This document shows positions 1 through 64,000 of a DNA stretch of 64,000 nucleotides, piece by piece. Where the stretch lies: the NCBI GenBank assembly GCA_902626065.1, contig CACODT010000001.1:1-64000 (forward strand), in the 5' to 3' direction. The position numbers were made by a program, and so were the translations under genes. The DNA is from an uncultured Candidatus Actinomarina sp. (GTDB lineage: Bacteria; Actinomycetota; Acidimicrobiia; Actinomarinales; Actinomarinaceae). Position 1 is the first letter of the stretch. Each line of letters begins with the position of its first letter. The notes below the pieces were generated by a model. That model searched no databases and was not told the origin of the DNA. It was given only the letters and a program-made list of their open reading frames with translations.

Positions 1-261
1 ATTAATTCGATCAATAATGGTGTTGTTGATTACATCTATATAATTTCACAAATAGATTCGAAATTTGTCATAGTTGCCATGAAAAACGAGAAAGTTATTA
101 AAGATATGAATGTATCTGAACTTGTTATTGAAACTTCTAAAAATTTTGGTGGGGGAGCTTCAAAAGATGAGGTTTTATCAGTAGGTGGGGGTCCCAAAGA
201 TTATTCAATAGATGATACTCTTAAATATATAAAAGAATCTATCCTTAACAATCTCAAGTGA
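1..261 (+). CDS. alaS: Alanyl-tRNA synthetase, C-terminal fragment (5' truncated by window)
   Basis: Open frame continues from base 1 (INSINNGVVDYIYIISQIDSKFVIVAMKNEKV...); GGGA/GGGP glycine-rich DHHA1-like tail; followed by ruvX and mltG as in actinobacteria. Confidence 0.7.
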   Translation: MNSINNGVVDYIYIISQIDSKFVIVAMKNEKVIKDMNVSELVIETSKNFGGGASKDEVLSVGGGPKDYSIDDTLKYIKESILNNLK

Positions 262-632
262 AAAATATAATTGCTATTGATTACGGTGAACGTTACATTG
301 GTCTCGCATTAAAAAAGAATTCAATAACTTCTCCTTATGCTTATAAAGTATTAGATAGCAAATTTATAGATGTTGTAGATGAAATTAAACAAACGCTATT
401 AGAACACAAAATAGATGAAATTGTAATTGGTTATCCAATAGGATTAAATGCTCATAAAACACGCATGAGTAATGTTGTAGATGAATTTATTGAGAATGAT
501 TTAAAATCTATATCAAATATTCCAATACATAAAATTGATGAAAGAATGACTTCAAAATTAACAAATGATAATTCAGTAAGAAATGATGACTTAGCGGCAT
601 TAGAAATACTAAATTCATATCTAAAAATATGA
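258..632 (+). CDS. ruvX: Putative Holliday junction resolvase, YqgF/RuvX family
   Basis: IAIDYGERYIGLAL, IDERMTS and DDLAALEIL motifs; overlaps alaS stop. Confidence 0.85.
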   Translation: MKNIIAIDYGERYIGLALKKNSITSPYAYKVLDSKFIDVVDEIKQTLLEHKIDEIVIGYPIGLNAHKTRMSNVVDEFIENDLKSISNIPIHKIDERMTSKLTNDNSVRNDDLAALEILNSYLKI

Positions 633-1702
633 TTAATTATTACTTTAAAAATCGGCTTGTTATTTCTGTTGTATTTACAATATTTGCAGTATTTATTGCA
701 ATAAATTTTGCCTCTAATATAGCCTCATCAATTGACCAAACAGCGAATATCGTTTCAAATAATAACGATACAGAAGAATCAATTATTTTAATAGATATTC
801 CTCAAGGTTCCTCGGCGGCACAGATTTCTTCAATACTTGCTCAAGAAGGAATTATATCGTCTTCACTAGCTTTTGAAATTTATCTACGGAATGAGAATCT
901 TGGCGATAAATTACGAGCTGGAGAATATGAAATTTCAAACAAATTAGAGTTCGAAGAGATAAGTAATATTTTATTAAAAGGCCCCCCATTAAAAACTTAC
1001 ACAATTACTATTCCGGAAGGACTTTGGATAAATGAAACAATTGAATCTATCTCTTCTCAAACTGGTTACGACGTAGATTTACTTACGAATTCACTGTTAT
1101 CTGGAAATGTCGTAAGTAAATATGTTTATTTAGGTGATGTATCAAAGTTGCAAAATTGGGAAGGTCTTCTATATCCAAACACCTATCAAATAGCTTTAGA
1201 TGCATCTGGTGAAGAAATCTTACAAATTTTAATAAATGAACTCGAAACTGTAATTGATAGATTATTAGTCACCTACTCAATACCAAATTGGATAAATTCT
1301 ACTAATGAACTTTTTGCAGTAGCTAGTCTTGTTGAGGCCGAATCGAAACTACAAGAAGACAGACCACTTGTTTCATCTGTTATAAAAAACCGATTGTATG
1401 ATGATATGTTACTTCAAATTGATGCGATGATACTGTATGCTCTTCAAGAGCGAAAGTCTCAAGTATTACTGATCGATTTACAAGTAGAATCACCGTATAA
1501 CTCATATAAATATACAGGTTTACCGCCTACACCTATTTCTGGATTTGGTGAGCGATCATTAATTGCTGTATTTGAAACACCAGAGACAGATTTTATATAC
1601 TACTTACTGACGGATAAAAATGGAAAAATGTCATTTACAAATGACTACACAGACTTTATTAACATGAAAAATAAAGCAAAAGAGGAAGGTGTAATTCCCT
1701 AA
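629..1702 (+). CDS. mltG: Endolytic transglycosylase MltG (YceG-like)
   Basis: N-terminal TM, PQGSSAAQISSIL, VASLVEAES catalytic region, SPYNSYKYTGLPPTPI. Confidence 0.85.
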   Translation: MINYYFKNRLVISVVFTIFAVFIAINFASNIASSIDQTANIVSNNNDTEESIILIDIPQGSSAAQISSILAQEGIISSSLAFEIYLRNENLGDKLRAGEYEISNKLEFEEISNILLKGPPLKTYTITIPEGLWINETIESISSQTGYDVDLLTNSLLSGNVVSKYVYLGDVSKLQNWEGLLYPNTYQIALDASGEEILQILINELETVIDRLLVTYSIPNWINSTNELFAVASLVEAESKLQEDRPLVSSVIKNRLYDDMLLQIDAMILYALQERKSQVLLIDLQVESPYNSYKYTGLPPTPISGFGERSLIAVFETPETDFIYYLLTDKNGKMSFTNDYTDFINMKNKAKEEGVIP

Positions 1703-2259
1703 TGGTATCTACAAACGATATGAGACCAGGACAGTCTATATTAGTTGATGGAACTATATATCAGATAATGGATTATGCACATGTTAAACCCGGAAAAGGA
1801 AAGGCTTTTGTTAAAACAAAGCTTAAAAATCTCATTGATGGTGGAATTATAGAAAAAACATTTAGAGCTGATGAAAATGTTGATCAAGCATTTATAGAGA
1901 AACAAGATTTTCAGTATTTATATAATGAATCAGGAAATTTCATATTTATGAACACTGAAAATTATGAACAAATATCATTAGATGCAAGACTCATTGCTGA
2001 AATCGAACTTTTATTAATACCAAATAGCGAGGTAACTATACAAATGTATGAGAATAAGCCATTAAATGTACTCTTACCTTCAAGTGTCGAGTTAAAAGTG
2101 ACAAAAGCAGAACCAGCAGTAAAAGGCGATACTGTAACATCATCAACCAAAACAGTTACTTGTGAAACTGGTTTAGAGGTTGTTGTACCTATGTTCATTG
2201 AAGAAGGTGAGGTAATTAAAATTGACACAAAAGATAATTCCTACATGACAAGGGTTTAA
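1702..2259 (+). CDS. efp: Elongation factor P
   Basis: HVKPGKGKAFVKTKLKNL and C-terminal OB fold motifs. Confidence 0.95.
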   Translation: MVSTNDMRPGQSILVDGTIYQIMDYAHVKPGKGKAFVKTKLKNLIDGGIIEKTFRADENVDQAFIEKQDFQYLYNESGNFIFMNTENYEQISLDARLIAEIELLLIPNSEVTIQMYENKPLNVLLPSSVELKVTKAEPAVKGDTVTSSTKTVTCETGLEVVVPMFIEEGEVIKIDTKDNSYMTRV

Positions 2260-2633
2260 TGAAAGATTTTAGACAAGTAACATTTGAAACATTATTTGAA
2301 GAAGGTCTCACGAGTTTAAAAGAAAAAGATTTCAATATATCTTCATTAAGTGAAAATCAAAATCTAAGAGCTAACCAATTGTTTAATAATACAAAACTTA
2401 ACAGTGAGAGAATTGAAAATTCAATCCGCACTTATTCTGATAATTGGAGTTACGAAAGAATAGGTAAAGTAGAATTAATCATTTTAACATTAGGCATTTC
2501 AGAATTAATTATGGATCTATCTCCAACAAAAGTTATTATCTCAGAATGGGTAAAGCTTGCAGATAAACACTCCTCTTCACAGTCAGCAAAATTTGTTAAT
2601 GGAATTCTTGATAAATTATCACAGGAGATTTAA
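2259..2633 (+). CDS. nusB: Transcription antitermination factor NusB
   Basis: IGKVELIILTLGISELI..TKVIISEWVKLADKH..AKFVNGILDKL. Confidence 0.9.
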   Translation: MKDFRQVTFETLFEEGLTSLKEKDFNISSLSENQNLRANQLFNNTKLNSERIENSIRTYSDNWSYERIGKVELIILTLGISELIMDLSPTKVIISEWVKLADKHSSSQSAKFVNGILDKLSQEI

Positions 2634-2917
2634 TGAGTGACTCATTTATATTAGAGATTAAAAATAAAAGAAAAGAATTTATTAACTCATTTGAAAAAAA
2701 TATTGAGAACATAGATAATGAACTTATAAGAGCAAGAAACGATAATCAATTAAATTCAATAAGAATACATAAATATCTTACAGAAACTGGTGTACTTGGA
2801 AAAGTTAAGACTGCTCGTTTTTTAGATGAAATAGGACTTAATGAAAAGTCAAAATTTTCTGACCTTAACGATGATTATATTGAATCAATCACTATCTATG
2901 TGAAAAACTCATGGTAA
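2633..2917 (+). CDS. mihF: Integration host factor, actinobacterial type (mIHF)
   Basis: C-terminal RIHKYLTETGVLGKVKTARFLDEIGL.. and position immediately before gmk. Confidence 0.8.
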   Translation: MSDSFILEIKNKRKEFINSFEKNIENIDNELIRARNDNQLNSIRIHKYLTETGVLGKVKTARFLDEIGLNEKSKFSDLNDDYIESITIYVKNSW

Positions 2918-3441
2918 TAATTTTTAGTGGTCCTTCAGGTGTTGGTAAATCAACAATTATTAACAATTTATCAAATGATTTTAATTTTTATTTTTCTACT
3001 TCACATACAACTAGACCAAGAAGGGATTCAGAAATAGAAGGTAAGGATTACTATTTTATATCTGAAGACAAATTTAATTTAATGATAGATAATGATGAAT
3101 TTTTAGAATATGAAAGATACGGCACCTATTATTACGGAACTTCAAAGAAAGAGCTAGAAAGAGATGATGTTATTATTCTTGATCTCGAAGTAAACGGGGC
3201 TACAAAATTATTAAAATCAAATGATTCATATACAGGAATTTTTATAGATATTGATGACAATGTTTTGATTGAAAGATTAAATGAGCGAGGTCATGATGAC
3301 AAGTTTATACAGGAAAGAATGAATTTAGCTAAAGAACAACGTCAATCTATGGATAACTTTGACTATATAATTAAAAATATAGATTTAAAGGCTACTATTA
3401 AAGAAATATTAGATATATTATATGACCTGGAGAAAAAATGA
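2911..3441 (+). CDS. gmk: Guanylate kinase
   Basis: FSGPSGVGKSTI, TSHTTRPRRDSEIEGKDYYF. Confidence 0.95.
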   Translation: MVIIFSGPSGVGKSTIINNLSNDFNFYFSTSHTTRPRRDSEIEGKDYYFISEDKFNLMIDNDEFLEYERYGTYYYGTSKKELERDDVIILDLEVNGATKLLKSNDSYTGIFIDIDDNVLIERLNERGHDDKFIQERMNLAKEQRQSMDNFDYIIKNIDLKATIKEILDILYDLEKK

Positions 3442-3665
3442 TTAAACCACCTATTGAAGAACTTTTAGAAAACTCACCTGGTAGATTTGCTCTTGTTATA
3501 ACATCAGCAAGAAGAGCAAAAGATATTAACTCATACTTTAACCAATTAGGCGAAGGTATTGGAGCATATACACCACCTCAGGTACAAAGTCTTAGTAGAA
3601 AACCACTTACCGTTGCATTTGAGGAAATTGCATCTGGAAAAGTAGAGGTTAGCGAAAAAGAATAA
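3438..3665 (+). CDS. rpoZ: RNA polymerase omega subunit
   Basis: FALVITSARRAKDINSYFNQLGEG...PLTVAFEEIASGKV, actinobacterial type. Confidence 0.9.
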   Translation: MIKPPIEELLENSPGRFALVITSARRAKDINSYFNQLGEGIGAYTPPQVQSLSRKPLTVAFEEIASGKVEVSEKE

Positions 3666-3669
3666 CTCC

Positions 3670-4782
3670 ATGAGCAAAAAAATACTACTTGGTATCACTG
3701 GTAGTATTGCTGCTTCAAAGTCAGAAAAGTTACATAAGTTACTTACAGAAAAATACGAAACTGTTGTCTTTTCAACCGATGAAGGGTTGAAGTATATTTC
3801 TAAAGAATTTCAAACCAAAAATGAAATCTTCCACAGTTGGGATCAATTAGATGGGTCACCTCATATAGAATATGCAAGATGGGCTGATAGTATCGTAATC
3901 TATCCTGCAACAGCAAATTTTATTAGTAAATATGCAAATGGTTTAGCTGATAATTTATTACTTTCTACATTATTGATGTTTGATAAAGAAATTTATGTTG
4001 CTCCAGCAATGCATGAAGAAATGTTCATGGACGATAAAATTCAGTCAAACATTATTGATTTAAACGACAATGTAATATTCTGTGGTCCCCGATATGGAAA
4101 CCTTGATATTGGAGATAAAGGTTTGGGTAGGCTTATCGAACCAATAGAAATGTTTGATATTATATTTAATAAAAAAGAAAAGGTTATTGTAACATCAGGT
4201 CCAACTTCTGAATATCTTGATGATGTTAGAACAATAACAAACAAATCGTCTGGAAAGCAAGGCAGGGCAATTGCTATTGAATTGATGAGTCAAGGATATG
4301 ACGTTGTTTATATTCATTCGAAAGCAATATCTCCTGTTGCAGGTGCAAAAAATATATCATTTGATACTTCAAAAGAATTACAGGAATCAATGAATACTGA
4401 ATCAAATAATGCAAAACATTTATACATGGTTGCTGCTGTATCTGATTTTATTCCAGAAAAAATAGAAGGAAAAATGAAAAGAAGCGAAGGCAATATGACA
4501 TTAAATCTGTCACCAAACGTTGATATAGTAAAAGAGTATAAAGAAAAATATAAAATGATAAATGTAATAAGTTTTTCAGCTCAAACTAATGATGACCTTA
4601 ATTTTGAAAAGATTAATGAAAAAAATTCAGATTTTTTAGTTATTAATAACATAAATGATATTTCATTTGGTTCAGACACCAACAAAGTAACCATCATTAA
4701 TAAAAAAGACAAAGTGTTTGAATCAGAAGAAAAAAATAAACATATCATTGCTCAAGATATCATCAAAAATACGTTGATTTAA
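3670..4782 (+). CDS. coaBC: Bifunctional phosphopantothenoylcysteine decarboxylase/phosphopantothenate-cysteine ligase
   Basis: GITGSIAASKS, HIEYARWADSIVIYPATAN, VTSGPTSEYLDDVRTITNKSSGKQG. Confidence 0.92.
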   Translation: MSKKILLGITGSIAASKSEKLHKLLTEKYETVVFSTDEGLKYISKEFQTKNEIFHSWDQLDGSPHIEYARWADSIVIYPATANFISKYANGLADNLLLSTLLMFDKEIYVAPAMHEEMFMDDKIQSNIIDLNDNVIFCGPRYGNLDIGDKGLGRLIEPIEMFDIIFNKKEKVIVTSGPTSEYLDDVRTITNKSSGKQGRAIAIELMSQGYDVVYIHSKAISPVAGAKNISFDTSKELQESMNTESNNAKHLYMVAAVSDFIPEKIEGKMKRSEGNMTLNLSPNVDIVKEYKEKYKMINVISFSAQTNDDLNFEKINEKNSDFLVINNINDISFGSDTNKVTIINKKDKVFESEEKNKHIIAQDIIKNTLI

Positions 4783-4783
4783 A

Positions 4784-6139
4784 TTGTTTGCTGATGTAGA
4801 AATAATTTCAAATAACACATATAAGTTTCAACTTTTTACTTATTCAATACCTAAAAATCTATCTAATAAAATTGATATAGGCTCATTAGTTTCTGTGAAT
4901 TTTAGAAATAGAAAAAAAACTGCTGTTGTTGTGAATATACATAATAAAAATTTAAAAATTAAAACTTTAAAACCTGTTGAAAGAATTATTAGTAAGTTAG
5001 ATCAAGATCAGTTACTTTTTTTTAAACACGTTGCAGTTTCTTATTACTTAAATATTGGTTTTTTAATATTCAATTTATATAAGGATGTTAATTTTAAATT
5101 AGATAGAAAGATTAAAAATAATTCGTTAAGTATTCACAACAATACAGAGATCGACAATGTGATATCCACAAATTCTAAAAATGTAATCTTTACTCCCTCC
5201 TTAAAATCAACTAAAAATTTACAATCATATCTCACAAAAAAAGGGATAAAAATAAATTTTTATCAAAAAACTGGTGGCAAAGATGAAATTCAAAACGCAT
5301 TAAGTACAGTTAATAAATTTGACAATTGCATACTTCTTGCAAACAATTTTTTAAAAATAAAGCCACATCCAACGACTAATTATCATTTTTTTGATACCAA
5401 TAATTATTCTTACAACTTACCAAAATTTAATTCTTTAAATATCATTGAATTGTCAGTCCTTAAAAATAAATACTTTGGAGGTAATTATCATTATTACAAT
5501 GAATATCCATCTCTTAATTTCTTTAATAAGATTGAACATTATAAAACTCCTGAACTAAGTAATGTACAAATTTATCATGGCAACTCTTTACAAGATTGTA
5601 TTGAATTATTTAAAACAAAGCATACTGATAAAAATTTAAAATTATTTTTTCAAGACGAAATTTTAAATGAATCACTTAATGAATATAAAACTGTAAAAAG
5701 TGAAAATGATTCATACGATTTAAATATATTAGTAAACCCAACAATATCTTTTAAAGGTAAATTAAATTCTGAACGTTTAATTTATCTGTTACGACAAATA
5801 GAAAGATCAAAGCAAAATAATAGTCTTACTATCATACTTACAACAAAAGATATAAATTTGAAAGAGTCCTTAAAGAATTCAAACATAACAAAATGGAGCA
5901 AAGAAGAGCTAGTTTCTAGGAATAAATGGGGACCAAATCTTAATCATAAGGTTTTTAGATTTTCTACCGATTCAATAATTCAATATGAAAATGAATATAT
6001 TTTAGGACCTAAAAAGGTTGATAATCTATATGAATACGAAATCAATATAAATTTATCAAAAGATACTAATTACAATGAAATTACAAATATGTATTCAAAA
6101 CTATTACAGTATGAACCAAGAAAAGTGACTTCTATATAA
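4784..6139 (+). CDS. priA: Divergent PriA-like primosomal protein N' lacking helicase motifs
   Basis: N-terminal PriA 3' DNA-binding-like segment (F..IPKNLSNKIDIGSLVSVNFRNRKKTAVVVNI); position between coaBC and def/fmt; TTG start. Confidence 0.6.
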   Translation: MFADVEIISNNTYKFQLFTYSIPKNLSNKIDIGSLVSVNFRNRKKTAVVVNIHNKNLKIKTLKPVERIISKLDQDQLLFFKHVAVSYYLNIGFLIFNLYKDVNFKLDRKIKNNSLSIHNNTEIDNVISTNSKNVIFTPSLKSTKNLQSYLTKKGIKINFYQKTGGKDEIQNALSTVNKFDNCILLANNFLKIKPHPTTNYHFFDTNNYSYNLPKFNSLNIIELSVLKNKYFGGNYHYYNEYPSLNFFNKIEHYKTPELSNVQIYHGNSLQDCIELFKTKHTDKNLKLFFQDEILNESLNEYKTVKSENDSYDLNILVNPTISFKGKLNSERLIYLLRQIERSKQNNSLTIILTTKDINLKESLKNSNITKWSKEELVSRNKWGPNLNHKVFRFSTDSIIQYENEYILGPKKVDNLYEYEININLSKDTNYNEITNMYSKLLQYEPRKVTSI

Positions 6140-6633
6140 TGAATGAAATTGTGACTTTTGGTCATCCATCCCTTAAATCTAAATCAGTAAATATAACTGA
6201 ATTTGATGAAGCATTAAAAAAATTATCAGAAAGAATGATAAAAATCATGTATGAAGCACCTGGGGTGGGCTTAGCAGCTCCACAAATAGGTATAAATAAA
6301 AATATTTTTGTATTTGATGCTGGTGAAGGTCCAAAAGTAGCGATAAATCCAAAGAAAATTCAAGTTGAGGGGTCTGCAGTATTTTTAGAGGGGTGTCTTT
6401 CATTACCTGGTTATTATTGGGAAATTGAAAGACCGGAATATTCAAAAATCTTCTGCAAAAATATAAATGGTGAAGATATTACATATGAAGGGGAGGAGCT
6501 TATGGGTAGGGTTCTTCAACATGAATATGACCATTTAAAGGGCAAGCTTTTACTAGCATCTCTATCTAGAAAAGAGAGAAAAGAAGCAATTAAAAAAATT
6601 GCTCTGAATGGGTTTCCAGGAAATGACTTATAA
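6139..6633 (+). CDS. def: Peptide deformylase
   Basis: GVGLAAPQIG, EGCLSLPG, QHEYDHLKGKLL. Confidence 0.95.
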   Translation: MNEIVTFGHPSLKSKSVNITEFDEALKKLSERMIKIMYEAPGVGLAAPQIGINKNIFVFDAGEGPKVAINPKKIQVEGSAVFLEGCLSLPGYYWEIERPEYSKIFCKNINGEDITYEGEELMGRVLQHEYDHLKGKLLLASLSRKERKEAIKKIALNGFPGNDL

Positions 6634-7435
6634 ATATTTTTTTGGTAGTGACATTAGAAGTATCCCATACTTAAGGAACTTATTAGAAAATTACGATACG
6701 ATAAAAGTCGTCACAACAGAGCCACGGAATACTGGCCGTGGTAGGAAGATTTTAAATAATCCGGTGGAGGATTATTGCAATAGTAATAATATTGAATGTA
6801 CCTACTTTTCAAATTCAAAATATTATGAGGATATGGATTTTGGTATCTGCGTAAGTTTTGGATCTATTTTTTCAAACGATTTTATAAATAGACATCCTTC
6901 AATATTCAATATTCATTTAAGCATATTGCCAAACCTGTTGGGTCCATCCCCAGTTGAAACAACAATATTAAATGGAGATACAGTATTTGGATATACGATT
7001 TTTAAAATCATTAATGAGGTTGATAAAGGCCCAGTTCTTTTTAAAAATCAAATTGATATTGTTAACAATTATTCTTCAAATGTATATAAAGAATTAGCTG
7101 AAGATTTTAAAATAAATTTTGGTAACATCGACTTTAATTCATCATTGAAGGATCAAGTCGGTGAAGTAACAAGAAGTTATAAATTCACCAAAAATGATTA
7201 TTTAATAACTAAACAAGATTCACTACTAAAGGCAAAAAATAAAATAAAAGCTTTTGATGTTTTAGGTCCAGCTTTTATAAAGTACGAATCAAAAATAATT
7301 AAAATTCATAAATATACTGAAGGTAATTCAAATTTTACATATGAATTAAAAGATGGAATCTTAAATTTAGATGAAATAACGCCTGAAGGGAAAAAAAGAA
7401 TGAAAGCAAATGATTATATGCGTGGGCTTCAATGA
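6608..7435 (+). CDS. fmt: Methionyl-tRNA formyltransferase
   Basis: NIHLSILPNLLGPSPVETTILNGD; follows def. Confidence 0.88.
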   Translation: MGFQEMTYKYFFGSDIRSIPYLRNLLENYDTIKVVTTEPRNTGRGRKILNNPVEDYCNSNNIECTYFSNSKYYEDMDFGICVSFGSIFSNDFINRHPSIFNIHLSILPNLLGPSPVETTILNGDTVFGYTIFKIINEVDKGPVLFKNQIDIVNNYSSNVYKELAEDFKINFGNIDFNSSLKDQVGEVTRSYKFTKNDYLITKQDSLLKAKNKIKAFDVLGPAFIKYESKIIKIHKYTEGNSNFTYELKDGILNLDEITPEGKKRMKANDYMRGLQ

Positions 7436-8022
7436 AAATATCAGCTAGTATTCAGGCATCAAATATATATAATCTTCTTGATGAATTGGATAATTACAAA
7501 GATAGTTTTGATCAATTACATGTAGATATTACAGACGGCAATTTCACAGATAATATATCATTACCAGTGGCAATTATTGAGTACATCAAAACCAACACAG
7601 AATATGTTGTTGATACACATTTGATGTTAAATAACAACGAGTTATTTACTAGTAAAGCGTTTGAATTTGGTTCAGATATAGTAACTGTACATTGTGAAAC
7701 CACATCACCTGAATTATTTAGTTCACTAGTTAATAAATATAATAAGGTTGGAATAGGCATATTACCGAGTACGAATATAAGTATGTTATCTGATTACATT
7801 GACAAAGCACATAGTGTACTGCTGCTTACAGTAAATCCCGGGTTTTCAAATCAAAATAAATCTGTAAATTTATTAGATAGAATAACTGAATTTAAAAACA
7901 CCTATCCAAATTACTCTAATTTATTAATTGTTGATGGAGGCGTTAAAAATGAAGAATTACAAACCTTGAGGGATTTAAAAGTTGATATAGCTGTTCAGGG
8001 AGGAGCTATATTTGCTAAATAG
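7432..8022 (+). CDS. rpe: Ribulose-phosphate 3-epimerase
   Basis: QLHVDITDGNF, VDTHLML, LLTVNPGFSNQ, VDGGV. Confidence 0.9.
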   Translation: MKISASIQASNIYNLLDELDNYKDSFDQLHVDITDGNFTDNISLPVAIIEYIKTNTEYVVDTHLMLNNNELFTSKAFEFGSDIVTVHCETTSPELFSSLVNKYNKVGIGILPSTNISMLSDYIDKAHSVLLLTVNPGFSNQNKSVNLLDRITEFKNTYPNYSNLLIVDGGVKNEELQTLRDLKVDIAVQGGAIFAK

Positions 8023-8995
8023 TCTTCAATATCTCAATTTTTCTGAGCATATGATTGAAGCAATTAAATTTGCACTTAGATATGATCCATCTCCTAATCC
8101 AAGAGTCGGTGCTGTGCTGGTTGATAAAAATAATAAAATAAAAAAAATAACTGCTCATAAAGAAAAAGATCAAGATCATGCTGAATATAATCTATTTAAA
8201 AATTCAGATATTTCAAAAAATGATACTTTGTATGTTACATTAGAACCTTGTTTTCATGAAGATACTTCACCATCTTGCGCAAATGCTGTCTTGGCAACAC
8301 AAATACAAAATATTGTTGTTGGGGATATTGATCGTGATGAAAGAACTAATGGTAAAGGTATCGAACTTTTAAAGAACGAAAATTTAAATGTATCTATTGA
8401 AAATGGTGTAAATGATTTTTTAAATCCTGGCTACAAAATGAAAAATGATAAACCATATCTCATAGGTAAGGTAGCGACTTCAGCAGATCATATAATTTAC
8501 AATGAAAAAAAGAAGTATATTACCAATACAAATTCATTAGAAATTACCCATTATTTAAGAGCAACCGTTGATTCCGTCATAATTGGAAAAAATACATTAA
8601 AAATTGACAACCCAAAGTTGAGTGTTCGTCTAGATTATGAATATAAAAATCCTCAACCAATTGTTTTGTGGGGAAATGACACTAAAGAGCTAAAAAAATA
8701 TTCAAGTTTATATAATAATTTTATATTTTATGTTGAGAATGATGAAGATTCATTTAGTAGCTTTTTAGAGAGACATTCTATAAAAAGTGGATTAGTTGAA
8801 GGTGGTAATTCTATTTTGTCTTATTTTTTAAATGAAGATATGATTGATGAATTTTATTATTTCAAGTCTTCAGATAGCCTTGAAAGTGGATTAAAAATTG
8901 ATAATACAATTGAGGAATATATCAGTAATAACTTTAACTCTATTCAAAAATATCCCATTAATGATAATCTATTAACTACTTATACTAATAAGTAA
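8012..8995 (+). CDS. ribD: Bifunctional pyrimidine deaminase/reductase RibD
   Basis: PNPRVGAVLVD, DHAEYNLF, LEPCFHEDTSPSCANAV; TTG start; rib cluster. Confidence 0.88.
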   Translation: MLNSLQYLNFSEHMIEAIKFALRYDPSPNPRVGAVLVDKNNKIKKITAHKEKDQDHAEYNLFKNSDISKNDTLYVTLEPCFHEDTSPSCANAVLATQIQNIVVGDIDRDERTNGKGIELLKNENLNVSIENGVNDFLNPGYKMKNDKPYLIGKVATSADHIIYNEKKKYITNTNSLEITHYLRATVDSVIIGKNTLKIDNPKLSVRLDYEYKNPQPIVLWGNDTKELKKYSSLYNNFIFYVENDEDSFSSFLERHSIKSGLVEGGNSILSYFLNEDMIDEFYYFKSSDSLESGLKIDNTIEEYISNNFNSIQKYPINDNLLTTYTNK

Positions 8996-9573
8996 TGTTT
9001 ACAGGAATAATTAATTCGATTGGAAATATTGAATCAAGAAGTATTGATGAAATACAAATAAGTACAGATAATGATTTATATCATGGATTGGAATCAGGTA
9101 CTAGTATTTCCATAGATGGCACGTGCCTTACATTAAGAGATTACAAGGATGATTTCTTAAATTTCCAAGTATCTGAAGAAACATTCAATAGAACTGTGGC
9201 TAAAGAATATAAAAAGGATGTTAAAACAAATTTAGAACTTCCCGCTACTTTGAGTACTTTCTTAAGTGGACATATAGTACAAGGCCATGTTGATAATACA
9301 TCTGTTGTAACAAACATTGTTGAAAACGATAATAATCTTTGGACATATCATTTTAAAAACACGGATACAAGATATATAGTTGACAAAGGTTCTGTGACTA
9401 TAAACGGTATATCTTTGACTGTTGTTAATCCCAATAAAGACGAATTTAGTGTCGCAGTTATAAACGAGACATATCAAAGGACAAATTTAAAGTACCTTAA
9501 AACCGGATCGATAGTTAACATTGAATATGACATACTTGCTAAATATATGGAAAGAATGATAAATGATAAGTGA
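8995..9573 (+). CDS. ribE: Riboflavin synthase alpha subunit
   Basis: MFTGIINSIGNI, GHIVQGHVD, SVTINGISLTV. Confidence 0.93.
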   Translation: MFTGIINSIGNIESRSIDEIQISTDNDLYHGLESGTSISIDGTCLTLRDYKDDFLNFQVSEETFNRTVAKEYKKDVKTNLELPATLSTFLSGHIVQGHVDNTSVVTNIVENDNNLWTYHFKNTDTRYIVDKGSVTINGISLTVVNPNKDEFSVAVINETYQRTNLKYLKTGSIVNIEYDILAKYMERMINDK

Positions 9574-10765
9574 TATAGAAGTTATTATCGAAAAATTTAA
9601 AAAAGGTGAGATGGTCATTCTCGTTGATGATGAAGACAGAGAGAATGAGGGTGATTTAATTGTATCTTCACAGTACTTAACACCTGAACACATTAACTTT
9701 ATGATAACTTATGCAAAAGGTCTTGTTTGCGCACCAATCGCAAAAGATGTAGCAACAAAGTTAAAACTTTCTTTAATGCAAGGTATTGATAATGAAGAAG
9801 ATACACAATTTACAACTTCAGTTGATCTGATGGGAGATGGGGTTTCAACAGGGATTTCAGCAGATGACAGATTTAAAACAATAAAAGGTCTAAGTGACCC
9901 AAATGCTACCAGACAAGATTTTAAAGTTCCAGGACACGTCTTCCCTTTGCAGGCGATGGATGGAGGAGTATTAAGACGTGCTGGTCATACTGAAGCTGCT
10001 GTAGACCTATGTTTACTCGCAGATCATTATCCGGTTGCTGTTATTTGTGAAATAATAAATGATGATGGATCAATGGCACGCATTGACGATCTAATTGAAT
10101 TTTCGGAAAAACACGATGTAGCTATTGGAACGATTAAAGATTTAATTAAGTACAAGTTGAAATTAACAAATCCCGTATCTTTTGTATCTAAAGCAAAAGT
10201 TCCTACAGAGTTTGGTGAATTTACAGCACATGTTTATAAAGATAATAATGATAGTACCGAGCATATTGCACTGACATATGAGGATTACTTAGAGGGTGAG
10301 TCTTCAATGGTAAGGGTGCACTCGGAATGTTTAACAGGTGATGTATTTAGTTCAAATAAATGTGATTGTGGATACCAATTAAATAGCGCATTAGAAACTA
10401 TTGTAAAGAATGGTTCCGGTGTTCTACTGTATATGAGAGGACATGAGGGAAGAGGGATAGGCTTAGGAAATAAGATTAGAGCATATTCATTACAAGATGA
10501 GGGTGCAGATACAGTAGAAGCAAACATACAACTTGGTTTTGAAATGGATCAAAGAGATTATGGAACTGGTGCGCTGATACTTAGAGATTTAGGAATTACA
10601 AATATGAACTTACTTACGAATAATCCAAGCAAAAGAGCAGGTCTAGAAGGTTTTGGTTTAAATATTGTAAAAAGGACACCAATTAAAGGAAAGATAACTC
10701 CAGAAAATACATCATATCTTGAAACAAAAGAAAACAAGATGGGTCATAATTTTAATGAAGAATAA
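9563..10765 (+). CDS. ribBA: DHBP synthase/GTP cyclohydrolase II
   Basis: DDEDRENEGDLIV, RAGHTEAAVDL, RVHSECLTGDVFSSNKCDCGYQL. Confidence 0.95.
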   Translation: MISDIEVIIEKFKKGEMVILVDDEDRENEGDLIVSSQYLTPEHINFMITYAKGLVCAPIAKDVATKLKLSLMQGIDNEEDTQFTTSVDLMGDGVSTGISADDRFKTIKGLSDPNATRQDFKVPGHVFPLQAMDGGVLRRAGHTEAAVDLCLLADHYPVAVICEIINDDGSMARIDDLIEFSEKHDVAIGTIKDLIKYKLKLTNPVSFVSKAKVPTEFGEFTAHVYKDNNDSTEHIALTYEDYLEGESSMVRVHSECLTGDVFSSNKCDCGYQLNSALETIVKNGSGVLLYMRGHEGRGIGLGNKIRAYSLQDEGADTVEANIQLGFEMDQRDYGTGALILRDLGITNMNLLTNNPSKRAGLEGFGLNIVKRTPIKGKITPENTSYLETKENKMGHNFNEE

Positions 10766-11153
10766 AGTTGCAATTGTTTATTCAGATTATTACAAAGATG
10801 TTACTAATGGTCTTTTAGATGGTTTTAATAAATCAATTGATAAAACTTTTGAATGTGAAAAATTTAAAGTAAGTGGTAGCTGGGAAATCATATACAAAAT
10901 TAATTCACTCATAAAGGAATACGATAAGTTTGTGGCTATTGGTGTCATTGTTAAAGGTGAGACTGATCATTATGAGTTTTTATCTTCAAGTATTGCTAAT
11001 GAATTATTAAATATAACAACATCCAAAAATGTATATATCTCAAACTGTGTCTTAAACGTACTTAATATTGATCAGGCGACTCAAAGAGCAGGATCTGAAA
11101 ATAATAAGGGTTCAGAGTCTGCACAAGCTTTAAATAATCTTTTTATTACATAA
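10755..11153 (+). CDS. ribH: 6,7-dimethyl-8-ribityllumazine synthase
   Basis: GVIVKGETDHYEFL, QATQRAGSENNKGSESA; in-frame ATG at 10755 fits better than the TTG at 10719. Confidence 0.85.
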   Translation: MKNKVAIVYSDYYKDVTNGLLDGFNKSIDKTFECEKFKVSGSWEIIYKINSLIKEYDKFVAIGVIVKGETDHYEFLSSSIANELLNITTSKNVYISNCVLNVLNIDQATQRAGSENNKGSESAQALNNLFIT

Positions 11154-11167
11154 TAAAATTTAGGATA

Positions 11168-11250
11168 TATAATTAAAATCAAGCGAACGATGTTCCACCT
11201 ACTGTGAAAAATAGTATGGTAATTAGAAACAGCTTCGTGCTGTTTTTTTT
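11168..11250 (+). promoter_or_regulatory. infC operon promoter -10 (TATAAT, 11168-11173) and about 70-nt structured leader
   Basis: TATAAT in the ribH-infC gap followed by three potential hairpins, the last with a U-tract. Confidence 0.55.
11229..11250 (+). terminator. Intrinsic terminator/attenuator directly abutting infC ATG
   Basis: AACAGC-TTCGT-GCTGTT stem followed by T8, then ATG at 11251. Confidence 0.7.
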
Positions 11251-11781
11251 ATGAAAGGAAAACAAATAGCAGAATTAAATGTTAACGAAGAGATAAAATC
11301 CAAGAAACTATTGGTAATAGCACCAGATGGTGTTCAAGTTGGAGAATTAGAACTTAAGAAAGCCCTTATTTTGGCTGAAGAACTTGAACTTGATCTTGTT
11401 GAAGTCTCTCCGGAAAGTAAGCCTCCTGTTGCTCGATTGATGGATTATGGTAAATATAAATATGAGCTTAATCAAAAAGCAAGAGAGTCAAGGAAAAAAC
11501 AAGTAAAAATTAATGTAAAGGAAATACAACTTAAACCAAAGATTGATACACACGATTACAAAATTAAATTAAATCAATCAAAAAAGTTTTTAGAAGATGG
11601 AGATAAAGTGAAATTTACTATGAGATTCAGAGGTAGAGAAGCAGAATATCCTGAATTAGGACAAAAAATTTTAGATAATTTTAGAGATGAACTTGTTGAC
11701 CTAGCAATGGTTGAATCTACTTCTAGACCAGATGGTAGATCATTAACCATGGTACTAGCGCCTAACGGAGGAAAAAGATGA
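11251..11781 (+). CDS. infC: Translation initiation factor IF-3
   Basis: LNVNEEIKSKKLLVIAPDGVQVGEL, KFTMRFRGREAEYPELG. Confidence 0.95.
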   Translation: MKGKQIAELNVNEEIKSKKLLVIAPDGVQVGELELKKALILAEELELDLVEVSPESKPPVARLMDYGKYKYELNQKARESRKKQVKINVKEIQLKPKIDTHDYKIKLNQSKKFLEDGDKVKFTMRFRGREAEYPELGQKILDNFRDELVDLAMVESTSRPDGRSLTMVLAPNGGKR

Positions 11782-11966
11782 AACATAAAACTCATAAAGG
11801 AATGAAAAAAAGAATAAGAGTAAGTGGTTCTGGTAAATTCATGCGAAGGCGTGCTCACAGATCACACTACAAATTGGCTAAAGGTAGTAATTCTTGGTCA
11901 AGACTAAAAAGAGATGTTGAATCATCTAAGGGTGATTCCAAAAAAATAAGAAAGTTGTTGAGTTAA
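11778..11966 (+). CDS. rpmI: 50S ribosomal protein L35
   Basis: MKHKTHKGMKKRIRVSGSGKFMRRRAHRSH. Confidence 0.95.
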   Translation: MKHKTHKGMKKRIRVSGSGKFMRRRAHRSHYKLAKGSNSWSRLKRDVESSKGDSKKIRKLLS

Positions 11967-12326
11967 ATGGTAAGGGTAAGAAGATCTGTAAGCAGTAGAA
12001 AATCAAGAAAAAAAATTCTTAAACAAGCCAAAGGTTATACAGGAGCTAGAAGTAAACGTTTAAGAACAGCTAAAGAACAAGTGATGCATGCAGGCAATGA
12101 CGCCTTTGCACATCGTAAAGACAAGAAAGCAACATATCGAAAGATTTGGATTTCTAGAATTAATGCAGCATCAAGACAACACGGTTTGTCTTATTCAAAA
12201 TTTATAAACGGTTTAACAAACGCACAAGTCAAAGTTGATAGAAAAATATTGGCTGATTTAGCTATCAATGATCCGGATGGATTTAAGAAACTTGTAGATT
12301 TAGCTAAAAAAAATATAAATGCCTGA
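11967..12326 (+). CDS. rplT: 50S ribosomal protein L20
   Basis: RVRRSVSSRKSRKKILKQAKGYTGARSKRLRTAKEQV. Confidence 0.97.
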   Translation: MVRVRRSVSSRKSRKKILKQAKGYTGARSKRLRTAKEQVMHAGNDAFAHRKDKKATYRKIWISRINAASRQHGLSYSKFINGLTNAQVKVDRKILADLAINDPDGFKKLVDLAKKNINA

Positions 12327-13311
12327 GGTTAATACCGATAAAATATTTGCCGCTTTTTTACTAAGACTTGAAGAAGTTGCTCAAATAGAAGATTTCGACG
12401 ACATTGAGAAAGAGTTCCTAGGTAAAAATTCCTTATTGTCAGAGGAACGAAAATCACTATCTACTTTAAATGAAGTATCAAGAAAAAAATATGGAAAATT
12501 ACTTCAAGATCTCTCAAATAATATCACATCTAAATTAGATGAAGAGAGAACTAAATTCAAATCTAAATTTTTCATCCAAAGAGAGATGAGTGATAATAAA
12601 GATATTTCCATAGATTGGTACAAAAGCTTAGGAAGCAAAAACCATGTTTTAACAAATGTTATGAACGAAGTTGTTGATATCTTTGCAGCTATTGGTTACA
12701 CAGTTGCAACTGGGCCTGAAGCAGAAACCTCCTGGCATAATTTTGATGCTTTAAATACACCAGACTGGCATCCCGCTCGATATGAATCAGACACATTATA
12801 TTTAGACAACAAACTTGAAAATTTATTAAGGACACAAACTAGCACTGTTCAAGTAAGGCATATGCAAAACAATAAACCTCCTGTTTATATTGTTGCACCC
12901 GGAAGAGTTTATAGATCAGACCAACTTGATGCTACTCATTCACCGGTATTTCATCAAATTGAAGGTTTAGCAGTAGACGAAAACTTAACGTTTTCTGATT
13001 TGAAAGGAACGTTGGAGTATTTTGTTAAAGAATTTTTTGGAAAAGACTTAAAGACAAAGTTCATTCCTCATTTTTTTCCATTTACTGAACCATCAGCAGA
13101 AGTTTTAGTTAGTTGGAAAGATGGGGAATGGCTTGAAATTCTTGGATGTGGAATGGTAGATCCAAACGTTTTCAAGCATGTTGGATATGACACAGATTCC
13201 CAAGGTTTCGCATTTGGTGTAGGAGTTGAGAGATTAGCAATGATTAGATATGGAATTGATCATATAAAAAACTTTTATGAAAATGACTTAAGGTTTTTAA
13301 GGCAGTTTTAA
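12319..13311 (+). CDS. pheS: Phenylalanyl-tRNA synthetase alpha chain
   Basis: GPEAETSWHNFDALNTP.HPAR, FHQIEGLAVD, GCGMVDPNV. Confidence 0.96.
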   Translation: MPEVNTDKIFAAFLLRLEEVAQIEDFDDIEKEFLGKNSLLSEERKSLSTLNEVSRKKYGKLLQDLSNNITSKLDEERTKFKSKFFIQREMSDNKDISIDWYKSLGSKNHVLTNVMNEVVDIFAAIGYTVATGPEAETSWHNFDALNTPDWHPARYESDTLYLDNKLENLLRTQTSTVQVRHMQNNKPPVYIVAPGRVYRSDQLDATHSPVFHQIEGLAVDENLTFSDLKGTLEYFVKEFFGKDLKTKFIPHFFPFTEPSAEVLVSWKDGEWLEILGCGMVDPNVFKHVGYDTDSQGFAFGVGVERLAMIRYGIDHIKNFYENDLRFLRQF

Positions 13312-15677
13312 TGAAGATATTGAAATCTTGGCTTAATGATTGGATAGATATTGAAAATATATCTAATAATGAAATTTCTGAGGCTTTAGAGAGTTTAGGT
13401 TTCGAAATAGAGAACAAAAAGGAACTAAACCCTAATTATGAAAACATCATTGTAGGTAAAGTACTTGAGGTATATAAACATCCTAATGCTGACAAGGTTC
13501 GTATTACAAAAACTGATGTCGGTAATAATATATATGAAATTGTTTGTGGAGCTTGGAATTTTGATGTCGGAGCAGTCGTTCCCGTTGCGTTACCAAATTC
13601 AAAGATAAAAGATAATTTTAAAATCGATAAACGCGATATTAGAGGGATTCAATCAAATGGGATGATTTGTTCAGCTGCAGAACTTGATCTTTGGGATGAT
13701 CATGACGGAATACTTCTACTGGATGACAATCTACTTCCGGGAACTAATTTTTCTACAATCTATTCAAGTAATGATTTCATATGGGAAGTTGGTGTTACAC
13801 CAAATAGAGGAGACTGTATGTCTTATTTGGGTATTGCAAGGGAACTTTCAGCATATTTCAATAAAAAACTAAAGAACAAAAAATCAAATCTGAAACCAAC
13901 GATTGGTAATATTTTAGATGCAGACAGTGGAAAAATTAAAGAATGTAACTCTTATGGTTCAGTAGAAATAGAAAACTTTAATGTAACCAACTCTTCATTT
14001 GAGATGAGATATAGGCTCACACAGGTTGGAACAAGAATTATAAATAATGTGGTCGACATAACAAATTACATTTTATATGACATCGGTCAACCATTACATG
14101 CTTTTGATAGAGATAAATTATTTGGAACAATTTCTGTAAGAAAAGCTAATAATAACGAGAAAATTACAACACTTGACTCACAAGTTAGAAAATTAGATTC
14201 AAATGATCTTGTTATTACTGATAATGATAAACCGATTGCTCTAGCCGGAGTAATGGGGGGATTAGAAACTGAAGTATCAGAGACGACAACAAATCTTCTT
14301 ATTGAAAGTGCGTATTTTGATAAAGTATCCATTATGAAAACATCAAGGAAATTGAACTTGATATCTGACGCATCCATAAGATTCGAAAGAGGTATTGATT
14401 ATAAAATTCAAAGATATGGCTTAGAACGTTTTTTAATGGAATTAAAAGATAATCAATCTATTAATTATTCAGAAATAAATGTAGATGATAAAGGTAACTT
14501 GAAAAACAAGAAGGTAATTCTTAAATATTCTGAAATAAAAAAACTGCTTGGTATTGATTTAAAAGAATCATTTATTAAAAAAATACTAAAATTTTTAATG
14601 ATCGATGCTGAAGTTAACAAAGAGAGTGTAAAGTTCACACCACCCTCATGGCGTTATGATCTAGATAGACCTGTAGACCTTATAGAAGAATTCGCAAAAC
14701 ATTATGGATTTAATAATTTTGAATCAACTCTACCACAAGGAGTTAATAAAAATAATAAAGGAAGTTATTGGGATCTCAAGAGTTACTTATCAAGTGTTTT
14801 AACATCCAATAATTTTCAAGAAGTCCAAACTTTAAGCTTTGTAAATAAAGACAAGAATTTGTTATTTAATCCAGAAAAGAAATATGTTGAAGTATTTAAT
14901 GCAATAGATCAATCAAGTAAATTTATGAGATCAAACCTAATGTCTAGCTTGATAGATGTATACAAATTAAATGATGAACAAAATAATTTATCAAATAGTT
15001 ATTTTGAAATAAATACTGTTTTCGATACTTCTAAAAATATAATATACGAAGATGTACCTAATCAGAATATTGTTTTAGGATTCCTCACATCTTCTACCTT
15101 ATCAAGTACGGATACTAGGTTAAAAGATCAAGAATTAGATCTTTACTATGTAAAAAACATATTAACTCAATTATTAAGCTCATATGATCTAGAACCGATT
15201 ACTAAACCTGGATTTCATCAAAATTATTCATTTTCGATTATTAAAAATGACGAAATTATCGGACATTTTGGACAACTTGCTACAGAGACACAAATGACGC
15301 TTGAATTTAATAATGAAATATATTTGGGTGAAATTTATATTAATAAACTAAATTTAAATAACCTTAAAGAAATTAATTACGTGCCACTTTCACAATATCC
15401 ATTTGTAAAATTTGATTTATCTTTTTCTGTGCCAATTAATTTATCTGCTCATCTACTAGTTGATGAAATTAATGACTTACTTAAAGAGAATGAAAATTCA
15501 ATCGAAATTTTTGATGATTTTCAACAAGAGAATTCAAGAAATTTAGGAATTAGAATAATTACAAGAAGCTATGACAAAACTTACGACGATAATGAAACAA
15601 GAGAGATTCTAATGAATATATCACAATCTTTGGAGTCTAAATTCAACATAACACTCAACTCAAGTAAAAATGACTGA
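13311..15677 (+). CDS. pheT: Phenylalanyl-tRNA synthetase beta chain
   Basis: HPNADKVRITKTDVG, GVTPNRGDCMSYLGIARE, GQPLHAFD. Confidence 0.96.
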   Translation: MKILKSWLNDWIDIENISNNEISEALESLGFEIENKKELNPNYENIIVGKVLEVYKHPNADKVRITKTDVGNNIYEIVCGAWNFDVGAVVPVALPNSKIKDNFKIDKRDIRGIQSNGMICSAAELDLWDDHDGILLLDDNLLPGTNFSTIYSSNDFIWEVGVTPNRGDCMSYLGIARELSAYFNKKLKNKKSNLKPTIGNILDADSGKIKECNSYGSVEIENFNVTNSSFEMRYRLTQVGTRIINNVVDITNYILYDIGQPLHAFDRDKLFGTISVRKANNNEKITTLDSQVRKLDSNDLVITDNDKPIALAGVMGGLETEVSETTTNLLIESAYFDKVSIMKTSRKLNLISDASIRFERGIDYKIQRYGLERFLMELKDNQSINYSEINVDDKGNLKNKKVILKYSEIKKLLGIDLKESFIKKILKFLMIDAEVNKESVKFTPPSWRYDLDRPVDLIEEFAKHYGFNNFESTLPQGVNKNNKGSYWDLKSYLSSVLTSNNFQEVQTLSFVNKDKNLLFNPEKKYVEVFNAIDQSSKFMRSNLMSSLIDVYKLNDEQNNLSNSYFEINTVFDTSKNIIYEDVPNQNIVLGFLTSSTLSSTDTRLKDQELDLYYVKNILTQLLSSYDLEPITKPGFHQNYSFSIIKNDEIIGHFGQLATETQMTLEFNNEIYLGEIYINKLNLNNLKEINYVPLSQYPFVKFDLSFSVPINLSAHLLVDEINDLLKENENSIEIFDDFQQENSRNLGIRIITRSYDKTYDDNETREILMNISQSLESKFNITLNSSKND

Positions 15678-16245
15678 TAACTTAGGACTAAACAATAGAG
15701 TTTATCAAATTCTTTCGCAAAACTCACAAAAAGCTGCTGTTGATATTTTAGGTATGAGAATATCAACAAAGTATAAAAATAAATTTACTGAAATTATGAT
15801 TACCGAAACTGAAGCATTTGGAACTGCTAAAGCGGATGAGATGTCATTAGCGAATCAGCTAAATAGAAAAATTCCATTATCCCTACCTCTTGGTCCACCT
15901 CATGTAATGGTTCTTAAAACTTATGGTTCAAACAACAGTCTTTATTTTTTAACTTCGAAAGAAGGGTCTTGCCAAGCTGTTCTTATAAGATCTGGAAAAG
16001 TAATTTTAGGTAAAAATTATGTAGAAACAAGAAGAAAACAAAAGATGAAAAATGACAATATATATGGTCCAGGAAATATAAGTAAAGCATTAGGGATAGA
16101 TGTTCAACATGATGGAGAAAACCTATTAAATGGATCAATTAGTTTATCACCTAGAATCCATCCTGTAGAAAGAGCAATTGCAAAACAAAGAAAAAATTCT
16201 AAACCTCGTGATAAACACCTATGGAGATTTACACTGGTCTTATAA
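15670..16245 (+). CDS. mpg: DNA-3-methyladenine glycosylase (AAG/Mpg family)
   Basis: ITETEAFG..DEMSL, YGPGNISKALGID; precedes tyrS. Confidence 0.85.
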   Translation: MTDNLGLNNRVYQILSQNSQKAAVDILGMRISTKYKNKFTEIMITETEAFGTAKADEMSLANQLNRKIPLSLPLGPPHVMVLKTYGSNNSLYFLTSKEGSCQAVLIRSGKVILGKNYVETRRKQKMKNDNIYGPGNISKALGIDVQHDGENLLNGSISLSPRIHPVERAIAKQRKNSKPRDKHLWRFTLVL

Positions 16246-17423
16246 TGGAATACCTTATTGAGAGAGCTACAAACATAAATCCAATGGATGATTTAGAAAA
16301 GCTATTGAAGACTCAAAAAAATCTTAGAATTAAATTAGGAGTTGATCCAACAGCTCCAGATGTGACATTAGGATGGTATGCAATTTTAAGAATGTTAAGA
16401 AAATTTCAAGACTATGGTCATACCGCTGTATTAATACTTGGAGAGTTCACAGCGCAAGTAGGTGATCCTTCAGGTAAGTCAGAAACAAGAAAAGTAATGC
16501 AGGAGAACGAAATTGACAATAATGCTAAAGGAGTACTCCCAATAATTACAAATATATTAAACGAAGATAATTTAGAAATAGTTTCAAACAAAGATTGGCT
16601 CTCCAAACTTACAATACAAGACATGATGGAATTAGCATCAAAAACAACTTTAGCTCAAATGATGGAGCGTGATGATTTTTCTAAAAGATTTAATGAAAAC
16701 AATCCTATTTCATTATTAGAGTTTTTCTATCCTCTTTACCAAGGGTACGATTCAGTTGCTGTAAAAGCAGATATTGAAATTGGTGGAAACGATCAATTGT
16801 GGAATTTAATGTTAGGACGGGAAATCCAAAAATCATATGATATGTCTCCACAAATTGCAATTACATTCCCATTACTGGTTGGTACAGATGGTTCAAAGAA
16901 AATGTCTCAATCCTTAAATAACTATATATCTATATCCGATACTCCTGAAAACATCTTTGGAAAAATTATGAGCATACCTGATGAAATTATGTGGGATTAT
17001 TTCACCATGCTTACTGATTTAGAATTGTTAGAAATAGATAATTTTATAAAAAATGTTGATAAAGGTGATACAAATCCTTTTGAATATAAAAAAATGCTTG
17101 GAAAACTAGTTGTTACAGAAATTTATGATGAAAATAGTGCTCATGCTGCTGAAAGTTCATTTGAAAACATAACTATCAATAAAAACTTACCCGAAAACAT
17201 GCCTGAAGTCAGTATTGAAACTGAAATTGACGTACATTTACCAAATTTTTTAACCGAAAATGAGTTAACTAAATCAAATTCTGAAGCTCGAAGATTAATC
17301 GAGTCTGGTAGTGTAAAAATTAACGATCAAAAAGTTGAAATATTAGATATAAATACATCCGAGTTGATTGGTAAGACTTTACAAGTTGGCAAACGTAAAT
17401 TTCTTAGAATAAACAAGAAATAA
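16245..17423 (+). CDS. tyrS: Tyrosyl-tRNA synthetase
   Basis: LGVDPTAPDVTLGW, GEFTAQVGDPSGK, KKMSQSLNNYI; TAATG overlap with mpg places the start at 16245. Confidence 0.93.
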   Translation: MEYLIERATNINPMDDLEKLLKTQKNLRIKLGVDPTAPDVTLGWYAILRMLRKFQDYGHTAVLILGEFTAQVGDPSGKSETRKVMQENEIDNNAKGVLPIITNILNEDNLEIVSNKDWLSKLTIQDMMELASKTTLAQMMERDDFSKRFNENNPISLLEFFYPLYQGYDSVAVKADIEIGGNDQLWNLMLGREIQKSYDMSPQIAITFPLLVGTDGSKKMSQSLNNYISISDTPENIFGKIMSIPDEIMWDYFTMLTDLELLEIDNFIKNVDKGDTNPFEYKKMLGKLVVTEIYDENSAHAAESSFENITINKNLPENMPEVSIETEIDVHLPNFLTENELTKSNSEARRLIESGSVKINDQKVEILDINTSELIGKTLQVGKRKFLRINKK

Positions 17424-17461
17424 TACACTTTAATCCAATTACTGTTATTCTTATAAGTACG

Positions 17462-17488
17462 AGATTTGGCTTTTTGACAACTGAGTAA
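17462..17488 (+). promoter_or_regulatory. boxA-like antitermination element in the rRNA leader
   Basis: ATTTGGCTTTTTGACAACTGA; near-identical repeat ATTTGGCTTTTTGAAAATTG in the 16S-23S spacer. Confidence 0.55.
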
Positions 17489-17494
17489 TGTATG
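17470..17494 (+). other. 5' strand of the 16S pre-rRNA processing stem
   Basis: CTTTTTGACAACTGAGTAATGTATG is complementary to GATACATTACTCAGCTGTGAAAAAG at 19211-19235. Confidence 0.75.
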
Positions 17495-17503
17495 AACGCC
17501 GGT

Positions 17504-17538
17504 AGTGCAGAAATTAATTTTTCTAGCACTCTTTTTTT
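17504..17538 (+). terminator. Terminator-like hairpin plus T-run inside the 16S leader
   Basis: AGTGCAGAAA-ttaatt-TTTCTaGCACT followed by CTTTTTTT. Confidence 0.55.
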
Positions 17539-17626
17539 GTCAACTTTTTATTAAGTTGATTCAACTTTTTTAAGTTGAAATGGGTAAAACCCATGTTGAT
17601 TCTTTGGTCAGATTTAAATTCAAAGA

Positions 17627-19165
<1,539 letters not shown>

Positions 19166-19210
19166 TAGAACTTTTAGTTCTAAGGTTAAACATCGGTTGT
19201 CTACAAGACT

Positions 19211-19235
19211 GATACATTACTCAGCTGTGAAAAAG
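19211..19235 (+). other. 3' strand of the 16S pre-rRNA processing stem
   Basis: Complementary to 17470-17494 over about 25 nt with few mismatches. Confidence 0.75.
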
Positions 19236-19236
19236 T

Positions 19237-19257
19237 CATTTGGCTTTTTGAAAATTG
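19237..19257 (+). promoter_or_regulatory. boxA-like element in the 16S-23S spacer
   Basis: CATTTGGCTTTTTGAAAATTG repeats the leader element. Confidence 0.55.
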
Positions 19258-19269
19258 TATAGCAAGCGC
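19251..19269 (+). other. 5' strand of the 23S pre-rRNA processing stem
   Basis: AAAATTGTATAGCAAGCGC pairs with GCGCTTGCTATAGAATTTT at 22363-22381. Confidence 0.75.
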
Positions 19270-19288
19270 AATTGCAAAGTATTCATAT

Positions 19289-22347
<3,059 letters not shown>

Positions 22348-22362
22348 GAAGACGGCGTATGA

Positions 22363-22381
22363 GCGCTTGCTATAGAATTTT
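22363..22381 (+). other. 3' strand of the 23S processing stem
   Basis: Complementary to 19251-19269. Confidence 0.75.
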
Positions 22382-22394
22382 TAAGAAGTTGATT

Positions 22395-22512
<118 letters not shown>

Positions 22513-22523
22513 ATTTAATGAAG

Positions 22524-22547
22524 AGCCCCTAGGTAACTGGGGGTTTT
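22524..22547 (+). terminator. rRNA operon terminator
   Basis: AGCCCCTAG-GTAA-CTGGGGGTTTTT. Confidence 0.85.
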
Positions 22548-22593
22548 TCTTTATTCTTTTACAAACTTTACTCTAAATAACTATGATGATTTT

Positions 22594-23016
22594 ATGAATG
22601 CAGTGAAGATCTTCAAAATATTTTCATACTTAAATGTATTTTTATTACCAACTTGGATAATTACTCCATTATTAGCGACTGAGACGACTATTTTTTTTCT
22701 AATTTATGAAGGTAACTATTCTGATTTATTTGATTTAACACCTGGAAACAGAAATGGACAATCAATTTTAATATTCTATCCAATGGTGTTATATTCTATG
22801 CCAATTTATTTTCATTTTCAGTATTTACGTTCAAATAACAAATTATACGTTTCAATGCTGTTTCATTTTTGGGTTATTATTCTCGCTCTAAGAATATTAT
22901 CAATTATATCAAAAGGGTTTGTTTGGGATTTTTATATGCAGTTTGCATTACCTGTAGAAATAATTTTTCCTTTCATACTTCTTTATTTTAAGAGAGAATT
23001 TTCAAAAGTTGATTAA
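22594..23016 (+). CDS. Small four-TM membrane protein, paralogue A
   Basis: Hydrophobic; shares NG...YP..LY...QYLRS.N.LY....W...LA.RI.SII.. with the next ORF. Confidence 0.7.
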   Translation: MNAVKIFKIFSYLNVFLLPTWIITPLLATETTIFFLIYEGNYSDLFDLTPGNRNGQSILIFYPMVLYSMPIYFHFQYLRSNNKLYVSMLFHFWVIILALRILSIISKGFVWDFYMQFALPVEIIFPFILLYFKREFSKVD

Positions 23017-23441
23017 TGTTTAAAATATCTCATAAAATAATTCTCGAAACTATGGTTGTCTTTATATTGATAATTATCAGCATTACATCTTTTTATGCTA
23101 CGTTCCTACCAGATACCAAATTTTTATTTTTTGAAGAAACATACTTAGAGTTACTTGCACTTACAGAGACTGGAGGTAATGGAAAACTTAATTTGTTAAC
23201 ATACCCACTTGGTCTTTATTTTATTTGTATTTTTACATGTGTTCAATACTTACGATCAAGGAATATTTTGTATATCAATTTTTTAATACTGATATGGTCT
23301 GCTGTACTTTTAGCGAGAATAATTTCGATAATACTTAGAGGAGGAATTGTTTTTGATATATATTTTCTCGTTGGTATTTTTCCAGAATTTATTATTGCTC
23401 CGTTCTTCTTTTTTTTAAGAAATAAAGTTTTTAAAACTTAA
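23016..23441 (+). CDS. Small four-TM membrane protein, paralogue B
   Basis: Homologous to 22594-23016; TAATG overlap. Confidence 0.7.
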   Translation: MFKISHKIILETMVVFILIIISITSFYATFLPDTKFLFFEETYLELLALTETGGNGKLNLLTYPLGLYFICIFTCVQYLRSRNILYINFLILIWSAVLLARIISIILRGGIVFDIYFLVGIFPEFIIAPFFFFLRNKVFKT

Positions 23442-23444
23442 TAA

Positions 23445-24359
23445 TTATTGATATTTTAAATAATTCCTTACTCCATTTATTTGCATCTCAAAATTGCCAT
23501 TACCTATATAATTAGAAATAGTTTTATCATCGATATCTAATGATCTATAATTTGCAACTATCCATTCTACGAGTTTATCACTAGCTTCTTGTTGAGTAAG
23601 GTCTGGTAAATTATCAATAAATTGTAACCATAAATCAATGCTTTCTTTTGCATTATTTATGAGCTCATAAGGATTGGTGTGTATTCCGAAATGTGCAATA
23701 GCAACTTGTTTTAACTCAAGTTGTTCAATGTGTTCAAGCGTACTAAATAATACTTCTTTATTAAAATCTGGTGGGGGCAAGTTTGGTTGAACAAAATTAC
23801 CATGTGGATAAATTAACCCTAGTGTATCACCCATGAAAATCGTTCCTGAAGTTGCATCATAGAATGAGTAATGATGCTTTGCATGACCGGGGCTATATAG
23901 TGCTTTTATAATTCTGTTTTTATCAATTTTTATATCCGCCCCATCATTTAGTTTTTTAATTTTCTCTACAGGGATAGGTTTTATTTCACCCCAGTTTTTT
24001 TTAAGCCAATCTTCTGTATAAACATCACTTACAGCTTTCCATAATCTCTCTGGGTTTGGTAAATGTTTCAAACCTAATTCATGTACATATACAAAGTTTT
24101 CTTTATATTTTTCATTTAAATGACCGATACCACCTACATGATCCAAGTGTAAATGTGTAATGGCTGTTCTTTTTATTTCTTGAATTCCAAGGGACTCTAA
24201 TGCTGAAATTAAATAAGGAAATGAATTTGAAGGACCGACTTCAATAAGAATGGGATCTGATGAATCTATGTAATAACAAGACATTCTTTGAGGTTTACCT
24301 TCCATATGAACATCAATCTGATAAATTTCGTTATCAAACTTTGTTACGTCAGTGTTCAT
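23445..24359 (-). CDS. MBL-fold metallo-hydrolase
   Basis: THLHLDHVGGIG, LYSPGHAKHHYSFYD, FMGDTLG, AHFG. Confidence 0.85.
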   Translation of the reverse strand: MNTDVTKFDNEIYQIDVHMEGKPQRMSCYYIDSSDPILIEVGPSNSFPYLISALESLGIQEIKRTAITHLHLDHVGGIGHLNEKYKENFVYVHELGLKHLPNPERLWKAVSDVYTEDWLKKNWGEIKPIPVEKIKKLNDGADIKIDKNRIIKALYSPGHAKHHYSFYDATSGTIFMGDTLGLIYPHGNFVQPNLPPPDFNKEVLFSTLEHIEQLELKQVAIAHFGIHTNPYELINNAKESIDLWLQFIDNLPDLTQQEASDKLVEWIVANYRSLDIDDKTISNYIGNGNFEMQINGVRNYLKYQ

Positions 24360-24394
24360 ATATACATTTTTGCATACAAAAGTTATAAACTACA

Positions 24395-25834
24395 ATGTTT
24401 ACAGTGAATGTTTCATTAGCAAGTACAGCAGAATATAGTTTAAAAGCAGCTGAATCAATAGAAGATTTAAATCCCAATGCTGCTGATATTTTGATAACAA
24501 GTGTAATCACGTCAATGGTTACTGACCTCGGTGTCGTTGCTCCAACTGCTTCGGGGCTTTTAACTTATTATGATGGTGATAACAATTCAACACATACAGT
24601 AGATGGTTATTTTGTAGCTCCAAAAAGGTTTGATGGAAATGATCATGATGAACATAGAATTTCAATGACCTATGGTGGCCATGTTGAAACATGTAAAGGA
24701 GCGAATACCTTTGCTGTTCCAGGTATTTATAAGATTCTTAACTTAATTTTCAACAGATATGCATCTCTACCTTTAGATAAATTGTTAGAGTTTCCAATAA
24801 AAACTGCCAAAGATGGTTTTAAATTAACCCAACCAACAAAAGATTATTTTATTCATTCATTAGAACCAATGTTTATGTGGCATGATGAATCCAAAATTAC
24901 ATTAGCGAATGTTTATGAAGATCTAGATGGTGGTGTAGTGAAACTTGATAAATTATCTGACACACTCTCTCATATGTCATATGAAGGTTTCAATGATTTT
25001 TATGTTGGTGATATTTCAAAAGCGATAGTTGAAACTTTAAAACTTGAGGGTGGCCATGCTACTGAAGATGATTTTACAGATTATTACTTAATTGAAGATA
25101 ATAAGTTTGAATATCAATACAAAAATCTAAAATTAACAGGTCATTCTGGTCCCTCAATCGGTGGGTTAATGGTACTAAAGTATTTAAATGCGTTATCTAT
25201 AGAATCTGAAAATATAGAAGATACCCTTAGAAATATATATTTGGATAGACAAAATAATTATGAGTTTTTTGGTAATCGAGGAGATTTAATTAACAATGAG
25301 ATATCTAAAATTTCTAAATCTTCATCTACAATCCAAGTAAATACATCTGATAAAAATAATTTTCATTTTTCAATTACGTTTTCTAGTGGTTATGGATCTG
25401 GTGTTTTATGTAAAAATACAGGAATGTACTTTAATAACTCTTTAGGAGAAATTGAGCTTAATCCACAGGGTTTTCTTGGAGATACAAAAGGAGATAGACT
25501 GATATCTAACATGAGTCCATTAATTATTGAATCAGAAGTTGGTGTCAGTACTATAGGTTCACCTGGAGCTGACAGAATAAGCTCTGCTATAGCGCAAGTT
25601 TTAAGTAACTATACAAATGGTAAAACATGGAAAGAAGCAATAGATATGCCAAGATTTCATGTAAATGCTGATGGAGGAGTAAGAGCAGAGCCAGGATATG
25701 AACATATCAACGAGCATACAACTATAACAGATGAATTTGATATGTATTTTGGTGGTGTATGTGTGACCGGAAGCAATGATGAAATATTTAGTTTTGGAGA
25801 CAAAAGAAGGGGGAATACCTCTTGGAAATGTTAG
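24395..25834 (+). CDS. Gamma-glutamyltransferase-like protein with degenerate catalytic region
   Basis: GHSGPSIGGLMVLKYLNAL, GSGVLCKNTGMYFNNSLGE.. and C-terminal SPLIIE..GVSTIGSPGADRI..A..QVLSNY. Confidence 0.7.
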   Translation: MFTVNVSLASTAEYSLKAAESIEDLNPNAADILITSVITSMVTDLGVVAPTASGLLTYYDGDNNSTHTVDGYFVAPKRFDGNDHDEHRISMTYGGHVETCKGANTFAVPGIYKILNLIFNRYASLPLDKLLEFPIKTAKDGFKLTQPTKDYFIHSLEPMFMWHDESKITLANVYEDLDGGVVKLDKLSDTLSHMSYEGFNDFYVGDISKAIVETLKLEGGHATEDDFTDYYLIEDNKFEYQYKNLKLTGHSGPSIGGLMVLKYLNALSIESENIEDTLRNIYLDRQNNYEFFGNRGDLINNEISKISKSSSTIQVNTSDKNNFHFSITFSSGYGSGVLCKNTGMYFNNSLGEIELNPQGFLGDTKGDRLISNMSPLIIESEVGVSTIGSPGADRISSAIAQVLSNYTNGKTWKEAIDMPRFHVNADGGVRAEPGYEHINEHTTITDEFDMYFGGVCVTGSNDEIFSFGDKRRGNTSWKC

Positions 25835-26523
25835 AAAAACTTCCTCATAAAAATCTTTTTTACTTAGGGTTTATAGTTGTATTTATCTTTATAGGACTAT
25901 CATATTGGCAATTATCACGACACCAACAAGACAAACTGATAATGGACTCTATTGAATCTAAAGATCTTATAAATGAAATATATATTTCAGATTTATATGA
26001 TAAAAATAATAATTTTGAAGAATTTACAAAAGTTCAATTAAACGAAAATACAGAGAATTTAAATCTTGTAAGAACTTGGTATTTAAGGTCACGTGTTCAT
26101 AATGGAGAAAATGGATACCACCTTGTTAGTCTTTATAAAACAAATTTAGAGCAACATTTATTAATTAATAAAGGCTGGGTTCCTCTTGAAATAAATACTG
26201 ATAATATACCCGAATACGAATTTCCATTTTTTAGAGGTAGATTATTAAGTTATGATATTCAAGGTGTTGGTCAAGATGATATACCAGATTCAGAATATTT
26301 ATTTAGAATAGATAAATCATTCATAGAGAGTGATACTGGCGTTGTTCTTCCTGATTTCTATATCGTCTTGGTTGATAATTGTGGCAGTGGGGTAGCGTGT
26401 GTAAATTTAGAAGAACCATACGATGCACCACATTTAAGTTATGCATTTCAATGGGCATTCTTTGCTTTATGTCTGACAATTGTTGTTCTTAGAAAAAATA
26501 ATATAATTACATGGAAAAAATAA
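25822..26523 (+). CDS. SURF1 family cytochrome oxidase biogenesis protein
   Basis: GLSYWQLSRHQQK-like N-terminus, LINKGWVPL, YAFQWAFFAL. Confidence 0.8.
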   Translation: MEMLEKLPHKNLFYLGFIVVFIFIGLSYWQLSRHQQDKLIMDSIESKDLINEIYISDLYDKNNNFEEFTKVQLNENTENLNLVRTWYLRSRVHNGENGYHLVSLYKTNLEQHLLINKGWVPLEINTDNIPEYEFPFFRGRLLSYDIQGVGQDDIPDSEYLFRIDKSFIESDTGVVLPDFYIVLVDNCGSGVACVNLEEPYDAPHLSYAFQWAFFALCLTIVVLRKNNIITWKK

Positions 26524-27404
26524 ATTTAAATAATATCTCACTATCTTATGAAACTAGTGGTCAGGGTAACGATGTTTTGTTACTTCATGGATTTCCATCA
26601 AATATGTACATGTGGAATGAAATTAAAAAAATATTAACTGAAACTGGGTTCAGAGTTACTATTGTAGAACAAAGAGGGTATCCACTATCAAGGCTAGATA
26701 AATTTAATGTTAAATCTTTTAATATTGATGAATTATCAAAAGATATTGAAGGGTTAATAAAAAAGTTGAATCTTGATCAAAACTTAACAATTGTTGGTCA
26801 TGATTGGGGATCTATAGTTGCATGGGCAGTAGTTTCAAGAGAAAATATTAAGATTAAAAAATTAGTATCAATATGCGGTGGTACTGAATTTCCAACATCG
26901 AATATTTATAATAATTTAACATATAAAGAGAAGCCTCATTATATTTCATCATTTCAAAATGTAAAAACATCAGCAGAAATTATTAATAGAAATCTAGAGT
27001 CTTTCTTTAGATCTGCATACAGGCAGAATAATCAATTAGGGGAGAATATAGATCTCTCACTAGAAAACATATTTATAAATAACTTATCTGAAAGTTGTGT
27101 CATGAATGAAGATGAGATAATTTCTTTAATTGAACACTTTAATGACTTTTCACTTGATCAAACTATTGCATGGTATGCGAATATAGATTTAAACTCAGAG
27201 CTTAGCTCAGATTGGAGGAAGGTTGTAACAACTCCAGTACATTTTATTTTTGGTGAAATTGATGCAGCTGTAAAATTAAATGAAAAAATGCGAGAAAGGC
27301 TTATGTCTAGTGGAGCAAATGTTAAGATTACAGAGATACCTGGTGCAGGACATTGGCTACCAATTACCCACAAGGAGAGTGTTTTAAGGGAGATATATGC
27401 ATAA
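26511..27404 (+). CDS. Alpha/beta hydrolase (epoxide-hydrolase-like)
   Basis: LLHGFPSNMYMWN, VGHDWGSIVAW, GAGHWLPIT. Confidence 0.88.
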   Translation: MEKINLNNISLSYETSGQGNDVLLLHGFPSNMYMWNEIKKILTETGFRVTIVEQRGYPLSRLDKFNVKSFNIDELSKDIEGLIKKLNLDQNLTIVGHDWGSIVAWAVVSRENIKIKKLVSICGGTEFPTSNIYNNLTYKEKPHYISSFQNVKTSAEIINRNLESFFRSAYRQNNQLGENIDLSLENIFINNLSESCVMNEDEIISLIEHFNDFSLDQTIAWYANIDLNSELSSDWRKVVTTPVHFIFGEIDAAVKLNEKMRERLMSSGANVKITEIPGAGHWLPITHKESVLREIYA

Positions 27405-27448
27405 TTCATCATTTTCCATTTGTCCTATAATATATATTATGTTGCGTA

Positions 27449-28399
27449 ATGAATAAAGCTGTTTTACATGATCATTTAGATGGCGGCTTAAGGGCAAATA
27501 CAGCAAAAGATCTGGCGATTAAAGATAACTACAAGCCTTTATTAGAGGTAGAGGATATTGAAACTTTTTTTAATAGAGAATCTTCTGAATCATTAGAAGA
27601 CTATCTCGAAGCTTTTGTCCATACAACTGCATTGATGACTAAATATGAAAATCTTGAAAGAATAGCGTTTGAGGCTGCGGAAGATATGCATCAACATGGG
27701 ATTACTCACTATGAAAGTAGATATGCTCCCCTGTATTCAGTAAATGATTCAATGACACCTGAAAACGTTATTGATGCAATTAACTCTGGATTTAAACAAG
27801 CTGAAAATATATACGGTATAAAGTCTGGTCTAATACTCTGCGGTATGAGGAATGATATTCAAAATGTTAAATTAGTGTCTGAAATTGCTATTGAATTTAA
27901 GGATAAGATTATAGGTTTTGACATTGCGGGTCCAGAACTTAATTACTTGCCATCATTATTTGCCAACGAATTTAAAAAACTCCAAGAAAATAATGTCAAT
28001 TTAACTATTCATGCAGGTGAAGGTGATGGAGTAAATTCTATTCAAGATGCATTAGATAATGGAGCGAAAAGAATAGGCCATGGTGTTAGGATAATTGAAG
28101 ATATAGACCTTAAAACAGGCAAATTTGGCTCAACAGCAACATATATTCTTGAAAATCAAATACCGTTGGAAATATGTATAACATCAAATATTCATACAAA
28201 TATGTTTAATGATTTCACTGATCATCCAATAAAAAAATTAATAGACTTTAATTTTGCCATCAGTTTAAATACGGATAACAGACTTATGAGTAATACAAAT
28301 ATTAAAAAGGAATCAAGTATTGCTAAAAATTTAAATATAGAAAACGTAGATAATTTGTTGGAAGTGTCAGCTAGCTATAGTTTCCTGAATAATTATTGA
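27449..28399 (+). CDS. add: Adenosine deaminase
   Basis: VLHDHLDGGLR, HAGEGDG, IGHGVR, TSNIHTN, SLNTDN. Confidence 0.88.
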   Translation: MNKAVLHDHLDGGLRANTAKDLAIKDNYKPLLEVEDIETFFNRESSESLEDYLEAFVHTTALMTKYENLERIAFEAAEDMHQHGITHYESRYAPLYSVNDSMTPENVIDAINSGFKQAENIYGIKSGLILCGMRNDIQNVKLVSEIAIEFKDKIIGFDIAGPELNYLPSLFANEFKKLQENNVNLTIHAGEGDGVNSIQDALDNGAKRIGHGVRIIEDIDLKTGKFGSTATYILENQIPLEICITSNIHTNMFNDFTDHPIKKLIDFNFAISLNTDNRLMSNTNIKKESSIAKNLNIENVDNLLEVSASYSFLNNY

Positions 28400-28699
28400 A
28401 TTTTTTTTAGTCAATATATTGTAAAAATCTTGTTCATTAAATAATTTAAAATTAAGATTTGGATAGAGCTTTTTAGCTAATTTTATTTTTTTTCTTTTTT
28501 TTGTAATTAAGTTTTGATTCATTGTTGTTATTTCTACAAATAAATCAAGTGCTGGTAAGTAAAAGTCAGGAGTAAACATTTTTTTTATCGAACCACTACC
28601 CCACTCCAAAGGGAAGCTTATAGGTTCATAAATCCACTCAATATCAAACAAATCTAAATGTTCTGAGAAAATTTTTTCAGAAGGATGAGCAAATTTCAT
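28367..28699 (-). CDS. PD-(D/E)XK nuclease-fold-like hypothetical protein
   Basis: TPDFYLPALDLFVEITTMNQNLITKKRKKIKLAKKLYP. Confidence 0.5.
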   Translation of the reverse strand: MKFAHPSEKIFSEHLDLFDIEWIYEPISFPLEWGSGSIKKMFTPDFYLPALDLFVEITTMNQNLITKKRKKIKLAKKLYPNLNFKLFNEQDFYNILTKKNSIIIQETIAS

Positions 28700-29139
28700 G
28701 CATTTGTTGCAGAAATTTTTTCTGGATATAAAGAATGAATTTCTGCTTCCGTTTCAGTGTGAATTGGCCCTAGTGAAATGCCAAAGACAGCTTGTCCCTG
28801 CTTAATAAGATCTAACATTTCATTGTTATTTGTTATTACATATATTGATTTTCCATCAGAAAATATTGACACATCTGATAGATTAATATTTTGTCCTAAT
28901 ATTTTTTTTATATTTTTAAGTGCTATTCTTATTTTTTGAAGACTAACACCTGCTTCTCTAAGCTTATTTACTAATTTGATTTTTATAATATCTTGAAATG
29001 AGTAAATTCTATGATAACCAGATCCTTTAATATTCCTAATTGATGCATCAACAAGAGATGTTGTTGTCCAGTGATCTAGTTGTCTATACGATATACCTGT
29101 AATTTTACAAACTTCTGGACCTGTATAACCCTGTTGCAT
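28696..29139 (-). CDS. MerR family transcriptional regulator
   Basis: GPEVCKITGISYRQLDHWTTTSLV...YSFQDIIKIKLVNKLREAGVSLQKI. Confidence 0.85.
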   Translation of the reverse strand: MQQGYTGPEVCKITGISYRQLDHWTTTSLVDASIRNIKGSGYHRIYSFQDIIKIKLVNKLREAGVSLQKIRIALKNIKKILGQNINLSDVSIFSDGKSIYVITNNNEMLDLIKQGQAVFGISLGPIHTETEAEIHSLYPEKISATNA

Positions 29140-29177
29140 AAGGTAAATCTACTAGCTATAAATTTATAATCAAGGTT

Positions 29178-29657
29178 TTATGAAAAATCCTCAGGCTTAA
29201 TATTCTCAATAAAACTCTTAAATTCCTCTATTTCATTGGATTTATCATGAATTAAATCAATTGAATTATTAAAAAAAAGATCTTCATTAACTGAAATAAT
29301 AGTATCTGCTCTTAAAGCTAAAGCTATAGCATCGCTAGGTCTTGCAGATAGTGATACTTTACCTTGATCTCCAATAATTATAATTTCAGCGTAATAAGTA
29401 TTATCTTGTAGATCCGAAATTACAACCTCAGCTATAGTTCCATTTAGAGATTCAATAATATCGATAATTAGATCATGTGTTTGAGGTCTTGGATGTTTTA
29501 TACCCTCTTGAGCATATGCTATAGAAACTGCTTCAATAGTACCTATCCAAATAGGTAATACTTTTTGTGTAGATGGATCGAGAAGAAGCATTATTGGAGT
29601 TTCAGTATTTTCTTCTAATCTAATACTATTAACTTCGACATTTATATTTTTTCTCAT
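29178..29657 (-). CDS. Bifunctional nuclease (BFN/DUF151) domain protein
   Basis: LLDPSTQKVLPIWIGTIEAVSIA, SARPSDAIALALRADTII. Confidence 0.88.
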   Translation of the reverse strand: MRKNINVEVNSIRLEENTETPIMLLLDPSTQKVLPIWIGTIEAVSIAYAQEGIKHPRPQTHDLIIDIIESLNGTIAEVVISDLQDNTYYAEIIIIGDQGKVSLSARPSDAIALALRADTIISVNEDLFFNNSIDLIHDKSNEIEEFKSFIENIKPEDFS

Positions 29658-29707
29658 ACTTTAAGAATAGAATGATATTTAAGGTTATTAAAAACAAATA
29701 TTATTTT

Positions 29708-30790
29708 TTAAGGAATTTTATTTGCATTCCGTGTAAACATTCTAAGTAATTTAAAACTCCAATTTACCGAGTGATCTGAATCCACGATTTGAATGTTATA
29801 AATTTCTTCATTTACTGATAGAGAATATTTGTTTTGTTTGATTTCTTTTGTCAAAATTTTATCGATTAGTATTTTATTTCCAAACACATACCAGGGCTCA
29901 TTTGTATTAACTGAGAATACTCCTCTACTACTTCGGACTCTATATAAATTTTCATTAGTTTCAAAAATTAAATTATTTAAATATGTATCAATAGAAGATT
30001 TATATAGCTTTCGAGTATCTAAGAAATGATTATCTTTTGATTCATTTACGAATGATTTATTTACAATAGTTAAGATATTTCTATCATTCGACTGATTGAG
30101 TCCTATAAATGTTAGACCCGCATCATTAGTCCACCCAGTTTTAAGGCCATAAAAATTTCTATCTATTAATTTATTAGTATTTAGATATAACTTATCAACA
30201 CCTTCAATATTAGAAATAAAACTAGGTCTCATAAGTATTGTCATCAATTCATAATTTTTAATTATTTCTTTTGAAAGTATTAACAAATCACTTAATGTTG
30301 TGTAATGACCTTCTTCATCAAGTCCATCTGGATTCATAAAGTTTGTGCTATTCATTCCCAGTTGATTAGCTTTTTTATTCATTAAATCAACAAAATTATC
30401 ATTACCTGTAGTAACTAATTCAGAAGCAGCAAAACATGCATCATTTGCTGAGTAAATTAATATAAATTCTAATAAATTTTCTACAGTCATTTCCTGGCCA
30501 GGTTCTAAATATGCAACCTTACCTTCAAAAACGTAATTTTCTGGAAGTGATATTACGATATAATCACTCAGGTTGTAATTATCTATTAAAACCAACGCCG
30601 TCATAAGCTTAGTAAGTGAAGCTGGTGCAATTATTTCATCTATATTTTTGAAAAACATAAGTTCATTATTATCAAGATCATAAGAAAGATAATATTCCGT
30701 TGTTAATAATTCTTTATCTACTTCTTCTGCATATGCAATATGATTAATTACAAAAGAAGAAATTAAAAATATTGCTATAAATCTTCTAAT
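29708..30790 (-). CDS. dacA: Secreted D-alanyl-D-alanine carboxypeptidase (serine PBP family), apparent ATT start
   Basis: APASLTKLMTALV (SxxK), YSANDA (SxN), KTGWT; in-frame extension beyond 30658 gives (M)RRFIAIFLISSFVINHIAYA signal peptide. Confidence 0.75.
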   Translation of the reverse strand: MRRFIAIFLISSFVINHIAYAEEVDKELLTTEYYLSYDLDNNELMFFKNIDEIIAPASLTKLMTALVLIDNYNLSDYIVISLPENYVFEGKVAYLEPGQEMTVENLLEFILIYSANDACFAASELVTTGNDNFVDLMNKKANQLGMNSTNFMNPDGLDEEGHYTTLSDLLILSKEIIKNYELMTILMRPSFISNIEGVDKLYLNTNKLIDRNFYGLKTGWTNDAGLTFIGLNQSNDRNILTIVNKSFVNESKDNHFLDTRKLYKSSIDTYLNNLIFETNENLYRVRSSRGVFSVNTNEPWYVFGNKILIDKILTKEIKQNKYSLSVNEEIYNIQIVDSDHSVNWSFKLLRMFTRNANKIP

Positions 30791-31350
30791 ATGTAGCTCC
30801 CGATAATTTCAGAAAATTTTTCAATAGCAATTTGAATTTCATCAGGATCAGTACCTGAAAATTGAAAATATGTTTCAAAGAAACCAACTCCCCTATCAGA
30901 TAATGATTTAATTAAAGATAAATTTTTTACACCTAAACCAAGCGAGAATAAATATGCAAGAGCAGAAAATCTCTCTACATCTTGATGTGTATATTTATCT
31001 TTAAACTTTTCATATTTATATTCAACTAAATCATTAAAATCATTTTCATTCATTCCTGCTTTTTTTAGTGCGTCGTGTTGTGAGTACTCTTTTATTACAA
31101 TTTTTGAATTTACTAAAGGATTTACTAAAAGCTTTGGATTGTTTTTAATAGCTTTTAATGAATAAAATTGATTTTCTTGTAAATCAAGTATATTTTTAAT
31201 CCTTGTTATATCTTTTTCAGAAAAACTTCTTGTTCCTCCATTTGATCTTTTTGGTTTAATGAGGCCTTCTTTTTCTAAAAATCTAATACGCGATATTGAT
31301 ATAGATGGAAACTCTTTCTTTATTTCTTTGTAAGCTTCTCCAATATTCAT
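30775..31350 (-). CDS. MerR family regulator (actinobacterial garA-linked type)
   Basis: NIGEAYKEIKKEFPSISISRIRFLEKEGLIKPKRSNGGTRSF. Confidence 0.85.
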   Translation of the reverse strand: MNIGEAYKEIKKEFPSISISRIRFLEKEGLIKPKRSNGGTRSFSEKDITRIKNILDLQENQFYSLKAIKNNPKLLVNPLVNSKIVIKEYSQHDALKKAGMNENDFNDLVEYKYEKFKDKYTHQDVERFSALAYLFSLGLGVKNLSLIKSLSDRGVGFFETYFQFSGTDPDEIQIAIEKFSEIIGSYILEDL

Positions 31351-31697
31351 TTTTTATCTACTTTTGTGATTATTAAATTAAATTTACCTATCTGGATTCT
31401 AAAACCAGACATGAGGTTTGCTTCTTCTATAAGTTGTCCATTAACAAAAATACCGTTTGTAGATTTTTCATCAATAATTTTAATATCCTCATCATCGACA
31501 CTAATAAAGCCATGATTCCTTGATACTGTAATATCATCAAGAATAATTTCTTTATTTTCTAAACGACCTATCTTGTGAATTCCATTTGTTAAGAGCCAAG
31601 AAGATGATTTGGTATCATCATTTAACAACGAAAGTATATATTTTGCTTCTTGATTAATAAATATTGAATCTTCAAATGGTACTGTATCGTTATTCAT
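31347..31697 (-). CDS. garA: FHA domain protein (GarA/OdhI-like)
   Basis: IGRLENKEIILDDITVSRNHGFISVDDEDIKIIDEKSTNGIFVNG. Confidence 0.8.
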   Translation of the reverse strand: MNNDTVPFEDSIFINQEAKYILSLLNDDTKSSSWLLTNGIHKIGRLENKEIILDDITVSRNHGFISVDDEDIKIIDEKSTNGIFVNGQLIEEANLMSGFRIQIGKFNLIITKVDKK

Positions 31698-32250
31698 TTT
31701 TTATATATATTTTATAGAAATATTCTAGTGCGACAAAATAGTAAAAAATTAGTGAAATTAATCCAAAATATGTAAAGAAAAGTGCATTATTAGTGTTATT
31801 TATTACGAAAAAACAAATAGAAAAGAATATTAAAACTGTTCCAAATTTACCAAAGTTTGAAACTTTTAATGTTTTAGTTTTTGTTAGTACATTTAATGAG
31901 CCGATCATTACTAAAATCTCTCTAATCAAAATACCGTAAAAAAACCAAGTAGGAAATATATTTGATAACCAAAATAACAATAATAAAAAAACAATTCTGT
32001 CGCATACAGGATCTAATATTGTTCCCAATCGACTAACTAAATTAAACTTTCTAGCTACTATTCCATCAATTGAGTCCGAGATACCAATAAGTGCAATAAT
32101 AATTACTAAGTTTATTGTTAAAAAATTGTCGTATGAATGCTGAAAAAATAAATATACGGACAAAACAAGGCGTGAGAGAGTTATTAAATTTGGTAAAAGA
32201 AAAATATCTTTAGGACTCAATAAGAAAATCCTTTGTGTCGTGAGTAGCAA
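31690..32250 (-). CDS. pgsA: CDP-alcohol phosphatidyltransferase (PgsA-like)
   Basis: ISDSIDGIVARKFNLVSRLGTILDPVCDR signature. Confidence 0.88.
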   Translation of the reverse strand: MLLTTQRIFLLSPKDIFLLPNLITLSRLVLSVYLFFQHSYDNFLTINLVIIIALIGISDSIDGIVARKFNLVSRLGTILDPVCDRIVFLLLLFWLSNIFPTWFFYGILIREILVMIGSLNVLTKTKTLKVSNFGKFGTVLIFFSICFFVINNTNNALFFTYFGLISLIFYYFVALEYFYKIYIKNE

Positions 32251-33169
32251 CTAAATGTCCCCCACCTATATCAACCATTTTCTCATTTGGATTCTTTGAA
32301 ATTATATTGTCTAATTCATCAAAATTGACTTTATACCGTTCTCTTTTGTATGTTGGATCTGGTATTGGAATTGATGATATCAACCTTTTAGTATATGGGT
32401 GTACTGGATTTTGTAATAGTTCTTCAGTTTCTCCTATTTCTACAATTTTTCCATTAAACATAACAGCAATTCTATTGCACATGTACCTAGCAACAGCTAG
32501 ATCGTGTGTAATGTATAAATAAGAAACTTCTAGTTCTTTTGCTAAGTTCAACATTAAATCCATAATCGAAATTCGAATAGATACGTCCAACATTGAGGTT
32601 GGCTCGTCACATACTACAAACTTTGGCTTCATAACTAAAGTTCTTGCAATTGAAACTCGTTGTCTTTGACCACCCGAAATTTCATGTGGGTATCTTGAAA
32701 GATAATTCTCTGGTGGGGTCAAGCCAACAGTTCTTAATATTTCGACTATTGCATCCTCTCTTTCGGAAAGTGATCCAATGTTATGAATATCAAGTGGTTC
32801 TTTAATAATATCCTTTATTGTCCATCTTGGATTTAATGACTCATATGGATCTTGGAATATCATTTGCATATTTCTTCTAAAAATTCTTATCCCATCTTCA
32901 TCAATATTGTCGATTGATTCCATATTTTTTGAATCTGGATTAAAAAAGTTTACGCTTCCAGAAGTTTTTGGATCTAGTAAACACAATGATCTTGCTGTAG
33001 TAGTTTTTCCACATCCACTCTGACCAACTAGACCAAGAGTTTCTCCTGCTTTAATGTCAAAACTTATTCCATCAACTGCCTTTACTATTTTCTTATTGCG
33101 TGAAAACACACTTTTAGAAACTTCAAAATGTTTTACTAAATTTCTAACTTCTAAAATATTTTTATTCAT
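32210..33169 (-). CDS. Oligopeptide-type ABC transporter ATP-binding protein (OppF-like)
   Basis: GQSGCGKTT, YPHEISGGQRQRVSIARTL, CDEPTSMLDVS. Confidence 0.9.
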   Translation of the reverse strand: MNKNILEVRNLVKHFEVSKSVFSRNKKIVKAVDGISFDIKAGETLGLVGQSGCGKTTTARSLCLLDPKTSGSVNFFNPDSKNMESIDNIDEDGIRIFRRNMQMIFQDPYESLNPRWTIKDIIKEPLDIHNIGSLSEREDAIVEILRTVGLTPPENYLSRYPHEISGGQRQRVSIARTLVMKPKFVVCDEPTSMLDVSIRISIMDLMLNLAKELEVSYLYITHDLAVARYMCNRIAVMFNGKIVEIGETEELLQNPVHPYTKRLISSIPIPDPTYKRERYKVNFDELDNIISKNPNEKMVDIGGGHLVATHDTKDFLIES

Positions 33170-34144
33170 TTTTTACACATCCCGAACAACATTGATCTGC
33201 AAAATGATCATCCCCGACTTTTACCAGACGCATTTCTATTGATTGATTTTTGCATTGTGTAGTAGGTGTTGGACACCTTGGCGAAAATGAACATCCATCT
33301 ATTTTATTTATCAAACTAGGTGGTTCACCATCTAAAGATCTTAACTTTTTCTTTTCACCTCTAATTGACGGTGTTGAATCTAGCAATGCTCTTGTATATG
33401 AATGTTTAGGTGATTTAAAAACTTCCTGAGTTGGGCCTATTTCTACTATTGAGCCGGCATACATAACAGCTATTTTATCTGTCATCTCAGCAATCACAGC
33501 AATATCGTGTGATATATAAATTAAACTCAATCCAAGTAAATCTTGAACTTTTTTAATTTCGTTCAAAATCTGGTCTTGTATTACTACATCTAAAGCAGTT
33601 GTTGGTTCGTCAGCAATTATAAGTTTTGGATCGCAAGATAAGGCTAATGCAATAACTGCTCTTTGCTTCATTCCTCCAGATAATTCATGGGGAAACCTTT
33701 CAGATATTGATTCATCTAGGCCAACCATCTTGAATAATTCATTTATTTTATTTATATTCTGTTGTTTAGAATTTTCTGGATAGTGCTCTCTCATTGCTTC
33801 TCTTATTTGCTCTCCAATTTTTACAACTGGATTCCATGCATTCATAGCTCCCTGAAAAACAATACTTACACTGTCCCACCTAACTTTTCTTAATTCATTT
33901 TCAGAGAGTCCAATTAACTCTTTTCCATCAAGTTTTATACTTCCTTCAGTAATAACAGAATTATCAGGTTGAAGTTGCAAAAGTGTCATTGCTACTGAGG
34001 TTTTACCACATCCTGACTCACCTACTAAGCCGAAAGACTCGCCACTTTTTACCGTAAATGATATATCTTTGACAGCATCAACATTTCCGTCCAAAGTGTC
34101 ATAATGCATTGATAAGTTTTTTACTTCCAATAAAGATTCGACCA
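33162..34144 (-). CDS. Oligopeptide-type ABC transporter ATP-binding protein (OppD-like)
   Basis: GESGCGKTS, FPHELSGGMKQRAVIALAL, ADEPTTALDV, CSFSPRCP; MVESLLEV start likely at 34144. Confidence 0.88.
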
Positions 34145-35209
34145 TTATCTTCTCCTTAATCTTGGATTGAATACATCGTCTAAACCTCTTCCTACTAAAT
34201 AAAATCCACCCGCTAAAAGCGTCACTGCTAATCCTGCAGGAACAATTAACCACCAATATTTAAGGCCAGTAAATATAAATCCTTCTGTTTGGGATAAATA
34301 AATCATAATTCCCCAACTCATATCTATATTTAAAAGTCCTAAAAAGGACAATACACTTTCTGAAGCAATCGCTCCAGTAACACTAAAAACCATATATAGC
34401 AAAGCTAGTGGTGCAACATTAGGAAGAATATGAGAAAACATTATTCTTCTTTTACTACCACCTGTAATTCTTGCAGAATCAACAAAAGGTTTTACTTTTA
34501 CTTGAAGTGCTTGAGATTTTATAGTTATAACAGAGCCTCCCAGTCCACCTAAAGTACCTAAGACAATTGCTAAATGCCAAACTTTAAGTTCCGCAAAGGC
34601 AGAAATTATAAACAAAAATGGTAAAGTAGGTAGCATCAAAACCAAGTCAGACTGTCTCATTAAATAAGTATCTAATTTACCACCATAAAATGCAGCAGCT
34701 GTACCAAGTAAAGTAGAGATACCAACACCAATAATTGCACTTATTAGACCTAAAAGAAATGCAACTTGGCTACCTTCCATAATTTGTGAAAAAATATCTC
34801 TACCTAGCGAATCTGTACCTAACAAATGTCTTGATGATGGTGGTGCAGGTTGAACATTTGATTCGTAGATATCTCCAACTTCAACCTGGATATTAAATGC
34901 TTTTAAATATCTTATATTAACTTCATCAACTTTAGGACAATCCTCTTTAGTTTGATATTCTCTTGTTGGGTATTGATCGGGACATTCAACAACTGTTCTT
35001 GCTACTTGTTCAGCATCGTAACCTACTACCGGATGATATGTTGCTTCATCCCATATATTTGTTAAAAATAAAATTGGTTGTAAAATTGCAAGAAAACCGA
35101 AAAAAATTACTATTGTTAATCCAGTAATTCCCAAACGGCTTTGTTTAAATAGCTTCCAGTTTTTTTTCAATGTAGCTTTTATATCTCTTTCGACGTTTTG
35201 ATTATCCAT
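34145..35209 (-). CDS. ABC transporter permease (OppC-like)
   Basis: HLLGTDSLGRDIFSQI and permease EAA-like loop. Confidence 0.87.
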   Translation of the reverse strand: MDNQNVERDIKATLKKNWKLFKQSRLGITGLTIVIFFGFLAILQPILFLTNIWDEATYHPVVGYDAEQVARTVVECPDQYPTREYQTKEDCPKVDEVNIRYLKAFNIQVEVGDIYESNVQPAPPSSRHLLGTDSLGRDIFSQIMEGSQVAFLLGLISAIIGVGISTLLGTAAAFYGGKLDTYLMRQSDLVLMLPTLPFLFIISAFAELKVWHLAIVLGTLGGLGGSVITIKSQALQVKVKPFVDSARITGGSKRRIMFSHILPNVAPLALLYMVFSVTGAIASESVLSFLGLLNIDMSWGIMIYLSQTEGFIFTGLKYWWLIVPAGLAVTLLAGGFYLVGRGLDDVFNPRLRRR

Positions 35210-35211
35210 AA

Positions 35212-36384
35212 TTAATTCTCTGATTTAATCCTTATCCTTGGGTCTAAAAATGCATAAGATACATCTGCTATAAAGTGAGCTATTAAAGCTAATATTCCAA
35301 TAAATGAAAAAGAGGCCATAGCGAGTGGGATGTCTTCTTGAACGACTGCTTCAAGTATAAGCTGACCCATCCCAGGCCATGAGAATATTGACTCAGTTAG
35401 TACAGATCCATCAATTATTGTAATGATCGTAAAAATGAAAGAGGTTACAACCGGTAGTAATGCTGTCCTTGCAGCATGTCTATCTCGAATTCTCTTTTGA
35501 CTTAGTCCTTTAGCTCTTGCAGTAAGAATGTAATCATCCTTAAGAACTTCCATCATAGTAGTACGAGTTAAAAGTGCAGTACCAGCAAAAGCTACAAGCG
35601 TAACGGTAAATGTTGGGAGTATCATGTGATATGCAATATCTGCTGCATAGAAACGTTTCAAAGCTGCCTCTCCATTGGTCCAATAAGTAGCCGCTAAAGC
35701 AAACAATGATATTAAGCCTAAAAATCTTACATTTCTTCTATTCTGTAACGATTCAATATTTCGTGTAAATATAAAAATAAGAAATAGTAAAAATGAAGAA
35801 ACTGTAACGAATATAATCAATGTATAAAAAATTTCATCACTTGTATAAGGTGAGTCATACCACTTCTCAGGAACTAAAAATTTTCCTAGTGGAAACCAGT
35901 CCATTTTATATCCAAAAAACCAAAGCATCATCAAAGCGAACCAGGGATAAAAAACTGTATATGAAAAAACTGAACCTATAGTTATCCATGTCTCTGATTT
36001 AGACCCTCTTCTCCAGGCAAGAATTTTTCCAACTAAAAAACCCGTATAGAAAGCAATGACATTAACTATAGAAAACAACATGAGTGTACGCGGTAATCTT
36101 TCGGCTATTAAGTCAATAGGTGTCCGTGGATAGTATGTATAAGAGTAACCAAAATCACCCTTAAAAAAATTGATGATGTAAAGCTGTACGCGCTCATAAA
36201 GTGGTTTATCTAGACCAAAAGCTTCGATAGTTTTTTGATATGCCTCAGGAGGTAATAGAGGATTTAAAAGTAAGCTCGAAAATGCATTACCTGGTATTGC
36301 ATTAAATAATAAATAAGAAATAACGAGGAAAAGAAAGAACACTATAACCATTTCGAAAAATCTTTTTATGGTATAAATTAACAT
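35212..36384 (-). CDS. ABC transporter permease (OppB-like)
   Basis: TMMEVLKDDYILTARAKGLSQKRI, VLTESIFSWPGMGQ. Confidence 0.87.
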   Translation of the reverse strand: MLIYTIKRFFEMVIVFFLFLVISYLLFNAIPGNAFSSLLLNPLLPPEAYQKTIEAFGLDKPLYERVQLYIINFFKGDFGYSYTYYPRTPIDLIAERLPRTLMLFSIVNVIAFYTGFLVGKILAWRRGSKSETWITIGSVFSYTVFYPWFALMMLWFFGYKMDWFPLGKFLVPEKWYDSPYTSDEIFYTLIIFVTVSSFLLFLIFIFTRNIESLQNRRNVRFLGLISLFALAATYWTNGEAALKRFYAADIAYHMILPTFTVTLVAFAGTALLTRTTMMEVLKDDYILTARAKGLSQKRIRDRHAARTALLPVVTSFIFTIITIIDGSVLTESIFSWPGMGQLILEAVVQEDIPLAMASFSFIGILALIAHFIADVSYAFLDPRIRIKSEN

Positions 36385-36427
36385 GTTTCCTCTTAGATAT
36401 TAACGGTAATTAAGTATAAATATTAAA

Positions 36428-36457
36428 TGAAAAGTGGGTATTTCTACCCACTTTTCA
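36428..36457. repeat. Perfect 13-bp inverted repeat between binding-protein and permease genes
   Basis: TGAAAAGTGGGTA-TTTC-TACCCACTTTTCA. Confidence 0.9.
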
Positions 36458-36472
36458 GATAAATAATAGTAT

Positions 36473-38467
36473 TTAGTCGTTAACTTTAACGCTGCCAGGT
36501 AATCCTGTAAGGTTTGACAGAGCACCTAGAACTTCAGTATAAGGAAATTCTATATTTGATCTGTAAGCCTCGATTAATGGCGGTGTAAAGAGAACTAAAT
36601 ATGGAAGGTCATCAAAAAGAATTGCTTCCATTTTATTAGCAATAACTTGTGCTTCACTAACGGTTTTTGCAGCATTAAATTCTGCAGCTAAGGCATCATA
36701 TTCTGGATTACTGTATCCAGGTGTATTAATACCTCCTGCACATGCATCACCGTCAGATTGGAAAAAGTCAACTATATGATCAGGATAAGGAGTTAATCCC
36801 CAACCTAACATATAGAAGTACCAATCATCGCAAGTTTCTTCACCAAGAATAATGTCAACAATGACACTAAATCCAGTTGGTCTTGCAATAACATCAACAC
36901 CTAATTGTTGCATCCAATCGGCTGCAAATAATGAAAATGTTGATCTAATTGGGTCGTATCCAGGACCTGGTGCATAAAGCAACATATCTGAAGGCATTGT
37001 CTCACCATTAGGACCTTTAAGTCCTGTTGGTGCTACTGCTCTTTCAGCTCCTCCTGGGTGCTCTCCCCAACTATCAGCTGTCCAACCACCGTCTTGAAGT
37101 ATTCCGATAGATTTATTCCATCGTTCTTCGGCAGATAGGCCATCACATTCTGCTAATACACCAGTAACTGGTGCAACCCACGAAGTTAATGCAGGTGGCA
37201 TTTGTCCGTCCATATTTAGGACCGCTCCTGCAAGAACGCTATCAATAACAAATTGTTTATCAACAATACAAGAAACTGCTTGTCTAAATTCTTTGTTACT
37301 TGTTGGGAATGCTCCTTCTCTGGTGTTAAATGCCATATACCTATAACCATTTGATTGGTTAGTGATAACTTCGACATCACCAGCTGAAATTAGAGATTCC
37401 ACAGCGTTTCTCTTTAATCCGAGTGGATTAATAACAAAATCTACTTCTCCAGCTTGAAATGCTATATAAGCAGCATCTTGATCACCGTAAAGTGAAAATT
37501 CAACTGTACCAACAAATGGTCCGTCAGTCCATGAAATTGTATCTCCACTTAAGTCTCCAAACTCATATGATACTACTGGTGCTACACCGTTATCTAGGCT
37601 GTATGAAACACCACCGTTTGCATAAACAGTTGTGTCTCCACCAAACCACATTGTGTCTGAATCATATTCCCATGTATAAAATGCTCCACTTTCAAGTGTC
37701 CCATATTGCCATGGTCCAGCTGTTGGAGCACCTTCTCCTGGTGCTGCTAAGAGGGTTTCTCTATCAGCTGTAAATTGTGACCAATAATGCTCTGCAACAA
37801 TTGATGCTGTACCAACACCATATTGCCAAATTGACAATCCTGGATCAAAGTTAAAAGTGATTTTAACTGTATAGTCATCAATTGCTTCGATGTTTGTAAG
37901 ACCTTCCGAAACTGTACCATCTTCACCTTCAGTAGCTAATGGGTAGTTATATGTCCATGCACCTAACATACCTAAATCTCTAACGGTTTGATATGTAAAT
38001 ACCATATCGTTAGCATCAATTGCTTCTCCGTCACTCCATTCCCAACCTTCTTGTAACGGAACAGTATAACTAAATGTTCCATCACCATTATCTACAGAAG
38101 TTTCAACTAACTCTGAAGCTAATGATGTAACTAGAGTGTAAGTTGGGTAGTTTGTACCGAATAAAGTAATTGACTGAGGGCTTAATGTTGCATAAGTCCA
38201 AAAGTCTTGTTGTACATCTAAAGCATCCCAAATATTGAAGCCTTGTGGATCAGAAAAGATACCTAATTTGAAGACGCCATCTGGGGCACCTGATGCTTCT
38301 TCAACCTCTGCTGCAGTTGTTGCTGGAGCAGCAGTAGTCTCAGGGGTCTCCTCAGCTACTACTTCTTCTTCAGCAGTTTCGCCACCTGAACAGGCAACGA
38401 CAACCATCGCAAAAATTGAGAAAAGCACAACAAATTTCCATCTTGCTGAGCCTTTATAATTACTCAA
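36473..38467 (-). CDS. Extracellular solute-binding lipoprotein, family 5
   Basis: Lipobox VVVACSGG; HDxxDANDMVFTYQT-type motifs; TTG start at 38467 with AAGGAG upstream. Confidence 0.87.
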   Translation of the reverse strand: MSNYKGSARWKFVVLFSIFAMVVVACSGGETAEEEVVAEETPETTAAPATTAAEVEEASGAPDGVFKLGIFSDPQGFNIWDALDVQQDFWTYATLSPQSITLFGTNYPTYTLVTSLASELVETSVDNGDGTFSYTVPLQEGWEWSDGEAIDANDMVFTYQTVRDLGMLGAWTYNYPLATEGEDGTVSEGLTNIEAIDDYTVKITFNFDPGLSIWQYGVGTASIVAEHYWSQFTADRETLLAAPGEGAPTAGPWQYGTLESGAFYTWEYDSDTMWFGGDTTVYANGGVSYSLDNGVAPVVSYEFGDLSGDTISWTDGPFVGTVEFSLYGDQDAAYIAFQAGEVDFVINPLGLKRNAVESLISAGDVEVITNQSNGYRYMAFNTREGAFPTSNKEFRQAVSCIVDKQFVIDSVLAGAVLNMDGQMPPALTSWVAPVTGVLAECDGLSAEERWNKSIGILQDGGWTADSWGEHPGGAERAVAPTGLKGPNGETMPSDMLLYAPGPGYDPIRSTFSLFAADWMQQLGVDVIARPTGFSVIVDIILGEETCDDWYFYMLGWGLTPYPDHIVDFFQSDGDACAGGINTPGYSNPEYDALAAEFNAAKTVSEAQVIANKMEAILFDDLPYLVLFTPPLIEAYRSNIEFPYTEVLGALSNLTGLPGSVKVND

Positions 38468-38492
38468 TATTTCTCCTTTTTGTATACAAAAA

Positions 38493-38512
38493 ATCCACTT
38501 TAAAAAGTGGAT
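38493..38512. repeat. Inverted repeat upstream of the solute-binding protein gene
   Basis: ATCCACTTT-AA-AAAGTGGAT. Confidence 0.85.
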
Positions 38513-38590
38513 AAACATATAGTAGATACCTTAAAACTGATATCAACAAGTAATTAAAATTAATTAGTACATTTATTTGATATTTTCCTA

Positions 38591-38689
38591 TTAGTTGTTT
38601 AAGAATATTGTTATTAAAACTTGATATATCCTTATTACAAGGTAAAAACCAAATAAAAAAACACCAAATTTAAACCCAAAGTTTTCCAT
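38591..38689 (-). CDS. Candidate 32-aa single-TM small protein following der
   Basis: ATG one nt after the der stop: MENFGFKFGVFLFGFYLVIRIYQVLITIFLNN. Confidence 0.35.
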   Translation of the reverse strand: MENFGFKFGVFLFGFYLVIRIYQVLITIFLNN

Positions 38690-38690
38690 C

Positions 38691-39989
38691 TTATGTTTTA
38701 AATTTTATTTTCAAAGCAACATTATTAAATAAAAAATCATCTCTTAATTTATTCTCAACAAAAGAAATATAATTTCTGGGTACTCTCGAGCTTAGATGAA
38801 ATGAAAAAGAAGGTGGAAATGTTTCATATTGTGTGACATATTTAAGCTTTGCTCTTCTGCCCCGGAATGGATGAGGAGGGTTAGCGACCCATAATTCCCT
38901 AAAATAAAGATTCAATTCTGATGTATCAATTCTTTTATTTAGTTGTTCATTAATTTCGTAAAGAGTGTTACTAAATTTATTCAATCCCTTTTTAGTAAGT
39001 GCAGATATTCTTAAAATTTTTAACCAGGTAAATTTTTTTAGTTCATGTTTTAAGCTACTGTTAATTTTCTCTTTATGTTCTTCGTCAAGAAGATCCCATT
39101 TATTCAAAACAAGGATAGGAGTACAAAAATTTTCAACAGATTCATTTATTAACCTTAAATCTTCAAGATTTATTCCAAGACTTGCATCAACTACAATAAA
39201 TGAAATTTGTGACTCTGATAATACATTTAATGATAAATTTGATGCATATCTGTCAATTTGATCTTTTTGTTTTTTTCGTGGTACTCCTGCGGTATCTACA
39301 ACATTAAATAGTTTGTTATCAAAATAAACTTCTTCTTTGATTGAATCCCGAGTTGTTCCGGGAATTTTAGAAACAATCGATCTTTCTTCGTTTAGAAATG
39401 CATTGAACAAAGTTGACTTACCAGAATTAGGTTTTCCAATTAACGATATTGTACTGTTGTTATCAATATTATTTTTCTTGATGCCTGAATATTTTAATAT
39501 TTCATTCAATAATTCATCTGTTCCAATTTTGTGATAACCAGATATGTAGACTTCTTTATCATATATATACTTAAAAAATCTTTTATCCAAATCATATTTT
39601 TCAAAATTTTCACATTTATTAAAAACAGTTAATATTTTTTTTTCAACCCCTTCTTTTTGTAAGATATTATTAATTCTGTCGAGACCGTCAAAATTTTTTG
39701 AATTTACATCAATTACAAACAAAATTCTATTTGCATCATCAAATATTTTTTCTATTTTATGTTGAAATGTTTTATTAAAACTATCAGGGTTTTCATCAAA
39801 ACCTGGAAGGTCAGAAAGTATAATCTCTTTATTGTTAATTACAATTTTTGTACTAATTTTGTCTCTAGTTGTATTCGGCTTAGAACCAACAATTGAAGTC
39901 TTACTACTTGTAAGTGTATTAATAAGTGTGGATTTTCCAGAATTTGGTAGCCCAACAAATATAACTTCATTATTTTTATTTTCGTTCAT
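38691..39989 (-). CDS. der: GTPase Der (EngA)
   Basis: Two GTPase domains (GLPNSGKST, GKPNSGKST; NKWDL), KH-like C-terminus NPPHPFRGRRAKLKYVTQ. Confidence 0.95.
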   Translation of the reverse strand: MNENKNNEVIFVGLPNSGKSTLINTLTSSKTSIVGSKPNTTRDKISTKIVINNKEIILSDLPGFDENPDSFNKTFQHKIEKIFDDANRILFVIDVNSKNFDGLDRINNILQKEGVEKKILTVFNKCENFEKYDLDKRFFKYIYDKEVYISGYHKIGTDELLNEILKYSGIKKNNIDNNSTISLIGKPNSGKSTLFNAFLNEERSIVSKIPGTTRDSIKEEVYFDNKLFNVVDTAGVPRKKQKDQIDRYASNLSLNVLSESQISFIVVDASLGINLEDLRLINESVENFCTPILVLNKWDLLDEEHKEKINSSLKHELKKFTWLKILRISALTKKGLNKFSNTLYEINEQLNKRIDTSELNLYFRELWVANPPHPFRGRRAKLKYVTQYETFPPSFSFHLSSRVPRNYISFVENKLRDDFLFNNVALKIKFKT

Positions 39990-40015
39990 AATTTAAATAT
40001 AGCTATTCTTATTTT

Positions 40016-41047
40016 ATGGTTAATAATTTGTATATTGTAACTCCTAGAGGTTTTTGTGCTGGAGTAGAAATGGCTATCAAAGCTCTTACTTGGATGCTTA
40101 AAATATATGATGAACCCGTTTATTGTTATCACGAAATTGTACATAATGATTGGATTGTCGAAAAGTTTAGAAACAAAAATGTAGTATTTATTGAAGATCC
40201 GAAAGAATTACCCGAGAACTCTATTGTCATGTTATCGGCCCACGGCACGGCACCAAAAATAGAAAACGAATTTAAAAATATTTCCATGACAAGTGTAAAT
40301 TCAGTATGCCCTTTGGTTACTAAAGTTCACCATGAAGCAAAGCGTTTCACAAAAGATGGTAAAAAAATTATTTATGTTGGACATAAGAATCACGATGAAG
40401 CACTTGGTGCTTTAGGTGTTGCCCCAGAAAATATGCAACTTGTCGAATCTGTTGACGATATTAACGAAATTAATTTTCATGATGAAAGTGTTGCACTTCT
40501 AGCCCAAACAACCTTGGCAATGTCTGAATGGGAACCAATCCTAAATAAAGCACAAAAAGAGTATAAAAATATTGAGCTTCCTAGAAAAAGTGATCTTTGT
40601 TATGCAACTACAAATCGCCAAAAAGCGCTAATCAATATTTCAGATAAAGTCGATATCGTTTTTGTTGTTGGATCCAGCACTTCAAGTAATACTAATGCCT
40701 TAGTGACAACAATTAGTAACTTGGGTAAAGAAGCTCACAGAATAGAAACATTAGAGGATTTGAAAGAAATAAACGTTGAAAATAAAAATGTAGCAATTAC
40801 TGCAGGTGCTTCAGCTCCAGAACATATTGTTAACGAAATTTCAAATTTTTTAAATCCTAATAATCTCGAATTTTATACTGATACAACCGAAGAAGAATAT
40901 TTTCCTCTTCCCAAAGAATTGAGGACAAATATTGCGGGACTGTCTAAACTCCTGCAATCAATGTTTCCTCAAAATGACACGGAACCATCAAATGGAATTT
41001 CTAAAGATAAGAATTGGTCAGCTACTGAAGCTTTAAGCTCTCTATAA
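40016..41047 (+). CDS. ispH: 4-hydroxy-3-methylbut-2-enyl diphosphate reductase
   Basis: TPRGFCAGVEMAI, HEIVHN, SAHGTAP, CPLVTKVH, VVGSSTSSNT. Confidence 0.95.
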   Translation: MVNNLYIVTPRGFCAGVEMAIKALTWMLKIYDEPVYCYHEIVHNDWIVEKFRNKNVVFIEDPKELPENSIVMLSAHGTAPKIENEFKNISMTSVNSVCPLVTKVHHEAKRFTKDGKKIIYVGHKNHDEALGALGVAPENMQLVESVDDINEINFHDESVALLAQTTLAMSEWEPILNKAQKEYKNIELPRKSDLCYATTNRQKALINISDKVDIVFVVGSSTSSNTNALVTTISNLGKEAHRIETLEDLKEINVENKNVAITAGASAPEHIVNEISNFLNPNNLEFYTDTTEEEYFPLPKELRTNIAGLSKLLQSMFPQNDTEPSNGISKDKNWSATEALSSL

Positions 41048-41636
41048 TATAATCTATAGTTTCATTTATTGTAAATGTTGAATTATCAACAACTAATGCA
41101 CCGTCAGGTATTGTTAATGGTGAAATCAATCTATTCTTGTCTTCAAAATCTCTTTTTTGTACATCAGTAATTGTTTCAACCATGTTTGATTGTCCTTCTC
41201 GTCTCTTCCCTCTTATTGCCAAATCAGCATCCAAATAAACCTTGTATTTTGCATCAGTAAAAACTACACTTCCCATGTCTCTTCCTTCAATAACAAGTGA
41301 ATTATCAAGATTATTAAAGTATTGATTCAAACTTGATTTGATATTATCTCTAAGATCTTGAAGTTTGGCAATTTCTGAACTTTTAATGGAGATTTTTTGA
41401 TCATAAAGATCTTTTTCGTCATAGAAGATGCCATTTACTGTACATCGATTTGAAAGAATTTCTATATCTAATTCATCAACTTCAGCTACATCGTTTTCGA
41501 TTAAATATTTAGCAACAGATCTATAAATGGATCCGCTAGAAAAAAAATTGAGATTTAATCTTTCTGAAATAGTTTTACCAATAGTTGTTTTACCTACGCC
41601 GGAGGGCCCATCAATCGTTATAACAAATTTTTTCAT
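41022..41636 (-). CDS. cmk: Cytidylate kinase
   Basis: TIDGPSGVGKTTIG, SGSIYRSVA, EGRDMGSVVFTDA. Confidence 0.93.
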   Translation of the reverse strand: MKKFVITIDGPSGVGKTTIGKTISERLNLNFFSSGSIYRSVAKYLIENDVAEVDELDIEILSNRCTVNGIFYDEKDLYDQKISIKSSEIAKLQDLRDNIKSSLNQYFNNLDNSLVIEGRDMGSVVFTDAKYKVYLDADLAIRGKRREGQSNMVETITDVQKRDFEDKNRLISPLTIPDGALVVDNSTFTINETIDYIIESLKLQ

Positions 41637-41653
41637 ATGCTAATTCTATAATT

Positions 41654-42304
41654 CTAAATACTTTTTATTTCAGATAGTTCACCGATTTTTAATTTACCTA
41701 ACTTATAACTTCCTATCGATATTCTTTTGAGGTTTTTGATCTCAAGTTTATTCTTGCTAAATATCCTTCGTATTTCTCTATTTTTACCAGTAGTGAGAGC
41801 TACTCTGTATTCAAGTTGATTTTTTTTTACTATTGAATCAATTTTGAGAGTCTCTCCGTTATCCACAACTTGTTTTTTAAATGAGTTAACTTCTATAGAT
41901 TCAAATAAAGTAACTACGTATTCCTTCATAATTTTATTTGATGGATGATTTAGGCTATTTAACCAGTCACCATCATTACTTAATAGCATCAGTCCTTCAG
42001 AATCTTTATCAAGTCTTCCACTATATTTCAATGAATAGTCTCCTAATATTTCATAAATTGTTTTTGATTGTCCCTGAGTTTTAGTTGAACAAACATATCC
42101 AATTGGTTTGTAAAATTTATAGTATTTATACATAACGTCAGATGGTAAAATTTTTCCATTGTACGAGATAATGTCTGAGGTAATTATCTCCTGCCCAAGC
42201 ACCGCCAATTTGTTATTTACTTTAATTTTGTTTTTTAAGATAAGTTCATCAGCTTTTCGCCTCGAAGTATTTAAATGAAGTGCCAAATATTTATTTATTC
42301 TCAA
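41654..42304 (-). CDS. rluB: Pseudouridine synthase, RluB/RsuA family
   Basis: S4-like N-terminus; GRLDKDSEGLMLLSNDGD; GKNREIRRI. Confidence 0.9.
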   Translation of the reverse strand: MRINKYLALHLNTSRRKADELILKNKIKVNNKLAVLGQEIITSDIISYNGKILPSDVMYKYYKFYKPIGYVCSTKTQGQSKTIYEILGDYSLKYSGRLDKDSEGLMLLSNDGDWLNSLNHPSNKIMKEYVVTLFESIEVNSFKKQVVDNGETLKIDSIVKKNQLEYRVALTTGKNREIRRIFSKNKLEIKNLKRISIGSYKLGKLKIGELSEIKSI

Positions 42305-42832
42305 TTATTCTTCTTCATTTGGGGAGGAGAAATACTCACCAATAGTAGGTAGTTCATCTAAACTCTCGAATCCAGTTTTTGCTAAAAATTCATCAGAAGT
42401 TCCATACAAGATAGGGCTACCAGGAACATCAAGTTCACCGGATTTAATAACAAGACCCCTTGATTCTAATGTTTTGATTGATGATTCTGATTCGACTCCC
42501 CTAATTTCAGAAACTTTTAATTTAGTAACTGGTTGCTCGTATGCGATTATTGCTAAAGTCTCTAATGCTGGAGTGGATAACCCTTTTAATATAGATGGAG
42601 GTTTAACTGAATCTAAATATTTTGGAATATCACTTACAGTTACAAGGTCCGATTTTACAGAGTCAAATCTTAAGTAAAATCCAAAATTTAGATTACTCAA
42701 ATCAGAATTAATATCTTCAAATATATTTAATAAAGTTTTTTCATTAATTTCAAGTAATTCAGTAAAGTAAGTATTCGGTACAGGCCCATCGCTTACTAGC
42801 AAAGTTGCAGTGATAATTTTTTTATTCTTCAT
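42305..42832 (-). CDS. scpB: Segregation and condensation protein B
   Basis: LSTPALETLAIIAYEQPVTKLKVSEIRGVES. Confidence 0.92.
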   Translation of the reverse strand: MKNKKIITATLLVSDGPVPNTYFTELLEINEKTLLNIFEDINSDLSNLNFGFYLRFDSVKSDLVTVSDIPKYLDSVKPPSILKGLSTPALETLAIIAYEQPVTKLKVSEIRGVESESSIKTLESRGLVIKSGELDVPGSPILYGTSDEFLAKTGFESLDELPTIGEYFSSPNEEE

Positions 42833-43532
42833 AATTTTTTTCGATTTTTATAAGTTCATTATTATTAACTTGCTCAGCTTTTACAAATCCCCAACGAATA
42901 GCTTCCAACAGTGCTAAAAAAATAGCAACTGCTTGTTCAGAAGTTTCTACTTCTGATGCAAGATCTTCAAATGTTGTATTTAATCTTTCATCAATACTTG
43001 TCAGTAAAGAGTTAATTGCTTCATCTACATCTGGTAGGTTATATTCAATATGATCAAAACCTTGTATAGATTTGTATCTAACAAATACTTCTTCAGCTAC
43101 TTCGTTAAATTTAATTTTATCTAATGTAATTTCAATATCTGGCTTGCTATAAAGGTTCAGCGTTTGATAATACTTAAATGCACCTATTGACATTTCATTT
43201 TCCCTAATACGAGATGCAAGTGCTAAACCTACCTCTGAGAAAGCTTTGAACTGTAACAGTCTTGCGAATGCTAAGTCTTTGTCTTTTATAAGTTGAATTT
43301 CATCTATCCAATCTACATCTTCATTTTGTGGAAGTAATCTTTTTGCTTTTAGCTCAAATAACGATGCAACTAGTAGCACGATCTCCGAAAAACTTTCAAT
43401 ATCTTTGCGTACATTTTCTAGATTTAAAGAATTAAAAAGATTAATTAAGTTTGTGTTTGTATTTTTGTTATTGTTATCTGAAAAGTCAATCAAAAGTGAC
43501 TTAAGTTTAGAAATTAATTCAATTAGTTCCAT
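42822..43532 (-). CDS. scpA: Segregation and condensation protein A
   Basis: VLLVASLFELKAKRLLP, FLALLEAIRWGFVKAEQ. Confidence 0.88.
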   Translation of the reverse strand: MELIELISKLKSLLIDFSDNNNKNTNTNLINLFNSLNLENVRKDIESFSEIVLLVASLFELKAKRLLPQNEDVDWIDEIQLIKDKDLAFARLLQFKAFSEVGLALASRIRENEMSIGAFKYYQTLNLYSKPDIEITLDKIKFNEVAEEVFVRYKSIQGFDHIEYNLPDVDEAINSLLTSIDERLNTTFEDLASEVETSEQAVAIFLALLEAIRWGFVKAEQVNNNELIKIEKNYEE

Positions 43533-44005
43533 TAATAATCAGTTTTATCGAGTACGAAATGTTTATTTTGAAGAAGTTCCTTCTTGTAATAGTTAATTGT
43601 TTTTTCATCCACCGAATATTTTTCTAGTTGTGATAATCCAATTTGTTCATGATTTAAATAAAGTTCAGACTTTGAATTATTTATTATTCTAAGTTCAGAA
43701 AATATTCTAAAGAGCCATGAAAAATGGGATGTCGATTTACCAATATCATGTAATAGACAAAGCGTGAATAAGCTATTTAAAGATTCGAGTTCCTTAAGAG
43801 TTAGTAGCTCTTTATCGAACGTTTTATTTATTGTTCTCTCTAAAACCTCAACTGAGTGGTGTCTGTCCTGCATTGATAGTTGCCAGAAAAGACGTATAAT
43901 ATTATCTTCGTTCAATTGTTGCTTAACTTTCAATTGATCTTCAACAGATAGGTGCTTATAAAAAAGAAATCTTATTGCTCTTTTAATTTTTAAATAAACT
44001 TTCAT
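43532..44005 (-). CDS. HD-domain hypothetical protein
   Basis: RHHSVEVLERT..LCLLHDIGKSTSHFSW..LNHEQIG. Confidence 0.55.
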   Translation of the reverse strand: MKVYLKIKRAIRFLFYKHLSVEDQLKVKQQLNEDNIIRLFWQLSMQDRHHSVEVLERTINKTFDKELLTLKELESLNSLFTLCLLHDIGKSTSHFSWLFRIFSELRIINNSKSELYLNHEQIGLSQLEKYSVDEKTINYYKKELLQNKHFVLDKTDY

Positions 44006-44883
44006 GCTCTGGGATGGCTTTCCTTAAATATTTCTGCAACAAATTCTTTAGTTAACTTAGTATAAATCTTTGTAGTAGAAACAGATGAATGTCCCAACAA
44101 TTCTTGTAGAGTCCTCAAGTCACAGCCTCCTTCAAGCATGTGCGTGGCTGCACTGTGTCTTAAAGTATGAGGATGAATTTCTAGATTTTTTCCTGTAAGT
44201 ACTGCCATTTTTTTTATAACACGAAAAATTGCTGTTCTATCTAATTTTTTCATATTTTTTGATAAAAATAAATATGGTTCATTTGTATCAAGCGAATCTC
44301 TCTTTGTTAAATAAGCAAGAATATTAATTTTTAATTCAGACCCAATAGGTACTATTCTTTGTTTTGATCCTTTACCGTACAATTTTACAAAATCATCATC
44401 AAAATCTAAATCTGACAATCTTACTTCAACTAATTCTGAAACTCTACATGCTGTTGAATACATAAAATCAATAATGGTTTTATTTCGTGAGTTTATAAAA
44501 TTATCATGATCATAAAAATTAATGATTTCATTTATTTCTGAAAATTGGACAGTATCTGGTAAGTAGGTCCCTTTTTTTAAGGAAACTTGATCTATATTTA
44601 TCATATCTTCAGGATTGTTGATATTAAACCATTTAATAAACTGCTTAATAGATGAGAGTTTTCTTAATTTTGAATTTTCTGAATTATTTCTTAAAGCATA
44701 AGAAATATATTTTTCAATCTCATCATTATTAATAATTTCATTATCAATGAATCTAAAAAATTCTATTAAATCAGTTCTATATGCACTGATTGTATTTATA
44801 GAAAGCCCTTTACTAATTTTTAAATAGTTACAAAAATCTAAAACTAAATCTTTATTACTTTTCTTTGACAGATTCTGTGACAA
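44002..44883 (-). CDS. xerD: Tyrosine recombinase XerD
   Basis: [42 protein letters not shown]. Confidence 0.92.
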
Positions 44884-46483
44884 TGTTATCAGATTTTTTT
44901 GTTATGTTTTGTATAGATGATTTAACGAATTCATTAAATAAAGGTGCTGGACTCCATGGACGAGATTTAAATTCGGGATGAAACTGAGTTGCAATAAAAA
45001 ATGGATGATCGGGAATTTCGATCATCTCAACTAGATTGTTATCTGGTGACAATCCACCAATCTTTAATCCATTTTTCTCTAAAGAATCCCTATATTTGTT
45101 GTTTACTTCATAACGATGCCTGTGTCGTTCATATATAACCTCTTCACCATATATTCTTGAAGCGAGAGAATCTTTATTCAATTTACAAGGATATGTTCCA
45201 AGCCTCATTGATGCCCCTACGTCATCTTTTTCTAAATCTTGATTTGGAAGTAAATCAATGACATAATTTTTTGTATTTTTTGAAAATTCAGATGAATTTG
45301 CATCATTTATACCACATACGTTTCTTGCAAACTCAATTACAGCACACTGCAGACCGAGACAAATTCCCAAAAATGGAATATTATTTTTTCTAATATATTC
45401 AATTGCTGAAATCTTTCCTTCAATTCCTCGATAGCCAAATCCACCCGGAACAATTACTCCATCAATATCGTGTAGTATTTCAGTTTCAAAATTGTCTGCG
45501 TCAATCCAATGTAAATCTAATTTTGCTTTGTTTTGAAGACAGGCATGTTTTAAAGATTCAACTACTGAAAGATAGCTATCTGGTAATCCAAAATATTTTC
45601 CAAGAATTGCAATTTTTACAGTTTTATCAGCTTCTAATTTCAAATTGACCATAGTTTGCCACTTGTCAAGGTCTGGTTTTTCTGAGTTTAAATGTAATCG
45701 ATCATTTACAGCTTGGTCTAATCCTTCATTATACATTCGTAATGGCACTTCATAAATATCATCTAAATCAGGAGCATGAATCACATTTTCTACAGATACA
45801 TCGCAAAATAATGATACTTTACTCTTAATTTCATCATTTAACTCTCTATCTGATCTTAGGACAAGAACATCTGGTGATATTCCTGCAGCCCTTAGAAGAG
45901 AAACAGAATGTTGGGTGGGTTTTGTTTTTAATTCTGTACTTGGTCCTATGAATGGTACAAGCGTAACATGTACAAACATTACATTTTCAGAGCCTTGCTC
46001 TTTTCTAATTTGTCTCGCAGCTTCCAAAAAAGGTAATATCTCAATATCTCCTACAGTTCCCCCAATTTCAGTAATTTGAATATCTTCATCTTGAGAAACA
46101 CCTTTTATTCTTCTTTTTATTTCGTCTGTAATATGGGGAATTACTTGTACTGTTGCTCCTAAATAATCACCCTTTCTTTCACTATCAATTACTCTTCTGT
46201 AAATACTTCCAGTAGTAACATTTGAATCTTTTCTTAAATTGACTCCAGTGAATCTTTCATAATGACCAAGGTCTAGATCAGTTGTAGCACCATCTTCCGT
46301 AACAAAAACTTCACCATGTTGAAAGGGATTCATTGTGTCAGGGTCTACATTTATGTATGGATCTAATTTTTGATTTATTACGGACAATCCACGGGATTTT
46401 AGAAGGTTTCCAAGAGATGCTGATGTAATCCCTTTACCAAGACCAGAGACCACACCACCGGTGACAAAAATGTATTTGGTCAC
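44855..46483 (-). CDS. pyrG: CTP synthase
   Basis: [36 protein letters not shown]. Confidence 0.97.
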
Positions 46484-46520
46484 ATTGAAACTTTAGCATG
46501 ATAAGAATTAAATAAAAGTA

Positions 46521-47321
46521 CTATCTCAAAATTTGATCTAAGAATAAATCAAGTTTTGGATTGTCATTGGTTCCAAGAATTTTAATTGATTCTTTTGAAA
46601 GATTGTAAGTATATTTAATATCCGTCTCATTCTCTTCTTGGACCTCAACAACTCCATCAAACTGAATGGCATAATTTTGATTTTTTTTAATTAAAATATC
46701 AATCAAACTCTTTTTACTAACAACTATAGATCTTGGAAATTTTGAAAATGGAGATATAGGTGTAATAGAGATAACATCAAGATTATTTTGTATTATCGGC
46801 CCTCCTGCTGAGTAGTTATATGCGGTTGACCCAAGTGAAGTTGATAATATTAATCCATCAGCACGTAAATTTACTTTTTGGTTGTAAGTTGATATTTCCA
46901 TTTCAAGAATCCTTGTTGGAGAATTTTTTATAATTACAACCTCATTGAAAGCTGGGAGCTCTTTATTATCGTTTTGTATAATTGCTTTTCTAGTTACCAA
47001 TTCATAATCTTTAGATGTCCATGATTTTAAATTTTCTTCTAACTCATTTGATGAGCTTACAAGATAACCTAGCCTTCCAGGACCTACTGTGATCAATGAT
47101 TTTTTAAATTTCCATGCTAGTCCCATAGCTTTAAGAGCTGTTCCGTCTCCGCCTATGCTTATAATTAAATCTGCTTTTCCCTTTTTTAGTTTTTTTATTT
47201 CATCTGAATCTATATCGACTATTTGATAACTAAAATTATTTTTTTCAATAATTTTGAAAATATCTTTAGACACTTTTTTAGATAGATACTTTTTTGATGA
47301 AATTATTAATAAATTCTTCAC
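46521..47321 (-). CDS. nadK: NAD kinase
   Basis: SIGGDGTALKAMG, ADGLILSTSLGSTAYNYSAGGPII. Confidence 0.92.
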   Translation of the reverse strand: MKNLLIISSKKYLSKKVSKDIFKIIEKNNFSYQIVDIDSDEIKKLKKGKADLIISIGGDGTALKAMGLAWKFKKSLITVGPGRLGYLVSSSNELEENLKSWTSKDYELVTRKAIIQNDNKELPAFNEVVIIKNSPTRILEMEISTYNQKVNLRADGLILSTSLGSTAYNYSAGGPIIQNNLDVISITPISPFSKFPRSIVVSKKSLIDILIKKNQNYAIQFDGVVEVQEENETDIKYTYNLSKESIKILGTNDNPKLDLFLDQILR

Positions 47322-47356
47322 TAGGATATATTATACGTATCTTCTAGGAGTACAAA

Positions 47357-48064
47357 ATGATACCAATTTCAGACATTAATCCTGCAAAAAATAATCCTGT
47401 TATCTCAAGAATTTTTATTTTTGGATCTATCCTTATATACATTCTTATTCAACCCAAAAATCCAAATGAACTTTTTAATTTCTTTTATGAATTTGCTGCG
47501 ATTCCATGTGAAATACTTTATAACACCCCACTTTCAGCAGACCAGTATTACAACAACGATTGCGCAATTGGTAGTTCAAATATTGTATTTGAAAATAAAA
47601 ATATTTTACTTAGTTTATTATTATCAAATCTTTTTCATGCAAATTTTGTTCATATACTTGGAAATCTTTGGAGCTTCTGGATATTTGGAAACAACATAGA
47701 AGATGTACTAGGAAAATTAAGATTCATATTATTTTTGTCTTTTACAGGTATCGCCAGTATGTTTTCACACATTTTTTTAAATTTCAATGATATTAATCCA
47801 ATAGTAGGTGCATCAGGAATAGTATCCGCACTTATGGGGGCTTATTTATATTTATTTCCAAATGCTCAGTTGCTAGTTTTAGTTCCCTTTGGCTTTCTTT
47901 TTCCGACAACAATAAGAGCAAAATTTTTTATGATATTTTGGTTTATTTCTCAAATTTTTATAGCTTTACAGAATAATAATATTTCATGGGAGGCACATAT
48001 TGGTGGGTTTTTAGTTGGTTATCTTTTGTTAAAAATTTTTAATTATAAAAGAAATACATTCTGA
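47357..48064 (+). CDS. Rhomboid family intramembrane serine protease
   Basis: HILGNLWSFWIFG, VGASGIVSALMGAY, EAHIGGFLVGYLL. Confidence 0.88.
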   Translation: MIPISDINPAKNNPVISRIFIFGSILIYILIQPKNPNELFNFFYEFAAIPCEILYNTPLSADQYYNNDCAIGSSNIVFENKNILLSLLLSNLFHANFVHILGNLWSFWIFGNNIEDVLGKLRFILFLSFTGIASMFSHIFLNFNDINPIVGASGIVSALMGAYLYLFPNAQLLVLVPFGFLFPTTIRAKFFMIFWFISQIFIALQNNNISWEAHIGGFLVGYLLLKIFNYKRNTF

Positions 48065-48784
48065 AAAAGTTGAAAATTTAAAATCAGCTATATCCTCATT
48101 CAAGTAATTTTTTATTGAAGACTTCACTAAAAATGATTTAGCATTCAATTCCTTAGCCAATAATATGTCTGTGTCTACCCTATCCCCAATCACATACCTT
48201 ATATTAGAAAAATTATCATTTAAATAACTGGAGTAGAATCTATCTGGTTTACCAAAAGATTTTATTTCACACCCAATTAAGTTTTCAATCTCTTTAACTA
48301 TCGCACCGTTGCCATCCTTAAACTCGTGTTCGTTAATTGGAAATGTAAGATCTTTATTTAAAGCAAATACATTTTTACCATCGTTAAAAGCATTTGATAT
48401 TATCTCAACTTCATCAGTTGTAAAATGATCTTTTCTTCCAATTAAAATAATGCCAGCATCCGTTATGTTTTTTGTTATTACTGACAAATTGGAAACGTAG
48501 TTTTTTAATTTAGATGAACCATGAACATATATGCTTTCGTTTTGGTTATTCAAATATTTCTTTAAGACATTTAAAGGGGTTACGATATTTCTAACAGGGA
48601 TTTGTATTGATAAAATTTTTTCAAGTCTATTTTTCACTGTTTGTGGTGTTTCAGAACTGTTATTTGTAATGAATATAAAATCTAAATTGTTTTTTTTAGC
48701 ACTTATGATTGAATCTCTTACTCCAGGTATGATTCTAGATTGTAAATAAATTGTACCATCAAGGTCTGTAGCGATTGTGTACAC
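48029..48784 (-). CDS. HAD-superfamily IIA hydrolase (NagD-like)
   Basis: TDLDGTIYL, FITNNSS, KPDRF, GDRVDTDILLAK. Confidence 0.85.
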   Translation of the reverse strand: MYTIATDLDGTIYLQSRIIPGVRDSIISAKKNNLDFIFITNNSSETPQTVKNRLEKILSIQIPVRNIVTPLNVLKKYLNNQNESIYVHGSSKLKNYVSNLSVITKNITDAGIILIGRKDHFTTDEVEIISNAFNDGKNVFALNKDLTFPINEHEFKDGNGAIVKEIENLIGCEIKSFGKPDRFYSSYLNDNFSNIRYVIGDRVDTDILLAKELNAKSFLVKSSIKNYLNEDIADFKFSTFSECISFIIKNF

Positions 48785-49223
48785 GTTTCTTTTCCATTAT
48801 TAATAATTTTGCAGTAATTGCATTACTTTCGTAAAAGTTTTTAGCTTGTCTATCACTAGGTAATGCATATGTTCGAATTTGAAAGTTATTTTTTGATGAA
48901 ACAAAACTTATATATTCAAACAATCTAGTTCCAAGTCCCATTTCTCTATAATTTTTATTAATAAATATTTCGTACAGATTCCAGTAGTAATCATCTTCAA
49001 CAACTCTTGCATAGCCAATAGTTTGATATTTATCATCTAAAAAGACATTCAATAAAAAGTACGCTGACTTAAATTGAGTGGAAATTTTTTGATAGTAATT
49101 AAATAAAGTTGTATCAATATTATTTATTTCATCATTAAATTCAGATTGAATTTTAGAAGGTGAGTTTTGTGTTTCTTGAATTTCAAAATTTAAACCAAAA
49201 TCTTGAAATTTTTTTTCAAACAC
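48759..49223 (-). CDS. GNAT family N-acetyltransferase
   Basis: YEIFINKNYREMGLGTRLFEYI. Confidence 0.7.
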   Translation of the reverse strand: MFEKKFQDFGLNFEIQETQNSPSKIQSEFNDEINNIDTTLFNYYQKISTQFKSAYFLLNVFLDDKYQTIGYARVVEDDYYWNLYEIFINKNYREMGLGTRLFEYISFVSSKNNFQIRTYALPSDRQAKNFYESNAITAKLLIMEKKRVHNRYRP

Positions 49224-49572
49224 AATCAGAACATACTTTCGCCCGCGGTTTAGCTAATTGTGTATTTTTTAAAACTAAAAAACAAATAGAGCATGTAAAT
49301 TCGTCATCCTGAATGTCTTCTACCGTTTCATCAAGTTTTAGATCTGAACTTTTAACATTTCTTTTTTCTGCTGCGTCAACAGACATAAAAGATCCTTCAG
49401 CTTCATCATTATCATCAACTGATTTCTTTTCAGTTTCAACTCTTGCTTCAAGTGATTCTGTTTCTACTTCTTCTTTTTCCTCTTCTTCAGGAGCAGCTTC
49501 ATTCTCATCAAGATCTTCTTCGAGATCTTCCAAAGTAGGTTCTTCTATTTCTTCGTTCTCTTTTTCTGCCAT
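49216..49572 (-). CDS. DUF4193-like acidic protein with C-terminal zinc-finger-like segment
   Basis: Acidic N-terminal tract; DDEFTCSICFLVLKNTQLAKPRAKVCSDCV. Confidence 0.7.
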   Translation of the reverse strand: MAEKENEEIEEPTLEDLEEDLDENEAAPEEEEKEEVETESLEARVETEKKSVDDNDEAEGSFMSVDAAEKRNVKSSDLKLDETVEDIQDDEFTCSICFLVLKNTQLAKPRAKVCSDCV

Positions 49573-49601
49573 TTATATCCTCAATTTCTGTAAAAATAAT
49601 A

Positions 49602-50474
49602 CTAAATTTTTAATAATATAGCTTGTTTTTTGATAAAAATTTCTGCTGGTCCATAATCGAAAAAATCACCATCAACTTCAATGGGATTTTCTGATAACAG
49701 AGAGACTCGATTCATTTTTTTAAGTAACACATCAGGATCTGTTAAATGAAGACCTTTTTTTGCTAGAAAAAATAATTTCATAGCTTTTAGTTTTGTTACT
49801 TTGAAGATTTGTGTATTAAATAATCCATCTTGTAAGCTAGATTTAGGTGAGATATTCCAACCACCTCCAAAATATTGACCGTTACAAATTGAAATATTGA
49901 ACGCAATATTATCAAATTCATATGAATCATTTACTATTTTAAAATTATCACTTTTTGCAGGAAATAATTTCAACCAAAAACTTACTGGGTATCTAAATCT
50001 TTTAAAAATTCGAGGTAATTTTTCACTTATCAGTACTGTGTCAGCTAAAAATCCATAATTTAAAACATTTACAAAGTATCTTGATTTATTTTTAGACTCA
50101 ATAAAACCAACATCAATCATATAACCATCGTTATTCTTGAGCCTTTTTACACCTTCATTTACACTTTGTGGAAATGCAAATGTTCTCATAAAATCTGAAC
50201 CACTTCCTGAGGGTAAACATGCTATTTCAGGATTAGGTACATTAAATTTAAATATTATATCGATTAAATTACTTAAAGTACCATCGCCTCCTACAGCACA
50301 ATAGATTACACTTTGTTCTAAATATTTTTTAATTATTTCTTCAACTTCGGATGGTTTTTCTGTTTGATATACATCAGATACTAAATCATTCTTTTCAAAG
50401 AGTTCTTCTATCTCCTTTTTCGAAAACTTTCTACCTCTTGAATTTTTATTATGTATAACAACAAATTTTTTCAT
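49602..50474 (-). CDS. Diacylglycerol kinase family lipid kinase
   Basis: VGGDGTLSNLIDII, LPSGSGSDFMRT. Confidence 0.85.
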   Translation of the reverse strand: MKKFVVIHNKNSRGRKFSKKEIEELFEKNDLVSDVYQTEKPSEVEEIIKKYLEQSVIYCAVGGDGTLSNLIDIIFKFNVPNPEIACLPSGSGSDFMRTFAFPQSVNEGVKRLKNNDGYMIDVGFIESKNKSRYFVNVLNYGFLADTVLISEKLPRIFKRFRYPVSFWLKLFPAKSDNFKIVNDSYEFDNIAFNISICNGQYFGGGWNISPKSSLQDGLFNTQIFKVTKLKAMKLFFLAKKGLHLTDPDVLLKKMNRVSLLSENPIEVDGDFFDYGPAEIFIKKQAILLKI

Positions 50475-52336
50475 AACATTGTTTTTTGAATAATAGTATT
50501 AATAAATTTTTGCGATATTGTATTAAAATTGTCAATTTTATATATTGTATAAACTTTTTGAGATATTTCTGCAGCTTCTCTAGAAGCTTTTATAAAATCA
50601 CCTAAAGTTATATCAAATTTATTTATCGTATATTCAATATTGCCTGAGTTTATGAATTCATTAAAAATACTGAACCATGATGTATCGACATTAATTTTCT
50701 TTTTAACACCATGATTATTTTCTAAAATATTAATCTTTTCTTGAGCAATTAAAAATTGGGTATACAAGTCACTATATTTTTCATGAATAGAAGTTTCGTA
50801 TTTTAAAGTAGAAATACCAGATGATAAAAACATTATACAAAACTCCTGTGAGCTGTGATTTTCAAGAAGTTCAACACCGACTAAGAAATTATCTCTATGT
50901 GTTTCTGTAATAAGTTTATTTTTTTTGGTATCGTTAAAATAATTTAAATTTTTTAATACCTTGACTTTTGATTTAAAATTGGATTCTAATGTCTTATCAT
51001 TTAATTTATTTTGATAAGAATAAAAACTTTTTTTAATCATTTTCAATCCTTTTTCTTCACCATATTTATTACAAAGATTCAAAACAGATCCGTATGAATT
51101 TGAATAAGACGACATAAGATTATTTGGCTTTAAATTAAAAAGATCGTTGTACCAGTTGTTTTCTATTCTTCTGTCATAATTTATATAAGCGAAACCCTTA
51201 TTATCAATTCCCCTTCTTCCTGCACGTCCCGTTAATTGTAGGAATTCTGATTTAGAAATTAATCTTGTTCTCACACCATCGAATTTGAATGCAGAATCTA
51301 TCATTATTGATTTAGCGGGCATATTGATCCCTAAAGAAAGAGTTTCAGTTGCAAACAGAACATCGATATATTTATTTAAAAATAAGTGTTCTACAAATTC
51401 TTTTACAATTGGTGCTAATCCCGCGTGATGAAATCCAATTTTCCTGGACCACATCCAATACAATTCATCTAAGTTTAAAAGTTGATATTCTTCAGCAGTT
51501 ATATCATTAAAAACTGTTTGAAATAAAATTTTTAAACTATGATTATCTTTATTTTTATTTACTAAATTTGCTGCAAATCTTGCTTTACTTTCAACCTTGT
51601 CTCTTGAAAAAAAGAATACAATGGAAGGGGTTGCTTTTTTTTCATTAATGTAATCTAGTTGATCCGTAAGTGTAGGTTTTTTAAACCTTTTATATTTTTT
51701 ATCAAATTTAAAGATTTTTTTATTTTTTCTATCCTCTGTTGATTTAATACTGCTTATTTTGTCATCATCTTTTGTGGATGTAATAAGTGATATTTCTAAA
51801 GGTACTGGACGTATCTTTGACTTTATTAACTCAGTTGGACCTCTCAATGAGACTATCCAGTTTAAGAATTCGTTTTCATTTCCAATAGTGGCTGATAATG
51901 CAAGTATTTTTATTTCTTTTGGTAAATGTATTATAATTTCTTCCCAAGTAGCACCTCTTTCTTTATCTGCTAAATAATGCACTTCATCTAGTACTACTAA
52001 ACCGATATCTCTTATTCTTATATCATCTGAAAATATCATGTTTCTTAAAATTTCAGTCGTAGCAATTATTAAATTGCCATTTGGATTTTCATTTCTATCA
52101 CCTGTTAAAAGTCCCGTGTTAAATCCAAGATCTTTAAAGTCATGATATTTTTGATTAGACAGTGCTTTTATTGGTGTTGTATAAATTACTTTCAAACCAT
52201 CATTTATATATTTTTCAACACCTTTTTCAGCAATTAGTGTTTTACCTGAACCTGTTGGTGCAGTCACTAGTACATTTAATCCTCTCAGTAATGAGGTAAC
52301 TGCTGTTTGTTGAAATGGATCTAGTTGAAAACTCAC
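50471..52336 (-). CDS. helY: DEAD/DEAH-box RNA helicase, HelY/Mtr4 type
   Basis: APTGSGKTLIAEKG, VLDEVHYLAD, ALSATIGN, LTGRAGRRGID. Confidence 0.88.
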   Translation of the reverse strand: MSFQLDPFQQTAVTSLLRGLNVLVTAPTGSGKTLIAEKGVEKYINDGLKVIYTTPIKALSNQKYHDFKDLGFNTGLLTGDRNENPNGNLIIATTEILRNMIFSDDIRIRDIGLVVLDEVHYLADKERGATWEEIIIHLPKEIKILALSATIGNENEFLNWIVSLRGPTELIKSKIRPVPLEISLITSTKDDDKISSIKSTEDRKNKKIFKFDKKYKRFKKPTLTDQLDYINEKKATPSIVFFFSRDKVESKARFAANLVNKNKDNHSLKILFQTVFNDITAEEYQLLNLDELYWMWSRKIGFHHAGLAPIVKEFVEHLFLNKYIDVLFATETLSLGINMPAKSIMIDSAFKFDGVRTRLISKSEFLQLTGRAGRRGIDNKGFAYINYDRRIENNWYNDLFNLKPNNLMSSYSNSYGSVLNLCNKYGEEKGLKMIKKSFYSYQNKLNDKTLESNFKSKVKVLKNLNYFNDTKKNKLITETHRDNFLVGVELLENHSSQEFCIMFLSSGISTLKYETSIHEKYSDLYTQFLIAQEKINILENNHGVKKKINVDTSWFSIFNEFINSGNIEYTINKFDITLGDFIKASREAAEISQKVYTIYKIDNFNTISQKFINTIIQKTML

Positions 52337-53031
52337 TTTTTATTTTTTTTAAATATAAAGATGATGATTTCCATCATCAAATAAAGAGGTATCGTAAATA
52401 CGAAAAGACTAACAGGGTCACCAGTAGGTGTGACAACGGCAGATATAATCAAAATAAATATGAACAACTCTGCCCTATTATTTGTTAATAAATTTATATT
52501 TATTATTTTCTTATTTAATAAAAATAATGTGACTAGTGGAAGTTGAAATGTTAAGGCAAATAACAATGCAACTCTTGTTATAAATTGATAATAATTTTGT
52601 GATCTTAAAATTATCTCATTCTCATTAAATGAAAGTAAAAATTCAATTCCATAAGAACCAAGTTCTAATGCTGCAAAAATCCCCAGGTAATAAAAAACTG
52701 TAAAAAATATATTATAAAAAATGAATGAAAGCCAAGAAAGTTCTACCAAGGCTGGTTTTAGAAAAAATCCTAAATTTAATAATGTAATCGGAAGCAATAA
52801 AATTAGAGATATTAAAAAAATATTTGTAATCTTTACTTGAAAGCCTTCATAAATTGTTAATGCAAATATATTTGACTCATCATAACCAGCATCGATTAGT
52901 GGTTGATTTAAAATCTCGATAAAAAAGGAATATTTAAAATACACGTATATTGAAAATATAAAGATCAGAATAATAGAAATTAATATCCTTATGTTTAGTT
53001 CCCTAAGGTGTTCAAAAAAAGGTTTTTTCAC
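52333..53031 (-). CDS. tatC: Twin-arginine translocase subunit TatC
   Basis: FFEHLRELNIRILISI, multiple TMs, VTPTGDPVSLFVFTIPLYLMMEI; GTG start. Confidence 0.92.
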   Translation of the reverse strand: MKKPFFEHLRELNIRILISIILIFIFSIYVYFKYSFFIEILNQPLIDAGYDESNIFALTIYEGFQVKITNIFLISLILLLPITLLNLGFFLKPALVELSWLSFIFYNIFFTVFYYLGIFAALELGSYGIEFLLSFNENEIILRSQNYYQFITRVALLFALTFQLPLVTLFLLNKKIININLLTNNRAELFIFILIISAVVTPTGDPVSLFVFTIPLYLMMEIIIFIFKKNKK

Positions 53032-53204
53032 TCTTCCTCATTTTCAATCCATTGCCATTTTTGATCTAAGCTAGCATCACCAACAATTCTTCTTGATGGA
53101 CCTTGATTAATATTTGAAAATATATCAATGTATTTTTTAAAACGTTTTTTATCAATTATGCCGATAGAAATAAATAATATAATGATTAGCTCAGTTAGAC
53201 TCAT
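53028..53204 (-). CDS. tatA: TatA/TatB-like protein (58 aa), below the ORF-track cutoff
   Basis: MSLTELIIILFISIGIIDKKRFKKYIDIFSNINQGPSRRIVGDASLDQKWQWIENEEE; GTGA overlap with tatC and ATGA overlap with pafC. Confidence 0.8.
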   Translation of the reverse strand: MSLTELIIILFISIGIIDKKRFKKYIDIFSNINQGPSRRIVGDASLDQKWQWIENEEE

Positions 53205-54055
53205 GAATTTATTTTATCTATTAAATTATTAATTTTTTTGTCATATTCAGTCTTTAAATTTTTTGGAGCAACAATCTCAGTATTCATAAAATTTTCTAAG
53301 AGAAATTCTAGTGCTACATTGAAGTCTCTGAAAGTGTAGATGCACAATCCATCTTTTAGATAAGCTTTTTCTTTGTTTAACTTATTTAAAAATAATTCAT
53401 TTTTATACTTAAATTTCACTTCAATATTTTTTGAGGTGTCCTTAGAGCTTGATTTAGATTTATCAACTTCATCGACTGATATAATTCTATTTATTAAGAA
53501 AGTTTTCATCCTGTTATCAACAAGGTCTATAGCTTCCAACACGTTACCGTCTTTATTATTGGTAATCGTCAATGGTTTAATTGCGTATGTCCTCACTTCT
53601 TCATATCCAATTTTTACATAATCAATATTTATATCGTTAGATAAAAATATAGAGATACCATCTTCGTTATCTATATTCGTCTTAACATCGAAATAACTTG
53701 CAAGAATATTTAAAAAATAATCTAAATCTTGTTTTTTAATATTTTTTACACTGAGATTATTACCGTTCTTCAATAAGCTATATATTTTAAAAAGTTCAAA
53801 ATCGGTAATGGTACTCAAATCTTCTAAAACTGTGGAATATTCAAATGATATAGTTTCATTCGCTAAATCAATCTCAAAATCAATAAAAGTCTCCCCATTA
53901 ATTGAATAAATCTCAGACATTATATTTAACATATACATTAGAGATTCGATCTCAACATTAAGAAGTTTTGTAAGCTCCTTTAATTCCCATTTACTTTTAT
54001 CTTTTAAAATATTGATAAGATATGTAAAGTCTTGGAGAGTTAGCTTGTCAGTCAT
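53201..54055 (-). CDS. pafC: WYL-domain transcriptional regulator (PafC-like)
   Basis: WYL-type regulator paired with a second one, followed by tatA-tatC-helY as in actinobacteria. Confidence 0.75.
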   Translation of the reverse strand: MTDKLTLQDFTYLINILKDKSKWELKELTKLLNVEIESLMYMLNIMSEIYSINGETFIDFEIDLANETISFEYSTVLEDLSTITDFELFKIYSLLKNGNNLSVKNIKKQDLDYFLNILASYFDVKTNIDNEDGISIFLSNDINIDYVKIGYEEVRTYAIKPLTITNNKDGNVLEAIDLVDNRMKTFLINRIISVDEVDKSKSSSKDTSKNIEVKFKYKNELFLNKLNKEKAYLKDGLCIYTFRDFNVALEFLLENFMNTEIVAPKNLKTEYDKKINNLIDKINS

Positions 54056-54875
54056 TTAAAACCTGAAGTAATTTCTTTTTGTCTGATGAAGTGATTTTTT
54101 TAATTTCAGCATTTGTTAATAGAATAAAAATAATTAATTTTTGAAAATCGAACGTTGTAAGCACAATTTCTACATTCTTATTTTTTTCTATGATTTTTAC
54201 GATTATGTGTTTAAAGTTGTTTTTTTGAACTAAGTAGTTTTCCTTAGTTATAAAAAGCGTAATAGTTATTGGTTTTATACTTTTTTCCCATGAAAAGTTT
54301 ATTTCATCTAATTCAATATTATGCAAATCAGAAATTGATCCTAATTTTAATTCGTCTATGTTATCTAACTTAAAAGTTTTAAATTTTGAATTATCATTTG
54401 CTCCAACATACCATTGGTTGTCGTATTGTTTTAAACCTAGAGGATAAACTTTTCTTAAGGTACCCTTATATTTAAAAGAGATTCTTCTTTTATCGCTTAT
54501 GGCTTGAGTTATCTTTGAAATATTTACATTTCTCCTATCTAATTCATAATCAAACTTAAAAAATTGTTTAACTACACGATAAGTATTCATAAATTTTTCT
54601 ATATCTATAGATTTATCTTTTCTTATATTCTCAAAAATTCTTGTTCCTGATATTTTATAACCTTCATCTAGCTTCCATTTATTATTTTCAAAATCTAATA
54701 AAAAACCCATATCTTTCAACAATGATTTGTCTCTTTCAAATGATCTTTTAAATGCAGACTGACCTAAATTTCTATATTCAGTTATATTATCTTTGATATA
54801 TTCAGTACTTACATTATCCGAGTTTAAAGACAGTAAAGTTAATAGTTTCAGACATCTTTTAAATACATTCTTCAT
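54048..54875 (-). CDS. pafB: WYL-domain transcriptional regulator (PafB-like)
   Basis: ISFKYKGTLRKVYPLGLKQYDNQWYVGAN WYL core. Confidence 0.78.
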   Translation of the reverse strand: MKNVFKRCLKLLTLLSLNSDNVSTEYIKDNITEYRNLGQSAFKRSFERDKSLLKDMGFLLDFENNKWKLDEGYKISGTRIFENIRKDKSIDIEKFMNTYRVVKQFFKFDYELDRRNVNISKITQAISDKRRISFKYKGTLRKVYPLGLKQYDNQWYVGANDNSKFKTFKLDNIDELKLGSISDLHNIELDEINFSWEKSIKPITITLFITKENYLVQKNNFKHIIVKIIEKNKNVEIVLTTFDFQKLIIFILLTNAEIKKITSSDKKKLLQVLND

Positions 54876-54963
54876 TGTTTTCCTAAATCTATTGTATTTC
54901 AGATATTATATTATTTTTTACTCTTATATTTGTATAAAGCAAAACTTCTGTATTATTAAGAGT

Positions 54964-55212
54964 ATGAGAGTGTGGATTGACCAAGATTTATGTACAGGCG
55001 ATGGTCTTTGTGAGGAGATATGCCCTGATGTATTTGTAGGCAAAGATGACGGCCTTTTTTACGTTAAAGAAGGTGACAAAATTTTCTCAGAAGAAGACGG
55101 TAATGTCGGCGGAGCTGAAGGTCTAGCAGTTGTACCAAAAGGCCAGGAAGAGGCAGTAATTGAATCTGCAGAAGAATGCCCTGGTGAATGCATCATGATA
55201 GAGCCTAGCTAA
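54964..55212 (+). CDS. Ferredoxin
   Basis: MRVWIDQDLCTGDGLCEEICPDVF...EECPGECI; ATG at 54964 preceded by TATTAT. Confidence 0.88.
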   Translation: MRVWIDQDLCTGDGLCEEICPDVFVGKDDGLFYVKEGDKIFSEEDGNVGGAEGLAVVPKGQEEAVIESAEECPGECIMIEPS

Positions 55213-55984
55213 TTAAATATCTTCCACTAACAACAAAACCAGTATGACCAACCATCTCATTTTTAGGTCTAAGAATTTTTTTATTTACAATCCACTCTCT
55301 ATTTAAGGTTTCTGTAACTTTTATGTTTGTAAAATTATTTTCATTCAACACATTAACTGTTTTCTCTACCTGAGATATTGATGGAAGGTAAGATACCCAA
55401 ATTATGTTTTTATTTATTTTATTTAGTTGAAAAAATTCCCATGGTTCTGGAACATCAGTAATTATTGTATCTATTTCACTTTCAATTTCATTAAATTTAA
55501 ATTCTGATAATTTTGAATTTATATAGTTTACATCGACTACTTTATCTTCAAAACTTATGGAACTTGTGAATCTATCAATTGTTTTTTTTGCTCTTAACTG
55601 GTTTTTTCTACTTTCATCTAATGAGAATAATTCTCCATGGCTTGAAAGAAGTAAACTTAAAAAAAGAGTTAAGGCACCGGAGCCAGTTCCTATCTCTAGA
55701 ATTTTTGAATATTTATTGATATTTCCAGCAATAAGAATTGTACCCATATCCTTTGGATAAATAATTTGTGGACCTCTTTTCATTAATAAAATAAACTCAT
55801 CAAATGACGGTACATATACTTGATACTCAATATTTTTATTCGTTTTAACTATTGAAGGCAATGATTTAATATCATTAAAGTTAATTAATCCATTTTGAGT
55901 AACAAATTCTTGATCTTTTGTTATTACGGAAAGGTGTTTTGTTTGGTTATATTTAAAAACAACAACAGTGTTATCAAAATTCAC
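55205..55984 (-). CDS. trmI: tRNA (adenine-N1)-methyltransferase TrmI
   Basis: GPQIIYPKDMGTILIAGNI, ILEIGTGSGALTLFLS. Confidence 0.82.
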   Translation of the reverse strand: MNFDNTVVVFKYNQTKHLSVITKDQEFVTQNGLINFNDIKSLPSIVKTNKNIEYQVYVPSFDEFILLMKRGPQIIYPKDMGTILIAGNINKYSKILEIGTGSGALTLFLSLLLSSHGELFSLDESRKNQLRAKKTIDRFTSSISFEDKVVDVNYINSKLSEFKFNEIESEIDTIITDVPEPWEFFQLNKINKNIIWVSYLPSISQVEKTVNVLNENNFTNIKVTETLNREWIVNKKILRPKNEMVGHTGFVVSGRYLIS

Positions 55985-55991
55985 TTTTAAT

Positions 55992-56081
55992 TTAAAGGAG
56001 CAATAAAAAATAAGCTATTGTGGAAAGAACGACACCAGCAGATATTGCAATCGCAACAAATTTTTGTAAAGATTTGTTCAT
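55992..56081 (-). CDS. Candidate 29-aa single-TM small protein
   Basis: MNKSLQKFVAIAISAGVVLSTIAYFLLLL; ATGA overlap with the upstream small ORF. Confidence 0.4.
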   Translation of the reverse strand: MNKSLQKFVAIAISAGVVLSTIAYFLLLL

Positions 56082-56230
56082 TTTCTAAAATTAATTTTCT
56101 TTCTAGCTTTTTTAATTTTTTCTATAAGTCTTCCCAAAATTATACCGTATATTAAGAAACTAATAAGTTTTGTATTTTCAGAATTTATATTTGTTTTAAG
56201 TTCTTTATAATTTTTTTTAAATTCTGTCAT
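56078..56230 (-). CDS. Candidate 50-aa small protein with central hydrophobic segment
   Basis: MTEFKKNYKELKTNINSENTKLISFLIYGIILGRLIEKIKKARKKINFRK; ATGA overlap with 56227-56520. Confidence 0.45.
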   Translation of the reverse strand: MTEFKKNYKELKTNINSENTKLISFLIYGIILGRLIEKIKKARKKINFRK

Positions 56231-56520
56231 TTTAAAAGCCTCCAAATAATAATACTAAATGCAACAATACAGAGAAATGACATTGAAAAATAAACCATCG
56301 CTTGTATGAAAAAATTTCCACTATATATCTGTGTCAGTACACTTGAAAGTCCGAATATTATAAAAAATGTTGCTATTGCAAAATAATTACCTGCTTTAAA
56401 ATTTTTTTTGAATGATTTAATTGATTCCTCAACTTCATCATATGTCTCTTCTTTTGCATGCTTTATTAAAGAGTCTGCAGTTTTTATAGCATTCGTTGAA
56501 AAATTTAAAAAATTATTCAT
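56227..56520 (-). CDS. Two-TM membrane protein, holin-superfamily-III-like
   Basis: Amphipathic N-terminus and two TM segments. Confidence 0.5.
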   Translation of the reverse strand: MNNFLNFSTNAIKTADSLIKHAKEETYDEVEESIKSFKKNFKAGNYFAIATFFIIFGLSSVLTQIYSGNFFIQAMVYFSMSFLCIVAFSIIIWRLLK

Positions 56521-57547
56521 TGTTTTTATTAATCAGAATTATCTCAAGAATACCTTGTATTGTTGCTGCTATTGGTAGAGCCAAAACAGCACCTATCACA
56601 CCTGCTGTATAAGCACCAAATAAAGTTGCAAATACAGCAACAGCTGGATGAATCACCATAGTTACTCTAGTAACCCTAGGACTAACAAAATAATTTTCAA
56701 TAAATTGATAAGCAACTAACACTACTAATGTATACAAAATATATGTTGGACCTAAAGAAATTGAAGCTAACACAGGAACAATCCCACCAAGAAAAGTGCC
56801 GACTGCAGGTACTAATTGAGATAATAATCCTGCTGATATACCTAATGCAAAAGGAGAAGGTAATCCAATAATTAAAAATGCTATTGTAAAGACAACACTT
56901 GCTAATATGCCTAGAATTACTCTTGCAGCTATCCATCCACCTGCTTTTGATACTCCGATTGTCCAAACCTGATCTATCGTATTTGATATATTACCTGGTA
57001 ATGCCTCTTTAAGTTTCACTCTCCAGCCATCTCCTTCCGCTATTAAATAAAATGAGAAGAAGAAAATAATAAAAAAATGAAAAAATGCATTTAAAATTCC
57101 ACGGCCTGCAAATACAACAGTATTTCCTACTGCACTTCCGTACTCTCTAAACAAATTATTAAATTCTTCTTCTAGATTCAATGATTGATTAGATATTGAA
57201 AATCCTTCACTATTAAAGTACTTAACAATGTTGTCAAAATACTCTGGAATGTTTGAGGATAATAGATACAACTCTTGAACCATAATCGGAATAATTGAGA
57301 AAATAATTCCACCAATTATTAATATGATTGCCGCTACTGTGATAATTGCCGAAAGTCTTCTACTAAACCTTTTAGAAAAACGATATACTATTGGCTCTGC
57401 TAAAACTGATAAAACTACAGCTACGAACAAATCAAATAATAATGCTCGAACTCTTAGTAGTATAAAAAACGAAAATCCAATCAGAATAATGTAAAGAAAT
57501 GCTCTATTTAATAAAGCCTGTCGGGTATCTCCTTTAAAGTTATCCAC
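56513..57547 (-). CDS. AI-2E family transporter
   Basis: ARVILGILASVVFTIAFLIIGLPSPFALGISAGLLSQLVPAVGTFLGG. Confidence 0.87.
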   Translation of the reverse strand: MDNFKGDTRQALLNRAFLYIILIGFSFFILLRVRALLFDLFVAVVLSVLAEPIVYRFSKRFSRRLSAIITVAAIILIIGGIIFSIIPIMVQELYLLSSNIPEYFDNIVKYFNSEGFSISNQSLNLEEEFNNLFREYGSAVGNTVVFAGRGILNAFFHFFIIFFFSFYLIAEGDGWRVKLKEALPGNISNTIDQVWTIGVSKAGGWIAARVILGILASVVFTIAFLIIGLPSPFALGISAGLLSQLVPAVGTFLGGIVPVLASISLGPTYILYTLVVLVAYQFIENYFVSPRVTRVTMVIHPAVAVFATLFGAYTAGVIGAVLALPIAATIQGILEIILINKNNE

Positions 57548-57552
57548 GATAT

Positions 57553-59112
57553 TTAGACTGAATTAAGAGATTTATAGTTACGATTTATAAAAGCTATATA
57601 TAAAAAATAAATAATTAAAGCACTAGAAAAATAAAGCTCAAACTGTGTAATTTCATTAAATAAAGTATTTCTTGATAATAAAACTATTAGTTGTAACCCA
57701 GCTGCGATAATCAAAATTTTACTTTTTAAATCAACTCTTCGAATAGTCAGATTGAGCAATAATAAACCAGTCCCTACTTTAATAAGTGCTTCAAAAGTAT
57801 TACTAGATATAAAATACAATTCTCTTAAAGTAAAAAAACCAGATAAGCCGATACCCCCAAGGGTAATTTGAAAAATGCCAATTAAAACAAGCAAAGAAGA
57901 AATCCATGCAAGTGAAAAATTACTATATGAAAGTTTTGCTTTTATTGGAGTTGGCCATGGCTGAAGAGGGTTAACCCTTCGTATAATATTGGGTGATAAT
58001 TTAAAAACTGATCTTTCATAGTCTCCGAATAGAATACCGAAAATCAACAGTGCAATCACATAAATATTATTAGGTAAATTAAAAATATATAAATAAAACA
58101 ATATAAATATATGCCATAGAAATAAAGTAAAAATATTTGCATGAATAAATGAAAAGACACTCCAAATAATTTTATTTTCTAAAAATTTTTCAATTGGTTT
58201 TCTCAGAATCAATAAACCAGAAGACAACCCTAGTGAAGCAATTAGATAATATATAGTTGGTGGATCTTCATTAGATGACATAATCAACCGGTAACTAGAC
58301 AGAGACATAAATTCTTCAGATGTATTATTTATATAAAATAGATATCCAAAGGAAATAATAAAAATTGTTGTAAAGAATGATAATTTAATTGAAAATATCT
58401 GTCCATCCGCAAAAAAATAACCTAATTGATGTATTGCTAGCCAAAACAAAAGATAATTAATTAATTTCAAATAACTAAAAGCTATTGAAAATTCAAAAGT
58501 ATCTACTGCAACCGTAGCAAAAATTAAACCGAATAAAGTTAAATATGGGTTTGTTTTATGTAAGAACAAGGTTACGGGACAAAAAATTACAACTACCAAA
58601 TAAATTGAAACAAGCCATAATGGCCACATTATAAACTCTGTCAAAGGAACTATCCCGTCATCTTGGCTTGTGAAGAAAAGTGGTATATTTTCAAATCGAC
58701 TGTAAATATTTAAGGATAAAGTAATTACAAATATCCATACTATAGCTGGACCAAGCAAAGCATTAACTCTGTCTGTCAAAAATTTCCATTGACTCCCATC
58801 ACGTCCAACATTTGCGTACCATGCAATTTTATTTGTGAACCCAACAGAAAAGAAAAATAATGCCATACCAACAGTGAACCATGAGTAAGTAGCTTTTAAT
58901 GGATCACTAAATGATAAATTAAAAATTAAATATTCTCCATAAGAATCGCCAAATCTAATTAGAAAATTTGTATTTACAATTATCATTAAAAGTCCTAAAA
59001 CTTTTATAAAATCTATAAAGCGCTCTCTTGATATGGAAGTATTATCAATTTCTTTTTTAATAGATTTAAAGCTTTTAATACCTGGTAAAAATAATTGAAA
59101 AATTTTAATCAC
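57553..59112 (-). CDS. Acyltransferase-3-like multi-TM membrane protein
   Basis: RERFIDFIKVLGLLMIIVNT N-terminus and many TM segments. Confidence 0.65.
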   Translation of the reverse strand: MIKIFQLFLPGIKSFKSIKKEIDNTSISRERFIDFIKVLGLLMIIVNTNFLIRFGDSYGEYLIFNLSFSDPLKATYSWFTVGMALFFFSVGFTNKIAWYANVGRDGSQWKFLTDRVNALLGPAIVWIFVITLSLNIYSRFENIPLFFTSQDDGIVPLTEFIMWPLWLVSIYLVVVIFCPVTLFLHKTNPYLTLFGLIFATVAVDTFEFSIAFSYLKLINYLLFWLAIHQLGYFFADGQIFSIKLSFFTTIFIISFGYLFYINNTSEEFMSLSSYRLIMSSNEDPPTIYYLIASLGLSSGLLILRKPIEKFLENKIIWSVFSFIHANIFTLFLWHIFILFYLYIFNLPNNIYVIALLIFGILFGDYERSVFKLSPNIIRRVNPLQPWPTPIKAKLSYSNFSLAWISSLLVLIGIFQITLGGIGLSGFFTLRELYFISSNTFEALIKVGTGLLLLNLTIRRVDLKSKILIIAAGLQLIVLLSRNTLFNEITQFELYFSSALIIYFLYIAFINRNYKSLNSV

Positions 59113-59163
59113 ATTAAATATTTTACCGTTCTTATGACTCTTGAATAGGAATATAATATTTAT

Positions 59164-59610
59164 GTGGAAATTGTATTATATAAGCCCGAAATAGCTGGAA
59201 ACGTTGGGGCATGTATTAGGCTTTCTGCAAACACTGGCTTAGCACTAAACCTTATAAAACCCTTTGGTTTTAATTTTCAAGAAAACAAAATTAGAAGAGC
59301 TGGATTGGATTACCATGACTTAGCATCTGTAAGTGTTTTTGATAGTTGGGAAAGTTTTTATGAACAGCATCAAGCAAAAGAAATCGGATTCCTATCTACC
59401 AAGGGCACAAAAAGTATTTGGGATACTGATATGAGAGATTTTGATTATATGATTTTTGGTCCTGAATCAATTGGTCTACCAGAGGAAATACTTTCATTAA
59501 AACATCGATCTCTTTCAATACCTATGAATGACAACTCAAGAAGTTTAAATTTATCCAATGCAGTATCTATTGTTAGTTATGAATTTTTAAGACAAAATTA
59601 TAAAAAATAA
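59164..59610 (+). CDS. trmL: tRNA (cytidine(34)-2'-O)-methyltransferase TrmL
   Basis: VLYKPEIAGNVGACIRLSANTG, FGPESIGLPEEIL, RSLNLSNAVSIVSYE; GTG start. Confidence 0.9.
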   Translation: MEIVLYKPEIAGNVGACIRLSANTGLALNLIKPFGFNFQENKIRRAGLDYHDLASVSVFDSWESFYEQHQAKEIGFLSTKGTKSIWDTDMRDFDYMIFGPESIGLPEEILSLKHRSLSIPMNDNSRSLNLSNAVSIVSYEFLRQNYKK

Positions 59611-59624
59611 CGTAAAATTAATGC

Positions 59625-60107
59625 ATGCCTTCATTTGATATAACATCCTCTTTTGATAAACAAGAAGTAATTAACGCTGTTGATCAAATGAGTAGAGAGT
59701 TAATTAACAGATACGATTTTAGAGATACAAATACCTCATCGACACTTACTGATAACTCAATCATTATTAAAAGTAGCACAGATGAGAGATTGAATGCAGC
59801 AGATCAAGTATTAAGAGAAAAATTTGCAAAAAGAAATGTTTCAATTAAGTTTTTAGGAGATTTTAATGATGAAAAAACACCATCAGAATCAAAAAGAACA
59901 TACACATTAAAATCTGGAATTGACAAAGATATAGCAAAAATAATAGTTAAAGATTTAAAGCAAAATTTTAAAAAAGTTCAGAGTAGTATTCAAGATAGCT
60001 CTATAAGAGTTACAGGAAAAAAGAGAGATGACTTACAAGACGTTATTTCATTTTTGAAATCAAACGATTACAAAATATTTCTAAATTATGGAAATTTTAG
60101 AGACTAA
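59625..60107 (+). CDS. YajQ family nucleotide-binding protein
   Basis: MPSFDITSSFDKQEVINAVDQMSRELINRYDFRDT. Confidence 0.92.
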   Translation: MPSFDITSSFDKQEVINAVDQMSRELINRYDFRDTNTSSTLTDNSIIIKSSTDERLNAADQVLREKFAKRNVSIKFLGDFNDEKTPSESKRTYTLKSGIDKDIAKIIVKDLKQNFKKVQSSIQDSSIRVTGKKRDDLQDVISFLKSNDYKIFLNYGNFRD

Positions 60108-60312
60108 ATTTTCTTTTAAAAAATTTATAACCAATTCTTGAAACAACAACAGAAAATACAAATATTAAACCTGTTTCATAAATATTTAATGAATACTCTC
60201 TGGAGAAATATATCGCAAAAATAACAATAAAAAAACCATAAATTGCTCTAAATATCGAAAAAATAAAGAATGATTTAAATACAGGATTGTTAAATAACTT
60301 TTGGAATATCAA
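60097..60312 (-). CDS. Small membrane protein, 71 aa
   Basis: Two hydrophobic segments; overlaps the upstream gene. Confidence 0.5.
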   Translation of the reverse strand: MIFQKLFNNPVFKSFFIFSIFRAIYGFFIVIFAIYFSREYSLNIYETGLIFVFSVVVSRIGYKFFKRKFSL

Positions 60313-60626
60313 TTTTTTTTAAAAATTTTATGTCTGTTGGTTGCTATGAATCTGTAAACACTATCAAGAAAAATTTTAGGAAATACCTTTATTATTAATA
60401 CGGAACGATAAATACCACCTAAATCATTCGTAGACTGTATAAATGCTTCAGCGCCGTAAAATTTGTCATTCCCTCTTTCATAAACTATCTCGTCTCTTTT
60501 TATATCCTCATCAGGTAAATCATTTTGATTTTTAATTGTTATTTGTGAGGTCCTTTTTTTGAGAAAATTACCATAAGTTGTGCACATTACACATTCTTGA
60601 TCAATATATGCCTTATTCATCTTCAT
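60309..60626 (-). CDS. DCC family thiol-disulfide oxidoreductase (DUF393)
   Basis: [20 protein letters not shown] ... [12 protein letters not shown]. Confidence 0.7.
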
Positions 60627-60984
60627 TAAAATTTAAACTTAATGAATTAACACAGTATCTCAAGCCAGTTGGTCTTGGCCCATCTGGAAAAACATGGCCC
60701 AGATGCGAATCACAGTTACTACATGTTATTTCCGTTCTCTTCATCCCATGAGAATTATCATCTTTTGTTGTAATTGTTTCATCAAGAGCCTCGTAAAAAC
60801 TTGGCCAACCTGTTCCAGACTCAAACTTTGTTTTAGATTCAAATAGTGAAAAATCACAAACCACACAACTATATATTCCTTCTCTTTTTTCATAAAGAAG
60901 CTTCCCAGAGAAAGGTGGTTCCGTTCCACAATTTTGTGTAACTTCAAACTGTTCTTGACTTAAGTGATTTTTGTCTATTCCCAT
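60613..60984 (-). CDS. msrB: Peptide-methionine (R)-S-oxide reductase
   Basis: [36 protein letters not shown]. Confidence 0.95.
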
Positions 60985-60998
60985 TCCTTAATATTAAA

Positions 60999-61913
60999 TC
61001 AAGCAGGATTAAAGTAAATCTCAGATATTTCCCCAAATTCATTACAAATTTTATTTTTTATTTCTAAATTGATATTTACAATATCACTGTCCTTAGCTGA
61101 ATCTAAATAATCGACTGAACATAAAACTAGATAACTATTAGCTCCTATAGAAATAGCTCTTAATGATTCAACATTTTGGATCATTTCACTTGTTCTAATA
61201 ATATCTAAGATTTTATCCTTAGTTTTATTATTAATAGTTTCACCAGTTATTAAGTGTTTCATCTCATAACCAAGAAATAAGCCAGATACCATCAAAAGAA
61301 CTCCTATTAAAATTGAGCTTGCTGCGTCATAAATTGGATTAGATGTTGCATTTGCAAGTATTGATCCAATGAGTGCGATTCCTAACCCAAGTGTTGCAGC
61401 AAAGTCTTCAACTACAATTGCAATTAGTGGTCCGTCTGTTGATTCTTTTAGCAACTTGAATACTGATGTTGTTTCAGTCGTCGATTTACTCCTTAGTTCT
61501 TTTACTGCTTTGTAAAGTACATAAAGTTCAAGCACAATTGAGATTGACAAAACTGCAATAGATATGAATAAATTTTTTAATTCTTTAGGATGTGATAATG
61601 CTTCAATTCCGTGCTCCAAAGATACTAGTCCACCAATTGTAAAAATTAGTACTGCTACAACAAGTGTCCAGAAATATTCTTCTTTACCCCTACCTAGTGG
61701 ATAAATTAATTTATTGGGTTTTTTTGATTGCTTGATTCCAAACCATAAGATAAATTGGTTGCCTGAGTCTACATATGAATGAACTGCCTCTGAAAACATT
61801 GCCGATGAAGCGGTAATCACGGCAATTACAGTTTTTACTCCAGCAATAAAAAAATTCACTGAAAATGCTAAAAATACAGTTTTTGAAGAATCGCTAGAAG
61901 CCATTTTCTTCAA
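60999..61913 (-). CDS. Cation diffusion facilitator transporter
   Basis: MFSEAVHSYVDSGNQ, multiple TMs. Confidence 0.87.
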   Translation of the reverse strand: MKKMASSDSSKTVFLAFSVNFFIAGVKTVIAVITASSAMFSEAVHSYVDSGNQFILWFGIKQSKKPNKLIYPLGRGKEEYFWTLVVAVLIFTIGGLVSLEHGIEALSHPKELKNLFISIAVLSISIVLELYVLYKAVKELRSKSTTETTSVFKLLKESTDGPLIAIVVEDFAATLGLGIALIGSILANATSNPIYDAASSILIGVLLMVSGLFLGYEMKHLITGETINNKTKDKILDIIRTSEMIQNVESLRAISIGANSYLVLCSVDYLDSAKDSDIVNINLEIKNKICNEFGEISEIYFNPA

Positions 61914-62130
61914 ACCAATTTACAAGTTGTGGGAACCCACCGATTCTCTCATTATCTATATAGATTTGAGGCACAGTACTTACTCCCTCCCCTACTTTTT
62001 TATAAAATTCTTTCCTATCATTGTCATTAGACAAATCAATCTCCTCAAAAGAAAACTCTACTGAATCAAGTAAGTTTTTTGCTCTATCGCACCATACACA
62101 ATTATCTTTGGAATAAACAATGATATTCAA
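61894..62130 (-). CDS. Glutaredoxin family protein
   Basis: VYSKDNCVWCDRAKNLL...VSTVPQIYIDNERIGG. Confidence 0.9.
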   Translation of the reverse strand: MNIIVYSKDNCVWCDRAKNLLDSVEFSFEEIDLSNDNDRKEFYKKVGEGVSTVPQIYIDNERIGGFPQLVNWFEENGF

Positions 62131-63173
62131 TTGTTTTCGCTTCCAGTATAAATTTCATTTGTGGTCTGAGTAACTCTTATAAATGTTGTACTTTTAGGAA
62201 GATCTTTAAGTTTTTTTGCTCCAACATAAGAACAGGCTGATCTCATTCCACCCAATATCTTTTGAACAGTATCATCCAAATCGCCTTTATACTTAAGTCT
62301 TACTTTCTTTCCTTCTGCTGCTCTATGCTCGGCAAGATCACCATAATAAGTTTGTTGGGCTTTTGTTGAGGACATTCCATAAAAGTCTTTATATTGGACA
62401 CCGTCATCATCGGTTACTAATTCACCCCCGGATTCTTTGTGACCAGCAAACATGCCACCTAACATTACATAATCAGCTCCTGCTCCAAAAGCTTTTGAGA
62501 TATCACCAGGATATTTGCAACCACCATCAGCCATTACATGTCCTCCTAAACCATGTGCAGCATCAGAACATTCTGAAATTGAAGACAATTGAGGATAACC
62601 TACTCCAGCCACGCTTCTTGTAGTACATACTGAACCAGGACCAATACCAATTTTAACAATATCTGCACCAGCAAGAATCAATGCTTCGGTCATCTCTCTG
62701 GTTGCAACATTTCCAGCGATAATAATTTTTTCTGGAAATGTTTCTCTGTAATTTTTTACTGAGTCAATAAAATCTTCTCTATATCCATTGGCAACATCAA
62801 TACACAAGTACTTTATATCATCGTTTAACTCAAATATTTTTTTACCTAAGCTCAAATCATTATCTGATTGACCTACTGTTACAGATATGAAAGATGGATC
62901 TAATTTTTCAATATTTTTCTGCCATTCTTCAATTGAATAAAATTTATGGATAGCTGTCAGCATCTTATGTTTTTGTAAAGCTATTGCTGTTTCAAATGTA
63001 CCAGTTGTATCCATATTTGCCGAGAAAATAGGCACTCCTGACCAAGTTGAATTTGTATGTTTGAATTTAAAGTCTCTCTCCAAAACTACTTCTGATCTTG
63101 AAACTAATGTACTTCTTTTTGGTCTTATAAGTACATCATCAAAAGTTAATTTAATTTCATCTTCAATTCTCAT
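62127..63173 (-). CDS. guaC: GMP reductase/IMP dehydrogenase family protein
   Basis: LTFDDVLIRP, GADIVKIGIGPGSVCTTR, MADGGCKYPGDISKAFGAGADYVMLGGMFAG. Confidence 0.85.
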   Translation of the reverse strand: MRIEDEIKLTFDDVLIRPKRSTLVSRSEVVLERDFKFKHTNSTWSGVPIFSANMDTTGTFETAIALQKHKMLTAIHKFYSIEEWQKNIEKLDPSFISVTVGQSDNDLSLGKKIFELNDDIKYLCIDVANGYREDFIDSVKNYRETFPEKIIIAGNVATREMTEALILAGADIVKIGIGPGSVCTTRSVAGVGYPQLSSISECSDAAHGLGGHVMADGGCKYPGDISKAFGAGADYVMLGGMFAGHKESGGELVTDDDGVQYKDFYGMSSTKAQQTYYGDLAEHRAAEGKKVRLKYKGDLDDTVQKILGGMRSACSYVGAKKLKDLPKSTTFIRVTQTTNEIYTGSENN

Positions 63174-63210
63174 TATTTTTAAATATCCCTTATCCTAAAT
63201 ACCAGAAATT

Positions 63211-63792
63211 ATGATAGTTGAATTCCCGTTTTTTGGTGCAGGTATTAATTATTTTCCTACAGAAATATCTGCATTAAGAGTTTTTGAGCCAAGGTATTTA
63301 CTCCTAATAGCTGATTCAATTAAAAACCAGAAAACCTTTTGTGTCGGTGCAAATTTGGAGTCAATTGGACAAATAGTTTCTGAAGTTAAAATAATTGAAC
63401 ATCAAGACATCTCCAATGCTGAGCAGATTGTAATTGTTAAATGTATGGATATTCACAAGGTGACAGATGTAAATCTCCAAAAAGAATATCCAATATGTTC
63501 AACAAATGAAATAATTGACGTTGGTCTCCCCCCGTCTGTAGATGAATTATTAAAACTACAGTCAGACATTAAAAAAGTTATAAGTATGTTAATTGAACAA
63601 GGTATTGACTTGCAATTGCCTGATTTTGAAATAGATATCGAAAGCAGGATTATTAGCCTGTGGAATTTATGTACGAAAGTTCCAATGTCTGTGGAAATGA
63701 GGAATAAATTGCTTTCTCATAACTCAATTGATGATCGATTTAAAGAGATCAACAATTACGTGCAACGTATTTTAAAAAAATCTTTTAACTAG
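63211..63792 (+). CDS. LON substrate-binding domain protein
   Basis: FPTEISALRVFEPRYLLLIADSI; short standalone domain. Confidence 0.7.
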   Translation: MIVEFPFFGAGINYFPTEISALRVFEPRYLLLIADSIKNQKTFCVGANLESIGQIVSEVKIIEHQDISNAEQIVIVKCMDIHKVTDVNLQKEYPICSTNEIIDVGLPPSVDELLKLQSDIKKVISMLIEQGIDLQLPDFEIDIESRIISLWNLCTKVPMSVEMRNKLLSHNSIDDRFKEINNYVQRILKKSFN

Positions 63793-64000
63793 ATATCCAT
63801 TTATCAAAAAACGAATTTACTGAATTAGAAATCTGAGAATGATTCCTTTTAATTTTTTTAAATTCATTGTCAACGTCAAAATTTTTAAGTTCTTTTTTTG
63901 TCTTTTCTCCAACATACCATTTTTCAAAAAGATACTCGTTTATCTCTGGATGAAACTGAATTCCCAGAGTATTTTTGATTGAATATATTTGAGGGAATGA
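63789..64000 (-). CDS. Class I glutamine amidotransferase-like protein, C-terminal part (truncated by window)
   Basis: Reverse strand: FPQIYSIKNTLGIQFHPEINEYLFEKWYVGEK...; GIQFHPE motif. Confidence 0.65.

Follow-up and report, generated by a model that had tools for sequence, protein, structure and literature searches.

A short covarying infC leader in Candidatus Actinomarina: a probable L20-type attenuator followed by a likely AUA start codon

Locus and anatomy of the infC leader

The gap upstream of infC in an uncultured Candidatus Actinomarina sp. contains a promoter-like -10 element, a structured leader, and a Shine-Dalgarno site. The analysed stretch of contig CACODT010000001.1, 64,000 nucleotides in length, is referred to as the window. 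Its infC protein shows up to 99% identity to Candidatus Actinomarina, a low-GC marine actinomycete of the Acidimicrobiia (Actinomycetota). The gene order is rib genes, infC, rpmI, rplT, pheS, and pheT, of which the final five overlap or abut, and a ribH-like gene ends at 11153, just 5' of the leader. The reading that we consider probable is that of a minimal L20-type transcription attenuator of approximately 70 nt, combined with an AUA start of infC that would permit self-control by IF3. The window furthermore carries a 16S-23S-5S rRNA operon (17629-22513) with a 16S-23S spacer of approximately 134 bp, and no tRNA genes were found by ARAGORN across the entire 64 kb. The features of the locus, all on the forward strand, are as follows.

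11145-11173, +, promoter-like site: weak -35 ATTACA (11145-11150), 17 nt, -10 TATAAT (11168-11173)
11181-11184, +, invariant AAGC, at which the transcript is predicted to begin
11185-11195, +, hairpin I (GAAC-gat-GTTC), with one unpaired C after it at 11196; other genera show this grammar too
11197-11220, +, hairpin II (ACC-UACU...AGUA-u-GGU), bulged at 11217; two of its pairs change on both sides
11227-11250, +, predicted rho-independent terminator, hairpin AACAGC-TTCGT-GCTGTT plus U8; loop UUCGU; a two-sided change
11254-11259, +, Shine-Dalgarno site AAAGGA, 6 nt before ATA 11266; AAGGAG in many relatives
11266-11781, +, infC (IF3), most likely with AUA start 11266-11268, not ATG 11251
11778-11966, +, rpmI (L35), overlapping or abutting the upstream gene
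11967-12326, +, rplT (L20), overlapping or abutting the upstream gene, inside the operon

Judging from the position of the -10 element, which is conserved in the genus alignment, transcription of the leader would start near 11181. All 45 Actinomarina infC loci that were read, representing 30 distinct leader sequences, possess AAGC, hairpin I, hairpin II, the terminator, and T8, and the terminator loop UUCGU is conserved across them. In the alignment of these leaders 98.5% of the cells pair, and three pairs show two-sided changes, namely pairs 20-36 (U-A to C-G in 8 rows) and 21-35 (A-U to G-C in one row) of hairpin II and pair 51-61 of the terminator (A-U to G-C in 7 sequences). The folding z-score of the leader is -2.2. 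A covariance model of the leader, R1, detected one copy per genome in 34 Actinomarina genomes and no match in 254 other Acidimicrobiia genomes. The sequence elements listed in a preliminary description of this DNA (TATAAT, GAAC-gat-GTTC, ACC-TACT...AGTA-t-GGT, AACAGC-TTCGT-GCTGTT, a T8 ending at 11250, and ATG 11251) were all found, and its proposal of a structured attenuator ahead of infC finds good support in a conserved, covarying, and terminator-ended RNA with compensatory changes in relatives and a plausible candidate antiterminator.

The hairpin and its U8 were not called by a simple terminator scanner. The likely cause is that pairing of the stem may run on into the U tract, leaving too few T. 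Regarding mimicry, the likeness of the leader to 23S or 16S rRNA was no better than that of shuffles; a candidate 8-base match to 23S rRNA, AACGATGT, was rejected, as the matched bases vary within the genus. A further candidate pairing, between CUGU of the hairpin II loop and ACAG of the terminator arm, comprises just 4 bp and was dismissed by eye.

Start codon of infC

In the preliminary description, ATG 11251 served as the start of infC without a separate Shine-Dalgarno site, the terminator was considered fused to this start codon, and folding of the terminator was proposed to gate both transcription and initiation. An in-frame ATG is indeed found in this species and in roughly twelve of the 30 distinct leaders, but the remaining ones carry TTG, as many relatives do at the position of ATG 11251, or nothing. 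In 8 of the 30 there is no in-frame ATG, GTG, or TTG upstream of the AUA, and in seven of these eight leaders the frame is shut by a stop lying just a few codons upstream of the AUA. The AUA codon (11266-11268), situated approximately 6 nt past AAAGGA or AAGGAG, is by contrast invariant at all 30 distinct Actinomarina loci. It has a good Shine-Dalgarno site (compared with the 16S rRNA 3' end, ...CACCTCCTTTCT), whereas ATG 11251 has none, and this site is separate from the U tract, which ends 15 nt before the AUA codon. Because ATG 11251 is not conserved while the Shine-Dalgarno site and the AUA are invariant, the fusion of terminator and start codon was rejected; we regard it as very unlikely, and the supposed double gating is unsupported. 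Most likely, on the evidence of this comparison, infC begins at the rare AUA 11266.

A similar situation was observed outside the genus, in a contest in which ATG, GTG, TTG, CTG, ATA, ATT, and ATC were admitted as in-frame candidates behind a Shine-Dalgarno site. The best start linked to such a site is ATC in 51, ATA in 11, ATT in 7, CTG in 1, and TTG in 1 of 71 infC genes of other genera, i.e., AUC, AUA, or AUU in 69 of 71. Nearly all of these genes (L040-L110) appear to have a strong Shine-Dalgarno site followed by AUC, AUA, or AUU as start codon. For S. aureus, an AUA start of infC was determined by ribosome profiling, and the authors suggest that IF3 regulates its own synthesis there, as it does in E. 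coli (PMC13009471).

Related leaders in other genera and the Rfam L20 leader

The comparison with Rfam ribosomal-protein leaders suggested in the preliminary description gave no match of the Actinomarina leader, neither at the gathering threshold nor at E<=10 in the region. Similarly, a search of 148 Acidimicrobiia genomes with the L20_leader model RF00558 yielded scattered weak matches below the cut-off, none of them at the Actinomarina infC leader. Nevertheless, the likeness in anatomy is considerable. In the Firmicutes, the RF00558 leader occupies the same place, directly upstream of the same operon infC-rpmI-rplT, and consists of AAG, hairpin I, an unpaired C, an RCC...GGY hairpin II, and then a terminator, all of which also occur in Actinomarina, where an alternative fold is predicted. 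Differences are given by the length, approximately 70 nt versus 127 model positions, and by hairpin II, with a one-base bulge in Actinomarina and a 3x2 internal loop in the RF00558 consensus; in other Actinomycetota leaders this internal loop is variable or the helix is continuous. Moreover, the leader scores below the RF00558 threshold and occurs in the Actinomycetota, not the Firmicutes, with L20 as candidate ligand only. Due to the score below threshold and the lack of the internal loop in hairpin II, it is not filed as a member of RF00558, although by sequence it resembles the L20 leader in both anatomy and location. For B. subtilis, L20 is described to bind at the H1/H2 junction and to stabilise the terminator (PMC6097659); the same 2018 paper states the element to be narrowly distributed in the Firmicutes. 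By analogy, the architecture shared with the Bacillus-type leader strengthens the L20-type control that the preliminary description had guessed.

A common 5' domain was observed in infC leaders of other genera, consisting of AAGN, a hairpin, a single C, and an ACC that pairs with a later GGU. Examples, each upstream of infC, are:

L100:196-252, common 5' domain
L076:2827-2877, common 5' domain
L061:2833-2895, common 5' domain

The domain occurs in infC leaders of Actinomycetota, Firmicutes, and one Gemmatimonadota MAG (among L020-L110), and it is mostly unrecognised by Rfam. For L100, a Syntrophomonadaceae genome, the infC leader is an Rfam L20_leader match above threshold with the same place and layout. 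A descriptor of this grammar matches 42 of 65 infC leaders of other genera, compared with 1 of 653 control segments taken from these loci. In 340 kb of the genome that carries the window, both strands included, it has just two matches, one of which is located exactly at 11181. In alignment A4, comprising 35 domains of other genera with the interior of hairpin II shortened to ten bases, strong covariation was observed in both helices, though the rows had been selected for having helices.

The covariance model R2 was built from A4 and contains no Actinomarina sequence. With filters off, it ranks 11181-11220 first in the 64-kb window, with a modest score of 8 bits, corresponding to E = 3.6 for 64 kb and E = 0.011 for the 201-base leader region; with default filters no Actinomarina leader was found. 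In 148 Acidimicrobiia genomes, some of which may share species with training rows, 19 of 22 matches at E<=0.1 and 30 of 49 matches at E<=1 are located on the correct strand no more than 250 nt upstream of infC. Homology of the actinomycetotal and firmicute leaders, as opposed to convergence, is favoured by their identical AAG-hairpin-C-RCC grammar but stays tentative, since R2 assigns the Actinomarina leader so low a score.

Leaders of mycobacteria related to M. tuberculosis show the AAGU-hairpin-C-ACC...GGU layout. In L096:2847-2911 and L102:2857-2911, an extra element, GGCCGUGA...GGUCGGUAU, is situated near the terminator, which has the loop GCUUCGUGC; this element resembles the hairpin II loop and the terminator loop of Actinomarina (R1 matches). 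For M. tuberculosis itself, an infC 5' UTR of 326 nt was reported, with a read level 2.6 to 4.9 times that of the gene; the study mentions the Bacillus L20 case by analogy (PMC3207917). The excess over the gene is consistent with attenuation, but this UTR is far longer than the Actinomarina leader. A literature search, incomplete as it was, found no paper describing an infC L20-type element in the Actinomycetota.

Proposed mechanism, alternatives, and significance

An alternative fold was predicted from the partition function and energies by folding the leader only up to the terminator loop, before the 3' arm exists, and by averaging over the 30 sequences:

11183-11238, +, candidate antiterminator: GCGAA (11183-11187) with UUCGU (11234-11238) and UGUU (11191-11194) with AACA (11228-11231)

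The mean probabilities of these pairs range from 0.47 to 0.76, and by energy the fold beats hairpin I in 28 of 30 sequences and loses in two. It is predicted to be mutually exclusive with hairpin I and the terminator, and it would explain the conserved loop UUCGU. Due to the fact that no two-sided covariation of its pairs was found among the 30 distinct leaders and that shuffled 5' ends give equal sequestration in 3.5% of cases, the antiterminator stays a prediction. Because of the mutual exclusion, termination would be favoured wherever hairpin I is held, e.g., by L20 at the H1/H2 junction.

Comparison of sequences establishes the conserved leader and its covarying helices, the Shine-Dalgarno site with its likely AUA start, and an architecture that recurs in infC leaders of other phyla. 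The site of transcription start, termination and antitermination, the role of L20 as ligand, and autoregulation by IF3 are inferred, in the following manner. The element would represent the 5' leader of an infC-rpmI-rplT(-pheST) operon. If the emerging 5' end folds into hairpins I and II, the terminator is free to form; if it pairs instead with the 5' arm and loop of the terminator, RNA polymerase may read through. By analogy to the Bacillus leader, free L20 would bind at the junction of hairpins I and II, the proposed site, and hold hairpin I, causing termination, so that excess L20 would shut off its own operon. Separately, infC would be translated from the rare AUA behind its own Shine-Dalgarno site, and IF3, by rejecting non-AUG starts, would limit its own synthesis.

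An attenuator of the same anatomy may also respond to a different ligand (IF3, L35, or a small molecule) or be constitutive and only set the expression level. The candidate status of L20 in the Actinomycetota and the divergence of hairpin II from the RF00558 consensus leave room for such a case, as does the reported homology of the infA and infC 5' UTRs of M. tuberculosis (PMC3207917), for which L20 alone is not an obvious explanation. It is nonetheless unlikely, though not negligible, since the part conserved across phyla is the H1/H2 junction grammar, the place of L20 binding in B. subtilis, and since rplT belongs to the operon.

The remaining alternatives assign the same bases to other functions. 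The preliminary description noted a five-codon ORF, MFHLL, and this mini-ORF (ATGTTCCACCTACTGTGA) was confirmed at 11190-11207, but it is not conserved. An ATG...TGA frame encoding MFHLL or MFHPL is intact in 23 of the 30 distinct leaders and broken in 7, with AAG as first codon in L014, L016, L116, and L118, TTG in L008 and L126, and a lost stop in L011. Moreover, it lacks a Shine-Dalgarno site, the RNA ahead of its ATG would be only about 9 nt long, and its bases are explained, on sequence grounds, by hairpins I and II. Control of the terminator by translation of a leader peptide is therefore extremely improbable. Nor do we give much credence to the hairpin and U8 being the terminator of the upstream ribH operon, with infC transcribed from elsewhere. 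Its location just past the ribH-like gene would suit this role, but everything from promoter to terminator forms one conserved leader that covaries as a unit and is immediately preceded by a conserved -10 element, and infC has similar leaders in genomes in which another gene lies upstream; such an arrangement has hardly any probability.

The L20-type reading combines aspects of known systems. In E. coli, L20 represses rpmI-rplT, the same regulator and genes as proposed for Actinomarina, by means of a long-range pseudoknot plus a hairpin inside the operon, which act on translation and spare infC (PMC10931766), whereas the Actinomarina element precedes infC and ends in a predicted terminator. 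IF3 autoregulation via a non-AUG start of infC (AUU in E. coli; AUA in S. aureus, PMC13009471) has its likeness in the Shine-Dalgarno site and invariant AUA of Actinomarina, where the AUA is combined with an upstream attenuator and IF3 autoregulation is putative.

The broader view, for and against which the chances seem about equal to us, is that the L20-type infC attenuator is old and widespread in the Actinomycetota and other phyla, and that Actinomarina carries a near-minimal version of approximately 70 nt, in which L20 site, antiterminator strand, and terminator share the same few bases and the AUA start adds self-control by IF3. The likely start of infC is corrected for the Actinomarina group, in which a start at the upstream ATG or TTG would lengthen the protein by five residues. 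As a compact RNA, the leader would indicate to what size a switch of this kind can shrink in a streamlined marine bacterium, and the comparison suggests that a ribosomal-protein attenuator previously assigned to the Firmicutes alone is widespread in the Actinomycetota, mycobacteria included.
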